64,000 nt of DNA from contig OX377204.1 of assembly GCA_947396885.1 (NCBI GenBank), positions 25,427,706 to 25,491,705 on the forward strand. The letters are read 5' to 3'. This DNA comes from Heligmosomoides polygyrus polygyrus (taxonomy: Eukaryota > Nematoda > Chromadorea > Rhabditida > Heligmosomidae). The notes under the pieces were generated by a model that ran no database searches, was not told the DNA's origin, and worked only from the letters and a program-made list of their open reading frames with translations. Positions 1-64,000 of this stretch are shown here, piece after piece; positions within the stretch are counted from its first letter, which is position 1, and every line of letters begins with the position of its first letter. The translations under genes and the position numbers were made by a program.

Positions 1-278
1 AGCTTCCCGTCTGTATTTTTCTACTCATGGTTATCCTTCATTGAAATGACAATGAGTTTGTTTCCCATTATTTCTTCTGGCTACTACTTTTTCTGTTCTG
101 ACCTGGTTGCTAGTCTCTTGGACTGCTTATAATACACAAATATTGAACTCAAATGTGATATCTGAATATGTGATATCTTTCTGAATGTTCCATACTACGT
201 TACTGAAGGTATAGCTCCTGTAGATCAATCCGTGCTCTTCAAAGTATTTGACTAAATAATTTATGATTAATTAATTTA

Positions 279-1351
279 ATTTCCACGTTGTTTTATATTT
301 CTGCTCTTGAAGTGCTTATTGAAGTATGTCGAAGGAGCGATTCCGGACGATATCTTATATTAACTTCAACCTGGGACAACCGGCAGCCGATGCAGCTGGT
401 CAAGTCAATCAACTGTGGGGGCCCAATAGTGCTGGAGAAAGCACTTTGCCCCAGTGGTTCAGTAAATTTCGGACGGGAGATTGCAGCTTCGAAGATGACC
501 CCCGTAGCGGTCGACCTAGAGCAATCCAGTACGACGAGGGAAAGAGCTAGACGTTAGTAAAACTGCTGCTAAGGATGCTTTGAAACGCCTTGTGAAGGTG
601 GGAAAGCTCGAAAAGTGGGTGCCCCACGACTTGAGTGAGCGGCGAAAATTGTCACTCTACGATATTTGTTCTTTTCTATTTGACGCACCAAAACCGACCC
701 GTTTCTGGATGGAGTCATCACTTATGATGAACAGTGGATTCTATGTGATAACAGGAAATGTTCCGGACAGTGGTTGGACGCCGGCGAACCCCTTAGGCAT
801 TTCCAAAGAGCATTTCCAAAAAAAGGTAATGGTCACTGTGTGGTGGTCGGCGGCTAGTGTGATCCATTACAGCTTTTTGGCACCAGGCCGAATGATCACA
901 GCGGAATCCTACTGTAAGGAAATCGACGAAATGCACCGAAAGTTGCGTCAACTTCAGCCAGAAGGCACTGGTTAACAGAAGGGGCCCGATTCTTTTGCAC
1001 GATAACGCCCCGCCCGCACGTTTCACAAATCGCTATTCGAAAAATGAATGAATGAAGGGTTGAAGTTCTGCCTCATTCGCCATATTCTGCAGACCTCCCA
1101 CCAACCGACTACCACTTTTTCAAATACTTCCAGAACCTTCTCGCTGGTAAAACCTTCGCCAATCAGAACCAAGCCAAAGCAGATTTCGTGGATTTTGTCG
1201 AATCTCGACCACCTGATTTTTTCGCTGAGGTGGCCCGTTGGCAAAAGTGTGCTGAACGGTGCGTATTTCGACTAAATCCGATAAGATTTGAGAAAGTTAT
1301 GGCGGTTCAAAGTGAAGTTCTCAAAACGCTGAGAACTTTCCGGGCAAATTA
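279..1351 (+). mobile_element. Decayed mariner (DD34D) element, copy 1
   Basis: Remains of a mariner transposon in the same family as the copy at 39856-41116. The N-terminal helix-turn-helix part starts at the ATG at 326 (MSKERFRTISYINFNLG) and includes the conserved WFSKFRTGD and RSGRP stretches up to about 520. Frameshifts and stops follow. The catalytic part resumes at 580-975 (KVMVTVWW, then YCKEIDEMHRKLRQLQ) and the second Asp region is readable near 1000 (LHDNAP). The Asp of the usual DEKW motif is replaced (LMMNSGF), so this copy cannot be active. The right terminal repeat is visible at about 1320-1351 (GAGAACTTTCCGGGCAA), matching the right end of copy 2. The left terminal repeat is missing: similarity to copy 2 starts only around 279. 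Family assignment is firm; exact ends are approximate. Confidence 0.8.
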
Positions 1352-2640
1352 ATAGATTCTTCTTGCTTAAGAATTGCGATTGCTTATGCTAAAGTAGCTT
1401 AGAAATTTGAGTGCCGAGATGGCTGAAAGCTTTTATCCTACTTCATACAGCACATAGACTCTTTACGCTCTGAGGATACGTTATGAAGAGGAAATTCCAG
1501 CGCATTGCCACCAATCTGTCTAACAGGTTCGGAGTTTAAGCAGCGGATAGTGGTGATCTCTAAAAGATCCGATATCCGTTGCCTCCTAACTGCACTGCAA
1601 CTCAATGGTGATGAAATCAGGATTGACGCCAATTTTCGTGTAGATGCTGGAGTTCCACTGAAGTGTGACAAATGAGGAGCTCTTTCTATTGACCCAACAA
1701 TTTTCGCAGAGCAGGACAATCATTCTCTTCTTACTAGGTTCGTATCTGGCTAATTCTGAATAATGAACACATCGGCATAAGCGTTGGATAATTATGCTAG
1801 GCTTAGCACTAGATCAAAGATGTTTACCAACTCAAGCTAATTATCTACATGGACATCTCCCTAACGAATGCACACAGCTTTTGTTCTCATCTTACATACT
1901 CAGGTTTCTTGATTGCTACTACTGTATCGTTACTGGCGGTATGCTACGCTTTATGACTTTAGCTTCAACCTAAACATCAATTCTAGTAAATCTAAAATTT
2001 ATCTATTATAGATTCAGCGCAAGTGGGACATTTTCCTTTGTCATCATGGGGAAGAAAACTGAGAATCTTGGCCGGAGCGATTCTATTTGCTCCTCCAAAA
2101 AAAAATCCGTCTAAATGCAGCCATTAACTGTATCAATCAAGTTGAAAGTACTGAAGGGTATAATTTGAAGCTGAGAACTCTTTACAATTTTGGAGCATGA
2201 ATAGCTGCGTCATGTCATGCCAATTTGAACATGCGCTTTGCTTGACTGCTGTCTATTAATATTGATGACTTTAGAATGAGCCCTAAATATCTGCTTCAGG
2301 TAACAAGGTAACATTGTAGATCACACGATAAGAAAAAAGACCTTGTAGATATGGCTGCGGTCGTAGTAGCATTCGTTCTTAGCACTGATATTCGAACATC
2401 TGAGCATGACCAAGGCTCATTAGCTCCTTCAACTTCTGGCCAATGTTTCAGAACCAAATTCAAGTTAAATTTTAAAACTATGCTAGTGTAGCTAATAGCT
2501 CATTCATTTCGATCGGCCCTACTACAGTGACAATCACTAGTCCATGCACACTTATTGATTTCGTAAAATCGATTGCATACATGTTTTCATGCAAATACTC
2601 GAAATCATTGAAATAGACTAGGTGTGGATGTTGCGCTCGG
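1352..2640. other. Low-information stretch with one possible exon
   Basis: No repeat or gene was recognised apart from the possible exon at 1527-1675. The sequence is AT-rich with many stops in all frames. Confidence 0.4.
1527..1675 (+). pseudogene. Possible terminal exon, unknown product
   Basis: Starting after an AG at 1525-1526 (context TCTAACAG) one frame stays open for about 49 codons to a TGA at 1673. The product includes EFKQRIVVISKRSDIRC and ends GVPLKCDK, with mixed charged and hydrophobic residues as in real protein. I do not recognise a family. There is no convincing upstream exon: the preceding frame (MKRKFQRIATNLSNRFGV) stops at 1538. It could be a gene relic or chance. Confidence 0.22.
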
Positions 2641-2647
2641 TTAAACA

Positions 2648-2725
2648 GCGCCGGTGGTGTAATGACGTAGAGCATTACTGCCCGCCCGGTCAGAGGGAGC
2701 TGCGAGTTCCAGTCCCGACCGGCGC
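2648..2725 (+). repeat. tRNA-like sequence (tRNA pseudogene or SINE head)
   Basis: A perfect 7-bp acceptor-like stem pairs 2648-2654 (GCGCCGG) with 2719-2725 (CCGGCGC). An A-box-like stretch (TGGTGTAATGACGTAGAGC) and a B-box-like stretch (GAGTTCCAGTCCC) lie in the right places and a four-pair D stem with wobbles can be drawn. The T stem has only three of five pairs, the T loop has C at the purine position, and the anticodon arm is irregular with a six-base loop. It is therefore not a working tRNA. The following 25 bases (GTTTTGATCGTAACA...) reappear near 22213, which suggests a repeat family with a tRNA-like head. Confidence 0.5.
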
Positions 2726-2729
2726 TTGA

Positions 2730-4315
2730 AGTTTTGATCGTAACAAAACATCATTGAAATAGATTATTAATTAGAAAATATACCGTGATGTTTAAAGCCG
2801 TAGTAACCTAAACAAAATATCATCAACAAAATTTGGACAGGAAGTTACTGTGAGCTAACACGTCACAAATTGGTTTGAGCTTGATTGACTAAGATAAACT
2901 GCATAAAGTTTTTCATCAAGGAGCACCTAAACACATTACGTCATAATTTACCAGATAATTGCTAGATCTGCTTCAATTTCCGTAATAAATTTTATTCTAT
3001 TCTTAGCCGCAATTGTTATTGGGGCTTCTTTCTCCGGCCTGGTTGTCCAGAAGCTTTCACCATTTCATTTTCAAAAACTATGCAATATTAAGGACGGGAT
3101 ACTTGGTACACAGCGTGTAGTTGCTTACTTCGCTATAAAAATTAAATGTACGCCCAGTTTGTATTTGTGCCAATTTTTTCTCCCATTTTTGTGGGCCCTT
3201 CGGGTGAACGCAAAAGCATCGCTGTAATGTATCGCTGACAACCGCATTTGCATTGCTATGCAAAAGATATCAAAGAATTCCGATCAACACTAGCCAAAAT
3301 TATATCGTATAAGATGAAAACTAACCTGAGAGCACAGCACTTTGGCGTGAAATATACGTCGACTATTGATTTGAAATATTCGGCTAATTCTGTGGTATAT
3401 TCAGTTCAATTCAACTTAATAATAGGAAGCTTTGAGGATGATCGTGTATGACTTGCAAAACATTTAAGTACACTAGAATTGTGTAAGGCACCATAAATGT
3501 CATAGAAGATAGCTGGCAAGGTCCTTACCATGAGAAACAGTTAAAGGAATCTTACTGCAGAAATGTTCTAACGTCAACCCAATTACTAGAAACAACATCC
3601 ATTTATTCGGACTTTTCACAAGCCACTTTTTTGCACGACGATGTTCCTATGGTTAATGTTAATCAATCAGTTTATTAAGTGTTCGTCAGAGGTAATGAGC
3701 GGCGAAAGTGGTATTGCATTGACATTCTACAAGCTTTCTTGTGCGGAGTTTTATGGACGTCGAACTTTGCAATGCAAATACCGGAGAGGCCTGTTAGCGT
3801 TACTGTTTTTGGCCTAATTACAACAGGGTTAGCTAATCGGATTATGTCGTGTGCGGGCGAAGCAAAGGCAACACCCTGGCCGGACTGCCAGAAGGGATAG
3901 GACAAGACTTTTCAGGTGGCCTCGAATCGCCTTACGGTGTACTCCCAGTCTACCGAATGCAAGCTTCGGTTGCCGCACCGATACGGGTACAATCCGCGCA
4001 GAAGCGAACACACCAACGCACTCTGAGCCCGGACATGTCACCCCCCACACAGAAGCCTACACAGAAGGTATGAGCCGATCAGACGTAGCAGGAGCAAGGA
4101 GCCATCTGTGCATCCTACCTCAGTCTTTCGGCGGTACAAGGCTACAACTGGTAGGCGACTCATTCCCTTTACCCTGGGGTGTACCACGAGAGCGTCTGTC
4201 AAGTGACCTGAGATCCCTCTTATCAATAAGGACCAAAGATTTGGAAAACTGGGTTGAAATTTCACATTTTTGCAGTGAACCAGCGCTTTATGAGGCCAAA
4301 CGATAAAGAATAAAG
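2730..4315. other. Stretch without recognised genes
   Basis: No gene or repeat was identified with confidence. Near 3850-4310 several frames are open on both strands because the local GC is higher. One of them (3851-4306) contains VPRERLSSDLRSLL, resembling a segment near 24.35 kb, so part of it may be an old coding relic. Confidence 0.35.
4141..4310 (+). pseudogene. Coding relic, unknown family (partner near 24.35 kb)
   Basis: The plus-strand frame reads GVPRERLSSDLRSLLS before running on into low-complexity sequence and ending at 4306. The segment near 24340 reads YPRERLSDALEEALLTLP and ends at a stop. The shared PRERLS core with similar downstream spacing suggests both derive from the same unidentified coding sequence, perhaps a retroelement or gene family. 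No domain was recognised. Confidence 0.2.
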
Positions 4316-4317
4316 AA

Positions 4318-4385
4318 GCGTCAGTCAGCTCCTTTTAAGATGCGCCACGCATTCTACTTCTACGGGGTGTAGTGGAGGTAGGAGG
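4318..4385 (-). repeat. tRNA-derived SINE, 3' end fragment
   Basis: Contains the reverse complement of the SINE 3' region (GATGCGCCACGCATTCTACT) followed by the degenerate CGGGGTGTAGTGGAGG. The 5' part is absent. Confidence 0.7.
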
Positions 4386-4389
4386 TTAT

Positions 4390-5735
4390 CAGGTGGTGCG
4401 GGTTACCGTCTCACCTGACGCTCGATTTTAGTTGCTCATTTTCCTTGAATAAACAAGACGTCGTTGAAACAGTTTACAACATCAGTAGCAGTCAATTTAA
4501 GCTTAAATAAGACGATGCGAATCATTTCTATCAAGATTGGTGGTGGATTTACTAGTTGTTTATGTTCACCCCGATAAGCGGGTGATTGGTACTGCGGGGT
4601 GTGGTAGTGGAGGCAACTTTTAATTTAAATTTGGCCTATACAATGACCGACAGTGTTCAGTCGATGTACAATTCAGTGCTTCCCGGGCAGATTCAAAGGA
4701 GACCTTGAATAATTCTTGCTGAACGCCTGTTCTCTATAGCTTTTTTTGCCATTCCCACATTACTAACTGATAGGTTGCACTTTTGCATATGTGACACTCA
4801 TGTCGGCCAAACTTTTCCTCACACTCCCTCTCCTTCCATTCCCACGGATCAACGATTCTAGCGATCTCAAACATATCAGCAAGAAAGCTTCCATACGCGT
4901 TCTGTTTTCTCTCTTGGACATTTTAAAACGACATCTGGCAGCCGCGACCAGTTCTGCTGGAAATGTCTTTGTCCCCTGACCTTAGATTCCTCGTAGATGA
5001 CTCATGTCAGTGCAAAGGCGCCACTCGGGTTGGATGTGTATGCTCATATGTCACTGCTCGTCGACTGATCGCTCTGTTCAGCGCGATAATGAGCAGTCTT
5101 TTCGCTTAGGTGCTTCAGATTAGTTCCCGCCTCTTAGAGGATGTGCGTAGACCGTGGTCGAAAATCTCATAGCCGGGTTAGAAAACAGTGTGGCTCACCT
5201 AGGTGCTTCCAGAAGGAAGTTTTTGGCTCTATTGTTTCAGTGCATATTCATCATGCTATCTCTTGTCGGTGCGATGCTTTCCTTTCAAGTATGGTGTTCA
5301 TTTTTCGCTCGTTTTTTTCGTTCTGCCAGAGAAATTTTAGAACTTGATAATCCTTTTCTAGGCACCAATATTTACTCAGATATTCATTACCGCACAAAGC
5401 GTAGCCGGCAGAGCAGTTGACTCTCTCGTTTACCCTACGATTAAGGATTGAGGTTCGGGTCTCATCCAAAGAAGCCAACTCTCTTGGAGGTAAATGAGTT
5501 GTAGGACTTTCGTGGGAAGTATGGAGCACTGACCTGCGCATCAGCTCGCTTTTGCATATCATTGCATTGACCCAATTTGAACAACAGCCTTATTAGAAAT
5601 GATTTTTATTGTTTTGCTTGACCAGCGAGCGTCTGATATAGAGGACAGAAGCTGTCAAGAAAATGTATAACCGCGATTAGAACTCTTGCGCCAGGTGCGA
5701 CTCGGACTCTCGCCTTCTGCTTTCCGGTACCATTT
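4390..5735. other. Stretch without recognised genes
   Basis: AT-rich sequence. A T-rich frame at 5154-5420 gives a hydrophobic product (FLALLFQCIFIMLSLVGAML), but the opposite strand is equally open and there are no splice signals, so no gene is called. Confidence 0.35.
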
Positions 5736-5737
5736 AG

Positions 5738-5800
5738 AATTATAATGCGTGGCGCATCCCGCTAAAGGGTTGGAGGACGCCGCCCTTTGTGCTTTTTAGA
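5738..5800 (+). repeat. tRNA-derived SINE, 3' end fragment
   Basis: Reads ATAATGCGTGGCGCATCCCG and then GGACGCCGCCCTTTGTG, the 3' terminal part of the SINE in plus orientation. Confidence 0.65.
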
Positions 5801-6219
5801 ATTTACGTAAACAAAAGGATAACTAAATGAATTGCAATCCCATTGTGCTAACTTGTGTAAATCCGTATCCGCTGCTCCAGCGCCGCTGCGAGTTTACATC
5901 AGTTTCTGCCGGTGATCCGTGGCACATTCTGTCGACCTGGGAGGATGCTGTTTCTCATGACTGGGATCCAACCTACACCTGGATTTCAGCTGTAAAATTT
6001 GTGACTCACGATGGAATAACGAGCGCATGTTGGCTGTGCCATACTGATCAGAGGAGAAGTGAGAGCGCAAATGTAACAATCAGAGAACAAAACTGATTAT
6101 TACTCGCATGCCTTTAGGCGAACAAATTTTCTTTCACTATTCTTCTTTGAGCTGTTGATGCATCTCTTTAAGCCTTTTTTACTTACAATTCTTAACACCT
6201 GCCTCCCTTTTAATTGCAG

Positions 6220-6474
6220 GAGAAGGCACTGCAAACGGCTCTCTCAATAGCAGCTGCCGAAGCCACCCACTATGTCACCGCTCCTCATCCAACAAGAAAA
6301 AATCGAGGTATTCGCCCGGCAGTGTATCAAGCCCAGTGTTTACAGTCGCTTCCCAGTGACACATATAGGACTGTTCCGATGATTCTCATTGGACAGATTG
6401 AGCGCTCCCAGTTGTTCTTTGAGAGCATTTTTAACTTGCTGGACACTCCGATCCCTATCATACTTGTCGTTTGA
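6220..6474 (+). CDS. Putative terminal exon of an unknown gene
   Basis: A good nematode-style acceptor (pyrimidine-rich CCTCCCTTTTAATTGCAG ending at 6219) precedes an open frame of 84 codons ending at 6474. The product begins EKALQTALSIAAAEATHYV and ends LLDTPIPIILVV. Composition is protein-like. I recognise no domain. Upstream, 5827-6096 is also open on the plus strand (contains DPWHILSTWEDAVSHDWDP) and might be another exon, but I could not find a phase-consistent junction. This is an inference from the splice signal and open frame only. Confidence 0.3.
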   Translation, partial: EKALQTALSIAAAEATHYVTAPHPTRKNRGIRPAVYQAQCLQSLPSDTYRTVPMILIGQIERSQLFFESIFNLLDTPIPIILVV

Positions 6475-7630
6475 GGTGCAGCAAAATGGCTTATAGCGTC
6501 ATAAGTTGTTTGGTTAAAACTACTCTACGACGACTTGTCTCTACAGCCTGAATAAGAGGGATGTACCCTATCTTCACTCTTAGAGGAGAGGAGGGAGTAA
6601 CAGGGAGTGGCGGATTTTAACAGAAAATTTCTTGGGCGACTGTTGTGTCTAGCGCCACCCGTTGCTGGCTGCCACGTTGCGGTCCATCATTGCATTCGCT
6701 TCATTTCATGCCTTCGTCTCACGCGCTTTCTATTCATTTTCGCGTACCAACCATACGTAAGGGGACCACATCCTTCTCAAATGCAGCACGAAGAATTCTT
6801 TCGTATCTGCTATCGAGCTTGGACTTTTAACAGCGTCTGCTTGCCGAGACCAGTTCTTGTGGAAGTGGTCTATGTCCGAAAATTGTGAAATTAAATCTCT
6901 CAGTCGGATTATCAGACTTTGATAAAAAGATTTGGTTGTGTGTCTACGTGCAAAAGTTATGACAGCTAGAACGATTGGTAAAAGATGATACTTGCACGCC
7001 TTTCTTTAGCTCTTCAGAAGAACCAGACATCAAAAGTATCTTAAGGCAGCTGAAGTCAGGCTTCTGACAATTTCTGTCTTTGATTTCTTAACATCTCTCT
7101 TCTGCGAAGTAAATAATTCACCTATGTGGAATTTATTTCTTTTGATTTATGATTTGCGCTGTACCCTGGTGGCTATGTTCATACAGGGAGCTTATGCGGC
7201 TTACGTTAATTTTCTACTATTTCTTTTGAGCTTGTGTAGTTTTAACGTTTTTACTACAGCATCATTCCCCATATATGTAGAATTAAATCACGCAAACTTG
7301 TGCAATTTTGAAAATTCATTTTCTATGAGCGCAATATCAAGACTAAGTGTAACGCAGCAACGGCTCATCCAGGATAGGGATGGCAGGGATTAAAGCTGGT
7401 TTCTGCTTGCTTCATGCCAACGTCGTTTGAAAGCGACTTCCTTATCCCTATGGAGTCACCCAGTTCTAGTAATGTACATACATATGCCAATCTCTGTACT
7501 TTCGCGATCGAAATTACTTGTTTGCAAAAAAATGCAATTAACCTGCAAACTATCCTTGAACCAAACAGCTTATTTGTTTAGATTCAACCTTGTTCCAGGT
7601 ATATTGATTTACTGCTAGTACCCCATTGTG
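6475..7630. other. Stretch without recognised genes
   Basis: No supported gene. A T-rich open frame at 7124-7393 is hydrophobic but may only reflect base composition. The segment 6717-6888 shows short similarity to 4817-4987 (both contain GAGACCAGTTCT or CGACCAGTTCT contexts), possibly an old duplicated repeat. Confidence 0.3.
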
Positions 7631-7636
7631 AAGGGG

Positions 7637-7865
7637 AGTGTGTAGCGCAGTCCAAGGAGATGCCCGATATGGCGTGCACCCGATACCAAGTTCTTGGTTT
7701 GAGACCTGCCAAACCTATCTCTTCGAAGTCGATGAGTTGGTGTGTTATCCTTTAGGAAGGAAGGAAGGATAGACATACTGGCTGGACCATCGGCTGCCCA
7801 CATGCACCAAACGGACACTCAACTTGACTCGACGACATCCTGTAGAACTGTAGTTCGTGGTGTTG
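7637..7865 (+). repeat. tRNA-derived SINE, near full length, diverged
   Basis: The A-box region TGTAGCGCAGTCC is followed by GCGTGCACCCGATACC, the family's 5' signature. The middle part (GGCTGGACCATCGGCTGCCC) and 3' part (CGACGACATCCTGTAGAACT) are recognisable. Confidence 0.75.
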
Positions 7866-7869
7866 TCCT

Positions 7870-8560
7870 TCTGAAAAACCCATTTAACCTTGCGCAGTCG
7901 TAGTTCGGTTTTATCATGTTTTAAACGTTGTACTCCCGCGTTAGTAATCTTTGATACTGCATTTGTAGAAAAAAGAAAAGTCGGCTTTAATCTAACAAAC
8001 TAAGTCTGGTCTAATCTCTAATCTCGCTGTGGCTTGCGTAACGCATTCTGTAGGATTCGCTTTCGCACGGACAATTTGTATGTGAATTTTGAAAAAAGCT
8101 ATTCCATGAATTGGCTAGTTAGTGTTTTACCCTTCCCAGGAAAGTTTGGTCGGCCTAGTAGTCTTGGTGAGCCCTTATCTTCAAACCCTGATTCGTGGTA
8201 GACGGTAGTCAACTACATAGATACTTTGCCGACTGTGCTATATGCGGTGATAAATATGTATATGTATTTAAGGGTATTTATTTAATGGTGTCATATATGT
8301 ATTTAAGGGTGAGCGCACTTAAATCCTAATATTCGGTCGACAAAATTAACGAGCGAAAGAGTTGTACCGCGAGAATGGGCGTTCGCAGCTCAGCTTTCAA
8401 TTTCTAGAAGAAATTCGAGAATTCAGATTTATTGTGTCAAATGTCAAACAAAAACAGTAGCCGCAATTAGTCGAAAAACAAACATTGAGCTGGTAAGGAT
8501 GATTCTAGAGACAACAGTTTATGACGGCATTATTCTACATCCTTTGCGAGATTACCCTTT
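7870..8560. other. Stretch without recognised genes
   Basis: AT-rich. Near 8258-8310 a short duplicated motif (TATGTATTTAAGGGT, two copies) is seen. Nothing else was recognised. Confidence 0.4.
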
Positions 8561-8618
8561 CCTTCACTGAGTGAGATTCTCGAGAGAGAAGCCGCTTTTT
8601 GTGAGTGTATTCCCACGT

Positions 8619-8762
8619 TCAGCTGCTCGAAATGTCTTGACTCCCACTCGCCTGGCTTTCCCTGGCACTACAGACTGCAGAGAATTTTTTCGGAAGCCCT
8701 TCCATTACCTCTCCCACGTCTTCGAATTCTGTTTCGTTAGTCACCTCACGACAATTCGCCAT
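8619..8762 (-). CDS. Small open frame or first exon, unknown product
   Basis: On the minus strand an ATG in a good context (CGAAAATGG) opens a 47-codon frame beginning MANCREVTNETEFEDVGE and ending at a TGA at 8621. Composition is acidic and protein-like. A GTAATG donor-like sequence follows codon 18, so this could be a first exon. No homologue is recognised. Further minus-strand open pieces lie at 8950-9420 (one begins MKVDEGHSTEASS), but they are interrupted by stops and I could not join them. Confidence 0.2.
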   Translation of the reverse strand: MANCREVTNETEFEDVGEVMEGLPKKFSAVCSARESQASGSQDISSS

Positions 8763-9462
8763 TTTCGATAATTTTTTACCTAATATCTATCGAAGAAGGC
8801 AGCCCTGTCTGTAAATCAAACAACGCCAGCCGCCGTCTCATACTTTTTAACGTTATTATATGCTTTCTATTTTTATATATTATTGCCTTATATTGTTTCT
8901 TAAAGAAGAAAAAGAAGATTGCCTTGTATTTTTCCGTTCATATTTTTGGACATTCAATAAAAAAGCCGTAACGAGGCAGCATCCCCATGATATATACGCT
9001 TTGATAGCACTTTTCCATCAGTTTCTGTCGCTTTGCGGTGACCTTGAGCGGAAGTTTGACCCGAAGGCGGCCGACTATTCCCAGGGAGTCTCGCTGAAAA
9101 CCTTGATGTGAGGCGGTTTTTCTCCGAGATTCAATATAGTGGCTTGTCCTGGTCCCGCAGGGACTGCCGCAATAGCTCTGACGCAGGCACACACATCACG
9201 CCGGAGACCACACTGCTCGCCTCAGTGCTGTGCCCTTCGTCCACCTTCATTGCGTCTATTTTTATCGGTGAGAAAGGGCTCTTTCTGGCGAAGTATGCAT
9301 TGACCGGTCAGTGTTCATCCTGCAGATCTGGGGCGATTACACTCTTCTCGTCCTCCATTCGCTTTTGCTTTTCCGTATCGTTTTTTCACTCGTGGCTCTC
9401 TGATGCCGTCGTCATCGCTCACTGATAGATTGGGTCATTCAAAAAAAGCTTACCAGTTTCAG

Positions 9463-9521
9463 GTGAAATGACAACCGAGGTCAAGCACGCCAGATTTCCG
9501 AAAGACGCCCAAGCGCGACGG
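9463..9521 (+). CDS. Candidate first coding exon, unknown gene
   Basis: The acceptor TACCAGTTTCAG ends at 9462, an ATG follows at 9468, and after 18 codons (MTTEVKHARFPKDAQARR) comes a GTAAGC donor at 9522. Such an exon with an acceptor immediately upstream of the ATG is what a trans-spliced nematode first exon looks like. No downstream exon in matching phase was found with confidence. Confidence 0.25.
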
Positions 9522-9529
9522 GTAAGCCG

Positions 9530-10070
9530 GTTCTTCCAAGTTTTTATTTGATTCTTTTGGCGACGGCAATCACACAGCCAACACGAGGATGCTGGGCAGG
9601 CTACTAAGGCACTCCAGGGAAGCGAGGTGCTACCCCCTAATACGCAGAAATTTTTTATTTCATTTCGTTTTCATTTGTCTGATTTCAAGGTATACAATCT
9701 ATAATGTGGCTTTTGAAGCAGATTAGGCTTGGATTGCTTTTACTAAATGTGTAGAGGATACTCCGAAGCGTTGCAAACCCGATTCACACGAGATTGAACG
9801 TGGATTGCAAAAGAAACGAATTAAAAATGCTCTAGGAGCATTGTGATCTGCCTTATTTTTTCCATGAGGTAAGGTAACTTAGTGTTCAAAAAAGGTCTTC
9901 TGAAAATTTTTAAAACGAGTTTTTTCGAAGAAAGCTGCTTGACGCTACCAATAATAGGAACCGCTGCAATTGGGACGGCGAAGGTGCAAAGTGCGTAGGC
10001 GTGGTCGCTCAGATAGCCCATAGAAATAAAGCTTTTTTCTTTTTGTTTTCAAATATTTTTTGCTGAGTCC
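9530..10070. other. Stretch without recognised genes
   Basis: AT-rich, no repeat or open frame of interest seen. Confidence 0.4.
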
Positions 10071-10077
10071 ATTTATG

Positions 10078-10320
10078 TGGGCAATAGGTGGCACAGTTGG
10101 AGGAGGCGCCGACTGTAGCACGCCTACCAAGCTTCCCACCCAGTGTCGAAAAATAATTGCTACCAGATTTGTCTGGGAAGGACAATTTATTGAATTGTGG
10201 ATGTTAGACGTTTTGTTACCCTATGTAATACATATTCAACTTGCCTCCACGACGTTCCGTAGAAGTAGGAGCGCATTCCAAGAGGCAATGACTAACGACG
10301 TCCTTTATCCTCATCTTTTA
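10078..10320 (+). repeat. tRNA-derived SINE, internally shortened
   Basis: GTTGGAGGAGGCGCCGACTG marks the 5' part. The body (TACCAGATTTGTCTGGGAAG) and the 3' end (CGTTCCGTAGAAGTAGG, then GTCCTTTATCCTCAT) follow. Some of the B-box region is missing. Confidence 0.75.
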
Positions 10321-10482
10321 TTTATTTAGGCTATGCTTTACCTACACGTAGCCGTGCGGATTTCCAAAATTAGTCACTATCCGAAAAACGAAACAAGTCT
10401 ATAATCAGGACAAAAAGGGGCCATTAAAAAAGTTTCATGTTTTCATGTCCTAAAACCATCCTCCTAAACACGAAGCACTTGC

Positions 10483-10765
10483 GGCGCAGTCGGACGAGGT
10501 GCGGGATGTCGCGTGCACCCAATGCAAGGTTCTTGATTTCGATTTCCCGTGCAGGCTAACAAGTCTTCTATCCTTCCGAATTCGGTGATTTGGTGCCAAT
10601 GTCGTCCGGGCATGCTAAAACACTGGCTTGTACATCGGCTGCCTACCGCAATGCACCGTAAAGGCCAAAAGTGCTATCAAACTGCCTCCGCTACATCTCG
10701 TGGAAGAAGGATGCGCGTTGCATCTCGAAAAAAGGATTGGTTAATGCCGTCCTTTACACCTTATC
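10483..10765 (+). repeat. tRNA-derived SINE, near full length
   Basis: GGCGCAGTCGGACGAGG, GTCGCGTGCACCC and GGTTCTTGATTTCGATTTCC preserve A-box- and B-box-like segments. The body (CTGGCTTGTACATCGGCTGC) and tail (GCCGTCCTTTACACCTTATC) are present. Confidence 0.75.
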
Positions 10766-10980
10766 ATTTTTTCTTTGTCTTAAAACTAATGAAATCAGTA
10801 AAAATATAAATGTGGGTCAACCACGAGGGCTTGTGATCGTATCTCCGAGAACAAATCCTAAGCAGATCCTCAAGCCTGCTTCCTACACCTCCTTACGATG
10901 AAGTGGTGGAAAGGGCGCTTTATTTTCGAACTATTTTTCACAAGCTGCCCTTAGCTCGAGGGCAAAGCACATTTTTGATC

Positions 10981-10983
<3 letters not shown>

Positions 10984-11018
<35 letters not shown>
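10984..11018. repeat. (TA)n microsatellite
   Basis: About 17 uninterrupted AT dinucleotides. Confidence 0.95.
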
Positions 11019-11019
<1 letters not shown>

Positions 11020-11020
<1 letters not shown>

Positions 11021-12770
11021 AAGGTGCGATACAGCATCTCTTGGAGCAATACGTCGTCCTATTTCCTTTTTTTGCTGTCATCGCTGTGCACTACTCCACA
11101 ACGATCGTTCTGTTGCTCGTAAGAAGACAGACCCTTTTTTCTTCCGGATATGTTGGATGGAAAGAAATTGGTCACACTAATGAAAGTTGACTTTGCTGAG
11201 ATCGTTCATCTTTCATCTTGACTTCAGAAAGGATACCACTATTTAAATAAAGTGCTAAAACCATGAATTTAAGCGCGCTACTGAAATAAATGACCAAAGA
11301 TGAAGGTCGGTATTGGTCAATTGCCTTGACAAATGCACCACATATTCTACTTCTTGTCGTGTTGTTGTTGTTCGTTTGTTTGTCGTGAACGCGATTTGAA
11401 TGCGTATTTGCCCTATTCAGTGAACTGTGCTGGTCAGATGTATGACCTAGCGCTTTGTTGCAGCTGTTATTTCAGACAGCTCCTACACACATCAAGTAGC
11501 CGACCTCGGAACGATGTGAGGATGCCTCACTCTAACTTCTTGGGGCCCGATCTTGTTGACTCAATTCGGGTACATCCGACACGCTGTGCTACACGTTGCC
11601 TAATGCGATAGGTTATCAAAAATTATGAAGCATTGTTTAATAAAATGGCATTCTAGGGAATTACTGACATAGAGATTATTCATATTTTACATTTTCAAAA
11701 TTATTTAAATTATTTGCAAAACATTACAGTTCAAAGATCTATTACTTACCGCTACTTCCCAGATTTCATTGAGAGGATTCACCAGCCTCTCCGTAATACT
11801 CTTTTTCTTCTTGCATAACGCAATAGCTGTTGCCCAGATGTTTGAAATCCAAGCAGCCTGCAGCGTGTTATCTCATGCCCAATCTCACAGAAGACGTCAA
11901 CACGTTCAAGTGCACGCGCATACGTCGTACAAGGGCGTTGAAGGAGGAAATCATGGAATTCTTCACACTTTTGCACTCGAGCACATACGAATTCTCGGAT
12001 GTCAATCAAAACCGCGTTATTCTTCGCCCCTATTCCCCCAGGGAAACCCTTCGCACTTGCACTTTTTCGCGGATTATTAGTTTTGAGTGCAGCTCCATAT
12101 ATAGGGTCTGCAAATAGCCTTGATGAAAGAAATCAGGAAAAAAGACTTCCAATGTAAGGGAAAAAACCCTCCGGCCTACTCATTTGCACTCGAAAGGACA
12201 TCGGGCAGCTCTGAGCATATGGCGTGCCGCCAAGTAGGCGGACTCCTTTTGAGACGCTGAGAGACCGTTTAGGTCAGTGAACCTTCTTTGGATCAACCTA
12301 GTCGGAGGAGAGCGTACTCTGCCTGTACTCCTCTGCTTCTTTGTCAACGGAGTCAAGGTTAAATGTGAACTATTATTCACGGAAAACATGCTAAGTTGAC
12401 CTATAAGTTGACAAATTTTTCACAATCTGAGTATCCCAGCCTGGGTAATTCGGTTTATTCTAGCGGTGCACCTCCCACCCCCCACACTTCTTCATCAAGA
12501 GATTGCTCAGAGGATCCGGGTAGTGCTGTACGAAGAGAGGCTTTTGCGAACTCGCCGAAGCGATCCACGGATCAGATCTCATTCAGGGCATTCAGTCATT
12601 TTATACCTCGTTAAGAATTTAGTACCGGCTTTATTTTAGAAACGTAAAAGACTGGTTTGTTTATCGGCTCCTACTGCACATTAGTCTGCAATCCAAACAC
12701 AAAATTTCAACGGATTCCATAGAAAATAATACATGAGGAAACCCTATCAGGTGTTGCTGGCCTTTGACAG
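11020..12770. other. Stretch with one possible exon
   Basis: No repeats recognised. Around 11840-12080 one plus-strand frame is protein-like (see next entry). The remainder shows nothing supported. Confidence 0.35.
11860..12117 (+). CDS. Possible exon, unknown product
   Basis: The plus frame contains NLTEDVNTFKCTRIRRTRA and then EEIMEFFTLLHSSTYEFSD, with normal amino-acid composition and no stop until 12115. The minus strand is also open over 11779-12009, which weakens the case. No family recognised and no clear donor; listed only because composition favours the plus strand. Confidence 0.18.
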   Translation, partial: AACYLMPNLTEDVNTFKCTRIRRTRALKEEIMEFFTLLHSSTYEFSDVNQNRVILRPYSPRETLRTCTFSRIISFECSSIYRVCK

Positions 12771-12771
12771 C

Positions 12772-13030
12772 GCGTGGGGAGCAATCGGAGGAGGTGCATG
12801 CTGTCGCTCGCACCCAGTTCTAGGTTGACGGTTCTGATTTCAGGGCAGGTGTCCCGAGGGCAACTAATTCTCCCTCCAATGCCGGTGAATTGGAACCAGG
12901 CTTATCTGGAACGACAAAGTACATACTTGCTCATTGGCTGACCAAAGCAAGTCATTATGTTTGCCAAATACGCAATCAAATCCCTCGACGTCTTCTTTTA
13001 GAAGTAGCGTAGCCTGGCGCATCCCAAAAT
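12772..13030 (+). repeat. tRNA-derived SINE, diverged
   Basis: GCAATCGGAGGAGGTGCATG (5' part), GCCGGTGAATTGGAACCAGG (body) and GTAGCCTGGCGCATCCCAAA (3' part) match the family in plus orientation. Confidence 0.75.
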
Positions 13031-13039
13031 GGTTTGGTT

Positions 13040-15465
13040 CCTGGTTCCTTTAACATAAAGTTGGAGAAAGTGGCAGAACATATCCAAATGGTCATCAGAG
13101 CATCATTTTGATGAACGCCGCAATCTGAGTGGAGACTCGGCGCAATCTCAACATTAACAGAACATTTTTGCTTCCTTACGCTTTCATGTAGGCAAAACTC
13201 GGAGTCGCTTAATGATATTGAGTTAGGAGCCATTCAAGCACACAATATGTTATATTTTGAGAGACCCTATCAATGGTAATGCCTGCTCAAAATTTCCTAT
13301 TCTCTTCGAATACAAGCACTGCTCGTAAACGCCCTGCGGAACACACTCGCGGGTCAGAGCGAAGTCATTTTGCGCGAGCGCAGTGTAAAGGCGGACACTA
13401 AAGTGATAGGAGTGGTTGCCTGGTGGTCTTGAAAGAAAAAGGGGTAGCAGCCATTTTCTTCTGCAGCATTATACTTAGAAGGAACCCTCCTCGAGGCGAT
13501 GCCTCTTTGGAGGGGTATGCTAATTTCGTGGCCCCTATTTCTAATTTTTGTTCCACCTTCAAGTAGTACCAAACTGTGAAAAGCTGAGAGCAGGTTAAGG
13601 CATACCTAGAAATATGCCAAATTTCTGTTGAAGACCAAACCTCCATTGAGCAAAAGACCGTTTCATGAGACGCCTAGGTTTAGATTTCACACATAAGCTA
13701 CGTGTCCTAATAAAATAGCTACACTGCTTCATCGACCACACAATTATTGACCTTTTAGCGATAGTGTAGAAACATCTGTAGCTCAATTCAAAAAACAAGA
13801 AAGTGAATGGTTTACTACGGTTAAACAACAAGATTGTCTCATGCTGCTGCTCAGCCTTTTGTGGTGTCCTTCACAGGTAAAGCAACTTAATTGAACACTG
13901 AAGGATAGCAAAAGTAAATGCGCTTGGTTGCTAAGCTTTCGATGGAGTCAGCAATTTTCGCTGCTCAAGATTGCTTGCCAATTTGAGCTGCTGATTTTGG
14001 AGAGCCAAAAGGTTTTATAGCTGAGTCATTTTCATTCAAAATGGATTTCCCAATGTGAAAAAGCTGCAACATCTCTGCTACGATGAGAATTCCTCAAGTA
14101 CGTTAGAGCCAGCATGTTGTTCGCATATTGATTCCGTAGTCGAACCTCCGATTCGAGTTCGGTGATTTACAGTACATACCAGAGAGGATGGCTGGTAACC
14201 TTCAATAACTTCCTCTATTTCAGCAGCGAGGCTCTGAAGAGGCGGTTACGCCGAAACGTTATCCAAATGTGTGGGTAACTTTCGGTTCTGCAGCTTGAAC
14301 AGTCCTACTCATGACATCGTCATACCAGCAGTTGATCGTTGAGTAACTAGACTGTTTATTAGGTCGTCTTAGATTTCTAGCTCTGATTAGGTGCTTTTAT
14401 AGTCTACCTAAGCAATCAAAGCTCTTTCCCAAGATAGGGATTCAGCGTACCCCAGTGCAAAAAATCGTTCACTTCACAATTCAAGAAACTTCATGTAAAT
14501 GGGATTCCCAGCAAAAGTTGCGACATTAGGCGAGACCGTGGTGCTCTCATGAAAATTCCACAATCGCGCAGTTTGTCTTTCTTCTAGTGGAATAGTAAGA
14601 GTTCGATTTGCAGCACTCTCTCAGTTCATAAAGTCTTCTAGCTTCGTGAGCATTGCAGTGCCAGTAAGGAAAAGGCGCACTGCCTTCACTTTCTACGGCT
14701 GTCGTCCTTTCAAGTGGCCTAATTTGCCACAGTTGCCCTAGGGATCCTTTCACTCGACAAACACGAAGTACGTGCTCTTCCACTTAATGCTGAAGTTAGC
14801 TAACTTGATTGAGCCACTGTACATAGTTGGAAGAGGAACGGCTGCTATGAACGAAATTTCTCTGGAAGAAGAAATGTTAAACGGAAACTACAAAGGCACA
14901 ACTCGAACAAGGTAAACTGAGCGACGGTTCATTTGCTGCCACAATTCCCTGAAGTTTTGATAACTTTTAACAAGCAAAAGGCCACGCAGGTAATCTAAAC
15001 GAGCAGTGCCCAGGTGAATCCCTGTTTGTACGGAGAATTTCCTCTTTTCCGGTTCCTTTTGTAGAAACGATGGCGAGCTCATAAACGACAGCCTAAACTT
15101 GCAAGGGTAGCTGTGCCCCGATTTCTTATCGCAAACCAACTCAAATGAAAGTGTACCGTACTGAAGTTTCCGAGTGGAATGAACGGCTATGATCAGAAGG
15201 CAAAATATCAGCTGATAAAAATGTAGTTCACTCTTGCTAGGCTCTGTGGGGCAGAAGAAGAATATTGAGCAAGCGCTTGAGTAAACTGAAAAATATCTTA
15301 AGATTTCCTATGCGTTCGAAGGGAAATTTGATGAGGAAACATTATGTTCCTTGGATATGGGGTGCAGAGAAGAGCAGTTGCCTGGAAATGAATAAAAGAC
15401 GCTTCAGCTGTCCAGCGTAGCCTGCTTCTAGTCTCTATACCCTATGGGTACGCTTAGGTTTCAAT
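13040..15465. other. Stretch without recognised genes
   Basis: Several frames of 60-90 codons are open but overlapping strands are equally open. The minus frame 14547-14783 (contains IRPLERTTAVESEG) is the most protein-like, without splice support. No repeats recognised. Confidence 0.35.
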
Positions 15466-15469
15466 GGCA

Positions 15470-15620
15470 GAGTCTCACCTTTCCCAGACAAGTCTGTTAC
15501 CAATTCACCTACTCCGGAGAGGTAAAATAGTTGCATGTCTAGGTGGAAGATCTGATCCAGGAACATGGAATCGGATGCACAAAACAGCCAACGCCTTCTC
15601 TGACTCTGACTCTCTGACAT
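15470..15620 (-). repeat. tRNA-derived SINE, 5' half
   Basis: Reverse-complement family motifs: TTTCCCAGACAAGTCTGTTA, CTCCGGAGAGG, ATCGGATGCAC and AACGCCTTCTCTGACTC. The 3' half is missing or beyond recognition. Confidence 0.7.
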
Positions 15621-15649
15621 TAGCAAACGTTGACGCAATACATACGTAC

Positions 15650-16325
15650 CATTATCACGTCAAACTGGCCACTCTTCTAAAGGAGTCAAACGCTTTTGAA
15701 ATCAAATCCAACGTTTTTTTAAAATCATTCTCCTAGCTCCTTTCACATCAAACTATAGACTCTCCAAAAAGTTAAGGTACTTTTTTGTTGAAGGAGATTT
15801 TTTTGTATATCATTCTTTGACTTTTTTTAAATTCTCCTGTCCAATAAATAAACATATTGCTTGAAATTCTATAAAATTTTATTTTTTAGGAAAAGGACAA
15901 TGTTATGGTTAAAGCTTGATTAAAGAGAAGAAAGGCGTACATTTTTAGTGCTAATCGCGCCAGATCCTTGTCCTAGACGTCACGACTTCTATTCGATTCG
16001 TGGCGAGCTTTTAGATTACATGGCGCGATCTTGCCTTTTCATACACTAAACGGCTGCTGCCTTGTGGCGCTCTAAATCAAAATCTAATTTATTACTTGTG
16101 TCAAAAATAAAAATTTTATAAAATTATTACACTAATTCGGGCAGCAGATCAATAAAATTTCAAAGAAAAAAAAACGAAAATTATTCTAACAATCTTGAAG
16201 TCTCTAGTTAAATGTGGAAGGAACACCTTTGTATTTAGTAGGTGTTCAGTTTGATTTCAAAAGCTTTGGGCTAGTTTACGAGGATGACCAATTTGATCTG
16301 AAAATCATCCAAAAATGCTATACAT
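15650..16325. mobile_element. Foldback (long inverted repeat) element
   Basis: About 130-150 bp at the left (15650-15790) is repeated in inverted orientation at the right (16185-16325). The landmark CGCTTTTGAAATCAAA at 15690 matches TTTGATTTCAAAAGCTTT at 16251, and CTTTCACATCAAACTATAGA matches the complement of TCTCTAGTTAAATGTGGAAG. The AT-rich loop of about 390 bp carries a smaller inverted pair around GGCGCGAT. No protein is encoded. A related arm appears near 43800-43960. Confidence 0.65.
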
Positions 16326-16329
16326 ATAC

Positions 16330-17548
16330 ACAAAACTGAAGATTTCCTTTTTAGCCACGGGCATCTTTGTATTATTTCATGATGCTATGTAAATGATCTT
16401 TCTCATAGCCATGCCATCAGTAATTCAAGGCCGGGCCCAAACCTGTCTTGGGCGACTTTGCGCGCCTCACCTTTTATCCTCTCAAGGGTTATCTCATTAT
16501 ACAACGCTTCGGCAGTTAAATTCGTAACAGTCCGCCGCTGTGCGATGTGTCACTCCGACCGTTACTCCACTTCGAATCTATGTCATTCAAGCCCTAAAAG
16601 CGCTTTGCTAGAGCTTTATGATGGAGCGCGCGTTTGTATAAGCGTTCAGCGCCACTTTCCGGGGCCTTATAGCGACGAGAGGGCTCGTACGCGTTCTCTG
16701 AACGGCGGTGACGATATAATACCCGTGTTCAAGACGAGAGGGAGCGGCCACATAGCAAACAGCACTCCATTTCACTCGAGCACGAGAGCCTGGCGTGGAT
16801 TGCAGACCGGGGTCCTGAAAGCTTTCGTCTTCTAGAGCGGTTTGTGGGGATAGAGGGGTTGATTTCATGACGTGAGCTGAGGAAGAACACATGGAAGTGG
16901 CAGTAAACCTCCAATGAGGGCTCAGTTCGCCTTTTGCAAAAATTGACAGCAACCGCGAAAAACAAAAAATTTTCCAGCCAATTTTTGAATATGCCTGGCT
17001 CAAATTAGCGTGAATATTCTGTGCCAAAATTGTTTCACCATCTAGGCCTCCCTGAATCTTTCCGCCGTCTCCCTTCTGGCTTGAGACTTCTAATTTTTGA
17101 ATGTGATCCTAAGTCCAACCATGCTTTCCCGGTTTAATTATTGGTGGAAATCAATAACATTTGGCATGTCTTGTCAATGAAATCCGATATTATTGGACGT
17201 CACAGCTGAGACAGTCAAGCAGTAAGAGCTCATGAACCATTGGTGTTTTTTCTTCATATCACCCTCTTTCAGCTCACGTGATCTTTCCTCTAGAGCCAAA
17301 AATCTGAAACCATGCGGGTTGGGCAGAGATTACGTGTAATTAGGTAGAACTTGAAATGCAAAATAAACACTAAAATTTTTGCGCAGGTTAGTTCGCCAAT
17401 GTTTTTGTTGAAGTTGACACTCGGAGCTGTTTAGGAACTGCTTGTTCACTCGAGAAGGAAAGGCACATTTGCCACAGGTGCAATCATAGTTTCTCCTCAA
17501 TTCTCATTATCCACCTCAGTTCTTATCTACCAGCGTCTTCATGGATTC

Positions 17549-17550
<2 letters not shown>
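16330..17550. other. Stretch without recognised genes
   Basis: Open frames at 16458-16835 (plus) and 16608-17027 (minus) overlap each other in a locally GC-richer segment. Neither shows a domain or splice signals. No repeats recognised. Confidence 0.35.

Positions 17551-17554
<4 letters not shown>

Positions 17555-17588
<34 letters not shown>
17555..17588. repeat. (TA)n microsatellite abutting a SINE
   Basis: TA dinucleotides end a few bases before the 5' end of the SINE copy at 17593. Confidence 0.9.
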
Positions 17589-17592
<4 letters not shown>

Positions 17593-17594
<2 letters not shown>

Positions 17595-17850
17595 TGGGCG
17601 CGTGTAGCGCAGTCGGAGGAGGCGCGACTGTCGCGTGCACCCGATACCAGGTTTCTGGTTTCCCGCCAGGGCCAACCAAGCCTTCCATCCCTGCGGGGTC
17701 GTTGAATTGGTACCAGACTTGTCTGGGAAGGATAAAGCGCTGACTTGTTCATCGGCTGGCCACCGCAAGTCATTTTATGGCCAAATATGCATTCATGTCG
17801 CCTCCACGACATCCCGTAGAACTACTGAGCGTGCCATAGAGGGGTCGGCC
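17593..17850 (+). repeat. tRNA-derived SINE, best preserved plus-strand body
   Basis: The element starts GGGCGCGTGTAGCGCAGTCG, giving an A-box match (TAGCGCAGTCGG at 17604-17615). Next come GTCGCGTGCACCCGATACC and CCAACCAAGCCTTCCATCCC, then GTACCAGACTTGTCTGGGAA and CTGACTTGTTCATCGGCTGG. It ends near CGACATCCCGTAGAACT. The B box is damaged here by a small deletion. tRNA-derived SINEs are non-autonomous Pol III retroposons; the promoter boxes and family repetition support that reading, the mobilising LINE is not evident. Confidence 0.85.
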
Positions 17851-17854
17851 CCCT

Positions 17855-18750
17855 GATTGAATGATATATGTTCCTTCGGTGAAATGATTAACAGTGACTG
17901 GCTGGCGCGCTCCCATTTTCCAATGCTTCCAAAATTGGTGACATGGATGACATGGTCTAAACAGAACTGCAACAAATCATCAAACACTGAAGGTGCTGCT
18001 CTGAAAATAAATGACCTGAGATTTTTACAACAATTCGATGAGGGTAGTTCCTCATCGAAATCTTAGCGAACACTTTTTTGTGGGTGATCATGTTCCTTAC
18101 TGCGCAAATCTCCTTTCTGAGATGCTCGTGTTTTCCTGCTTTTCTCGTTTCACTTCACGATTTTCAATTCTAAGCATCGCTTTCCGTCATTTTAAGGATT
18201 TGTGTCTCTCGTCAAGGGTCCCATATGAATAGTTCACCGCTGAGTACTTAAGTCAACCCCACCTAACGTGTTTGCTAAATTTCGATTCCATTTTCAAATA
18301 AGCCATAAATCTTCATGACACAAAAATCGGACTTCGTGGCCATCCAAGAAAAGGCCGGCTTAAGCTACTTATTCAAGATAACTGGACGATATATTGTATG
18401 TTTCTATGCTATGTCACTAATATCAAAACCACCTAGCTATCCCGATCTTAAAGCCTAGACAAAAGCGGAAAAATTTCAGCAGTAGAGAATGGAAGCTTTA
18501 GGTCCTAGCTGATGCTGAACTGTGCATTTTTCAATTGCCAGAGTCACTTTAATCCTGCAAGCCATCCTTTAGACAACAGCAACCAAATTTAAAGAAAAAA
18601 ATCTCTGCATAAATACGATCTTTAATCTCCAACTTAATATCAGTATGATTCCATAAGCTCTTTTATTCCTTTTTCAGGCTACCTCCTCGAAGCAGTTTTA
18701 CCCACCCATTATTACTCAGTTATTTTATTTAAATATATTCATACCCTTTG
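17855..18750. other. Stretch without recognised genes
   Basis: AT-rich. No repeat, RNA gene or supported open frame seen. Confidence 0.4.
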
Positions 18751-18756
18751 AGCGAG

Positions 18757-19045
18757 TTGTAGGAGTGTCGATTGTTTCGTGCATGCCGAATAAGTTCTTT
18801 TGGGTCGGATCCCGCCAAGGCTTACCAATCCTTCCACCTCACCGGAGTCTGTGAGTTCGTGCCAAGCATGTCTGGGAAGGAGAAAAAACGCTGATTTCTC
18901 CATCATCCCCCACTGCTAACCATTATGCATATTCACACAAATACGCATTCACATTGCTTCAACGATTTTCTACTGAAGTAGAATGAGTGGCGCATATTAG
19001 AAGGGATTGGATATCGCCGTCATTCATCCTTTCACCTCTTGTCCT
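18757..19045 (+). repeat. tRNA-derived SINE, diverged
   Basis: GCGAGTTGTAGGAGTGTCGA at the 5' end, GCCAAGCATGTCTGGGAAGG in the body and GTAGAATGAGTGGCGCAT at the 3' end follow family order. Confidence 0.7.
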
Positions 19046-19491
19046 ACCTAAATGTCCTAAGTTTAGTCTTCAATAGCGCAAACTGTTTGCTATTCTTAAC
19101 CTGCGAAAACGTTCTCTATACATTAACTCTGACAAGAATCGCAACCAGTTTTGCGCGGCCTCTTGGTTGAATCTGAAAGAAGTCGACGTCTAAGTCTTTC
19201 AGAACAAAAAGCAACTTGATGTATTCAACCTGTTCCAAACCATAGATAACGCGGCGACGATGACGCATTCATTCCATAGGATCCTTTCCCTAATCGGGGA
19301 ACCTACGCAGTTGCTTAGAGGATTAATTGCTGGATTTCGCGCTTCGCATGACGTGCTGATAGCGGGGTGTATCCGTCGCAATTCTAAAAGTGCTCGGCCG
19401 AATACCAAGAACTGTGTGCAGCTCCTAGTGCTGTTTGTTCGCAGCCGTTGTTTGTCGGTCTCCCCCGACGTGCGGCGTCATATACGATCTT

Positions 19492-19678
19492 TCAATGGGG
19501 AAGGTATTCAGCGATGATGACGTCGGCTCGCAAAAACCGTTCCAAGTTCTCGTAGCTATTCTGGCGGAAGTGCTTCAGCAATTTCCTGCGATATTGCGTG
19601 CTGCTGTAGAGGAACAGGAGCAAGGGCCGCTTCTTCTCGCCGTCGATTTTTTAGTTTGATTGTGTGCGACTGAGGCAT
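19492..19678 (-). pseudogene. Frameshifted small coding sequence, perhaps ribosomal S15-like
   Basis: On the minus strand an ATG at 19678 opens MPQSHTIKLK. At a run of six A residues the neighbouring frame carries on with GEKKRPLLLFLYSSTQYRRK and LLKHFRQNSYENLERFL to a stop at 19492. The RRKLLKHFRQ..YE..ERFL pattern resembles the C-terminal helices of S15 ribosomal proteins, including mitochondrial ones; this is a weak, by-eye resemblance. The plus strand is also open here (19435-19659), so the frame choice is uncertain. If real, one extra A makes it a pseudogene or a sequencing error. Confidence 0.22.
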
Positions 19679-20080
19679 GTTCAAATATGACAATGAAATA
19701 ATTACCAACAGCAATAGTCAGAATTCATCTGGAGTAAATATCTAATCAAAGCAAGCGAGAACCTGTCTGTGGTTCGAAAATTATCAAAATCGTCAAGTCA
19801 AATTTCCACCACCCTGTGCCATTTTCATTCAGCACCCGCTATCTGAAACTAGTGAAATTCTTCGCTAGCGTTTCCTAATACCACTGGTTCCCTATGCTTC
19901 GTATCAGTACTTCTGCATTCCTCATTATTCGTCTCGCTCAAAATGATAAAATATTGCCTAGGAACAGTTTTCAAAGGAAGATGGGCGCCTTTTAAATCAT
20001 ATATGACGGCATCACAGGAACCATAATGAACTGTTTAAAAAATCTTTAAATTACATGTTTCAAAAACTCGCCTTTAGAGA

Positions 20081-20324
20081 ATGTCTGCGAAAACGAAAAC
20101 GGATATATCAATAATGTTACTCATATCTTCTATTCTTGTGAGGAATATTCTCGAGCTTATTCAAATGGTAGAAAAGAAGACGTTTCTATTTTTTTTTCGT
20201 CCAGACATTGCGCCACGCACTCGTAATATGCGCAATGTTTACAAGATGCAGAGTGCTAATGCCAGTGTCCACAAGGAATTATGTGAATGATGAATACGCG
20301 TTCTTATGCGACTATTTCTATTGA
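20081..20324 (+). CDS. Possible two-exon small gene, unknown product
   Basis: An ATG follows CCTTTAGAGA, a possible trans-splice acceptor. Exon 1 (20081-20167) encodes MSAKTKTDISIMLLISSI plus 11 more residues and ends at GTAGAA. Exon 2 (20205-20324) starts after TTTTTTTTCGTCCAG and stays in phase for 39 residues (includes ALVICAMFTRCRVLMPVS) to a TGA. Both exons are phase 0. The intron would be only 37 bp, shorter than usual, which is the main doubt. No domain recognised. Confidence 0.25.
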
Positions 20325-20510
20325 AACGCCGATTTTTAAGCAATTCCAATCAAATGGCATTTGGGAGGTGAAATGGCGGCGTTAATCAATCGATCATCGG
20401 AATGCGCCATGCATAGTAATTCCAAGTGAGGTAGTTTGAAATTGTTCCTGGCCCGTACAAGAGTATGGTGTGGGCAGCGATTGGTCAAGTTACTGGTATA
20501 TCTTTTCAAT

Positions 20511-20625
20511 ACAATTCTGGTACCGATTCACCGAACCCGCTAGGACACGAGGCTTGAATGGGCTGGGAGGGACATGGCTGCACGAGACAGCCGACGCCTT
20601 CCGTCTTTGCGCTTCGCCTTAAACT
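20511..20625 (-). repeat. tRNA-derived SINE, 5' half, diverged
   Basis: Reverse-complement motifs TTCTGGTACCGATTCACCGA and AGCCGACGCCTTCCGTC are present; the rest has decayed. Confidence 0.6.
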
Positions 20626-20629
20626 TTCA

Positions 20630-21950
20630 TTACACTTATGCAGAACATACACGGCTCTAACAACCATGGACGCGCCAACGTATCGGAGGAGTGCGTGGCG
20701 CAACTTCCCCATTAGATGCATCGAAAAATGTCTGCTTTTCTGCTCTTTGAAAGAAGCAGAAGCACATTATCGTGGCTTAAAGGGATTCTGCAGCGATCCA
20801 ACCAGCCTAACCGTTTCGTAGGATTGTAGAAGATTGTTTTTAGGTTTTTAGGCAAAACTTATTCTGAGCTTCACATTATGTGCCGATTTTGATTGTAAAG
20901 ACGTGAATTGACCTTTTCTGGAAAGGCTTCAGTTTCTAGAAGAAAGTCAGGGGCCAACTATGCAGATCCCTAATAATATTGTTCATATCATGGAGGTTTT
21001 TTTCTTGCATAGTTTTTAATTTGTCTATAACAGAAGGAAGCAGTAGCTCTAACTAAGAAGCATAACTCATTCTTCTGTTCTAACTACAGAGTGCGTTACT
21101 TCGATCCATAAATAAATAAACAAGTAGATAATTGCACAGTCGATGCATTAATTGGCTGACTTCTGTGATAGCTCCTCTATTGTATAATATTATGGTTCTG
21201 AAATAGTTTCGAATAGTTCAGGTTATCGAAGTCTGCCCAATGGTTACAAAATTCGATTTGGCTGAACAGCCAGTTCCCTTCTCTGGTACGGAAAACCGAC
21301 TCCATCTCGTATGACGTTTGAGACAAAAAGTGGAATGCTCGATAAGCGAAGATGAATGGCGTAGATTGGTTTTTCTCACAGGGAAACCGAAGAAGCGTGT
21401 TCTGATGGCTCCTGACGCTATAAACCCATAAACTATGTATAAGCGTCTCTGACGTCGAGGATTCTGAGGACTGAGCAAACCCAGACGAAATCGACGAACA
21501 ATAAAAAGAGACGAAAACACCGTCTCTTTTAGTTCCTAGACAAAGTCTAAGATCAAGGAAAGAGGGAACGGTGCTTTCTTTTCTTTTTATGATTCGCTAC
21601 CGTAGCAAGAAAAGTTGTACTTGAAAAGTTACCTTCGTGGACTTGATTACAACTATACTATTGTAAGCTTCTAAATAACTCGTTTTGTTCATGCCACTGT
21701 CTTGAAGGGTAACTGATGCTTCTCCTTGTTTCATGTCTTAAAGCTTCAAAACTCCAATTTCAGTGTTGTATTTGGTGCATGGAACACAGCTGTTATCATT
21801 GCCAGGCAATTCTCTTGAAGCTGGTAGAGAAAGACATGTCTTTATGTTCGCTTCTCGCTAGGCAAGAACGATTTAGTTGCAAATAACCAGATGATAATAC
21901 TTGGAAGTTTTGGTTGGTCTAGACCGTTGCTGAAAGCTATTAATCTCAGT
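20630..21950. other. Stretch without recognised genes
   Basis: AT-rich, with no supported gene or repeat. A 100-codon minus frame (21218-21520) has no splice signals or recognised motif. Confidence 0.4.
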
Positions 21951-21954
21951 GGTA

Positions 21955-22125
21955 GCATAGTAGCGCAGTTGGAGGCGGGGACCGTCATGTGCACCCTAAG
22001 ACAAGGTTCTTGGCTCATTTTCTGTCCTGACCAACCAAACTTTCCACTTCCCCCCCCCCGGGGACGGTGGGGTTGTACCAGACATGTTTTGAAAGCATAA
22101 GTAGTCTATAGTCTGGCTATCGAAG
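21955..22125 (+). repeat. tRNA-derived SINE, diverged
   Basis: ATAGTAGCGCAGTTGGAGGC keeps the A-box; CAAGGTTCTTGGCTCATTTT, CCAACCAAACTTTCCACTTC and GTACCAGACATGTTTTG follow. A possible 3' remnant (AGGATGCGTCACACATCCC) lies at 22180 before GTTTTGATCGTAACAG, the tail shared with the tRNA-like repeat at 2648. Confidence 0.65.
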
Positions 22126-22463
22126 GTCATTGTATATGGGCCAAGCGATGGAAAAATGATAATAATCATTGCCTGTTTAGGATGCGTCACACATCCCTTT
22201 TCCACTCGATGTAGTGGAAGCAGAGTTTTGATCGTAACAGAACATCTTGTAACAGCATATAGCCTCTCTACCAGCCGCTCCATGCTTAAGAAAATGTGTT
22301 AAAGCGTAGTGAAGGCAATTCGAATGCCATTTGTCTCACACAATGACTTGCGGATCAGTCGCTATTTTATATGTACTTCCTAGGCAAGACTACTATCAAT
22401 TTGCCGATCCCGAAAGAGCGGAACGCTTGGTTTGTCTAGGCGGAAGCTAAACAAGAGACTTCG

Positions 22464-22515
22464 GGGTGCACGCAGCAGCCTGCGCCTCCTCCGACTGCGC
22501 TACCAACTATCCTTT
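22464..22515 (-). repeat. tRNA-derived SINE, 5' end fragment
   Basis: GGGGTGCACGCAGCAGCCTG and CGCCTCCTCCGACTGCGCTA are the reverse complement of the SINE 5' end. Confidence 0.7.
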
Positions 22516-22559
22516 TTGACCAAATACGCAGTCGAATTGCCCCCTATTAGAACTCTTTA

Positions 22560-23105
22560 TAATGAGCAGCGCATTGTGAGTGAGTTTGCGGTGCACAGAA
22601 CGTTATACTTTCCTCCTTTATCTTTGCAAATGGATAATGGTAAGGCACAGTGCAAAGCATTTAGTGCCTCAACTGGGTTTTCTTTTTGCTCTCCTACCTG
22701 CAGGTGGGATGGAATTCGAATGGTATCTTCTCGCATTTTCGCTTACTGGGCACGCCGAGTTGCCTCTGTTTCTGTCAAGTCTTGCAACAGAAAATGAAGA
22801 CTTTGTACGTTTTTGGGGAGAAGTGCTATTGAACTTCAGATTTGCCTGAGGGTGACATTAAATCGGATTCCGTCTCAATGAAGGTTGACGTGCTTCAACA
22901 AAAATGCTTGTTAGAACAGCACTATATCTCTCCCCAACTTTTCTCATTGGTGTGCTAGAAAGCAGAGGAGTTTTCCTTTGTTCCCGAGCTTGGTCGTGAA
23001 TCCATAAGCAGTGGAAATTGATGATAGGATATAAAAGAAAGTTTTTGAGACGTGACCCACATTCTTTTCTTCGAGATAGTTATATCGTATTAACGGCTAA
23101 TAAAC
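22560..23105. other. Stretch without recognised genes
   Basis: A 121-codon plus frame overlaps the SINE fragment and continues to 22797 without recognisable motifs. Nothing else seen. Confidence 0.35.
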
Positions 23106-23111
23106 GACGCT

Positions 23112-23526
23112 ATTCGATCCCCTTTAGGATGTGTCACGCATTCTACTTCTGCGGAATGTCGTAGAGGCAATTTGAATGCGTATTTAACCAATAAAGTGGA
23201 CTGCGGTGATGTACAATAGAATCAGTTAATAATATATGCAAATTACTTAAAACTCTCAGTACTTTAACAGTTCTAAACTCAATGCGCTAGCAACCAAATA
23301 GAATATATAATACAGTATCAAGCGTATACTGCATTTCAAATCACTCAATATTACAACAAGCACAAGTGCAAGACAAGCTGATGTTTTATTTTTCCCAGAC
23401 AAAAGCGACAGCAATCCACCGACCTCGGAAGGATGGAAGGCTTGGCTGGCCTAGGCAGGAAATCCAATCCAAGAACCTGGATCAGGTGCACACCACTGTC
23501 GGTGCCTTCCCCGACTGCGCTACTCC
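23112..23526 (-). repeat. tRNA-derived SINE split by a ~160-bp AT-rich insert
   Basis: The 3' half is at 23112-23215 (GTGTCACGCATTCTACTTCT, TGTCGTAGAGGC) and the 5' half at 23375-23526 (TTTTTCCCAGACAAAAGCGA, ATGGAAGGCTTGGCTGGCCT, CCCCGACTGCGCTAC). Between them 23216-23374 is AT-rich sequence not found in other copies, so it was probably inserted later. The insert has no obvious coding potential. Confidence 0.75.
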
Positions 23527-23529
23527 CTT

Positions 23530-24530
23530 CTACTGGAGATGATGAGTCGTATGCGGGGTGCAGAACGGTGGATAAGGCGTTAACTTTGCGCTTGGGCTTA
23601 GCTCTTCTTCATGGGAAGCACAGTGCCAATTCTGGAAGGGATAGATGGCTTTGGTAATACCATCCGCTGTATGCGTTCAAGCAGAGGCAAACTGCCGCAT
23701 ATATTGCCCTATAACTCCTCTAAACCAAGGCTGGTTGGAGTTTTTTGCTGTTCAATACGCCTCGTTACACAGACGTTTCAATTCGGTCGAATGCGGCATA
23801 GCATATCTTAGCAGTGGATCCTCTCTACTGTCATGAAGGGAATTTGGGAATTGGAAGAGCGTGTTTAGAGGTGTCAGAATCAACGGAGTGATAGCAAGCA
23901 ACTGTAGCCGCGGATTCGATGGCATAGCCTTCTTTTCCGCAAGTATCAGAAGGCGCTGCTCAACTGGAAGACCAGTCATTTGGTTCTGGAACCCTCGGCT
24001 GTGGGGCCATGTTGTCCTGGATGGGCTCGGATTTGAACTCTGTTTATGACGCGCTCAAGTACATGCCTGCGTTGCCTACATGCTGAGGACAGCCTGAAGT
24101 TTTCTAGCGGATGTCTCGCCTCAGGCGCCTCAAGTGCTTTCAATGCCTGCCGTCTTCATCCCACACCCACCCTTGCATAGGGAGGCTGGTCGACGAGCGC
24201 TTGTGGGAGTCAATCACGGCGACTGCCGATTCGATAAGCTGGGATGTCCTCCCACACGTTTATTTCCCTTCGTGGCGCGTTATATATAGCCTCTATTAAC
24301 CAATTCTAAGACGGGTAGGACCTACACATGACCAAGGGCGCCCTCGCTACCCCAGGGAGCGGCTGTCAGATGCGCTGGAGGAAGCACTTTTGACGCTGCC
24401 ATGACTTGTTGAAAACATAGATGATGAGGAGGCATGTGCGCATTACTAGCGAACAGTTTTTTGAGGGATTTCAGTTTAATCATAGTAGAAATTTTGTATT
24501 ATAAATTTTATTTACAAATAACTAGGAGCC
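23530..24530. other. Coding-relic-like stretch, unidentified
   Basis: Several short frames look protein-like (for example RLVDERLWESITATADSISW at 24180-24240 and YPRERLSDALEEALLTLP ending at 24402) but are separated by stops and frameshifts. They may be remains of one unidentified retroelement or gene. The PRERLS piece resembles one at 4190. Confidence 0.25.
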
Positions 24531-24532
24531 AA

Positions 24533-24832
24533 TAAAGGATGTAGGATAAAGGACGGTGTTACTCAAGCCCTTTTGAGATGCGCCACGCATTCTAGTTCTA
24601 CGAGATATCGTGGAGGCGATTTGAATACATATTTGTTCATTTAATGACCTGCGGTGGTCAGCCGATGAACAAGTCAGCGCTTTACCCTTCACAGACGAGT
24701 TTGGTACCATTTCACCGACCACGGAGGGATGACGAGCTTGGTTGGCCTGGGCGAGAAATCCGAACCAGGAACCTGGTATCGGATGTACGCGACAGCCGGC
24801 ACCTCCTCCGACTGCGCTATACGCGCCTTTAG
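24533..24832 (-). repeat. tRNA-derived SINE, full length, best minus-strand copy
   Basis: The copy runs from its 3' tail (AAAGGATGTAGGATAAAGGA, the complement of repeated TTTATCC) to its 5' end (CTCCTCCGACTGCGCTATAC). Between lie GAGATGCGCCACGCATTCTA, GATGAACAAGTCAGCGCTTT, CACGGAGGGATGACGAGCTT and CCGAACCAGGAACCTGGTAT. Length is about 300 bp. It gives the clearest view of the whole unit: tRNA-like head, unique body, and a short TTTATCC-type tail. Confidence 0.85.
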
Positions 24833-24834
24833 GA

Positions 24835-25910
24835 GCCAATACACTGCGAATAATGAACACAAGCATCTTCTTCCAAAAATTTGAATTAACTCAAGCCTCA
24901 TGGGAATTTTGCTTTATCCAGGAACTTTGTTGTAATTGAGAGCCTATTATTTAATATTTTCCTTTTGCGGATGGATGTCGTCAACAAATTTTGCCAGTGT
25001 TCAAGCTTCTCAACTAGAAACGAAATGCCGAGGGGATGTGACACGGTGGAGAACCCGTGGAATAGGCTCCTTAAGCATTAGAGACTGCAAAAGAGAGTTT
25101 CTCTATTCTATCAAGCTGCTGTTTATAGTGATATCCAAAATGCTCATAATTTTGTTAGTGTTAATTACTTGAAGCTAATATTTTTCTTTGATCGTCACTA
25201 TTTTTCTTTTGTTCGGTTTCACATCCTTCAGGTGTGCAATAAAAGAAAGAAAGAAAGAAAGAATGAATGAATGAATGAATGAATAACGCGCTATTATCTT
25301 ACTAGGAAGAGCAGTGCTGCCGAATTAATAAGCAATAAACAAATGAACAAATCCTCTATGCGCACTTTTTTGGAACTGAAAAAAGGAAGGCGGGAATCTT
25401 ACTCTTCTTGCCATCGCATACGGAGGACCTCATGCATTCGAATATGTAGGGTCATGACATGTGAAGCGGCGTGAAGAATTAGCTTCCTTTCTAAAGCAAT
25501 CGAGAAGTCTTCGCTTGGAGCTACTGCTGACGGAGATGAATATAGAGGCGCACTACTTCGGTGATTCCTTGCTTGTAGACACGCGCTGTTGTCAAGAAAA
25601 AAAAACAGCGCGGTGCACTTTAGCTTTCTTGATGCTAAGTGGATCAGAGGGTGCAACGCAGCCCTACATGAAATTTTGTGTCGCGCGAAATTAAAATGTT
25701 ATACGGATCTGGTGTGTTCCATCCCTATGACGATCTGAGCTGAACCACATCTGATGTTACGGGGCATTCATACGTCTTTTTAGCAAGGCGGATAACCACT
25801 CTATACAAGATTACTTCCCCTGAGCCACATTGCGCCATTTTGTATTCGCATCTTTTTTTTTTTTGAAAGCGCAAATGAAACAGTTGTAGACGAACTCCTT
25901 GCTTTGCATA
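24835..25910. other. Stretch without recognised genes
   Basis: Includes a GAAA/GAAT microsatellite (25238-25285). A 77-codon plus frame at 25461-25694 is moderately protein-like (RREELASFLKQSRSLRLELL) but unsupported. Confidence 0.35.
25238..25285. repeat. (GAAA)n(GAAT)n simple repeat
   Basis: Four GAAA units followed by about five GAAT units after AATAAAAGAAAG. It could be the tail of a decayed retroposon. Confidence 0.85.
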
Positions 25911-25913
25911 CCA

Positions 25914-26937
25914 GGCCAGATTCATCAACCGCTTGCCGGTCGGTAACGGGGTTTCGCTTATCGTGTCCATTTCTCTGTGCATCACTTACTATTAGGTTGG
26001 CAACTAATTTCGTGGACTCTCAAGAATCTTCAGCAAAAGTATTTATTAACAAATAACAAATGACAATCCTTAATCAAAATAAGATCCCTCGGAACACAGA
26101 AGTGCTACCCATACATCAGGTAGCTGGTCTATCCCACGGCCATAGAATTATTGTGCTTTTAAGGCCAAGAATCTTTGGAGGTGCATTTGGACCCGGTCCA
26201 CATTATTAAATCGTCTTCCAACCAAGAAGTACTGCACCGAACTAAAAATGTGGTAGTCGCTCGGCGCAAGATCTGGGCTGTAAGGTGGATGAGTTTGACG
26301 CTCCCAGTCAAGGTCTTCTATTTTTTGAGGCGTCCGGTTAGCTACGTTCTCTCCGTTTGGGGGTGTCAAGAAAGTATTAACTTCTAGGAGCTCGTCAAGA
26401 ACGGTTTCGGCATTAATGCTGTAATCTACTCTTCTCACCCTGGCCGTGCGTAGGCTGAACTCCGCTGGAATCGGTTCAGACAGATTTTCAGGAGCGGAAT
26501 TATCTATCAGCAAGATAACGCCAGATCACACGACACGAATCGGGAGCTTCAAAAAATCGAAGACCTTAGCTGGGAGCGTCTAACTCACCCACCTTACAGC
26601 AGAGGCTGTGCGCCAAATGACTAGCACCTTTATAGCTCGGTGCAGCACTTCTTGGTTGGAGGACGACCTATTAATTTGGACCATGTCAAAATGCACCTCC
26701 AAGGATTCTTGGCTTCGGAACCACAAGAATTCTACAGCTGTGGGATGGGCCAGGTAGCTGATAAATGGCAATCAGTCCCGCGTTCCAACAGATCTTACTT
26801 TGTTTGAAAACTGTTATTTGTTATTTGTTTATGAACACTTTTGTTAAAGGCGCTTGAGAGACCACGAAATTAGTTGAAAACCTAATATATACATAGTCGT
26901 GAATCCGCGTGAGATGGTATTGTTGATGAATCTGGCC
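25914..26937. mobile_element. Short TIR element (GGCCAGATTCATCAAC ends) hosting a mariner-derived insert
   Basis: The left end GGCCAGATTCATCAACCGC at 25914 and the right end (GTTGATGAATCTGGCC ending at 26937) are inverted repeats. The trinucleotide CCA flanks both sides (25911-25913 and 26938-26940), consistent with a 3-bp target duplication. Without the nested mariner derivative (25992-26885) the element would be only about 130 bp, a MITE. Similar ends occur at 33559 and 38854. Confidence 0.65.
25992..26885. mobile_element. Mariner-derived foldback: two mariner 3' ends in inverted orientation
   Basis: Both termini read TTAGGTT..CAACTAATTTCG and TA lies immediately outside on both sides (25990-25991, 26886-26887), the mariner hallmark. 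The left arm read on the minus strand encodes HPPYSPDLAPSDYHIFSSVQ, the region of the third catalytic Asp; the right arm read on the plus strand encodes the same region again (YSSVQHFLVGGRPINLDHV). The two arms of about 340 bp (25992-26330 and 26540-26885) are therefore inverted copies of a mariner 3' end, joined through a spacer of about 210 bp. A minus frame of 121 codons (26513-26148) runs through the left arm. N-terminal and first catalytic parts are missing, so it is non-autonomous. Confidence 0.75.
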
Positions 26938-26939
26938 CC

Positions 26940-27172
26940 AGGACGGTAATGGTATTGATCACTGATAATGGTATTCATCACTACATTGCTATTGACTTTC
27001 TGTTAAATTCTTTTCAGAAGTTACAGTGGAAGCGGGTTAAGTTACATTTAATTACAGTTACAGATGAATCGGATCATTCCAAAACACCGGCCCTATTGGA
27101 TAACCACCAGAGTATTTTATCAGAGCAAAGTAATTTACTAGCGCATCTTTTTCTCACCGTATAAGCGCTCAG
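26940..27172. other. Short unassigned stretch
   Basis: A small local duplication (GGTATTGATCACTGATAATG, GGTATTCATCACTACATTG) is seen. It may be the upstream part of the LINE fragment that follows. Confidence 0.3.
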
Positions 27173-27705
27173 TTATCGAGAAGTTAGAAAAGGTTCAGAA
27201 CAGCTTTACAAGAAAGCTAATGATCCGAATGCTTGGTTTCCTGTACGATCAAATACCCTCAAGCGCAGAACGAAATGCAAAGCTCGGCTTACAAAAATCA
27301 TCAACAAGAAGGAAGGCCAATGACTTGTTGTTATACAAGGTTTTCTTCGGTAAATCTGGAATCAAGCTGGAGGACTTGTTCTCAGTGAGAAATTCTTCTA
27401 CCAGGGATGAGTCAGGAAAACACAGGTTAATTCCGCAAGACACAACTGTCGCCGGTATTTCTGCGTCAGTAGGACACTGCCTTTATTCGAAAGGCTCCTA
27501 AAAAACTCCTCTGCTATCCTTAGCTACAACAACTTCAGGAGTCATGCACTTTCTCTGCTCGAGTGATACTTTATTCCGTCCTCGTTCTTGCGCAGGCTTC
27601 ATTCTTCTTCTTTCTTTTCACTTCCTACGTTTTATGGCTGTTCTGTAAGTCTGAGTCCATATAACATAAGTGTAAGCTTATGTAATAAATAAATATATAA
27701 GTATA
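27173..27705 (+). mobile_element. CR1-like LINE, 3' end fragment
   Basis: The frame from 27173 encodes IEKLEKVQNSFTRKLMIRML, then LGLQKSSTRRKANDLLLYKV and FFGKSGIKLEDLF. This is the pattern that follows the reverse transcriptase in CR1/Jockey-type LINEs (IEKVQ..FT+..., LGL.SL..RR...DL...YK...G). It ends at 27501 and is followed by about 200 bp of 3' UTR and an A-rich tail (AATAAATAAATATATAAG). 5' truncation is typical of LINE copies. It is related to, but clearly diverged from, the element at 51.5 kb. Confidence 0.7.
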
Positions 27706-27709
27706 TCTT

Positions 27710-29200
27710 GCTGGACTCGTCAAGATGATTACTAACCATAAGCTACAGCCGCCTATCAGCTATAAAAGCTGAAATGTAAGATATTAGTGTCGAGAACGTC
27801 TCATAGGTGTAATTGGGTATACTCTCGGATTTCTACATACATGGTGATCAATGCGATGGTTTGGCTGCTTCTCCATGAATATTTTTTTAAAGGAGGAGCG
27901 CTCGAGAGTTCTTACAATGAAGTACGGAAAGCACCAGATGATGTTGATTCGCAAAAGAATGAAGGTACGTCTTCAATTCGAGCCATTTCTTAGAGACATT
28001 CTTCCCGTCTTCAGAACTATAATTTTTTCTCATTATTATTAACTAGCATTAAAAATGAACAACCATGAAGAGATAAACGACCGTCGCTATTCCCTTAGTC
28101 ACTTGATTATTCTGTAGAAGCTTTCTGATGTGTGTCTTCCAAGGTTATGAACCTTTAAAAACGTTCGAATGAATTTGGTTCCAGATCGAAAATTGGATCG
28201 ACGCCGAGGTGACAAAGTTATTCAACGGCAATGATAATAATGTGAGTTTCGAGATACCATTGGTTTTGTTGGAAAGTTTTGGGAGTTGGGTTGGTTTAAG
28301 CGCTGATAGCAATCTAAAATGGTGAAACTGCTGGAAACATTTCAAGATAACATCAGCCACCAAAATAACACTGAGGAAGAATACCGTGCATTTTACAACA
28401 AAAAATGTTCAAAGTAGTTGAGCAGTGAAAATTACATATTGAAATTTGTTATTTAAATATTCGATGGCTTGTCTACGCCTTTTCTGTCACCTCGCGAATG
28501 GGTCACTCCTCTATGCAATTTTAATAGAACTTAAGCCACTTCACTCCCACTGGGTTATCGATTGTCATTTCAACTTAAAATGAGGGCGGCGTATGTTCAA
28601 TGAATTAAATGTTATCCAGAAATTGCTAGGGATTAACAACTGCAAACAGGTTCAAATGAGACACTCCGCCTGGGGCTGCTTGATGGAAAGGGCCGCATGT
28701 TCCAGGACAATGCATTCTTGAAAAAAAAATATAAAGCTGACGAAAACCGTCCCTTTAGAACTGCGTAGTTATGGATAGACATCATCCAGTCCCGAGTCTC
28801 GTACGATGTGTAGTGGCGGATTCGACACGCCTTATTACTGGCATTCAAATTTAATAGTTAAACGGGGTTAGTACATAACAAGACATCAAGGAGGTAGCAG
28901 GCAAAGGGAAACGGCAAGTATTGCTTGGCGAGCGGGGTGGCCACTCTTTTATATTGGGTTGGAAACTAAGTCCCGTCAGATTTTAACATTACATTCTGAA
29001 TTTAGCTGAAAGCCTTTCGCACAATGTTGTGTATATTCCTCTCGAGAGAGGGTTTGTTCCATTTCTTCGTTTTGATTCTTGTCAAGTTTTATGTCAATAA
29101 AGAGAAAGGCCAGAAAAAAGAAAAATAACCTTCGCTAAAAGCTCCGTCTCTCTGCTTACGTTGAGATTTGAAATAGCTATATAACAAAACATATGCTGTG
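27710..29200. other. Stretch without recognised genes
   Basis: AT-rich. No repeat recognised and no open frame with splice support. Confidence 0.4.
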
Positions 29201-29205
29201 ATAGA

Positions 29206-29275
29206 CGACATGGAGTGGAGTGCATGGCGTATCCCAAACAGAGCTTAATCAATCCGACTCTAATAGTTTTTTTTA
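29206..29275 (+). repeat. tRNA-derived SINE, 3' end fragment, tail-to-tail with next copy
   Basis: GACGACATGGAGTGGAGTGC and ATGGCGTATCCCAAACAG are the SINE 3' end in plus orientation. It faces the tail of the minus-strand copy that starts about 10 bp further on. Confidence 0.6.
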
Positions 29276-29284
29276 TGAAGAGCT

Positions 29285-29586
29285 AAAGTATGGTAGGATT
29301 AGGATAAAAAAATGACGAAAAAAAATTGCTCAATCCCTTTTGGGATGCGTTAAACATTCTACTTCTACTGATGTCGTGATGGTATCTTTGAATGCGTATT
29401 TGACCATAAAATGACTTCAGGTGGCCAGCTGATGAACAAGTCAGCGCTTTGTCTATCCCGGACAGGTCTGGTACCAATTCCTAGAGGCCGGAGGGATGGA
29501 TGGCTTGGTTGGCCTCTGCGGAAAATCCGAACCTAGAACCTTGCATGCGACAGCCGGCGCTTCCTCCGACTACGCTATATGCGCGA
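29285..29586 (-). repeat. tRNA-derived SINE, full length
   Basis: Tail (GGTAGGATTAGGATAAAAAA), 3' region (CCCTTTTGGGATGCGTTAAA), body (GCCAGCTGATGAACAAGTCA, TCTGGTACCAATTCC) and head (GCGCTTCCTCCGACTACGCT) are all present in minus orientation. Confidence 0.8.
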
Positions 29587-29764
29587 ATAGATCGAAAATG
29601 TGCTTATAAATGCTACGAAACATATTACACTGCTACTATGGACCACGAACCACGAATAAACTTCCACGGTTGGCACTGAGCAAATGTAAGACCGCTGAGT
29701 GTGTCAAAATGGTCCTCTCTCGGATGCTGCGAAGCTTCCTCCTAAGATTTATCCGAATTTTCAG

Positions 29765-30083
29765 TGGCAGCTTTTTGGGGCCTTGACACTGGCTAAGACT
29801 GAATGCATCAACAGAATGGTTGAAAAAGTTTAATTTAGGGAGTCGAAATTGACGTCGATGTCCTGTTAGACCTGGACACCGTTCCAGCCAAGCGCAAATT
29901 CGTCTTCGTGAGTGCAGTTTTTCTGAACATTCTTCTCCTTATTACGTCGACATCAACCTGCAGATTTATAATGACCCTTCCATCATTTCTTAGGACCACC
30001 TTCAACGGAATCACTGCCCGGCGTCGATGGACAAGATAACGATGTTCTTGGACGAGATGATCGATCAGATCAACACACTCTAA
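29765..30083 (+). CDS. Putative terminal exons of an unknown gene
   Basis: The acceptor CGAATTTTCAG (ends 29764) precedes an open segment encoding WQLFGALTLAKTECINRMVE.. that ends at a TAA at 29831. Overlapping that stop is a second acceptor (TTTAATTTAG, ends 29838) followed by 23 codons (GVEIDVDVLLDLDTVPAKR.., 29839-29907), a GTGAGT donor, an 86-bp intron and an acceptor (ATCATTTCTTAG, ends 29993). A 29-codon terminal exon (DHLQRNHCPASMDKITMFLD.., 29994-30083) then ends at TAA. The last two exons are phase 0 and the reading frame is kept, so I believe this junction. Whether 29765-29833 is an alternative last exon or a chance frame is unclear. No family recognised; no upstream exon found. Confidence 0.4.
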
Positions 30084-30272
30084 TGGGATGCGACGGCACC
30101 CGTTCTTCCGTTCCTCTGTGGCAGATGTCATCTTCTATGCAATATTTGTTGTACAGACACGTGTATAAAGCAAGAGCGACGGATCCGAGACGGCAGTAAA
30201 CTGGGGTGCAGCATATAAAAATACCGCCTGCCATGTGCTCACGTCCGTCGCGGGTCTTCTCTGAATTTCTCG

Positions 30273-30755
30273 CTATTTCTTCTTGTAAAAATGTTTCACT
30301 TTACTATCTTTCATCATCGTAGGTCCCTGCAATGATGTGGTCGAGAAATTATGAATGCATGAGTGCACCTTTCTCCCTCTATCCCTTATACATCCATGAT
30401 GTTCCTTTAAGACAGAATAAATCTTGAGAGAATGTAGATGACACTGATTTTCTTCATGAGGTTTGTCCAGGATTTGACGACGATGGCGATAATAATAGTA
30501 ATAACGAAAGTCCAGAAAGAAAATGAACAAGAATGTGAGACGGACAATAATACCCCTAAACCCGTTGTAGGCAAATGGCAATGTAATTTTAAAAAGAGAG
30601 ATTAGGCGAGTGAAAAACACCTTTAAAATATTGAGCCAGTGCGCCAATTTATCGTGACACTTTGCGAACAATAGGACGCGCAACAGCATGAACAGTTCGG
30701 GTACACCAGCACTGTCGTTTAGGAATTTGTAGAAATCCCAGAGATGACTATTCAT
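30273..30755 (-). CDS. Putative gene, convergent with the preceding one; unknown product
   Basis: The minus strand is open for 160 codons from an ATG at 30755. The first 45 codons look like real protein (MNSHLWDFYKFLNDSAGVPE, then LFMLLRVLLFAKCHDKLAHW and LNILK) and end at a GTG donor-like site at 30620. The middle is low-complexity and Tyr/Phe-rich. The last 17 codons follow an acceptor (CCACATCATTGCAG) at 30327 and read GPTMMKDSKVKHFYKKK, then TAG at 30275. The two ends are both phase 0, so either a 294-bp intron is removed (62 residues) or the whole frame is used. AG at 30748 in the minus sense may be an acceptor, making this an internal exon. Function unknown. Confidence 0.35.
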   Translation of the reverse strand: MNSHLWDFYKFLNDSAGVPELFMLLRVLLFAKCHDKLAHWLNILKVFFTRLISLFKITLPFAYNGFRGIIVRLTFLFIFFLDFRYYYYYRHRRQILDKPHEENQCHLHSLKIYSVLKEHHGCIRDRGRKVHSCIHNFSTTSLQGPTMMKDSKVKHFYKKK

Positions 30756-30759
30756 AAAG

Positions 30760-30974
30760 AAAGTGGCGCTAATTAGAGACTAATATAAATACACGAAGAT
30801 TGATCACGATTAGCTGTCAATAGAGAAATCACGCACAGGAATACAAATTGTGTAAGATTAATATAAATCCAGGTTACAGCGTACATCGACTTCCGTCAAC
30901 TTCACGTAAGGTTCCGTCAACTTCACGTATGTACACCTCCCTGCAAAATTAGACTTCCACTTCCTGAACTAACC
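30760..30974. other. Intergenic stretch with a short tandem repeat
   Basis: TTCCGTCAACTTCACGTA occurs twice in tandem at about 30891-30928. It could hold an upstream exon or promoter of the following gene; nothing clear. Confidence 0.4.
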
Positions 30975-32549
30975 TTGAGTAGCCAGGCTACTCCTGAAAG
31001 GCACAAGTATGTCACCAACTTGTTTCTCACCAGCGAAAATATCTATATGAGGATCCTCGGCAGGAAACCCAATCAGATCAAAATACCAGGAAGCTTTCCG
31101 AAATTAGAAAAAGTGGACTGGTTCAAAATTATAGGTCCACTTGGGATTTTTGGGATTTATTCGCCCGCAAAGTTTTTTCCACGCAAATTGTGGTTTAAAT
31201 AGATCAACAACGCAACGGGAAGCATACTTTTCTCCACCTGATAGAATGCCCAGGTGCACTTTTTACATATTAGGATGTCCAGAAAGCATCTGCAGAAATA
31301 CGACAATTTTTTCAAAGTAACACAATATTTTATCAACATTTTATTAACAAACCAAATAATTTCCATCAACACTGACTGCCCTCCGCCAAGGTTCCACAAG
31401 ACTTCGAATTCCTATGGCGTAGAAATCCGATGACTTGGAGGCGAAAAAACTAGGAGGTCATTTTCGAAGTGTTCACGATCTTCATAACGCTTCCGTTCCG
31501 GATGGTGCTGAAAAGGTGGTAGTCACTTGGGGCCAGATCTGGGCTGTACGGTGGATGCGACAGAACTTTCCACCCGAGTTCCAGAATTTTTTGAGAAGTC
31601 GTCTTCGCGATCGATGTGTGGGCGCGTTATCGCGCTGCAAGCGAACTTTGTCGAGCCTGGGCTGTTCCTTGCGCATCTTGTCGACCAGTCTCTGCAGCTG
31701 GAAAGCGTAGACCTCGGCAGTGAGCGTGCTGTTGTCAGGCAGCAGCTCGAAAAGATAGACTCCATAAACTCCCCACCAGACCTCAGATGACTTTCCTCGC
31801 CTGAATTTCACCTTTTACGAAAGGTTTCGGCACTTCGTAGCGATCACAGACCTTTACGAGCGAGGATAGATGACGTAGAGGATAAAAATTTTCATGTCCT
31901 GTGACGATGGTATCCAACCAGTTGAAGGTGCCACTTCGAGAGAGCAGTTGAGTGCATATGTCCAGACGTCTTCGACGGTTGCCGGATAGACAGTTCGGCC
32001 ATCGTACAGTGAAATAGGCAAAAAAGACGGAGCTGGATATGTTATGCAGATACAACAGGATGGTGTCCTTATATAGCGCTCATGTTGAAATCTTCAGATC
32101 ATTCTAGGAAAAATCTGGAGTATTGCGAAATTTTCTGCAGACACTTTCTGGACACCTTAATACTTATAATCAAGCTAAAGTTGATGCTCTTCACTCACCC
32201 TTCTTTTAGACAGGAATATCGCGGCTCAACTAGAGCGGTCTCACAACTGCTTCAACCACTACCTGAAGGACACGGAAGTCTGCAAAGAAAAGAAAAACAG
32301 AGCTGGTTATCGTTTGGTCCGGGTGACTTCCAACAGCACCAGTCCGCGAACGGCCCATAGGTTACGTTGCCTACATCTCTCTTTATCGAGTTAAACCATA
32401 CTACGCTCAATAACTGCAGTCCACTAAATTTTCATAAAATTGTGAAGCAGCTTCTTCTTGACAGCTCGACAAAAGGCTCCCAGGCTCAAGTTCTCCGTTA
32501 TGGACATGAGAACGGATTGAGAAAGTTGATATGCATGCAGCTAGCATGA
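30975..32549 (+). CDS. Putative spliced gene, unknown product, with a mariner in an intron
   Basis: Three segments fit one plus-strand transcript. Segment A (30975 to about 31131) is open and protein-like: ATPERHKYVTNLFLTSENIY, then GSFPKLEKVDWFKI, ending at a weak GTCCAC donor in phase 1. Exon B (32210-32360) follows the acceptor CCCTTCTTTTAG and reads RNIAAQLERSHNCFNHYLKD, then TEVCKEKKNRAGYRLVRVTS. Exon C (32420-32549) follows ATAACTGCAG and reads PLNFHKIVKQLLLDSSTKGS, then QAQVLRYGHENGLRKLICMQ to a TGA. B to C is phase-matched across a 59-bp intron, a normal nematode size, and is the strongest junction. The A-B intron would contain the mariner at 31270-32160. The B-C part has two Cys and no recognised domain. 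Start codon and upstream exons are not identified. Confidence 0.45.
31270..32160 (-). mobile_element. Mariner element, N-terminally deleted, inside a probable intron
   Basis: Terminal inverted repeats TTAGGATGTCCAGAAAGC (left) and the complement of CTTTCTGGACACCTTAA (right) are flanked by TA on both sides (31268-31269, 32161-32162). The transposase is on the minus strand. After MAELS the next roughly 100 residues of the DNA-binding domain are deleted, and the frame resumes at RRRLDICTQLLSRSGTFNWL. Later parts include EVWWGVYGVYLFELLPDNST and LQRDNAPTHRSRRRLLKKFW (second Asp). Two frames are needed (32055-31783 and 31811-31482). The first catalytic Asp has become His (TGHENF). About 890 bp against a usual 1.25-1.3 kb; non-autonomous. 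Same family as 57686-58850. Confidence 0.85.
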
Positions 32550-32554
32550 CATGC

Positions 32555-33140
32555 AAGAAAAAGGTATACTTTGCCGTTAAGGTGCTGTTTTCAGGCAAAA
32601 AGAAGTGGAGTCTTAAGGTGACCTATGTACGGGAATAGACACTACTGGATAGGCCCGAGGAGAACGGAACAAATGTTCTCCAGGCTTTGGCGGTGGAAGT
32701 CTTTTCTGCCATATCTGAGAAGATTACGCAGGCATAGCCTTGTTTCTCAGCAAGGTAATCCATGCACGTAGTATTCATACACGTATGACGACTGGTTGGC
32801 TTAATATTTGTGGAGTGGAATTTCTATGGAGGCTCAGTTGACCTTAACCCGGTAGAGAAATTGTGGCGCATACTTGTACACAAAGTGCTCAAAATGGAGC
32901 CACTTACTCCTCGCCATATGTTTTTGTATTTATTTTTAAGGAATGCCATATTGATGCATGGCTAGTGTACGCAGACTGATACTGATATACTTATTGATAG
33001 TGTGCCAAAAAATGTTGATATCGTTTACAACAATCGGGTTATTATGAGGTGGACCAATAAATTTTCACCGGACTACTTCTTCCTTTTTTTAAATAAAAGC
33101 TAGAATACCCCATGGTCCAAAACGCGTTGGAATTGACGTC
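32555..33140. other. 3' flank of the preceding gene, nothing recognised
   Basis: Several stops in all frames; no clear AATAAA close to 32549 and no repeat recognised. Confidence 0.35.
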
Positions 33141-33144
33141 CCGA

Positions 33145-33345
33145 ATAAGTGGAAAGCGCTGCTATACAGAAGCATCCAAACAGTGATTAAGTGGCGACGT
33201 CCTCTATTTGCTCCAAGTCATTGTTTAAGCCAAATACGCGTTTAAATTGCCTGTCTCCATGGTATCCATTAGAAGTAGAGTGCGTACCGAACCCTAGAAA
33301 AGCTTGATTAACGCTCCCCGATATCCTTTCTCCTTACAAGATCAT
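33145..33345 (+). repeat. tRNA-derived SINE, 3' half
   Basis: AAGTGGAAAGCGCTGCTATA, CCAAATACGCGTTTAAATTG and TTAGAAGTAGAGTGCGTACC follow SINE body and 3' order. Confidence 0.6.
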
Positions 33346-33558
33346 TGGCATCATCTCTACGCTTTCGATAGCGCAAACTCAAGGATGACTGTGTAACCGT
33401 TTCGTGAGAAGCACAAAACTGCTGGTTGGACAAGGGCTACTGAGTAGATCTTTGTGATCTTTCCTAAAAAATTGTTTTCTGCTATCAAAATAAAGCTCTG
33501 AAGGAAGACCCAATAGCAGCAGTGTAGATCAAATTCGCGTAACAATTGGATTTCTGCT

Positions 33559-33694
33559 GGGGCCAGATTCATCAACCGCTTACCGCCCTCTAACGGTAAG
33601 AATACCGCCAAACCTGATGCTGATGAATGTCATATCAGAGGGTTTGGCGGTACTTTTCACCGTTAGAGGGCGGTAAGCGGTTTGTGAATCTCGC
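33559..33694. mobile_element. Hairpin MITE with GGCCAGATTCATCAAC end
   Basis: Left arm GGGGCCAGATTCATCAACCG and CTTACCGCCCTCTAACGGT; right arm ACCGTTAGAGGGCGGTAAG and CGGTTTGTGAATCTCGC. The arms pair over about 55 bp each with a short loop, so the whole 136 bp folds into one hairpin. No coding capacity. The outer end matches the ends at 25914 and 38854, placing it in that MITE group. Confidence 0.8.
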
Positions 33695-33854
33695 ATTTGG
33701 CTCCCCTCGGCGCTGTGTTGGTCTCGCAGGAATGTGGTACTCAGATTTGGTCGTACTAGCTTTGAGACCACCCGGAGCACGCTCAAACTTACTGCTTCAT
33801 CCAGCGAAATGTCCTAAAAGTTTGGGTATATGATACATGCGGTTGAGCCTAGTC

Positions 33855-34165
33855 AATCCGCTTGCATGATGCGCCACTCACTTTATTTTTAAACGACATC
33901 GTAAGGGCAATTTAATTTTTCATTTTTGCACAATGACGTCCTCCATGGCTAAAAGAAAAGACTAAAACTTTAAATACAATAGTATTTTGACCTAATGACT
34001 AACCGACGACCATGTGAAGTTTCTCTCTTTCGCACACAAGCGTGGTGTCATTTCACCGAACGCGGAAAGAATAAAAGCTTCCTGGTCTGTACAGAAGCTG
34101 AACCAGGGTCATTGAATAGGAATGAACGCAAGAGCCGACGTATCTTCTGACTATCGGTGAAGTTT
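33855..34165 (-). repeat. tRNA-derived SINE, diverged, with body insertion or decay
   Basis: GATGCGCCACTCACTTTATT (3' end), GGTGTCATTTCACCGAACGC (body) and GCCGACGTATCTTCTGACT (5' end) are in the expected minus-strand order. Confidence 0.6.
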
Positions 34166-34169
34166 CCAT

Positions 34170-35425
34170 ATCAGAATGGAAGCCGTTCCCGATGCTCGAA
34201 CTGTAAAGTTCACTGATTGCTTAGCGATGTCATCCAAATGACGGAAAGATGTCTTCTGCTCCTTCAATGAAACACTATTCTTTGGTAACATCAATGGTAC
34301 AGTACCGGACGCGTCTTTTGAATAGACGCCGTTTGCGGTTTTTGCGTCTTTTTGCTATAACTCGCCAAAATATCATCCATTTGAAAAACCAAAAGTACAT
34401 TCGAGTTTATGAGATTGAGCTCTATCGTTTGGTATAAATATTTCATATGAAATATCAAAAAATGGCCAAAATTGAAAACTTGCGCTCCATTGAGAAGGCT
34501 GGCCGCGAACGAGTTGTCGGCCGCAAGGCGTCGAAAACAGTTGCATGCTCATAATTCCTCCAGTTTGAGGTTTCTTGAGAAGCGGTTGGTACCGTTCGAT
34601 TCGTCTCTTCGAGATCTACGCAAGCAGGTATACAACTTCGCCAAAGCATTTTCGCAGTGGGTTGTCAAAGATGACTGGAGCAGACTTTTTGGTACTGGAG
34701 AAGCTTATATTCCAGGACTTAGATGTTCTCGGAACATCTCAAGCATGGCGTAAAGTGTTTTGTCATGTCAGGAATCCTCTGAGAGTGCGCCGTGCACAAT
34801 GCACATAGGGTCGAACCTATCAATCGAGGGGGGACAGTTAGTAGAGTGAGCATTTAGGGAGTTTTATGCGAAATCCTCAGCCGCCCTGCTCAGGAATTTC
34901 TGTACTTTGTTCTGGCGAGACTTTGGAGTGCGCTGTGCACAATGTGCATAGGATCGAACCTATCAATCGAATGGGCGAGGTAGCATTCCGTGTAACAGTG
35001 AAACCCTTACGACGCTTAGCAAGTTGCTTGAAAAATGGAATGGCTTTCATCGAAAACATTGAGTATAAGTCTAAGGAAGCATTTCATATGCAACAGTCAT
35101 CCACCTTGTCTATTTATCCATTAGTTTCTATGAGTTTCTTGAAGTTGCCCATTGCATCAGTTGTATGTGACTTTGTTCCAGATCTATTTTCTCCTTTTTG
35201 TGACCATATAAATTCATTTCTTGCAAGGAGGTAACTTGCTGATCGTGGCATTTGTACATAGATCGCTGTCGGATTTATAAGGTAGGCCACTGGCCGTTTA
35301 TCGGATCCAGGTCTGCTTCCTCTTCTGTAGCTTGGCCATTAACATCAAGCCGGATCTCCAAGCTCTGAAATGAGAAGAATTTTTCGTCTTCGTAACGCAG
35401 CGGATTACATTTAGGAGGCAAAGGG
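34170..35425. other. Coding-like but unresolved stretch with a 45-bp direct repeat
   Basis: Short frames look protein-like: MAKIENLRSIEKAGRERVVG from an ATG at 34461, 22 bp after a TATAAATA box at 34434; and GADFLVLEKLIFQDLDVLGT near 34677. Each is cut by stops and I could not assemble them. A 45-bp direct repeat (34785-34829 and 34927-34971, sharing TCGAACCTATCAATCGA) interrupts the region. Possibly a decayed gene. Confidence 0.25.
34785..34971. repeat. 45-bp direct repeat, two copies 142 bp apart
   Basis: GAGTGCGCCGTGCACAATGC at 34785 and GAGTGCGCTGTGCACAATGT at 34927 both continue into CATAGG(G/A)TCGAACCTATCAATCGA, with only a few differences. Confidence 0.8.
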
Positions 35426-35429
35426 CTGA

Positions 35430-35710
35430 TGGGCTGTAATGAGGGAAAACGAACGGGGGATCAGGAGAGCACTGAAGTGGCTCCCATGGGATCTCAAGCG
35501 ACCTGTTAGAACTCCTGAAAAACTCCAGCAAGTTTGCCGAGACATTCGTCGCAAGGCTGGCCCACTGGTATTTTAGTTGGAAAGAAATCAAGCTACTCGT
35601 CAACATCGCCGAGTTCGAATGGCTGAAAGGTCCTAGATTACGATGGAGAGACAGCGAAAAGAATGGAGGCGATGCTATGGTCCGCATGGCCAGCGAAGAT
35701 GGACATTAAT
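35430..35710 (+). pseudogene. LINE C-terminal fragment, decayed
   Basis: The plus strand encodes RALKWLPWDLKRPVRTPEKL and later MERQRKEWRRCYGPHGQ. This resembles the C-terminal region common in nematode LINE proteins (a PRD+KRP.GRPP segment, then AR+R.EWKR.W.PH). A stop and a frameshift separate the pieces. The assignment rests on pattern memory only. Confidence 0.35.
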
Positions 35711-35742
35711 GCATCTAATTTTAGGCATCTATATTTCCCATT

Positions 35743-36035
35743 GGGGCGCGTGTAGTGCTGTCGGAGGAGGTGCCGACTGCCGCGTGCACCCCATACCAGG
35801 TTCCCCGGTTTGGAACTTCTGCCCGGGCCAACCAAGCCTTCCATCCCTCCGGGGTCTGTGAATTACTATCAGGATTGTCTAGGAAGGATTAAGCGCTGAA
35901 TTGTTCACCTGCTGGCCTCACAACTCATTGTGTAGCCACATGCGCGTTCATATCGCGTCCACAACACCCTTTAGAAGTAGATTGCGCATCCCAAAAGGGC
36001 TTGAGTAGCAGTGTCCTTTGTCCTTATCCTTCATA
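35743..36035 (+). repeat. tRNA-derived SINE, full length
   Basis: Starts GGGGCGCGTGTAGTGCTGTC, continues GGAGGAGGTGCCGACTGCCG, ACCAAGCCTTCCATCCCTCC, and ends CATCCCAAAAGGGCTTGAGT with the tail GTCCTTATCCTTCAT. Together with 24533-24832 it defines the unit length of about 290-300 bp. Confidence 0.85.
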
Positions 36036-36382
36036 TTTCTCATTGTTACGGCTCAACTATGTACTATCACGAAGTAAATCATCTCCCTCGGTCAGATGCC
36101 TCTCTACATGTGAACCAGGCAACTTTGTAGGGAGAATGTTTACTCGCTTGGCTTGCTGCTGTGGCTTAGGTCGCCAAATCGTTATACATGAGCAGTAGTT
36201 CTTGTTTGTGGCGCTTTGTTTTCCGGACCTCGCTCTAGACTTTCGCATGAATTTGGTTAGAACACGCTATTAATATTCGCCGTTTTGGCTGAATTTGTAA
36301 TTTTGCCGCGTCTGTGGGACCACAGAATACTACAACAATAGATCTCCGAATAGTCAACAAACAAGTTGCCACCATATATACG

Positions 36383-36390
36383 TATATAAA
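36383..36390 (+). promoter_or_regulatory. TATA box of the secreted-protein gene
   Basis: TATATAAA lies about 120 bp upstream of the ATG at 36503, giving a likely transcription start near 36415 and a 5' leader of about 90 bp, if no trans-splicing occurs. Confidence 0.5.
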
Positions 36391-36483
36391 GGCAACGCAT
36401 TCTGCGGTCGCATCTCTTCCTCTGATAGTCTCCCATTCACATAGACAAAGTTCGAAGAGTCGGTATTGTTGTGAAGAAAAGCC

Positions 36484-36494
36484 AAGTATTTCAG
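36484..36494 (+). promoter_or_regulatory. Possible trans-splice (SL) acceptor
   Basis: AAGTATTTCAG ends 8 bp before the ATG at 36503. TTTCAG is the nematode acceptor consensus, and the short distance to the ATG is typical of spliced-leader addition. It could alternatively be a cis acceptor. Confidence 0.5.
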
Positions 36495-36502
36495 GTTCCA
36501 TC

Positions 36503-37070
36503 ATGCTGCTGCTTGTACTTTACGGCACTGTCTGCTTGCACGTTGTTCTTTGCGCCATGGGCAACGGTAACATGTCGGAGCTGTCTACACCGCCTCCTTT
36601 TCAATTATCAGAACCATTGGTACCGGTTCCCCCTCCCAACTCGACGGCGTCAGCTCCTGAAGCATCGGGAAGGAAGCCAACGCTACAGGAAGTAGTGCAT
36701 TGCCTTGCGGATATCGAACTACAAGCGTTCGATGCAATAGTACGTTTTTTTAGGAATTAACCTTCTTCCATAAGCAAGTCGCTTGCTTTTTCTCCAAAAT
36801 CTCACAAGTCTCAGATCTGCACTCCCTTTAGATGGACAACTGCTTTCCCGATAAACCTGACGTCTTCATGTGCATGCTCAGTCAAGGGTTGGACCCTGTT
36901 ATTGCTTTTTCGGTGAGTCAGAAAGGCCTTTTGCTTTTTTAACAATAAATTACATGGTTACATCATACATATAAGCCATATTATTGTTTATTCTGTGATC
37001 GGGATCATATCACATCACTCAACAGTTTTCTAACTATCATTTTCAGACTTTCGCCTGCTTCTCAAAGTGA
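36503..37070 (+). CDS. Predicted small secreted cysteine-containing protein, three exons
   Basis: Exons 36503-36739, 36832-36912 and 37047-37070 are all phase 0 and give 113 residues. Exon 1 begins MLLLVLYGTVCLHVVLCAMG, a good signal peptide with cleavage around residues 18-22. A Pro/Ser-rich segment (about 28-60: PPPFQLSEPLVPVPPP) follows, with a possible N-glycosylation site at N46, then a helical-looking part (TLQEVVHCLADIELQAFDAI). Exon 2 encodes MDNCFPDKPDVFMCMLSQGL and exon 3 ends TFACFSK. The mature chain has four Cys (67, 83, 93, 110), enough for two disulfides. Donors are GTACGT and GTGAGT; acceptors CTCCCTTTAG and ATCATTTTCAG. A TATA box at 36383 and AATAAA at 37149 complete the gene. 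Family not recognised; small secreted proteins are common in parasitic nematodes. It is the best host gene in the window. Confidence 0.7.
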
Positions 37071-37148
37071 TCTGCATCGTCATCTACGCCCGACCTCATC
37101 TATACGAAACTGCCACAAGATTTATAGTTTGGAAACTTTATTAAATGC

Positions 37149-37154
37149 AATAAA
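37149..37154 (+). terminator. Polyadenylation signal AATAAA
   Basis: AATAAA occurs 79 bp after the TGA of the secreted-protein gene (context TGCAATAAAGTCC), a normal 3' UTR distance in nematodes. Confidence 0.6.
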
Positions 37155-37159
37155 GTCCA

Positions 37160-37375
37160 AGTCCACGAACTATTGTTACGAATGCTGCGATAGTTTATGT
37201 GCTTGCTCACACAGCTTCGCTCTTGCAAGTTCTACGTATCCTGTCAGCCAGAATTCAGGAATGGCACGATAGCATTTGCACGATTGATGAGTGTTTGGAA
37301 TACATTTGAGCTATTTAGTCCACATTCTACGCTTCCTAATAAATTTGCTCGCTCTTTGAAGCACAAGTATTGAGC
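37160..37375. other. Short unassigned stretch
   Basis: Nothing recognised. Confidence 0.4.
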
Positions 37376-37377
37376 TA

Positions 37378-37535
37378 AGCGCTCTGGGAAGGAAATGGGA
37401 ATGATAAAACACAGAATTGTCATCGGCTGGCGCTGAAACGGTATTGGCGAAACACGCACTCATGTTGCTTCGATAGTGGAAGTCGAATGCGTGGCGCTTG
37501 CCAAAAACAATTGATTAGTGTTATCCTTTACCCCC
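37378..37535 (+). repeat. tRNA-derived SINE, 3' half
   Basis: GAATTGTCATCGGCTGGCGC, GTGGAAGTCGAATGCGTGGC and GTGTTATCCTTTACCCC match the body, 3' region and tail. Confidence 0.65.
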
Positions 37536-37539
37536 TATG

Positions 37540-38080
37540 CCATACACATGGAGTGTCTCAACGAAGGCCTGGACGGAATTTTGCAAAATTTGCAGTGGAA
37601 AGTTTATCGTCAAGTATCAGAAAAGTGGATGTCAGTGCAGCTTGTTGTTGAAAAAGATTTGTTTTACATCGAATTTTTTTAAAAGCCGTAAGCTAATGTC
37701 CAAATCACTCTTGTGTTAAGCTTGCCTATAAAATCAATGAGAAAAATTTTTATGAAAAACGAAAATTTTGAGAGCATTGAAAACCAAAGAAACTGATGAT
37801 TCATAAAAAGCTGGTTCTAAAACTAACATATCCATATGATTAAATCGAGCTGATTTTTTCGGCAAGTAATGCAAAATCGAGACGCCTGATGATAAAGAAG
37901 ATCGCTTCAGAAAAACTTGATTTTGCCTGTGTGTCAAGCGGAGTTGAAATTTTATAGAACACACTCTCACTGTTTTATGTTGCTTCCTTCACAAATAGGA
38001 AATTGTTTCCGTAAGAAGTCCATCCTTCAGTTGCTATTCCGCCAACGATTCGAAGAGCGCTTCAAAAAATCTTGTACGGA
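37540..38080. other. Stretch without recognised genes
   Basis: AT-rich; no supported feature. Confidence 0.4.
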
Positions 38081-38082
38081 AA

Positions 38083-38305
38083 GCACATAAGTCATCCTAG
38101 ATAACTCACACTTCAAATTTTACAGAGTACAATTCTAGACGTTGATGTTGCTCCTTCAGGCAGAAAACTGTTGTGCCGAAAGAGCTAAGAGTGCTTAAAT
38201 ATTTTTGTAGAAAAAAACGCTTACGTCATCCTTAGTAAATAACGTTTGAAATTTTACAGAGTCCAAATTCGAACGTAGATGTAGCTCCTGTAGGTAGAAA
38301 ACTAA
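38083..38305. repeat. Tandem repeat, ~135-bp unit, about two copies
   Basis: ACTTCAAATTTTACAGAGTA at 38111 corresponds to GTTTGAAATTTTACAGAGTC at 38246, and TTGCTCCTTCAGGCAGAAAA to TAGCTCCTGTAGGTAGAAAA, at the same offset. A weaker third copy may start near 38330. It resembles a decayed satellite fragment. Confidence 0.6.
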
Positions 38306-38784
38306 GAAAACTATCGTGTCCATGACACGTTGAAAAAATCTGAGAAAATTACAAACCGCTCATGTACTCTTTTTCCTGTGGAACAATCAGCACTTAAAAA
38401 TTTTCAATATTCAATTTCATAATTTTAAGGTTTTTAAAGCTGCGCGTGAGTCTCCACATTGTCGCAGCCACACCTGGAAAAAACAACTTACCAGGAGACT
38501 ACGACCCACCCCCCCCCCCCCAAAAAAAAAAGAAAAAGAACACGACGTCACAGTACGACCACCTCCTTCGATGCTGGAACCTCAATTTTATGCCTTTGAC
38601 GGTAACTAGGATAAAATGTTATACCACATATCTATTATTACTTAAAATTTTCTGTGAACTATTCTTTTTCTCCGTATTCTTCGTTATTAGTTGCGTTTTG
38701 GTGGTGTTGAAAAGAAAGCTGTGAACATAGGCTGTGCTGTAAAAGCGAGCTGCTAAAGATCCAATAAAAATACCTGTAATTGTT

Positions 38785-38853
38785 TACAAAACTCATCATC
38801 ATCATCATTTTCATTAGCGTCTGTCCCGCTTGGTGGCGGGATCCGCTCTTCTG
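38785..38853 (-). mobile_element. RTE copy B, 3' tail (separated part)
   Basis: CATCATCATCATCATTTTCA followed by TTAGCGTCTGTCCCGCTTGG matches the 3' end of the RTE at 62646 base for base over most of its length. It ends at CTTCTG, exactly where the 5.97-kb insertion begins; the rest of the RTE resumes at 44825. Confidence 0.85.
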
Positions 38854-38902
38854 CGGCCGGATTCATAAACGACTATCCCGTGGGTATAGGGGGTAGAGAT
38901 TA

Positions 38903-39103
38903 TAGTTGTGCTCTCTCAAAAATTTCGAATAACCGAATATATTCAAATAGAGACGGTTTTCGAGCATTCGAATTCGAATAACATTCGAAAATCACGTTTT
39001 TTCGAGCACTCGAATTCAAATACATTCGAAAATCGCGTTTATCCTAGCATTCGAATTCGAATATTCGAATTCGAATGTTCGAGTAATGATTCGGGCTCAA
39101 CTA
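38903..39103 (+). repeat. ATTCGAAT-rich array with TAGTTG-type ends, left copy
   Basis: About 201 bp from TAGTTGTGCTCTC to CGGGCTCAACTA, whose ends are inverted repeats. The interior has about two 41-bp units of the form CGAGCATTCGAATTCGAATA plus ACATTCGAAAATCGCGTTTT. Each unit has the dyad ATTCGAATTCGAAT. Confidence 0.8.
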
Positions 39104-39146
39104 GGGTTTTGGGAGAGAGGATCGTTTCATCAAAGCAATTACGGGG

Positions 39147-41392
39147 TATACACTGTTTAGTAGGTGATAACGTTGCTCAAGGTAAGGGTACTGAAGAAGT
39201 TAAGGGTATATGAAAGCTTAATAAAATAAAAATTTTCTGACATACAAGCGGTGTTAACTGCGCAATGCACTCATCTGAATTCTTATCATTTTACATTTGA
39301 TTGATTGTGTTTCACTTGTATAAATGTTTTAATTTCTCCTTAAGGAAACCCTGTCATTTGATTTGGGCTTCTTTCAATGTTTAAAACTTTAAAACACACT
39401 ATGGGTTGCGAAAAATGCAGGGTATCCTAAAAATGCAAGTACTAATTGAAAGGTTCTAACATTGCTTCTAGTGAAGCTTTTGTAGCTGTTTGAGACTAAA
39501 GCACAGGGTAACGAAATTTCTGTGGCGTGCAAATAGTCATACTGTTCCACACCCTGCCAGAAACCTTGCATTTCAGGCTTGATTGACTGTGTATGGGTCA
39601 CACGAGTGGGGTGTGCTTTGGAGTAGTCGCTAAATCGCCTCTGCACTCCGACGATGTTTTCGATTTTCCAGAAGCACTTTAGGATAAACTTTTTCTCCTC
39701 GAAAGAAACCCTAGGGCCGGCATGACTCTTGTTATGGGCTCAGACATGTAGAAAGCGTTATTAGAGCAATAGCGAGAACGGAAAATTGTTGAATCAATAA
39801 AACAGCTTCGAATGTTTCACTAGCAGAAATGTTAGAATTTTAAAATATAATATTATGTTGTTCGGAAAGTTTTCTGCGTTATGTGGCACTATTTTTCAAT
39901 CACCTATTGTTAAGTAAAAATTCAACTTGCATTGCGCATTAATGCTACTTTCTGCACAGAATTTTCTATCTCATTTATGTTTCAACGTTGTTTTATACTT
40001 CTGTTCTTGAAGTGCTCATTGAATCATGTCGAAGGAGCAAATCCGAACGATATTTTATTTCGATTTCAAATTGAGACAACCTGTAGCAGACACAGCTCGA
40101 CAATTCAATCGAGTGTGGGGGCCTAATAGTGTTGGAGAAAGCACTACGTACCAGTGGTTCAGTAAATTTCGGATCGGAGGTTTCAGCCTCGTATATGACC
40201 TCAGTAGCGGTCGACCTTTGGCAATCCTGGAGGACAAGTTGAAGGAATTGTTGGAAGCTGAACCATCCCAAACAGTTTGGGGATCGCAGAAGGGCTAGAC
40301 GTCGGTAAAACTGCTGTTGCAGGTGCTTTGAAACGCCTAGAAAAGGTGAAAAAGCTCGAAAAGTGAGTGCCCCACGTGATGAGTGATCGGCAAAAATCGT
40401 AACGTTTTGAGATTTGTTCTTCTCTACTTTTACACAACAAAACCGATCCGTTTTTGGATTGGGTCATCACTTGTGATGAAAAATGGATCCTGTGTGATAA
40501 CAGGAAACGTTTCGGACAGTGGGTGGCCGACGACGATCCCCCTACGCATTTTCCAAAGGCGAACCTCCTCACAAAAGGTAATGGTCACTGTGTGGTGGTT
40601 GGCAGCTGGAGTGATCCATTACAATTTTTTGGCCCCAGACCAAACGATCACAGTAGAGACCTACTGTAAGGAAGTCGACGAAATGCACCGAAAATTGCGT
40701 CAACTTCAAACAATATTGGCCAACAGAAGAGGCTCGATTGTTTAGCACGATAACGCCCGCCCACACGTTTCGCGAATCACTATTCGAAAATTGAACGAAT
40801 TAAGGGTTGAAGTTCTGCCTCACCCGCCACATTCTCCAGACCTCTCACCAGCCGGCTACCACCTGTTCAAATACTTTCAGAACTTTCTCTCTGGTAAAAT
40901 CTTCACCAATAAGGACCAAGCCAAGCCAGCTTTCGTGGATTTTGTCGGTTCTTGATCACCCCATTTTTTTGCTGATGAAATAGGTCGACAGGTGACCCGT
41001 TGGCAAAGGTGTGCTAGTTCGAACGGAGCTTATTTCGACAAGATCCGATAAGATTTGAGAAAGTCATGGTACTTCAAAGTGAAGCACTCAACACGCTGAG
41101 AACTTTCCGTACAACCTAACAGTTCCATTTTTCGCGAGCCGTAGAGTGTTTTAGAATTTTAAACTTTAAAGAAGCCCAAATTAATTAACAAGGCTCCTTT
41201 AAGGAGAAATTACAATTACTTAAGTGAAACACAATCAATCAAGTGTAAAATGGAAAAAATCAGACAAGTGCTTGGCGCAATCCACACCACTCATATGTGA
41301 GAAAATTTATATTTTAAAAGCATTCATTCTTGTCCTCAATCTCTTGAGTACCTTCACTCTGAGCGAGGTTATCACCTTTCTAACACTGTACA
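39147..41392. mobile_element. Foldback element split by a mariner
   Basis: Left arm 39147-39415 and right arm 41120-41392 are inverted copies with scattered mismatches: TTGATTGTGTTTCACTTGTA at 39300 pairs with AAGTGAAACACAATCAATCA at 41223, and TAATTTCTCCTTAAGGAAA with CCTTTAAGGAGAAATTAC. The inner loop holds about 440 bp of unknown sequence and the mariner 39856-41116, whose right TA abuts the right arm within a few bases. No protein of its own. Confidence 0.75.
39856..41116 (+). mobile_element. Mariner (DD34D) element, full length, copy 2
   Basis: Ends TGTTGTTCGGAAAGTTTTCT (left) and the complement GGTTGTACGGAAAGTTCTCA (right) are flanked by TA on both sides. Length 1261 bp is normal for mariner. 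The transposase starts at 40026 (MSKEQIRTIFYFDFKLRQ) with WFSKFRIGG and SGRP. It continues through shifted frames with VITCDEKWILCDNRK (first Asp), KVMVTVWWLAAGVIHYN, HDNARPHVSRITIRKLN (second Asp) and PHSPDLSPAGYHLFKYF (third Asp). The catalytic motifs are all readable, but several stops and frameshifts (for example near 40298, 40400 and 40743) prevent expression. A mariner called bandit is known from hookworm; whether this is the same family needs alignment. Confidence 0.85.
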
Positions 41393-41394
41393 CA

Positions 41395-42070
41395 TTTTTT
41401 CAGACACACTGTATATTTACAACAAGTGCCCTATCCCATCTGTACGTGGGCTTCGCACTTGCTCGCCTAGCTTGATGTCTGTCGCTAATATATGTATAAG
41501 ATAAACATATTCATACACTGGGATAAATTAATCGCTAATGTCTGGGTAAGATCACCAACACTAATTGTATGGTGCAATCCATGAAGTTCTTTTTGGTTTG
41601 GGTTCGTTCGAACCCGTTGTAAAGATTACAAATTTCAAAGTTTGGGCAAATAGACTTCTCAATGCGATCATCACATCATCAGATCTTTACCATAAATGGC
41701 AGCTTCCTCACCTCCCCTCCTCTTGCTTTCCTCTCATTTATACTGTAAATTAACAGTCCGGTGAACAATCTTATACGAAGCATTGAGAGAATAACACACC
41801 TCGCCTTTCGACACCCCTCTAACCCTTATTTAAAATTAACGGCCGTTAAGACCTGCCATAACCCTTACCGCTTATAATCCCAGATGTGTTTTAGCAGGTT
41901 GGTTTCCACATACTGAGCGATAAAAGAAAACTAACCGCAGCGTATTCTAAGCTTCTTTTGGAAGCGGATCTGCCTTCGAAATGAAAAAGGTGTCAAAAGC
42001 ACAACTCCATTTCAGTTTTCAACTTCAACTCCTCTTTTGGAAGTGATAATGCATCAAAACCGACTAAGGG
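41395..42070. other. Part of the composite element, unassigned
   Basis: A motif at 41915-41945 (CCACATACTGAGCGATAAAA) recurs in the same orientation at 43959 (CCACATTCTGAGCGATAAAA), so an unknown element may span or flank the foldback between them. No coding region. Confidence 0.35.
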
Positions 42071-43047
42071 GGAAGGGTCTCAGGCGAAGGTCTGAGCGGG
42101 GGAAACAGATAGTACTGCGAGAATCTCCACCCTTCAATTAGTAGAAAAACATGTTTCCTTTTTGCTGAGTCCTTGAACCAAAAGAGCTACGGACCCTCGA
42201 AGGTGGGGTACAGTAACGCACCGTCAGCGCGTGCCAACGTGCACACGTGCCCGCGTCGATGTATGGGAAGTGGCGAAAGGCGGTGCGGCGAACGAATCGG
42301 TGGCTCAGCAGGGTGTGACGCTGCCTCACAGGTGCTAGGCCAGATGATCGATTCCACAATTTTTGCATTTTTTTGGGTCAGATTTGTGATCAACACCTCA
42401 GATAAGCCCTATAGGCAAAGTTTGGACGAAAACGGTGACCATGACCTTACCATTAGTCACCCCGTACTTCAGCGTAATACCAAAAACGATTCGTGGTCAG
42501 CACCCAAATAACCTTCTCCCCTGGGAGAAGTTTGGGCGAAATCGGTGGTTATGACTTGACAGTCCAAGTCACCCGTACCTGCTGTGTGGTCACTGTTTAA
42601 CATTCGCTGAAAAACATATTACCTTGCATAATACAAAAGTGAGAGATGTGAGTGAAGCAGAGCGTAATCTTGTTTTACAATTTATAATGAGATAAATGTG
42701 TAGGAGATGTGTAGGAAGCAAATAGGTAAAGGAGGCAGCGGTCATAAAAAAATGCAAAATTAATGCGCAGCACCGCAGTCGAGCATCTGGGCTAGCACCT
42801 GTGAAGCAGCGTGGCACCCTGCTGAGCCACCGACGTGCTCGCCGCACTGCCTTCCGCCACTTCCCATACGTCAGCGCGCACACGTATGCACGTGGGCACT
42901 CACTGACATAGTGAACCCCACCTTCGAGGACCCGTAGCTCTTCTGGTTCAGGAACTGAACGAAACATGCTTTTCTACTGCATGAAGGGTGGAAACTCTTG
43001 CAGTACTATCCATTTTCCCCGTTCAGACCTACGCCTGAGATCCTTCC
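42071..43047. mobile_element. Foldback element, ~290-bp arms
   Basis: GGAAGGGTCTCAGGCGAAGG at the left end is matched by the complement of ACGCCTGAGATCCTTCC at the right end. Further in, GAGCTACGGACCCTCGAAGG (42183) pairs with the complement of CCTTCGAGGACCCGTAGCTC (42921), and GGTGGCTCAGCAGGGTGTGA with CACCCTGCTGAGCCACCGA. The loop contains a direct duplication of about 110-bp period (AAGTTTGGACGAAAACGGTG, AAGTTTGGGCGAAATCGGTG). The arms are GC-richer than the surroundings and generate spurious open frames. Confidence 0.75.
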
Positions 43048-43049
43048 TT

Positions 43050-43437
43050 GGTAAGTAAAAATTCATCAATACAGGTCAAAGTCGACTCTTCAAAGCCTTT
43101 TTTTGGGAGCGGATCCAAACGATCCCGCTTCTGTACATAGGCGAATCGGCGTCGGGATCTGGTCTCCTGGTTACGGGATGCCTTTGTCGCAGAATGTCCC
43201 AATTTGAATTCGTAAAGCATGATGACTCGGTAGTCGCGTCGGTTCATGATTTTACGGGGGCTATGGAGAAAGTTGGCTAGAAAAATTAGAGCGAAATCTA
43301 CATATATTTTTTGGAAGAGCAGGAAAAAACCTACCGAACGGTATATGTGACTTTCCCTGAGATGGGATGCTTTGGGATAAAAAAAACTTATTTTTCTATA
43401 CATACCTCGAAACGGAAATTAATTTTGTGACAGCCTA
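43050..43437 (-). mobile_element. Mariner N-terminal fragment
   Basis: The minus strand encodes MNRRDYRVIMLYEFKLGHSA then TKASRNQET, the helix-turn-helix start of a mariner-type transposase. It is preceded upstream at 43437 by TTAGGCTGTCACAAAATTAA, which looks like the 5' terminal repeat. The rest of the transposase is missing; the fragment abuts the right end of the foldback at 43047. Confidence 0.6.
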
Positions 43438-43439
43438 AC

Positions 43440-44460
43440 ATTATTCTCCCTCGCCAAAAAAAGCAGCTTTATAAAATTTCAACCAATGTGTCTACGTGTT
43501 GAGTAGTGAAATGAAATTTCAAAAAGTTATGCTAATTTTCCTTGAACAAAAATTATTTATTTATTTATATAAGATTATTTATATAAGACATGCATACATG
43601 ATACATTATGGAATGCATTCATACATCAGAAATGAAATAAAATTTAGAAAAACGCCGACGAGATCAAGGCGGATCGAAAGTGACATTTCTCCAGATGAAG
43701 GTTTTAAAAGCATCTTTCGACAAACTAAGTTGTCTTGGCTAGTAACGAACTGTTCTAACTAGTCACGAATTATTCTCTTATTTAGTCATTATTCTAGCCC
43801 TTTTGAAGAGTCTCTAGTTTAATGCGAAAAAATCTCGTTTTGATTTGGAAGGTGTTCCGTTGATTCCAATAGAGTTACACTTGTTGAGAAGAGTGTCCAA
43901 TTAGTCGTGAAATATGTTCATTTTGATTTGAAAAGTGTCCAGCTTAACATTAGTTTCCACATTCTGAGCGATAAAAGAAAATCGCCCGCAGCGATAAAAG
44001 AAAACCACCCTGGAGATGTGCCGCCGATGTTGATAACGTGCCTGCGGAATCAGAAGACGTTTGGGCAGGTTGTGGGGCACAGCGGCGTTGATTCATGCGA
44101 GGGAGGCCTCTTTCGTTGCGAGATTTTTGCATTTCCACGCAGTGGTTGAGATTTGACGTGTTTGACGTCTACATTATTCGCTGGCGTTTTCTGTGCATTT
44201 TCCAGCTGTATGCGTTTCCGCGCTCGAGAGCGCAGAACCCAGCTGCAGACTCCCCTGGGTGACGAAAGCAGTTCCCACACGAGCAGCTTGCACACCCTGG
44301 AGTCCCTTCCTTAGCCTGGTTCTGCGCTCGAGGAATATACGGCCCCTGAGTTCCTAATGAGGGAGCACTTTTCTGATTGGTGCGTAAATTATTTGCTTCT
44401 GGGATGCTTGAAGCAGGAAAGATAGATTATTTTGTTAGATTGCAGATTTCGTAACAATCG
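43440..44460. other. Part of the composite element, unassigned
   Basis: 43800-43960 (AGTCTCTAGTTTAATGCG, then TTTGATTTGAAAAGTGTCC) resembles an arm of the 15.65-16.33 kb foldback. A microsatellite-like TTATTTATTTATATAAG lies at 43556. Other sequence has no recognised feature. Confidence 0.4.
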
Positions 44461-44461
44461 A

Positions 44462-44721
44462 ACGTTCGAATTCGAATGTATCGAGAATTCGAATTTGAAC
44501 ATTTGAACACGAGTGTTTCGAGCATTCGAATTCGAATACATTCGAAAATCGCGTTTTTTCGAGCATTCGAATTCGAATACATTCGAATATTCCGTTTTTT
44601 CGAGCATTCGAATTCGAAAACATTCGAAAATCGCGTTGTTTCGAACGTTCGAATACGAATATTCGAATTCGAATAGAATTATTCGAATTCGAATGCTCGA
44701 ATATTCATTCGGGCGCAACTA
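44462..44721 (+). repeat. ATTCGAAT-rich array, right copy
   Basis: Three clear 41-bp units (starts at 44521, 44562 and 44603, each AGCATTCGAATTCGAA) plus degenerate ones, ending CGGGCGCAACTA at 44721. It has the same orientation as the left copy, judged from the asymmetric spacer AAAATCGCGTTTTTTCGAGC. No separate left end of TAGTTG type is visible. Confidence 0.8.
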
Positions 44722-44824
44722 TAGTAGAGATACCCGCGATGGAACCTGCGTCTCTGACTCTTACCTTATATCTACCTGACTCTTATTTCTATCCCACGGG
44801 TTTAAATGTTGATGAATCCGGCCC

Positions 44825-46100
44825 CTGGTGTGGTGACGTCAGTTCACCAGATCAAATGCTTGATCAGAGTGCACATCAGCCATCTTTAAGTCCAAGTGCA
44901 ACGTATATAGCCAAGGTTTCTCCGGGCGTCCTCTGGACCGCTTTCCAGGGACCTCAAGGTTCAGATCAATCTTTTTGACGGTGTCGTCGTTAGCGCGAAG
45001 GACATGGCCGCACCACCGAAGACGAGTTTCGCGCAGCTTCTCGGCTATCGGGGCGACACCGAACCTCTGTCGTCGTTGCGAAAGGGCTTTGCTGTACCGA
45101 GTTTGAGGCGTGCAGCCCGGGTTATCGCATCGGTAGCATCATTCCAGGTTTCGTCTACAATTGTCACCGTCGGCAACCGAATGCGAGAAATAACTGTTCC
45201 TTCTCATTTAGTCGCCCCCATTTGATTCTAGCTGACCCGCATCGCTCGGCATGTTTAATTATTTATTTATACGTCAAATAGACGTGCACAAAGCGCCAGA
45301 AAACAAGATCGAAACAAGCCATGCAATGAAAAAAAAGACAACACTAAAGCAACGAGAACAACAAATCACCCGGCAGTTGCAACCCTTTGGCAACCAATTT
45401 TGAACTAGGGGAACAGGTGGCACAACTTGTTAGTAATACCTCGAATGTGTGATCTTCAGCGAACAGATCAGTAGACGACGTCACTATTAAGGCACCTGCC
45501 ACAACAATCATATCTTCTGACGGCACTTCCGCTGTCTTGTCATCAAGCAGGGACCAAAACTCGTCCTTGGGTAGCTCGGAGCAGCCTGTCTGCGGAGCAT
45601 ACGCAGAAAAGAAATGGCATCGTCGCTCCTCTACGCCGACAACAATCATCATCAAGCGGTCATTGAAACGTTCTACGTTTGTAATCGGGTCACGGAATCG
45701 TTCAGAGACGATTATTCCGACACCATTGGTGGTCCTGGGACTGCCGCACAAAACGGCCTTGAAGCCACGGCCAATGTTCCTCGACTTGCAGCAGGACCAC
45801 CTCGTCTCCTGCAGCGCACAAAAATCAACTCTTCTTCGCTCCCGATGCCGTCATCGCATCATGGACCCTCGCATACTTTCCACACTCGCCGGCCTTTGCG
45901 AGTGCGCGTCGGCTCCCGCGGACGCCGTAGCATTATCTCGGAAGCTCTTAAACGTCATCAACCAAATGATGTGACACAAATGTTCGTAGGCCGGCCTGTC
46001 ATTAGGGCCTGTCGCCTGCACTCGAATATCCGTGTTTGGCTTGGTTCGAAGAGGCAAACAGTTTCCAGTGGCACCACGTGGAGGAACGGACATCGTCATC
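44825..46100 (-). mobile_element. RTE copy B, internally deleted (main part)
   Basis: On the minus strand the endonuclease region appears first: CALQETRW (about 45797-45820), NGVGIIVSERFRDPITNVER and SAYAPQTGCSELPKDEFWSL. A CR1-like tail fragment interrupts at 45245-45350. The linker follows (TIVDETWNDATDAITRAARL, about 45100-45180) and is joined near 45060 to the C-terminal segment found in copy A (RFGVAPIAEKLRETRLRWCG). The whole reverse transcriptase core is missing. The 3' tail is displaced to 38785-38853 by the 5.97-kb insertion. Clearly dead. Confidence 0.8.
45245..45350 (-). mobile_element. CR1-like LINE 3' tail fragment inside RTE copy B
   Basis: In the minus sense the sequence ends TTTGACGTATAAATAAATAA, resembling the tail of the CR1-like LINE at 54300 (TATTGACGTATTAAATAAAT). 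It lies between endonuclease and linker parts of the RTE, as a short, heavily 5'-truncated insertion would. Confidence 0.5.
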
Positions 46101-46104
46101 TATT

Positions 46105-47315
46105 TTTTTTCAAAATTGAAGAAGAGTAAATGTGAAGTTCGTACCTATCTACTTACAAATTGTATAACATTCGAGTTGCATAAAATCTTTCGAGAAATTT
46201 AAGAAACAGTGTGTTCATTGTGTACTCATAAACATATGGACGCCACATTATGTCTGACTGTTATTTTAGTGGTTTTGCAGAAGAAAAACCAAATCGCACC
46301 GAACCAGCCACATATGCATGTGAGTCTCATCTTTGCTGATGGTCAAGGAGTAGCGGACTAGATTAGACGCCATGCATTTAGGCTAACACACTGTCAACGA
46401 AAGCGTAATCAATAATCGTTCGCCCGTTATTGTGTCGTGAAATCGTGACACATGCGGATTTCACGGCGATCATCACAGAAATAGCCCGACTTCTGGATCT
46501 TCAAAGACTTAGAAGTGGAACTCGCTTTTGTTGTCGCTATAAGTCATTCCTACATGTCTAATTCATTGCATATCCAGCAGGAATTAATCAACGACACATC
46601 CGCCACTGTTCATCCTTTAAACGTCTTAAAATAAATTGGTTTAGTAAAGTATCGCTGTGGATTACGCCTCGAGGAAGGATGTCCGGAAATTTCAAAATTA
46701 TCTAAAGCTCTTCAACGAGTTAGAATTCAAAACCTCTTTTCTAACAAATTCTTCAATTACCTGAGTATTGTCGATGTACACCTATAGCCTCTGCAGAGAG
46801 TTTGAGTGAAAGGGATGAAAGGACGCATTGAAGCCAAAGGCTGATAATTGCCCACACTAGTTGTTGAACTGCTGGAATTATACATGTTAGGTAGAAAATG
46901 TCGATGTACGGTCGCTTTGCAGAAAGTGGTGTTCGGAATCACCAATCAATTTCATACGATTTCGTTCATCTGGAAGATGGAGATGCAAATGCATGAATAT
47001 AGGCTCTAGCTGAATTGGTACACTTCGCAAAGCAACATTTTTTCTGTTTCCTCCTTCATCAGCTCTGCAAAGTAGATACTAAGCACTGGAACCGACGCCG
47101 ATTCGGAATGGCATTTTCGAAAAGCCCGGATAATGATGCAAATACCAATAATTTCCAAATGGATTTTGAATCATCCGGATAGCTTAGTAAGAGGCCGAGT
47201 ATATCATCCGAACGGAAAATCCCGTAATCGTGCCGAAGGAAGATCAAATGTCTATATATCACCGAAATTCTTTTCAGTGAAAAGGGTCCTCATATGAGTA
47301 AACTCAACGTCCGAC
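46105..47315. other. Stretch without recognised genes
   Basis: No repeat or splice-supported open frame seen. AT-rich. Confidence 0.4.
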
Positions 47316-47317
47316 GT

Positions 47318-47905
47318 TTCATGAATTTCAGCGCGATTGTACTGAACTGTTGGCTCGTGAAGCTGTGCACCGAGATTGTTACAACATTTTACTCTGCCTA
47401 CGTTTCGGCGGTTTCGCTTTCTTCTGGGCCTGGAAGAGTCCAAATAATACATAAAGAACCACTCCCCCAAAGGTCATTTCACACTACTGAAAGAAACTAA
47501 AAAGTAAATGGAATGAGGACGTGGCGATGACGCAAGAACTGGCACCCTTTGTCGGCCTCTGTGGGTTTTGACCTAAAGGGTCATGCCGTGGGAGGTCCAT
47601 GCGGTAGGTCCCTAAAGCTTAAGACATTCACCAACGTTCACCTCCATCTGACGGTGACTGGTGAAGCTCCTCGGCTTCCACCCAAAGGTTAGCCTTTAGT
47701 CGTTTCCCGCATCGCTTTCTTCATTCCATTCACCTTTGAATGTCTTTCTGTGGCATGAAATGACCTTTGGGGGAGTAGTTCTCCAAGTGTTGCTTAGACT
47801 CTTCCAGGCTCCTCCAAAGAATGCGAATGCGTCGAAACGTAAGTTGGACAAAGTGCTGTAACAATTTGGTGCACAGTTTCACGAACCAACAATTCAGTAT
47901 CATTG
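47318..47905. mobile_element. Foldback element, ~185-bp arms
   Basis: The left arm includes TACTGAACTGTTGGCTCGTG, CCTGGAAGAGTC and ACTCCCCCAAAGGTCATTTC. The right arm carries the complements (GACCTTTGGGGGAGTAGTTC, GACTCTTCCAGGCTCC, CACGAACCAACAATTCAGTA). The loop of about 215 bp is GC-richer. No coding capacity. Confidence 0.75.
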
Positions 47906-48060
47906 TATGAATCATCCTAAGATCCGAAGTTATGAAATATGCCGTTATTCTATTGGTCCACTTATTTGAGGTTCATAGAATTTTATAGATCCTAGTTGTC
48001 CGAATCGGGATCGGATCCGATGTAGTGGATGCACTAGTCAGTCGGCTAACATTAATGGAG

Positions 48061-48390
<330 letters not shown>

Positions 48391-48409
48391 CTGTTTCCGT
48401 CCGTCACAT

Positions 48410-48600
48410 CTGTGGCCGAATTCATGAACGTTCCCGGGAACGTTCCCGGCTTCCCGTGGGAAGCGACCGGGGCGGAAAGCAAAAGTTCGTATTCACGAAC
48501 CTGCCGGGAAGCAACGGGAAGCTCCCGCGTCGATGGCGGTAGGCTCCCGGCCTACCCGCACTCAACTGGTCGGGAAGGCCGGGAAGCCTTCAACGAAGTG
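48410..48600. repeat. GC-rich hairpin sequence with ATTCATGAAC end
   Basis: GGCCGAATTCATGAACGTTC is followed by palindromic CGTTCCCGGGAACG and by repeated GGGAAGC/GCTTCCC blocks. GTTCGTATTCACGAAC follows at 48486. It resembles the GC-rich sequence at 50270-50447 and probably represents one or more MITEs. Confidence 0.5.
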
Positions 48601-48832
48601 GTGTGAGCAGTTGCGCACAATGGGATTTTGAAGGCTGTTTTGACATCGAAAGTCGTCTTCGCAGAGGGTTATCTTCACCATATGTCTCGCAACGTCTTCC
48701 TGGACCATCTTCAGGGGGGGGGGAGGGAGGAGGCGCGCTATGAAATGAATTAATAAGGTCAGGGTTTGGCTTCTGTCACAAACTTTATTGGAACAAATCA
48801 CATAATTGATCTGAGCATGAATAGTTCTTTCG

Positions 48833-48880
48833 TCGGATGCGCCACGCACTCTATTTCTGCGGGATATCGCGGTACCACTT
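48833..48880 (-). repeat. tRNA-derived SINE, 3' end fragment
   Basis: GGATGCGCCACGCACTCTAT and TTCTGCGGGATATCGCGG, the complement of the SINE 3' region. Confidence 0.6.
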
Positions 48881-48987
48881 CTTATCCATTCCCGTTGCCA
48901 GTCGGTGGACATTTTAAGAGCACGTTCTAAGTGGAAAAGATGACATCGTCAGCGAGATAGTATTGAACTTTGGAGTGAACAACTAAA

Positions 48988-49180
48988 GGCGCAAATAAGG
49001 TCGGGAGGGGGGTCACCCCTACACAACGGTGCTTTTTGAGACGGGATTTTTTTCGCAGCACCGGTGTGTTCTACCCCTATATGAACTGAGGTAGGCCATT
49101 TCTGATGTAATTTCACATTTCACACGTGCGGACAACATCCGAGTATGGGGTGTCCCCCCCCCTCCGACCCTATTTGCGCC
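48988..49180. mobile_element. 193-bp MITE with G-rich terminal inverted repeats
   Basis: Left end GGCGCAAATAAGGTCGGGAG then GGGGTCACCCC; the right end is the complement of GGCGCAAATAGGGTCGGAGG. The TIRs are about 33 bp with a few differences. The interior has no coding capacity. Confidence 0.75.
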
Positions 49181-49184
49181 CAAC

Positions 49185-50260
49185 AAAATAAAAATAAAAA
49201 TATGTATGAAATTAGAAGTTAATTCTTCAATACTTAAGTGGTTCCAAAAGTCTGAAAACTGTTATCACAACCCTTCAGCCATTTCTTCTTGTAGTCTGTC
49301 TTCGTCTCATCTTTAGAGAATGTGGAGGATAAATTTTTTCTAACGGTCGCATGTCCAACGCTGAGCGGTAAATCGAAGAAACATGTGAAAGGATAGAACG
49401 CCACAAAGGTGACCACCCCAACAACGGGTATTTCCACACGACGATCTATGAAACGATTGCTATGGACACCAAAGAGGATGTCACCTCACTTATTATATGC
49501 AACGGTTTCGATCTTTAACCACGTTCGAAAGTCAGACACGCTGACGTACGAGCCAATTCGTCGAAAATCAGGTGGGCCGTTATCTTAATGCCGGACGCTG
49601 GAGGAGAACCGTCACCGACTGAGTTAATCGAAATATAAAAAGAACATGGAACAGAGTGCTCGATAGCGTGCTTGTCGAACTTCTTTGTGAATGCCCTGAA
49701 CGCAAGATGTGCTCTCTTCGTGGCGTTCGAGCAAGGAATATCCATTGGAGCACTCTGGCATACGACGGGGACGAATGGAGACGTTGCTGGCGCCCGCTCG
49801 TTGCGACCGTTCTATGCTGTACTTCGTGGGACTATAGAAAACATACGTAATACACAATAATACAGAAAGGTGAACTAGAAGAGGCGGCTCTTAATATTGG
49901 CTGGTGACTACAAGACCTCAAAAAGATGTAGGCATAGAACTGTCTATCACTTGACCTCGACTTAGAAGTACGTAGAAGTAGAATGCCTAGATTTTTTATA
50001 GGAAAATTTGCAATTTGTTGCAATTTGTTGAAGAATCTTGATCGGATGCAATGAATTCATTCAGTGCAACGAAAAAAATTCAGTGGTATCGTCCAGCTAG
50101 AATAAAACACTGGTTTTCCCCCATCGGTTCGCGTTGTAATGCAGCCCACTCCCGTCCATTGTGCATCTGAGCCTGAACGTCGAGTGTTTGGATTTCTGAA
50201 AGACTAGAAATACTTGAATATCCAGTTGAAAAACCGGTAATTTGAGAGATTAGTTTTCAA
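49185..50260. other. Stretch with a probable LINE relic
   Basis: No supported gene. A short plus-strand piece at 49740-49800 encodes HWSTLAYDGDEWRRCWRPL, resembling the C-terminal pattern of nematode LINE proteins (see next entry). The rest was not recognised. Confidence 0.35.
49650..49860 (+). pseudogene. LINE C-terminal fragment, decayed
   Basis: The plus frame contains IHWSTLAYDGDEWRRCWRPL, close in pattern to the piece at 35640 (MERQRKEWRRCYGPHG). No other LINE domain is preserved around it. Confidence 0.3.
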
Positions 50261-50269
50261 AATCTTGCA

Positions 50270-50447
50270 ATTTCCGCCTCCGCTGCGAATCCAACTCGCG
50301 CGTCGCGGTCGCTCCCGCTCCTCGGTGGTTCATGAATACCAACCGGGCTACGGGAAGCCGGGAGCGGGAGGCAGCGGGAGCGGGAAGGCATTACGTGCCT
50401 TCCCGCTCCCGCTGCTTCATGAATACGGCTACTGGAGTGGGGGCACT
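50270..50447. repeat. GC-rich hairpin repeat with TTCATGAATAC ends
   Basis: CAGCGGGAGCGGGAAGGCA and its perfect complement TGCCTTCCCGCTCCCGCTG are separated by five bases (TTACG). TTCATGAATAC occurs at about 50328 and again at about 50434. The sequence can form a very stable 19-bp hairpin. Confidence 0.7.
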
Positions 50448-50449
50448 TC

Positions 50450-51465
50450 GTATTGGAAGCGATTGTTGAATATCGACGTGCCTGGCGATGCCGTAGACCT
50501 GCCGAACACGTGGTCAACCGTGCCTGGCGAGCCGTAGACGTGCCGAACATGTCGGCTTCAGCCCCGGGGTAATCGAGGTTGCTGAACACGAATCTGGAGT
50601 CTACCGATCGATATCGATCGATATTATCGATTTTTCGTGTATATCGTTTAAGCGGCACGAAACTTCAGCACCGGGGGTAATCGAGGTCGCTGAACACGAA
50701 TCTGAAGTTCGTTTTCATCTGTCATTCGCCATCAATCGATATTGGGCAAGTAAGCGTTTTTGTGGATGTCGTCCATTTTTTCGCTTTTTTCTAACATGCC
50801 CTCATCGACGTAGTTAAGATGTTTTCCTGAGGAAACTATGACACACGTGGCAGCTACAATTGATGATGAGAAGTTATGGCCACGGCGAAGCCGTCAAGAA
50901 GCCATCGGTGCGGCCGAGAGGCTGCGCGGATGGCTGGTATTCGAAGAAATCACTTTCTTCAGATGATAAAAGGCTCATAATCCTTGCAGAAGTACATAAC
51001 CAAATTTCGCATGATCCCTACAAAGTTCTGCGCCAAGTTCTTGAATGCACGACCAAAAACCTGTCTTTGAACTCAGCAGCGTGAAGGCGACATTTGGACT
51101 CCTAAATAATTTCGAGCCATTTAGGTTCTGCAGAAAGCGATCTCGCCGAAAGATTAGCTGATAAAACAACAACCTCGCATAAAGGTCACCAAGGGCGTAG
51201 CAGTACTTTACCGTGCCGAATTCCATTGAAAGTCGATCATAGCCATCCCTTTTCCAAATAGATACGTAGTCTACACAGACAATTATGGCCGTTAGACATA
51301 GCACCGCAAACCTGTTGAGATTCCAGTCCTTGGCGTATTGTCAAGCAGACCGAACTGAATGGGGAAGAAATCTGAAGACAGGCGCAAAGGGCGCACGTGA
51401 AGCACAATGAAAGACCTTTGTCAATCAGGCTTTCATAGGGAAAAGGAAACGGCTAAGAAAACCTG
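50450..51465. other. Stretch without recognised genes
   Basis: The phrase GGGGTAATCGAGGT(T/C)GCTGAA followed by CACGAATCTG occurs at 50566 and 50674, a local direct repeat, with ATCGATATCGATCGATATTA between. No gene identified. Confidence 0.4.
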
Positions 51466-51469
51466 TGCT

Positions 51470-54338
51470 TTAGATTCTCCTTCACCAGCTTCAGTGTTCT
51501 AGACGAGCTTTCTTGTTTGAATTTCAAAGTAAAAGAAAAAATCGGATCCTTCATTACGGAACATTAATTAAACGCTTGACCTTCATCTGAAGAGGTTCCA
51601 TAATAATAGAATGAGAAACGCTGCAATAAATTTGAATTCGAAAGCATTTTTCTCAATAATGAGAAATAAAATGAAACCACAGCCGTCTCTACCAACCCTT
51701 CAGGACGATGCAGGAAACATGTACCTAACTGACACGCAGAAAGCTGAAGCACTTGGGGAATGTTTCGCATCTGTGTTTACACCAAACAATTATCTGCTTC
51801 CGAACGAGTTTGTTTCCGTGGATTTTCAACCAAGTTATAATCACATCTCGGCTAATAGTTTATGCGAATTCATGTTCTATCCACATGAAGTGGCGATGGT
51901 TTTGAAGACGTTAAAACCTTCCATGTCGTTGACATCGGATGGTATTCCGCAAATTGTTTACAAAAAATGTGCACTTTCTCTTTGTCGACCCCTTTCTATG
52001 ATTTTCAACATATCCTTACTATTTGGTGAAATACCCCCTCTCTGGAAAACTTCTATTGTCACAGCAATTCCTAAGACTGCTGGTTCCACATTATTGTCAT
52101 CTTTCCGACCAATAAGTATCACTCCAACCTCTGTCAAAATTATGGAACTACTAATAAGAGATAAACTTGCTGCATGGCTTGTTAAGAACTGTTCTATTCC
52201 TCCTGAACAGCATGGTTTTGTAACTGGAGCCTCGACAGTAACTCAGCTCTCCGACTGTGTTTTTGACTGGAGCCTGGCCGTAAATAGTGGCAAATCAGTT
52301 GACGTTGTGTATTTCGATTCATCAAAGGCTTTCGACAAAGTCAACCATGAAAAGCTTCTTCTGAAACTGTACAGATTAGGTGTGAGAGGGGAGTTACTTC
52401 TTTGGTTACGGTCTTACTTGACAGGGAGTCAGATGTGTGTAAAAGTAATGAACGCCTTCTCTAGACTACACGCTTGCACGAGCGGGGTACCGCAAGGTGG
52501 TGTGCTTTTACCCCTCTTGTTCCTTGTCTACACCTGCGACTTGCCCTCTTATTTAACCACAAGCTCACTTATTAAGATACAACTCTATGCTGACGATATA
52601 AAAATATATGGTATTTATGATGAGTCTAGTCAAGCAGTAGTTCACCAAGCTCTTTCTCTTTCTATCTCTAGAATGATGGAATGGGCTTCAGCTTGGGGGA
52701 TTCCTGTGAATTTGACTAAAACGTACGTTCTTCATATGGGAAACACTGAGTGTAAAAAGTACAGCTTTAATGATATGGTTCTGAAGACCACAAAAGAAAT
52801 ACGAGACCTTGGAGTTCTTATCAACGTTGATTTAAACTTCGAACCACTTATTAACCTGATTGTTAGAAAAGCATTTGGTGTTCTCTTCAGCCTATGCAGA
52901 ACCACTTCGTGCAACAATGCCCAAATTTTGATCAAGTTATACAAGGCCTACGTTATTCCCATCCTGGAATATGGATCACATATCTGGAATCCTGCCATCA
53001 AAAAGCTCCAGAATGGAATTGAAAAGGTCCAGCAGACTTTCACTAAGATTTTAATGTACAAGTGCTTTTCTGACCCGCTCTACCCCAAACAATGCCTTGC
53101 TACAAGAGGAGATTAGGCATCTTTAAGCTTGATAGTCTGCTTTATCGTCGCACTTTCAAGGATCTAGTGTTCTGCTTTAAGATTCTTAAGGGTGAAGCGA
53201 AATTGAAACCTAGCAAATACTGGGTTTTCAAACCTTGCAGGGGACGTCGTATATTTCTGTCCCTACAGAGTATCAAGCCAGACATCAAGCCAAGCTCTAG
53301 AATCCTTAATGGCTTTTTCTTTCGCACAGCCAAATGGATACAGATGCTGCCGTTTGAAGTAATTAGTTCGCCTTGCAGTTCACTGTTTCGAAATAGACTC
53401 AAAAATATCAACCTTCTTTCTGTTCTGAAGATTTGTGATCGCTGATTGCTTACAACAATTGCCTTCACACCTTCTATTTGCAGATTTGTCGCAGCAAGGT
53501 TCTATATCTTCTTCTAGCTTGCCAGCAAATCGTTCAATCAGTCGTGAATTAGGCGATGGGAATTACCGATGAACTCTCTCGCTTCTCGGGACTTTATATC
53601 ATTTACCCGTACTAATGATCCCACTCTTACGTGATCTTGAAGATTCCTTTGGTTTTCGTCGCTGAGATGATTACTGTTATGTATAACTATTTTCATCAGT
53701 ATGGGCAGCGACCTTTCTTCAGTTTTTTGGCGTGTTTTTGTAACTCGTTCATGTGGGTCCCTAGGCTTCATCTTGTAGTTGCGGCCTTACTACTGCACTC
53801 CTCCCTGGTTGCTAAAATGACCGAATTTTTTTTTCGCGTGCCACAGGTGGTTTGTCCTAGTTGCCGGTCCCATGGGGCGGCCAGCGTACCCATGTGCCGA
53901 AGTTCCGGCAACTACCTCAAGGGCGTTATAGCTGGCTGGCGCGGACAAACATACTTCGTTGGCAAGCAGCGATATCTATTTTGTTTACTCGATTGTTTAG
54001 GCTATGAATTTAACTCCTTATTCAAGTAGCCTAACTTTGATTTACCAATTTTTACGTCACTGGGAGTTGTATTGAATCCCATTTCCATTCTGACCTTTCA
54101 ATTTTTTCCATTTTAATATTACATACGAGCAGGGACCTACGTGGATAAGTCTAACGCATGTTTTGGTTATTGAAGAAAAGCCATGTTTTAATTGTTTTAA
54201 TTGTTGTTGTTTTTACTAACTTTATTTTTTATTTTTTGTTTTCCTCTACTGCGCATGTCTGATTCCTCCTTCCTTTTATTCTCTAATTTCGAGCACGTTT
54301 TATTGACGTATTAAATAAATAAATAAATAAATAAATAA
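51470..54338 (+). mobile_element. CR1-like non-LTR retrotransposon (LINE), 5' truncated
   Basis: Contains a reverse transcriptase frame (51611-53116), a shifted C-terminal frame (to 53445), about 870 bp of 3' sequence and a terminal AAATAAATAAATA tail at 54312-54338. Upstream of the main frame, 51490-51570 in another frame reads SRRAFLFEFQSKRKN, similar to the segment before the RT domain in this LINE class, so the element extends at least to about 51470. No endonuclease was found upstream. The 3' tail motif TTGACGTATTAAATAAATAA recurs as a fragment at 45265. Confidence 0.8.
51611..53445 (+). pseudogene. CR1-like reverse transcriptase, one C-terminal frameshift
   Basis: The main frame of 501 codons carries RT motifs in order: FRPISITPTSVKIMELL (about 166), EQHGFVTGASTVTQL (about 199), VVYFDSSKAFDKV with the first catalytic Asp at about 236, GVPQGGVLLPLLFLVY at 292 (the usual form is GVPQGSVLGPLLF), and LYADDIKIY with the Asp pair at 328-329. 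The region continues through LGVLINVDLNFEPLI, the thumb/C-terminal part. Near 53095 the frame breaks: the true continuation (FKLDSLLYRRTFKDLVFCFK) lies in the next frame up to 53445. Catalytic residues are intact, so the copy is fairly young or was recently functional. The start at 51611 is the first ATG in frame, not a biological start. Confidence 0.8.
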
Positions 54339-54339
54339 A

Positions 54340-54465
54340 CCTGTGCATGCATGAAATCTGGCTTAGTAGTTTTGGCTCGTGCTCCCATTACGACTATCAC
54401 ACCTGTTTTGTCCAGTACAAAACTTCCAGAAGACGGCTCATTAATAAACAATAAAGCTCGGCATT
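54340..54465. other. Short flank of the LINE
   Basis: Nothing recognised. Confidence 0.4.
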
Positions 54466-54467
54466 AA

Positions 54468-54732
54468 TAAGTCCATTTTGGGGTGTGCCACGCACTCTAC
54501 TTTGATGGGATGTCGTAGAGGCAACTTAAATGCATACTTGGCCTGATTACACACTATAACTTGAGCTAGCAGCCGAAGAAGAAGTCAGTGTTTATATTTG
54601 CAAACAAGTCTGGTGCCATTTCATCGACCACGGTTGTATGGAAAGTTTGGTCGGCCTGGGCGGGAAATCCGGAGCCATAACCTGGCATCGAGTGCACGCG
54701 TCAGCGGTCATCTCCTCCGACTGCGCTCGCTA
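54468..54732 (-). repeat. tRNA-derived SINE, near full length
   Basis: GGGTGTGCCACGCACTCTAC (3'), CAAGTCTGGTGCCATTTCAT (body), GGGCGGGAAATCCGGAGCC (B-box side) and TCTCCTCCGACTGCGCTCGC (5'). Confidence 0.8.
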
Positions 54733-54734
54733 AA

Positions 54735-55645
54735 TACTGCGACAAAGCCTTAGGCGTATAATGTCGATTATAAAACACCAAATTTGATACAGCTCAAAAA
54801 CTTTTATGCTCTGAAGATCACGGTAAAGCAGTGCTATTCGTGTGGATTCATCCTTTGCTTGATGTAGGCCTCCAGACCGTGTAAATAATTATGTAGCTTT
54901 TTAGGATGCGTCGCAGTACTGCGTCGCACTAGGAATCTTATTCCGCATTTGTTCCAATGTAAAAGCAAACCTACCTTTGGTTAGTGTTGTGTAGCAAATG
55001 CTTCCTTCTTTGATATAGTAGGTAAAAAATTAAGTCGCTAAAGGTACAGATAAAGGTGCAAGTAGAAAGTTCAACAGATGAACACGAAATCGCCACTTTC
55101 ATTTCTGCTTTGCTTCGAAATAAATAGAAAAAATAAGCAGAGGAGTTGGTTTGGAAATGATCGTGGAATATTGTTATATGTATCTATCGAACAAAGGATT
55201 TGTCTCTGAGGAGTTGAAACATAACTATTCATGTAGGAAACTACAGGATAACAAGGATGGTCATTGTAACAAGGACCTACTGGTTGTTACTGCGTTGAAG
55301 GTAGTTGGCAAATCGATCTTACGATGGCAAATCGACGCATTTTGTTGCCGTATTTATAGAGCATTCTATAGTCTCACAGTCAAAGCACACCATGCACTAT
55401 TGAGGAACGTTCTGAACTTCACAGGCTGTCCGATCTGATGGTGAGATACTCTAGGTAGCAAACATCTTGTGGTTGACCCGTTCTGCGTGCAGCAAGAGGG
55501 CCAAAGAGAATGGTGAAAATGGTCCATAACTCCAATCACAGAAGAGTCCAGCAAAAACGGAACACATATTTGGAGGCAGCATTCGAAGCTGCATCCCGCG
55601 ATTTACATTTCATTTCAAAGCTGCATGGTCACCTCCTTCCCTTTT
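54735..55645. other. Stretch without supported genes
   Basis: A 95-codon plus frame (55151-55438) lacks recognised motifs. A donor-like ATGGTGAGAT at 55438 exists, but its phase does not match the exon proposed at 55648. Confidence 0.3.
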
Positions 55646-55647
55646 AG

Positions 55648-55874
55648 AACAAATTGAGGAGCTTGCTAATTTCTGCAATGAAAATCTTTCGATGCGCTTT
55701 CGTATGTCCGGTTTATCAACGGGAAGCAAGCCCGAAAACGTCACCAAAAAGCCGGCCGTAGTTTTCGCAAGAGGAGCGAACTTACAAATTTCAGTGCAAG
55801 TCCGACGAGCGATTAGCGACTCATTAGGCATTAACACACCGCGCCGATCAGGACACGTCGTCTTGGTTCTTTAG
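55648..55874 (+). CDS. Possible terminal exon, unknown gene
   Basis: The acceptor TCCTTCCCTTTTAG ends at 55647. The frame then reads QIEELANFCNENLSMRFRMS, GLSTGSKPENVTKKPAVVFA and RRAISDSLGINTPRRS to a TAG at 55872. Composition and length are protein-like and the local sequence is GC-richer than the surroundings. The minus strand is also open. No family recognised; no phase-matched upstream exon found. Confidence 0.28.
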
Positions 55875-56081
55875 AAGCGCCTCTGTGGTAGCAGATCCTC
55901 CCGTCGCATTAGCCCAGTTTCCAGCGCCGTTCGCGCGCCGGCCTACAGGCACGGGATCGAGACTAGGAGTATGCGCGCTTTTTTCCCGGCGATGGCTGTT
56001 GCCCAGTCGTCGTGCTCCTCCTGTGAATAGCATCTTAACACACTGAAGACCAGGATTACGTCTTCGTTCTCACGCAATCCG

Positions 56082-56417
56082 ATGCAGCGAGTGCGGTGGG
56101 CTATGCAGCGCAACGCCATCGTCCAGTATCACTACATCTCCTCCGATCCAGTTCCGTATCGCCGTCCATCTAGCGCACCGTGTCTGCTCTCTGTATACGC
56201 GCCTCCACTTCGACCCCTACAAAGGCAGCGATCGATCTCGTGTCGAACTTACTCCCTAATGAATTTTGCCCTCCGGTATACTGGATTAGTTTCTCTCTTA
56301 CTGGGACTTTTTTGCCTCGGCTTATTCCATGTTCCAAGTGACACTGAATGCCGGTGTGGTTCAACTCCCGTACCAGTGTTGTTAAATAGACTTGATTCGG
56401 CTGATATTTTGCCATAA
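56082..56417 (+). CDS. Possible exon encoding a membrane segment, unknown
   Basis: The frame from an ATG at 56082 gives 111 codons ending in TAA. It includes RNAIVQYHYISSDPVPYRRP and then MNFALRYTGLVSLLLGLFCL, a plausible transmembrane segment, followed by SDTECRCGSTPVPVLLNRL. The overlapping minus frame (56427-56170) is also open, with a GTAAGT donor-like site, so strand is uncertain. No domain identified. Confidence 0.25.
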   Translation: MQRVRWAMQRNAIVQYHYISSDPVPYRRPSSAPCLLSVYAPPLRPLQRQRSISCRTYSLMNFALRYTGLVSLLLGLFCLGLFHVPSDTECRCGSTPVPVLLNRLDSADILP

Positions 56418-56429
56418 GAACCGTCATTT

Positions 56430-56865
56430 AAAATGGAAAAAAGAAAAAAAGCTGCATAAAGTTGGGTAAGGAGCAGTTCAAGTTACAGCAAATTCAAATT
56501 TTGATGGAGAATGAGATGAACGGATGTAAGGCTACCCGACAGACCTTGTACGGTCAGCCTTAACATATACATATTTGAATGAAGATGGACCAATCGTGGG
56601 TAAATGAAATACCAATGACTAAGCTTTGTTCTTGGTTGATGGGTTGGTCACTTCAATAGCCAGCGAACTATGACCTTTTTACGCTTCGAAAAAACCTCGA
56701 AATCTGACTTCCAGCAAAGATACGAAAGGCTTTTGCCCTTACCATTCACATGAGAATACCCTTTTTCATTCCAAAAAGTTCTAAATGTCCTAGACTTTTT
56801 TGTTTGCCTATCTTTTCAGCTTGGCCAATTCATGATAAAACAGGTAGAAGGTGGTGTAAGTCAAT
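56430..56865. other. Stretch without recognised genes
   Basis: AT-rich; nothing supported. Confidence 0.4.
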
Positions 56866-56869
56866 CGCA

Positions 56870-56915
56870 TTGCAGAATGTGCTACGCGTTCTATTTTGCT
56901 GAGACAACCCCTGTT
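56870..56915 (-). repeat. tRNA-derived SINE, 3' end, left of a foldback
   Basis: GCAGAATGTGCTACGCGTTC then TATTTTGCTGAGACAAC, a diverged 3' SINE region in minus orientation. The 5' half of a minus-strand SINE appears at 60037, just past the foldback element; the middle is missing. Confidence 0.5.
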
Positions 56916-57239
56916 GTGCCCCTCTCACAAGGGAAGCCCATGAACTGCCTCCAAAGATTCTCAACGAGACCTATATGGTCTTGTGCATAGGACGGAGATC
57001 ACAGAACTGTGTTTCGTTTTTGCTACGGGCCACTGGGTGGTCCAAAAAAGGCGAAAAATGGTATCACCACAGGTCGGGCTGATAAGGCAAAATTGACACC
57101 TGGAACGGCCTTGTCGTGCTCTGAGCTTAACAAACAAAACGTTTGGTGCTCAAATTAAAGTAGGATTATGGCAATGCGATAATTTCCTGCGCTTCCTAGA
57201 CGAAGCTGCAGTGTGCATTCAAGTGATTCATTCGCAACG

Positions 57240-57325
57240 GCGGCGGCAGCGACTATCGGACCTGCGGGAGAGGAGTCCAGGGTTCGATTCCGGGAGTGGT
57301 CCTGCTAACTGCTTTGTGGACTGCT
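57240..57325 (+). repeat. tRNA-like segment in the left foldback arm
   Basis: CCAGGGTTCGATTCCGGGAG is a strong B-box match, but acceptor and anticodon stems cannot be drawn, so it is not a tRNA gene. Confidence 0.45.
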
Positions 57326-57329
57326 CCCA

Positions 57330-57683
57330 CTTTTGCCACTGAGGAATGCACTTTGGCTCATAGCTTGGCTCATTTTCGTCATCGAATTATTGGTTAGTGG
57401 TGAACAAGGGTGACGAAGTCATGATTGCCAATTTCGCTCAGACCTCGCCTATGGAAACTATTTAAGCTGCTGACCACGAATCTGTCAATCTTTTTTCTAA
57501 ATTATGACTTTGTTGGCACAACTTTCCATCAAAGGTTGAAGGTTGGAAAATAAGTCTGACCACATTGGAGAAGAAAGCGGTCCTACTAACGTAGACAGCT
57601 TCACTCACCCATATATACCGTAACCTGCTGTAGTCAACCGAAAATTTAGAAATAGGTATCATATCCGTGATCAGCACCGTAAA
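57330..57683. other. Interior of the foldback, unassigned
   Basis: No recognised feature between the left arm and the mariner. Confidence 0.35.
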
Positions 57684-57685
57684 TA

Positions 57686-58850
57686 TTAGGCTGTCCAGAA
57701 AGTATCTGCAGAAATACGACGTTTTTTTCTTCAAAATAACTCAATTTTTTATCAACATTTTGTTAAACAACCAAATAATTTCCATCAACATCGACTACCC
57801 TTCGCCAACGTTCCACAAGACTTCGAATTCCTCTGGCATAGAAATCCGGCGACTTGGAGGCGAAAAAAGCTCGGAGGTCATTTTCGAGGTGGTCACGATC
57901 TTCATAACGCTTCCCTTCCACATGATGCTGAAGAGAAAAAGGTGGTAGTCACTTTGGACTAGATCTGGGCTATACTGTGGATGCGGCAAAACTTCCATCC
58001 GAGTTCTAGAATTCTTTGAAAAGTCTTATTCGCGATGTGTAGGCGAGCGTTATCGTGCAGCAAGGGATCTTCGTTGAGTCGGGACTGTTCGTTGCGCATC
58101 TTGTCGGCCAGTCCCTGTATTTGGCTAGCGCAGACCTCGGCAGTGACCGTCGCGTTGTAAGGCAACTGCTCGAAATGGTAGATCCCATAAACTCCCCACC
58201 AGACGCTCAGCATGACTTTCCTCGCATGAATTTCACCTTTTACGAAAGATTTCGGCTCTTTGGCGCGTTTGCACTACGGAAGTTTACGAGCGTGGTTGAC
58301 GTTGAGGACCCCTTTTCCCTCCCTTTGACGATGGTGTTCAGCCAGGTGAAGGTGCGATTTCGGGAGAGCAGCTGCGTGCATATGTCCAGACGTCTTCGCC
58401 GGTTGTCGTCGGTCATCTCATGTGGGAGCCGCTGACCAAACTTTTTAACCATTCCAAGGGATCGCAGCCCATTGTCCACAGTTGATTGGGAACAGCAGCA
58501 GCAAAATAACGCACACATTCATGTGGATGCTGCTCCGCCAGTTTCCTCAGTTCGTCCAAAGATGTCGTTGTCGGTCGACCAGAGCGAGGCTCATCTTCGA
58601 CACTCCTGTTGCCGCTTCTGAAGAGTTCGAACTAGCTATAGACAGACCGTACAGAAGGAGCTTCAGAGCCAAATACACGACACAAGTTTCGATAGGCTTC
58701 TGCAGCGGAGTGCCCAGATTCAAACTCGAAGAGGAGTACGTGTTTAATATGGGTAGAGAGTTCGGCCATCGTACAGTGAAATAGGCAAGGAAGACGGTGC
58801 TGGATATGTTATGCAGATACAACAGCATAGTGTCTTTATATAGCACTTAC
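57686..58850 (-). mobile_element. Mariner element, same family as 31270-32160, 5' end lost
   Basis: The left (3') terminal repeat is TTAGGCTGTCCAGAAAGTAT at 57686 with TA just outside. Transposase on the minus strand starts near 58767 (MAELSTHIKHVLLFEFESGH) and retains the DNA-binding part missing from the 31.3-kb copy (SVEDEPRSGRPTTTSLDELR). It continues with NRRRRLDICTQLLSRNRTFT, VWWGVYGIYHFEQLPYNATV and LLHDNARLHIANKTFQRILE. Multiple stops and frameshifts make it inactive. The right terminal repeat is absent: similarity ends near 58850, followed by unrelated GC-rich sequence. Confidence 0.8.
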
Positions 58851-58854
58851 CAGC

Positions 58855-59575
58855 GTAGGTCGCAGGCTTCGCCGGCGCTGACACTGGAGTGTGCAGGCCA
58901 CACCAGGCTAGCCGGATGCGCCAGCATCGGGTATGACGGGCCACGCTAGGGACGTAGCCTAAACGTTTGACGTTTGACGTTTAAACGTTTCCGTTTGACT
59001 AAGCTGCTCGAAAGTGATTCTCTAACCATCGGAATCACACTATAGCTATACTGAGCGCCAAGCAGACGTTTACAACAATTTAGGGCAGTAAATTATCGGC
59101 GTTCTAATTATTATTCGTTCAAATGGACATTTGATTTTTAGTCCCTTTAGATGTTTGGTTCCTTACTGCAATCTTCTTGTATTTAAGCTTTTGAATCGAT
59201 GCGAAACACTAAACTTTATCAATTGCAGCGCATATTGATTTATTGTCTTTATTTGTCTCGTCAGTGTTCAGTGTTAAGTTTATTGCATTGTGTTTGTTTG
59301 AGTTCATACGGAATTTGTGTGTTCATGTTCCTGTTGTAGCGCACTTATGGTGCATCTATAAATAAATAAATAAATAAACCTAGCTACGGTTGCTTCCTCA
59401 CCCAGTGTCGAGAACTTCCTGAGCGAGACAAGCGTGGTTTAATGGGAGCTTAATATCACCCCACACGCAAAACTAGCTTCTTCCACATCTGGCAACAGGT
59501 TGGAAGCGGAGTTAGGAAGCGAAGAAGGCACCCTACCGAAGCCAAAATCTTGTATTTATTTGCAAAGATGGGAGC
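58855..59575. other. Interior of the foldback, unassigned
   Basis: Contains a short CCAGCGTAGG / CCACGCTAGG repetition, a triple AAACGTTTGACGTTT-like motif near 58960-58985, and an A-rich LINE-like tail (AAATAAATAAATAAATAAAC at 59358). Confidence 0.35.
59358..59379 (+). repeat. (TAAA)n retroposon-like tail
   Basis: ATAAATAAATAAATAAATAA after ATGGTGCATC; similar to the tail of the CR1-like LINE. Upstream sequence was not recognised as LINE. Confidence 0.5.
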
Positions 59576-59594
59576 ACTCCGCGGAGCAAACCAC

Positions 59595-59665
59595 ATGGGC
59601 ACCCCCGAAGTCGAACCCTCGACCCCTCTCTCGTAAGACTGTCTCGCTATCCACCCGGCCATCCA
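59595..59665 (-). repeat. tRNA-like segment in the right foldback arm
   Basis: In the minus sense GCCGGGTGGATAGCGAGACA is an A-box match and GAGGGTTCGACTTCGG a B-box match, about 40 bp apart. Stems are imperfect. This is the more tRNA-like of the two arms. Confidence 0.5.
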
Positions 59666-59720
59666 GTCGTTGACGTCACTGTCTCGCTATCCACCCGGCC
59701 ATCCAGTCGTTGACGTCACT
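59641..59720. repeat. Perfect 40-bp tandem duplication
   Basis: 59641-59680 and 59681-59720 are identical (GTCTCGCTATCCACCCGGCC plus ATCCAGTCGTTGACGTCACT). It duplicates the A-box end of the tRNA-like segment. Confidence 0.95.
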
Positions 59721-60036
59721 GAATGAATCACCTTAATACACACCGCTGCTTTGACAAGGAAGTGTAGGAAATTATCGTATTACTATAATCTAACTTTAAT
59801 TTGAGCTTCAAACCTTTAGTAAGATAAGTTCAGAGTACGACAAGGCCATTCCAGGTGTCACTTTTGCCTTATCAGCCCGCTCTAAATTGATACAATTTTT
59901 CGCCATTTTTGGACCACAGAGTGGCCCGTAGCAAAAAAGATACCCAGCTGTGTAATCCCCGTCCGATGCTCTGCAAGACCTTTTACGTAGGTCACCTTAA
60001 GAATCTTTGCGGGAAGTTCATGGGCGTCCCTTGTTA

Positions 60037-60165
60037 CACCCGGTACCAGTTCACAGTCTCAAATGGAAGCAAGGCTCCGTTGACCTGGGCGGTATCATAA
60101 CCAAGAAACCTGAATAAGAGCGCACGCGACAACCGACGGCTCCTCGGACTGTGCTACCAGCGTGC
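60037..60165 (-). repeat. tRNA-derived SINE, 5' half, right of a foldback
   Basis: ACCCGGTACCAGTTCACAGT, TTGACCTGGGCGGTATCATA and GGCTCCTCGGACTGTGCTAC follow the SINE order from body to 5' end on the minus strand. Confidence 0.65.
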
Positions 60166-60169
60166 CTAA

Positions 60170-60675
60170 ATTCGCACCCAAATTGCCCCTACAGGAGCTG
60201 ATAAGACGAAAGTGAAGCTTGAAATGGATTATAGGCCTTACTGAGAATTGCCTTTGTAATTTCACAGACGTTCCTTGTAACAGGTAGAATTATCGTCTTG
60301 GCTCTGTTCTAGGAGGAAACCTAGTTCGTTAGTTGCAATGGTTACTGAGAGTCGAGGTTTTGGACAGAAAGCATAGAGACTAGTCTAAGACAATAGTTCA
60401 GTGGTTTAGTAAATTGATGGTATAACTATGTACGCTATTTAAGTTAAATTAGTCTAAAATGTGGTAGCGCATTCGTAGGTCGTCGCGCACACGGACACAT
60501 AGTTTAGTTTAATTTAACTTCACTTCTCGCCAGTACCAGAGTGGTCAGGGAAGGGTAAGAGAGTCACTTGTGCTGTACTCACTGCAGGTCGCTGTGTACG
60601 CAGAGAAATTGTCTTTCAGGTGTTTTTCGCAATTTGTGTTCTTATTCATAGTTTTTGTGCCCTTTTTAGAGGTCT
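60170..60675. other. Stretch without recognised genes
   Basis: Nothing supported. Confidence 0.4.
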
Positions 60676-60681
60676 TACTAA

Positions 60682-60763
60682 GGTGTAGCGCAGTGGAGGA
60701 GGTGCCGACCGTCGTACCCGATACCAGGTTCCTGGTTCGGATTTCCCGCCCAGGCTAACTAAC
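60682..60763 (+). repeat. tRNA-derived SINE, 5' part, before a foldback insertion
   Basis: GTGTAGCGCAGTGGAGGAGG carries the A-box; CCTGGTTCGGATTTCCCGCC is the best B-box in the window. The copy breaks after CCCAGGCTAACTAA and resumes at about 62550. Confidence 0.8.
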
Positions 60764-60971
60764 AAGAAGAGTTTCCACAATGGCCGTGAGCTTTTGCCAT
60801 GCAGTTTTTACAGGATTTTGGGCTCCCGTGTGGGGAGTCCAAAACCATAGTTACTGTTTTCGTAATGCTCTTCTGGGGTCGAAAAAAAAAACCGTCTGGA
60901 CACGTGAGCGCGAGCTCATAACGCCCTGCTGCCAGCCAACGGTACGTGGTCCGTTGGCTTAGGGCTCTGTT

Positions 60972-61370
60972 AAGGCCCCCACAGACTTCTGGGGGGGGGG
61001 GGGGGGCGAGCGGCGGGCGAAATCGCTGAGCGGCGCCGCTCAGCGGCTTGACTCATCATCAGTGGGAGCGGTTACGGCGAGGTACTGTACTGTTTCTAGT
61101 CGGGACCGACTGGTGCTTAACAATAACGCGCCCCGATGACGATCGCGCGCCCGCATCGACCGTCTCCGCTCTGGATCCCGCCGCGAAAGGACAGAGCGCA
61201 GAGCGCAGACAGACAGACGCTGGAGCGGCGCCGCCGGGTGGAATGATTCAAGTCATTTCCGCCAGCGACGCCGCCGGTGCCCAGCGGCGCCGCTGGCGGC
61301 GAGCTCTGCGTCTCTGCCCTATGGTTAAGCAAAGGGCAGTGGCGACGCCGCAAAAGTCTGCGGGGGCCTT
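60972..61370. mobile_element. 399-bp GC-rich TIR element
   Basis: AAGGCCCCCACAGACTT at the left end and the complement of AAGTCTGCGGGGGCCTT at the right end form 17-bp TIRs with one mismatch. The inside is very GC-rich with subterminal palindromes (TGAGCGGCGCCGCTCA, CAGCGGCGCCGCTG) and a run of 16 G at 60991. Open frames across it on both strands are composition artefacts. Confidence 0.75.
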
Positions 61371-61512
61371 TATACTCCCGCGGGAGCATCCGCGGAACGT
61401 CCGCGGACCAATGGTGCACGGCGGAGACGGGCGTGGCGAGGCGCGGCGATTGGCCAGGTGAGGAGTCTCGGCGCGATTCCCGCCCTTCCGCGGATGCTCC
61501 CGCGGGAGTATA
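61371..61512. mobile_element. 142-bp GC-rich MITE with perfect TIRs
   Basis: TATACTCCCGCGGGAGCATC plus CGCGGA at the left is matched exactly by the complement at the right (TCCGCGGATGCTCCCGCGGG, AGTATA). At least 26 bp of TIR are identical, suggesting recent insertion. It directly abuts the 399-bp element; both share GGCC-type outer borders (GGGGGCCTT, CAGGCCTTAG). Confidence 0.8.
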
Positions 61513-62021
61513 ACTCAGGCCTTAGTGGTAACAGGGTCCTCTCCCAACCATCAAACCCTCTCGGGTGCACCGAGCGGGTTTGATGGTTCGTGCCGCCAAT
61601 ATTTTTGCACACATCAGATCGTTATTATTATGGGCTTGCGTGACCAGAGGAGTCAATTTGCACACGATTAATGCTTTTAGTATTTGGACCTAGCAATTTT
61701 GGTCTTTCGTTTGAGTTGCCTCTCAATGGATCATATTTGCACTATATCATTCTGTTGGGTCGCTAACGTTAAAAAAAATTCTTGCTCACATAAAGTAACT
61801 GCTTTTATTGCTGACAATGATAACAACAATTTTTATATAGAACTATGAAATATTTAAAACATTATCGTTTATCACACCAACAGCATCTTGCAAACGCTGG
61901 GGACGAACAATCCTCCTCTCCCTGACAAGGCATCATTACTTCTTCTTCGTTGAAGGCATAATCGGTAGGCGTAGACAAGGGCCCCGGGTGATCATCAACT
62001 TATCCAGCCGCCACCCAAGCG

Positions 62022-62075
62022 TAAGCCAGACATGGCCGGAATACCGGAGCGCAGAACTGCCGGTAGGTCTGGCTT
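62022..62075. repeat. Small hairpin
   Basis: TAAGCCAGACATGGCCGG and the complement of GCCGGTAGGTCTGGCTTA face each other around a loop of about 18 bp. Confidence 0.5.
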
Positions 62076-62546
62076 ATAATCCGCAATCGATCAAATGCGC
62101 GCGAATGGAATCCAGTTCGTACGATGTTCTATGCTATTTCCTTACTTTCAAAATGCCATTTCTGCGTTTAGCAAGTTCAAACGAAAGCCCAAAAGGCTAG
62201 GTTCGATTACTGAAAGCGTTAATCGTGTACAAATTGACTGCTGTGATCACGAAGGTGCATAATAATAATGATCCGATCTGTGCAAAAATATTGGCGGCAC
62301 AAACCATCAAATCCGCTCGGTGCACCCGAGAGGCGACTCTGTTACCACTATGCCAACGGAGCACGTACCGTTGGCTGGCAACAGGGCCTTATGAGCTGCG
62401 CGCTCACGCGTCCAGACGGGTCTTTTCGACCACAGAAGAGCATTCCGAAAAAAAAAGTAACTATGGTTTTGAACTCCCCACACGGGACCCTACATCCTGT
62501 AAAAATTGCATCGCAAAAGCTCACGGCTACTCTGGAGGCTCTCCTT

Positions 62547-62645
62547 GTAAGATTTATATCCCTCTGGCGTCGGTGAATTGATATCAGAGTTGTCTGCGAA
62601 GGAAAAAAACGTTGATTTGTTCGTCAGCTGGCCACCGCAAGTTAT
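62547..62645 (+). repeat. tRNA-derived SINE, middle part, after the foldback
   Basis: CCCTCTGGCGTCGGTGAATT, TGATATCAGAGTTGTCTGCG and CAGCTGGCCACCGCAAGTTA continue the SINE interrupted at 60763. It stops at the RTE 3' end at 62646. Confidence 0.8.
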
Positions 62646-64000
62646 TCATCATCATTTTCATTAGCGTCTGTCCCGCTTGGTGGCGGGGTCCGCTCTTCTG
62701 GTGTGGTGACGCAAATTCTCCCGATCAAATGCTTGATCAGGGTGCACACCAGCCATCTCTAAGTCCAAGCGCAACGTATCTAGCCAACGTTGCTTCGGGC
62801 GTCCTCTGGGCCGCTTTCCAGGGACCACAAGATTCAGGCCAATCTTACACACGGTGTCGTCGTTAGCGCGAAGGACGTGGCCGTACCATCGAAGACGAGC
62901 TTCGCGTAGCTTCTCGGATATCGGAGCGACACCGAACTTCTGTCTATGGTGTCGTTACGAACGCGGTCCAAACGCGTAACTCCAGCCGTCCACCGTAGCA
63001 TCTTCGTCTCCATTACACTGAGGCGGCTTTCAACTTCCTTCGTCACGGGCCAGCACTCAGCACCGTACGTCGCTACTGGGCGGACTACTGTTCTATAAAC
63101 CTTCGATTTGAGGTGCTCAGGTATTGTCCTGTCGCAAAGCACCCCAGTCAGCGAGCGCCATTTGGACCAGGCTGCACTCACACGCGCATTCACCTCCATC
63201 TTTAAGCTGCCATCGGACGTGACTGTTGACCCAAGATACTTGAAAGATGTCACTCGTGAGAGCTCAGTACCATCGATCTTAATAGATCCGTGCTCATTCA
63301 CATCCGTCGTCAAGTATTCCGTCTTTTTGACGTTTAGCTTGAGACCGAACAATGCCAAGCGATCGCACCACGCCTGTGCCTGTCGCTCGAGTTCGGTTTT
63401 GTCTTCACATGCAAGCATGACGTCGTCAGCATACAGCAGCGTCCAAGGTGCCGCCATTTGGAGATCTCGTGAGATTGCATCCATCACGACCACGAAGAGC
63501 AGTGGGGATAGCGCAGATCCCTGATGCACCCCCACAGAGATGGGAAACTCCATCGAGGTGCCCGCTGGCGCCCGCACTCGACTCCTTGGGCAAGAGTATA
63601 GAATGCGCACCCACTCAATAAGCTCTTCAGGGATACCATGTTGTCGCAACGCGTACCATATAACATCTCGCGGAACGCGGTCGAAGGCCTTCTCCAAGTC
63701 CAGGAAGGCAAAATGCACCGGTTTCTGTTTCTCGCGGTGCTTCTCTAGCAGAAGACGAACGGCGTGAATGGCATCAACGGTGCCACAGCCAGATACGAAA
63801 CCACACTGATTCGTGGAAAGCTGTACGACATCCCGGATACGTCCGTCGACAATTCGCTCAAAGATTTTCATGGTGTGCGAAAGAAGACGAATTGGACGGT
63901 AACTGGCGCAGTCTGCAGGACTGCCCTTCTTCTTCCAAATCGGGATGGTCGTGCTTTGCTGCCAACCCTCAGGCACTTTCTTCTCAGCAACAACCTGATT
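62646..64000 (-). mobile_element. RTE-type LINE, copy A, runs off the right edge
   Basis: The 3' end lies at 62646 with short ATG/ATC repeats (CATCATCATTTTCATTAGCG), typical of RTE tails. The element reads leftward from beyond the window edge and includes RT and C-terminal regions. RTE elements encode an endonuclease and RT in one frame and have very short 3' UTRs; here only about 30 bp separate the last codons from the tail. The insertion interrupts a SINE. Confidence 0.85.
62664..64000 (-). pseudogene. RTE reverse transcriptase, partial at the edge, one frameshift
   Basis: Open from the window edge (NQVVAEKKVPEGWQQSTTIP) leftward. Motifs in order: SYRPIRLLSHTMKIFERIVD, NQCGFVSGCGTVDAIHAV, FAFLDLEKAFDRVP (catalytic Asp codon at 63700-63698), GVHQGSALSPLLFVVVMDAI, LLYADDVMLA (Asp pair beginning at 63430), and KYLGSTVTSDGSLKMEVNAR. 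Near 62940 one base is lost; after it the C-terminal segment (FGVAPISEKLREARLRWYGH, GKRPRGRPKQRWLDTLRLDL) continues in the next frame to about 62664. All catalytic residues are intact, so this copy is young. The endonuclease lies outside the window. Confidence 0.85.

Follow-up and report, generated by a model that had tools for sequence, protein, structure and literature searches.

The 5.97-kb insertion at positions 38854-44824 of the window, the 64,000-nucleotide stretch of Heligmosomoides polygyrus polygyrus DNA analyzed here, is best read as five nested elements, each of a known kind. An RTE-type retrotransposon encloses a MITE (M), M encloses an element that would be driven by hAT transposases (X), X carries a foldback (B), and B holds a mariner (C); this reading is given a probability of about 0.92. 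M sits in the RTE with CTG duplicated, and the insertion of X into M duplicated GTAGAGAT. Copies of X are dispersed as a family, and the complete ones contain B, C, and a second foldback (D); one relative lacks C and another lacks both B and C. A confusing composite is now split into ordered layers, two of which have exact duplication signatures, with the caution that DNA enclosed by an outer pair of inverted ends need not belong to the element that those ends mark.

The outer MITE and its RTE host

38795-38853, minus strand (RTE reading direction): RTE-type retrotransposon end, left flank (gapless flank alignment to 62641-63000)
38851-38853, no strand: CTG, copy 1 of the 3-bp target duplication of M (comparison with the RTE copy)
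38854-38900, plus strand: M, left part, CWG-duplicating and NuwaI/PIF-Harbinger-like (genome end count; copies L043-L051)
44732-44824, plus strand: M, right part (sampled M copies)
44825-44827, no strand: CTG, copy 2 of the 3-bp target duplication of M (comparison with the RTE copy)

The original prediction of an element limited by 38854 and 44824, with CTG once in an intact RTE copy and twice here, is exact to the base. The RTE copy at 62.7 kb has CTG once, the studied site has it at 38851-38853 and 44825-44827, and the joined flanks of the insertion align with RTE positions 62641-63000 without a gap across the junction. Misassembly was tested through target duplications and paralogous empty sites only. 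The 17-bp inverted ends are also borne out, as CGGCCGGATTCATAAAC and GGGCCGGATTCATCAAC (the right end, reverse-complemented) are identical at 15 of 17 bases. The end group does recur in the window, where the 13-mer CGGCCGGATTCAT with up to two mismatches occupies six sites, including the two ends of the studied copy; 0.92 would be expected, and none of 100 shuffles reached six. The arrays, two foldbacks, and mariner listed as cargo are present between the limits. The supposed single 5.97-kb element is, however, two elements, M outside and X inside, a second boundary having been overlooked.

M measures 140 bp without its insert and has a CTG target duplication and GGGCCGGATTCATCAAC ends. The exact end occurs 5,152 times in the genome (control, 0), and the M-type terminal motif is GGGCCGGATTCATC. 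The end begins with GGG, but the left end of the window copy reads CGG, its first base being C rather than G. Both ends were matched in eight sampled copies, which measure 132-162 bp and are free of cargo. The CTG/CAG duplication is exact in six of eight scorable copies and has one mismatch in the other two, the window copy being additional to these. In uninterrupted copies, L045 among them, the sequence is ..GTAGAGATACCC.., which is the empty site of X. The idea of a MITE inflated by nested insertions accordingly holds for the outer ends, given the short sampled copies, but not for a series of insertions: a single 5.8-kb insertion occurred, and the nesting took place earlier, within X. M was presumably moved by a PHIS-type (NuwaI-like) transposase. 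A NuwaI/PHIS source would have a DDE transposase and a Myb/SANT protein between such ends. The DDE_Tnp_4 domain (PF13359) has 41 matches in the genome, and the 1.3-kb flank of one of these contained no M-type end. With its NuwaI-type duplications, M stands for a highly abundant family of MITEs in a nematode.

The inner element and its family

38893-38900, no strand: GTAGAGAT, copy 1 of the 8-bp target duplication of X (duplication comparison)
38901-44723, plus strand: X, 5,823 bp, non-autonomous and hAT-like, ends TATAGTTGTGC and GCGCAACTATA (six complete copies, 8-bp duplications, end common to hAT genes)
38901-39103, plus strand: left subterminal module corresponding to the 203-bp MITE Y, a 41-bp TTCGAA tandem array (end-like CAACTA at the inner edge)
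44450-44723, plus strand: right subterminal module, a TTCGAA array in direct orientation relative to the left one (repeat comparison)
44724-44731, no strand: GTAGAGAT, copy 2 of the 8-bp target duplication of X (duplication comparison)

The junctions of X join GTAGAGAT to TATAGTTG at 38893-38908 and CAACTATA to GTAGAGAT at 44716-44731. Because GTAGAGAT marks this second, inner boundary, the listed cargo is assigned to one inner element, X. The X-type terminal motif is TATAGTTGNGC. Assignment of the TATAGTTG ends to a Tc1/mariner element with a TA duplication was rejected, since the flanks show 8 bp. A MITE of 203 bp, Y, bears both X ends and would represent a short version of the same hAT system.

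The interior of X was scored at 40 places out of 2,576 first-look candidates, with all six large contigs represented, and the end TATAGTTGTGCTCTCCCAAA, with at most one mismatch, occurs at 649 places (reversed control, 0). Six complete copies share 93.4-95.4% pairwise identity over shared columns; all contain B, C, and D, with 176 bp absent at the right edge of B in L037, and five of the six have the 8-bp duplication. Among the 16 copies with both ends placed, the duplication agrees at a minimum of 6 of the 8 bases in 13 and at all 8 in eight, and it is exact at the window copy. T occupies position 2 in 12 of these 13 duplications, and A occupies position 7 in 10 of them. The three remaining copies are L037 (no matching duplication, 1/8 bases), L033 (4/8), and L039 (2/8, its left end probably misplaced); several ends in this tabulation were assigned manually to the terminal TATA. 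As X is itself a multi-copy family, the proposal that a large non-autonomous element from an unnamed family is present is also correct, but for X, which has other ends (TATAGTTGTGC) and an 8-bp duplication. Word searches of the open literature, which included co-amplified nests and NuwaI in nematodes, found nothing on the X family among the matches listed.

Cargo of the inner element

39142-41411, no strand: B, Tc1/mariner-type foldback, arms 39146-39417 and 41126-41393 (TA at 39140-39141 and 41412-41413)
39853-41119, plus strand: C, mariner within B, transposase frame from 40026 broken (inverted ends, transposase frame)
41899-41942, plus strand: E1, 44-nt direct repeat outside D (repeat comparison)
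42071-43047, no strand: D, second foldback, arms about 280 nt (possibly TAA-flanked in the X consensus)
43950-43993, plus strand: E2, partner of E1, 86% identical (repeat comparison)

Two relatives of X do not have all of these layers. C is not matched in L027, where homology ends within 5 and 11 bp of the edges of C and a short unaligned stretch occupies its position. B is not matched in L026, where BLAST homology resumes 119 bp past the right edge of B. The unaligned stretch and the 119-bp offset mean that these empty sites are not exact to the base. The broken mariner and the Tc1-like foldback were probably acquired by X stepwise and copied along afterwards. X is an example of a large non-autonomous hAT-like family whose amplification also multiplied a broken mariner and foldbacks.

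C has 27-nt inverted ends, and its right TA reads CA in both the window and the consensus. In a homologous copy of C, at 280-1355, one piece matches Transposase_1 (E 1.1e-16). Codon 126 of the consensus frame is a stop triplet in six of six copies; it lies in the start-codon frame in a single copy only, L035, private indels placing it out of that frame in the others. B holds a weak remnant of a DUF4817 helix-turn-helix (E 0.016, below the Pfam cut-off). A viral-contig pattern scan returned 13 stretches.

Relationship to hAT transposase genes

The genome contains 55 hAT-domain matches, and TTCGAA arrays occur in only 3 of the 20 whose flanks were read. Two hAT gene copies, L072 and L073, are 82-88% alike by segment, and their match ends within one base of the X-type terminus. 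The last ~215 bp of each are 81-84.5% identical to the left end of X: L073 6357-6568 corresponds to X 210-1 at 84.5%, and L072 7166-7382 matches at 80.7%, with 18 bp of flank read past the terminus in L072. Each copy has one array, in the same orientation and at a similar distance from the gene. Another hAT lineage, L068, seemingly also terminates in an array and TATACTTGTG. Exons of L073 match zf-BED (E 6.5e-4, half a bit below the Pfam cut-off) and the hAT dimerisation domain (E 2.2e-11); the BED exon matched no solved structure at E 1.

The stretches read 5' of L072 and L073 contained no TATAGTTG-type terminus, and the 5' end of L074 was likewise not found. None of the elements recovered combined a hAT gene with both X-type ends, and for the right end of X no hAT counterpart was found. 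Pfam detected no hAT domain in the longer translated pieces scanned, seven of X and one of L026; besides the weak DUF4817, the seven X pieces gave one weak unrelated match. X and its long relatives were also searched for long open frames, which were listed and scanned in part, without result. X is classed as non-autonomous because no hAT transposase was found inside it. The target consensus of Ac-family hAT elements is nTnnnnAn (PMC8961557). An X-type end and TTCGAA array that close hAT gene copies, together with duplications fitting this consensus, make a large non-autonomous hAT the most likely identity of X. The hAT transposases of the genome would move it in trans by recognizing the TATAGTTGTGC ends and probably the adjoining TTCGAA arrays, so that the broken mariner and foldbacks inside would ride passively.

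Alternative explanations

A single large non-autonomous unit of 5.97 kb, bounded by CGGCCGGATTCAT ends and having the arrays, foldbacks, and mariner as its own body, is close to untenable. The inverted ends and the 3-bp duplication around them do exist, but cargo lies between such ends in none of nine sampled loci, eight of which have both ends and span 132-162 bp. Five other complete cargo copies are bounded by TATAGTTG ends, no M was reported at their ends in a comparison whose query included M, and an 8-bp duplication lies inside. X and M as one body is rejected by the cargo-free copies of M and the copies of X without M. Recombination between arrays might instead have spread X as a segmental or satellite-like repeat and not as a mobile unit, the TTCGAA arrays at both ends being direct repeats able to recombine and L037 lacking a duplication; sharp termini, separate 8-bp duplications in 13 of 16 tabulated copies, and interior copies on all six large contigs make this highly improbable.

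It is conceivable, if unlikely, that X is compound, with two direct-orientation copies of Y around the cargo and the outer ends now moving the whole. The left module spans TATAGTTG to the end-like CAACTA and resembles a whole Y, and the right module retains the diagnostic right half of Y. However, no left end resembling TATAGTTG was seen at the right module in the consensus, and Y is equally derivable by internal deletion of X through array recombination. The right 0.4-0.7 kb is also common to the related long copies L024, L026, L027, L036, and L040, which suggests an inherited body. Quite unlikely, too, is a eukaryotic compound transposon of two direct hAT MITE modules around ~5.4 kb of unrelated cargo, with the arrays as oversized transposase landing pads that move an unusually long load to dozens of loci. 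The P and Merlin superfamilies also make 8-bp duplications, and X might belong to one of these, with X and Y copies merely inserted beside hAT genes. The scanned X pieces contain no hAT domain and the association in L072 and L073 is one-ended, but such an origin is improbable given the match that stops within one base of the terminus in both gene copies, their similarly placed and oriented arrays, the apparent array and TATACTTGTG end of L068, and the nTnnnnAn bias of the duplications.

Comparison with known systems

The NuwaI group of PHIS (PIF/Harbinger-ISL2EU-Spy) elements is described as having a CWG duplication and TIRs that usually start with GGG (PMC4482050), both of which fit M. In contrast, M is a MITE without a linked transposase, and its nematode host lies outside those listed in that source: 12 bony fish, a beetle, a crustacean, a mollusc, and an anthozoan.

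An 8-bp target duplication is reported for the hAT superfamily (PMC3942097). Herves of Anopheles gambiae has 11-bp imperfect TIRs and tandem repeats near one end, and its transposase binds the short subterminal motif CG/AATTCAT (PMC3143072). X resembles Herves and the hAT Ac group in its 8-bp duplication, short ends, and repeats near an end (PMC3942097, PMC3143072); it differs from Herves in its 5.8-kb length, in that no transposase was found, in its 41-bp TTCGAA arrays at both ends, and in the foldbacks and mariner aboard.

BuT2, a Drosophila hAT, similarly has short MITE-like derivatives that keep its ends, and one copy bears a likely mariner insertion (PMC3942097), whereas the amplified form of X is itself the mariner-bearing form. 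With mammalian MER6, which carries a SINE V domain, a repeat multiplied as the passenger of a bursting DNA transposon (PMC6887750). MER6 and X are alike in this respect, but vehicle and passenger differ, the passenger being a SINE domain in MER6 and transposon cargo in the hAT-like X.

Organization of the composite locus

The composite locus is a clean five-layer nest in which every layer is a known kind of element, and the mechanism behind it is unsurprising. The original prediction placed a composite with a CTG target duplication at 38854-44824 and an empty insertion site in another RTE copy; the coordinates, the duplication, and the empty site are correct, and the repeat arrays, foldbacks, and mariner described within it are all real.

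Elements of the composite (the five layers are the RTE-type retrotransposon, M, X, B, and C)
38854-44824, outer MITE (M) with all that it contains
38901-44723, inner non-autonomous hAT-like element (X), 5,823 bp
39142-41411, Tc1/mariner-type foldback (B) inside X
39853-41119, mariner (C) inside B
42071-43047, second foldback (D) inside X

The searched assembly consists of 656,174,362 bp in 1,130 contigs (N50 107.4 Mb), with 96.3% in six contigs of 97-112 Mb. Of 2,689 candidate places for the left 253 bp of the composite, the best 40 were scored and gave 98 matches; at these places, the window excepted, the best match starts only at query position 36-51, without the outer ends. X copies in other flanks start with TATAGTTGTGC and end with GCNCAACTATA, and most carry their own 8-bp duplication. 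The window copy is bounded by an exact 8-bp duplication, GTAGAGAT, at 38893-38900 and 44724-44731; removal of 38901-44723 with one duplication leaves the 140-bp MITE M.

A search with the right 106 bp yielded 45 matches from the best 40 of 1,295 candidates, and nine M loci besides that of the window (L043-L051) were fetched for comparison. Both ends are matched at eight of the nine, with a copy size of 132-162 bp, while L051 holds a copy without a matched right end. The CTG or CAG duplication is exact in six of the eight two-ended copies and has one mismatch in L046 and L048. L045 provides one example of M uninterrupted at the insertion place of X (..GGGGGTAGAGATACCC..), and in L043 one M copy seems to lie within another. 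The 17-base M end occurs exactly 5,152 times genome-wide against 0 for the reversed control.

The window also harbors an M relative of about 1 kb at 25913-26938 (AGGCCAGATTCATCAACCG .. ATGAATCTGGCCC; target duplication CCA or CAG), apparently inflated too, by a mariner-like foldback. A short palindromic MITE at 33558-33690 starts with GGGCCAGATTCATCAACCGC adjoining a CTG and has a degenerate right end. Other repeats in the window are a perfect (TG)164 dinucleotide tract (48062-48389) and a perfect 40-bp tandem duplication of 2.1 copies (59638-59721).

Copies of the inner element and order of insertion

The best places from the 253-bp search were retrieved with their surroundings as twenty stretches of 5.3-9.9 kb.

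Forms of X in the twenty fetched stretches
Complete copies with the mariner, besides the window: L022, L028, L030, L035, L037
Partial copies: L023, L025, L032
Related long forms: L024, L026, L027, L036, L040
Short forms of about 200 bp: the remaining seven

The window and the five complete copies share 93.4-95.4% pairwise identity over shared columns, with a consensus of 5,986 bp; outside the shared columns, four of the six have private insertions 82-2,238 bp long. The X interior, 43100-44000, has 2,576 candidate places; the best 40, which were scored, lie on all six large contigs and are 85-93% identical, with the exception of the window copy and a 93-bp piece. At up to one mismatch, 649 genomic sites match the 20-base left end, long and short forms pooled (control, 0). 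In L003 (1301-1760, near G000:C52:24580600), an X copy repeats its left end and flanking DNA in inverted orientation some 350 bp further in, which makes the flanks palindromic.

Target duplications were tabulated for 16 copies with both ends placeable (the window and 15 of the 20 stretches), several ends being set by hand at a terminal TATA. L023, L024, L025, L032, and L036, in which the complete right end is not within the stretch, fall outside this table, as does L005 (6/8 by eye), which is not one of the 20. At least six of eight bases match in 13 of the 16 copies, and all eight in 8. The duplication does not match in L037 (1/8), L033 (4/8), and L039 (2/8), the last probably with a wrongly placed left end.

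B and C are present in all six complete copies, L037 having a 176-bp deletion at the right edge of B. Codon 126 of the C consensus frame is a stop triplet in all six (TAA in five, TAG in one); upstream of it the frame is shifted by private indels in five of six, and stops interrupt the individual reading frame of every copy. The long form L027 loses homology no more than 5 bp from one edge of C and 11 bp from the other, and a short stretch between these points does not align. In L026, homology stops just before B and BLAST alignment resumes 119 bp past it; B with C is thus absent. Deletions in L026 and L027 are a possible explanation of these absences, but they would need to land close to element edges. 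The simplest order would be insertion of X, then B, then C, followed by decay of C and amplification of the whole. A second mariner in the window (280-1355) aligns with C over 1,148 bases at 77.5% identity, and a 151-aa open piece of it matches Transposase_1.

Relationship to hAT elements

The hAT dimerisation domain has at least 55 genome matches among the best 150 scored of 281 candidates. Arrays of the TTCGAA type, as found near both ends of X, are present in three of 20 downstream hAT flanks read (L063, L065, L068); the other 17 have at most two TTCGAA each. L063 and L065 lie within two copies of a single hAT gene, L073 and L072, respectively. L073 contains an exon with a BED-type finger, half a bit under the Pfam cut-off, and a hAT dimerisation exon. 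The match between L072 and L073 ends within a base of GAGAGCACAACTATA / GAGAGCATAACTATG, with just 18 bp beyond in L072. Over their final ~215 bp, L073 and L072 are 84.5% and 80.7% identical, respectively, to the inverted left end of X. L068 (960-1330), from another hAT lineage, has a TTCGAA-rich subterminal array of its own and apparently ends in TATACTTGTG. Judged from these ends, arrays, and identities, X has the left terminus of a hAT element. The 5' ends of the hAT gene copies were not found in the stretches read, and hence no autonomous element was recovered. TTCGAA arrays may be a recurrent feature among the hAT lineages of this genome, shared by several of them.

Two further hAT flanks have features of their own. 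L058 (687-1496) carries a tandem array of units of about 118 bp, 96-99% alike, 3' of a hAT dimerisation exon. At L055 383, GCACAACTGTG followed by TAGTGTTA lies 0.4 kb 3' of another hAT exon and is perhaps the end of one more lineage.

The short form, the 203-bp MITE Y, starts with the left-end type of X, the first 80 bases of L031 being identical to the consensus, and ends with the right-end type, including the diagnostic CGAACGTCCGAATACGAAT. Since Y carries both ends, its sequence suggests either X after loss of the middle by recombination between the direct arrays or a building block of X.

Comparison with known families

The nest is of interest to transposon annotators, and its two abundant families deserve names. 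Two traits given for the NuwaI group in PMC4482050, CWG duplication and a start with GGG, fit M. Most of the matching X-type duplications have T as their second base and A as their seventh, in agreement with the Ac-type hAT target rule as stated in PMC8961557. By analogy with the Herves transposase, described in PMC3143072 as binding a short subterminal motif, the TTCGAA arrays are candidate transposase binding sites.
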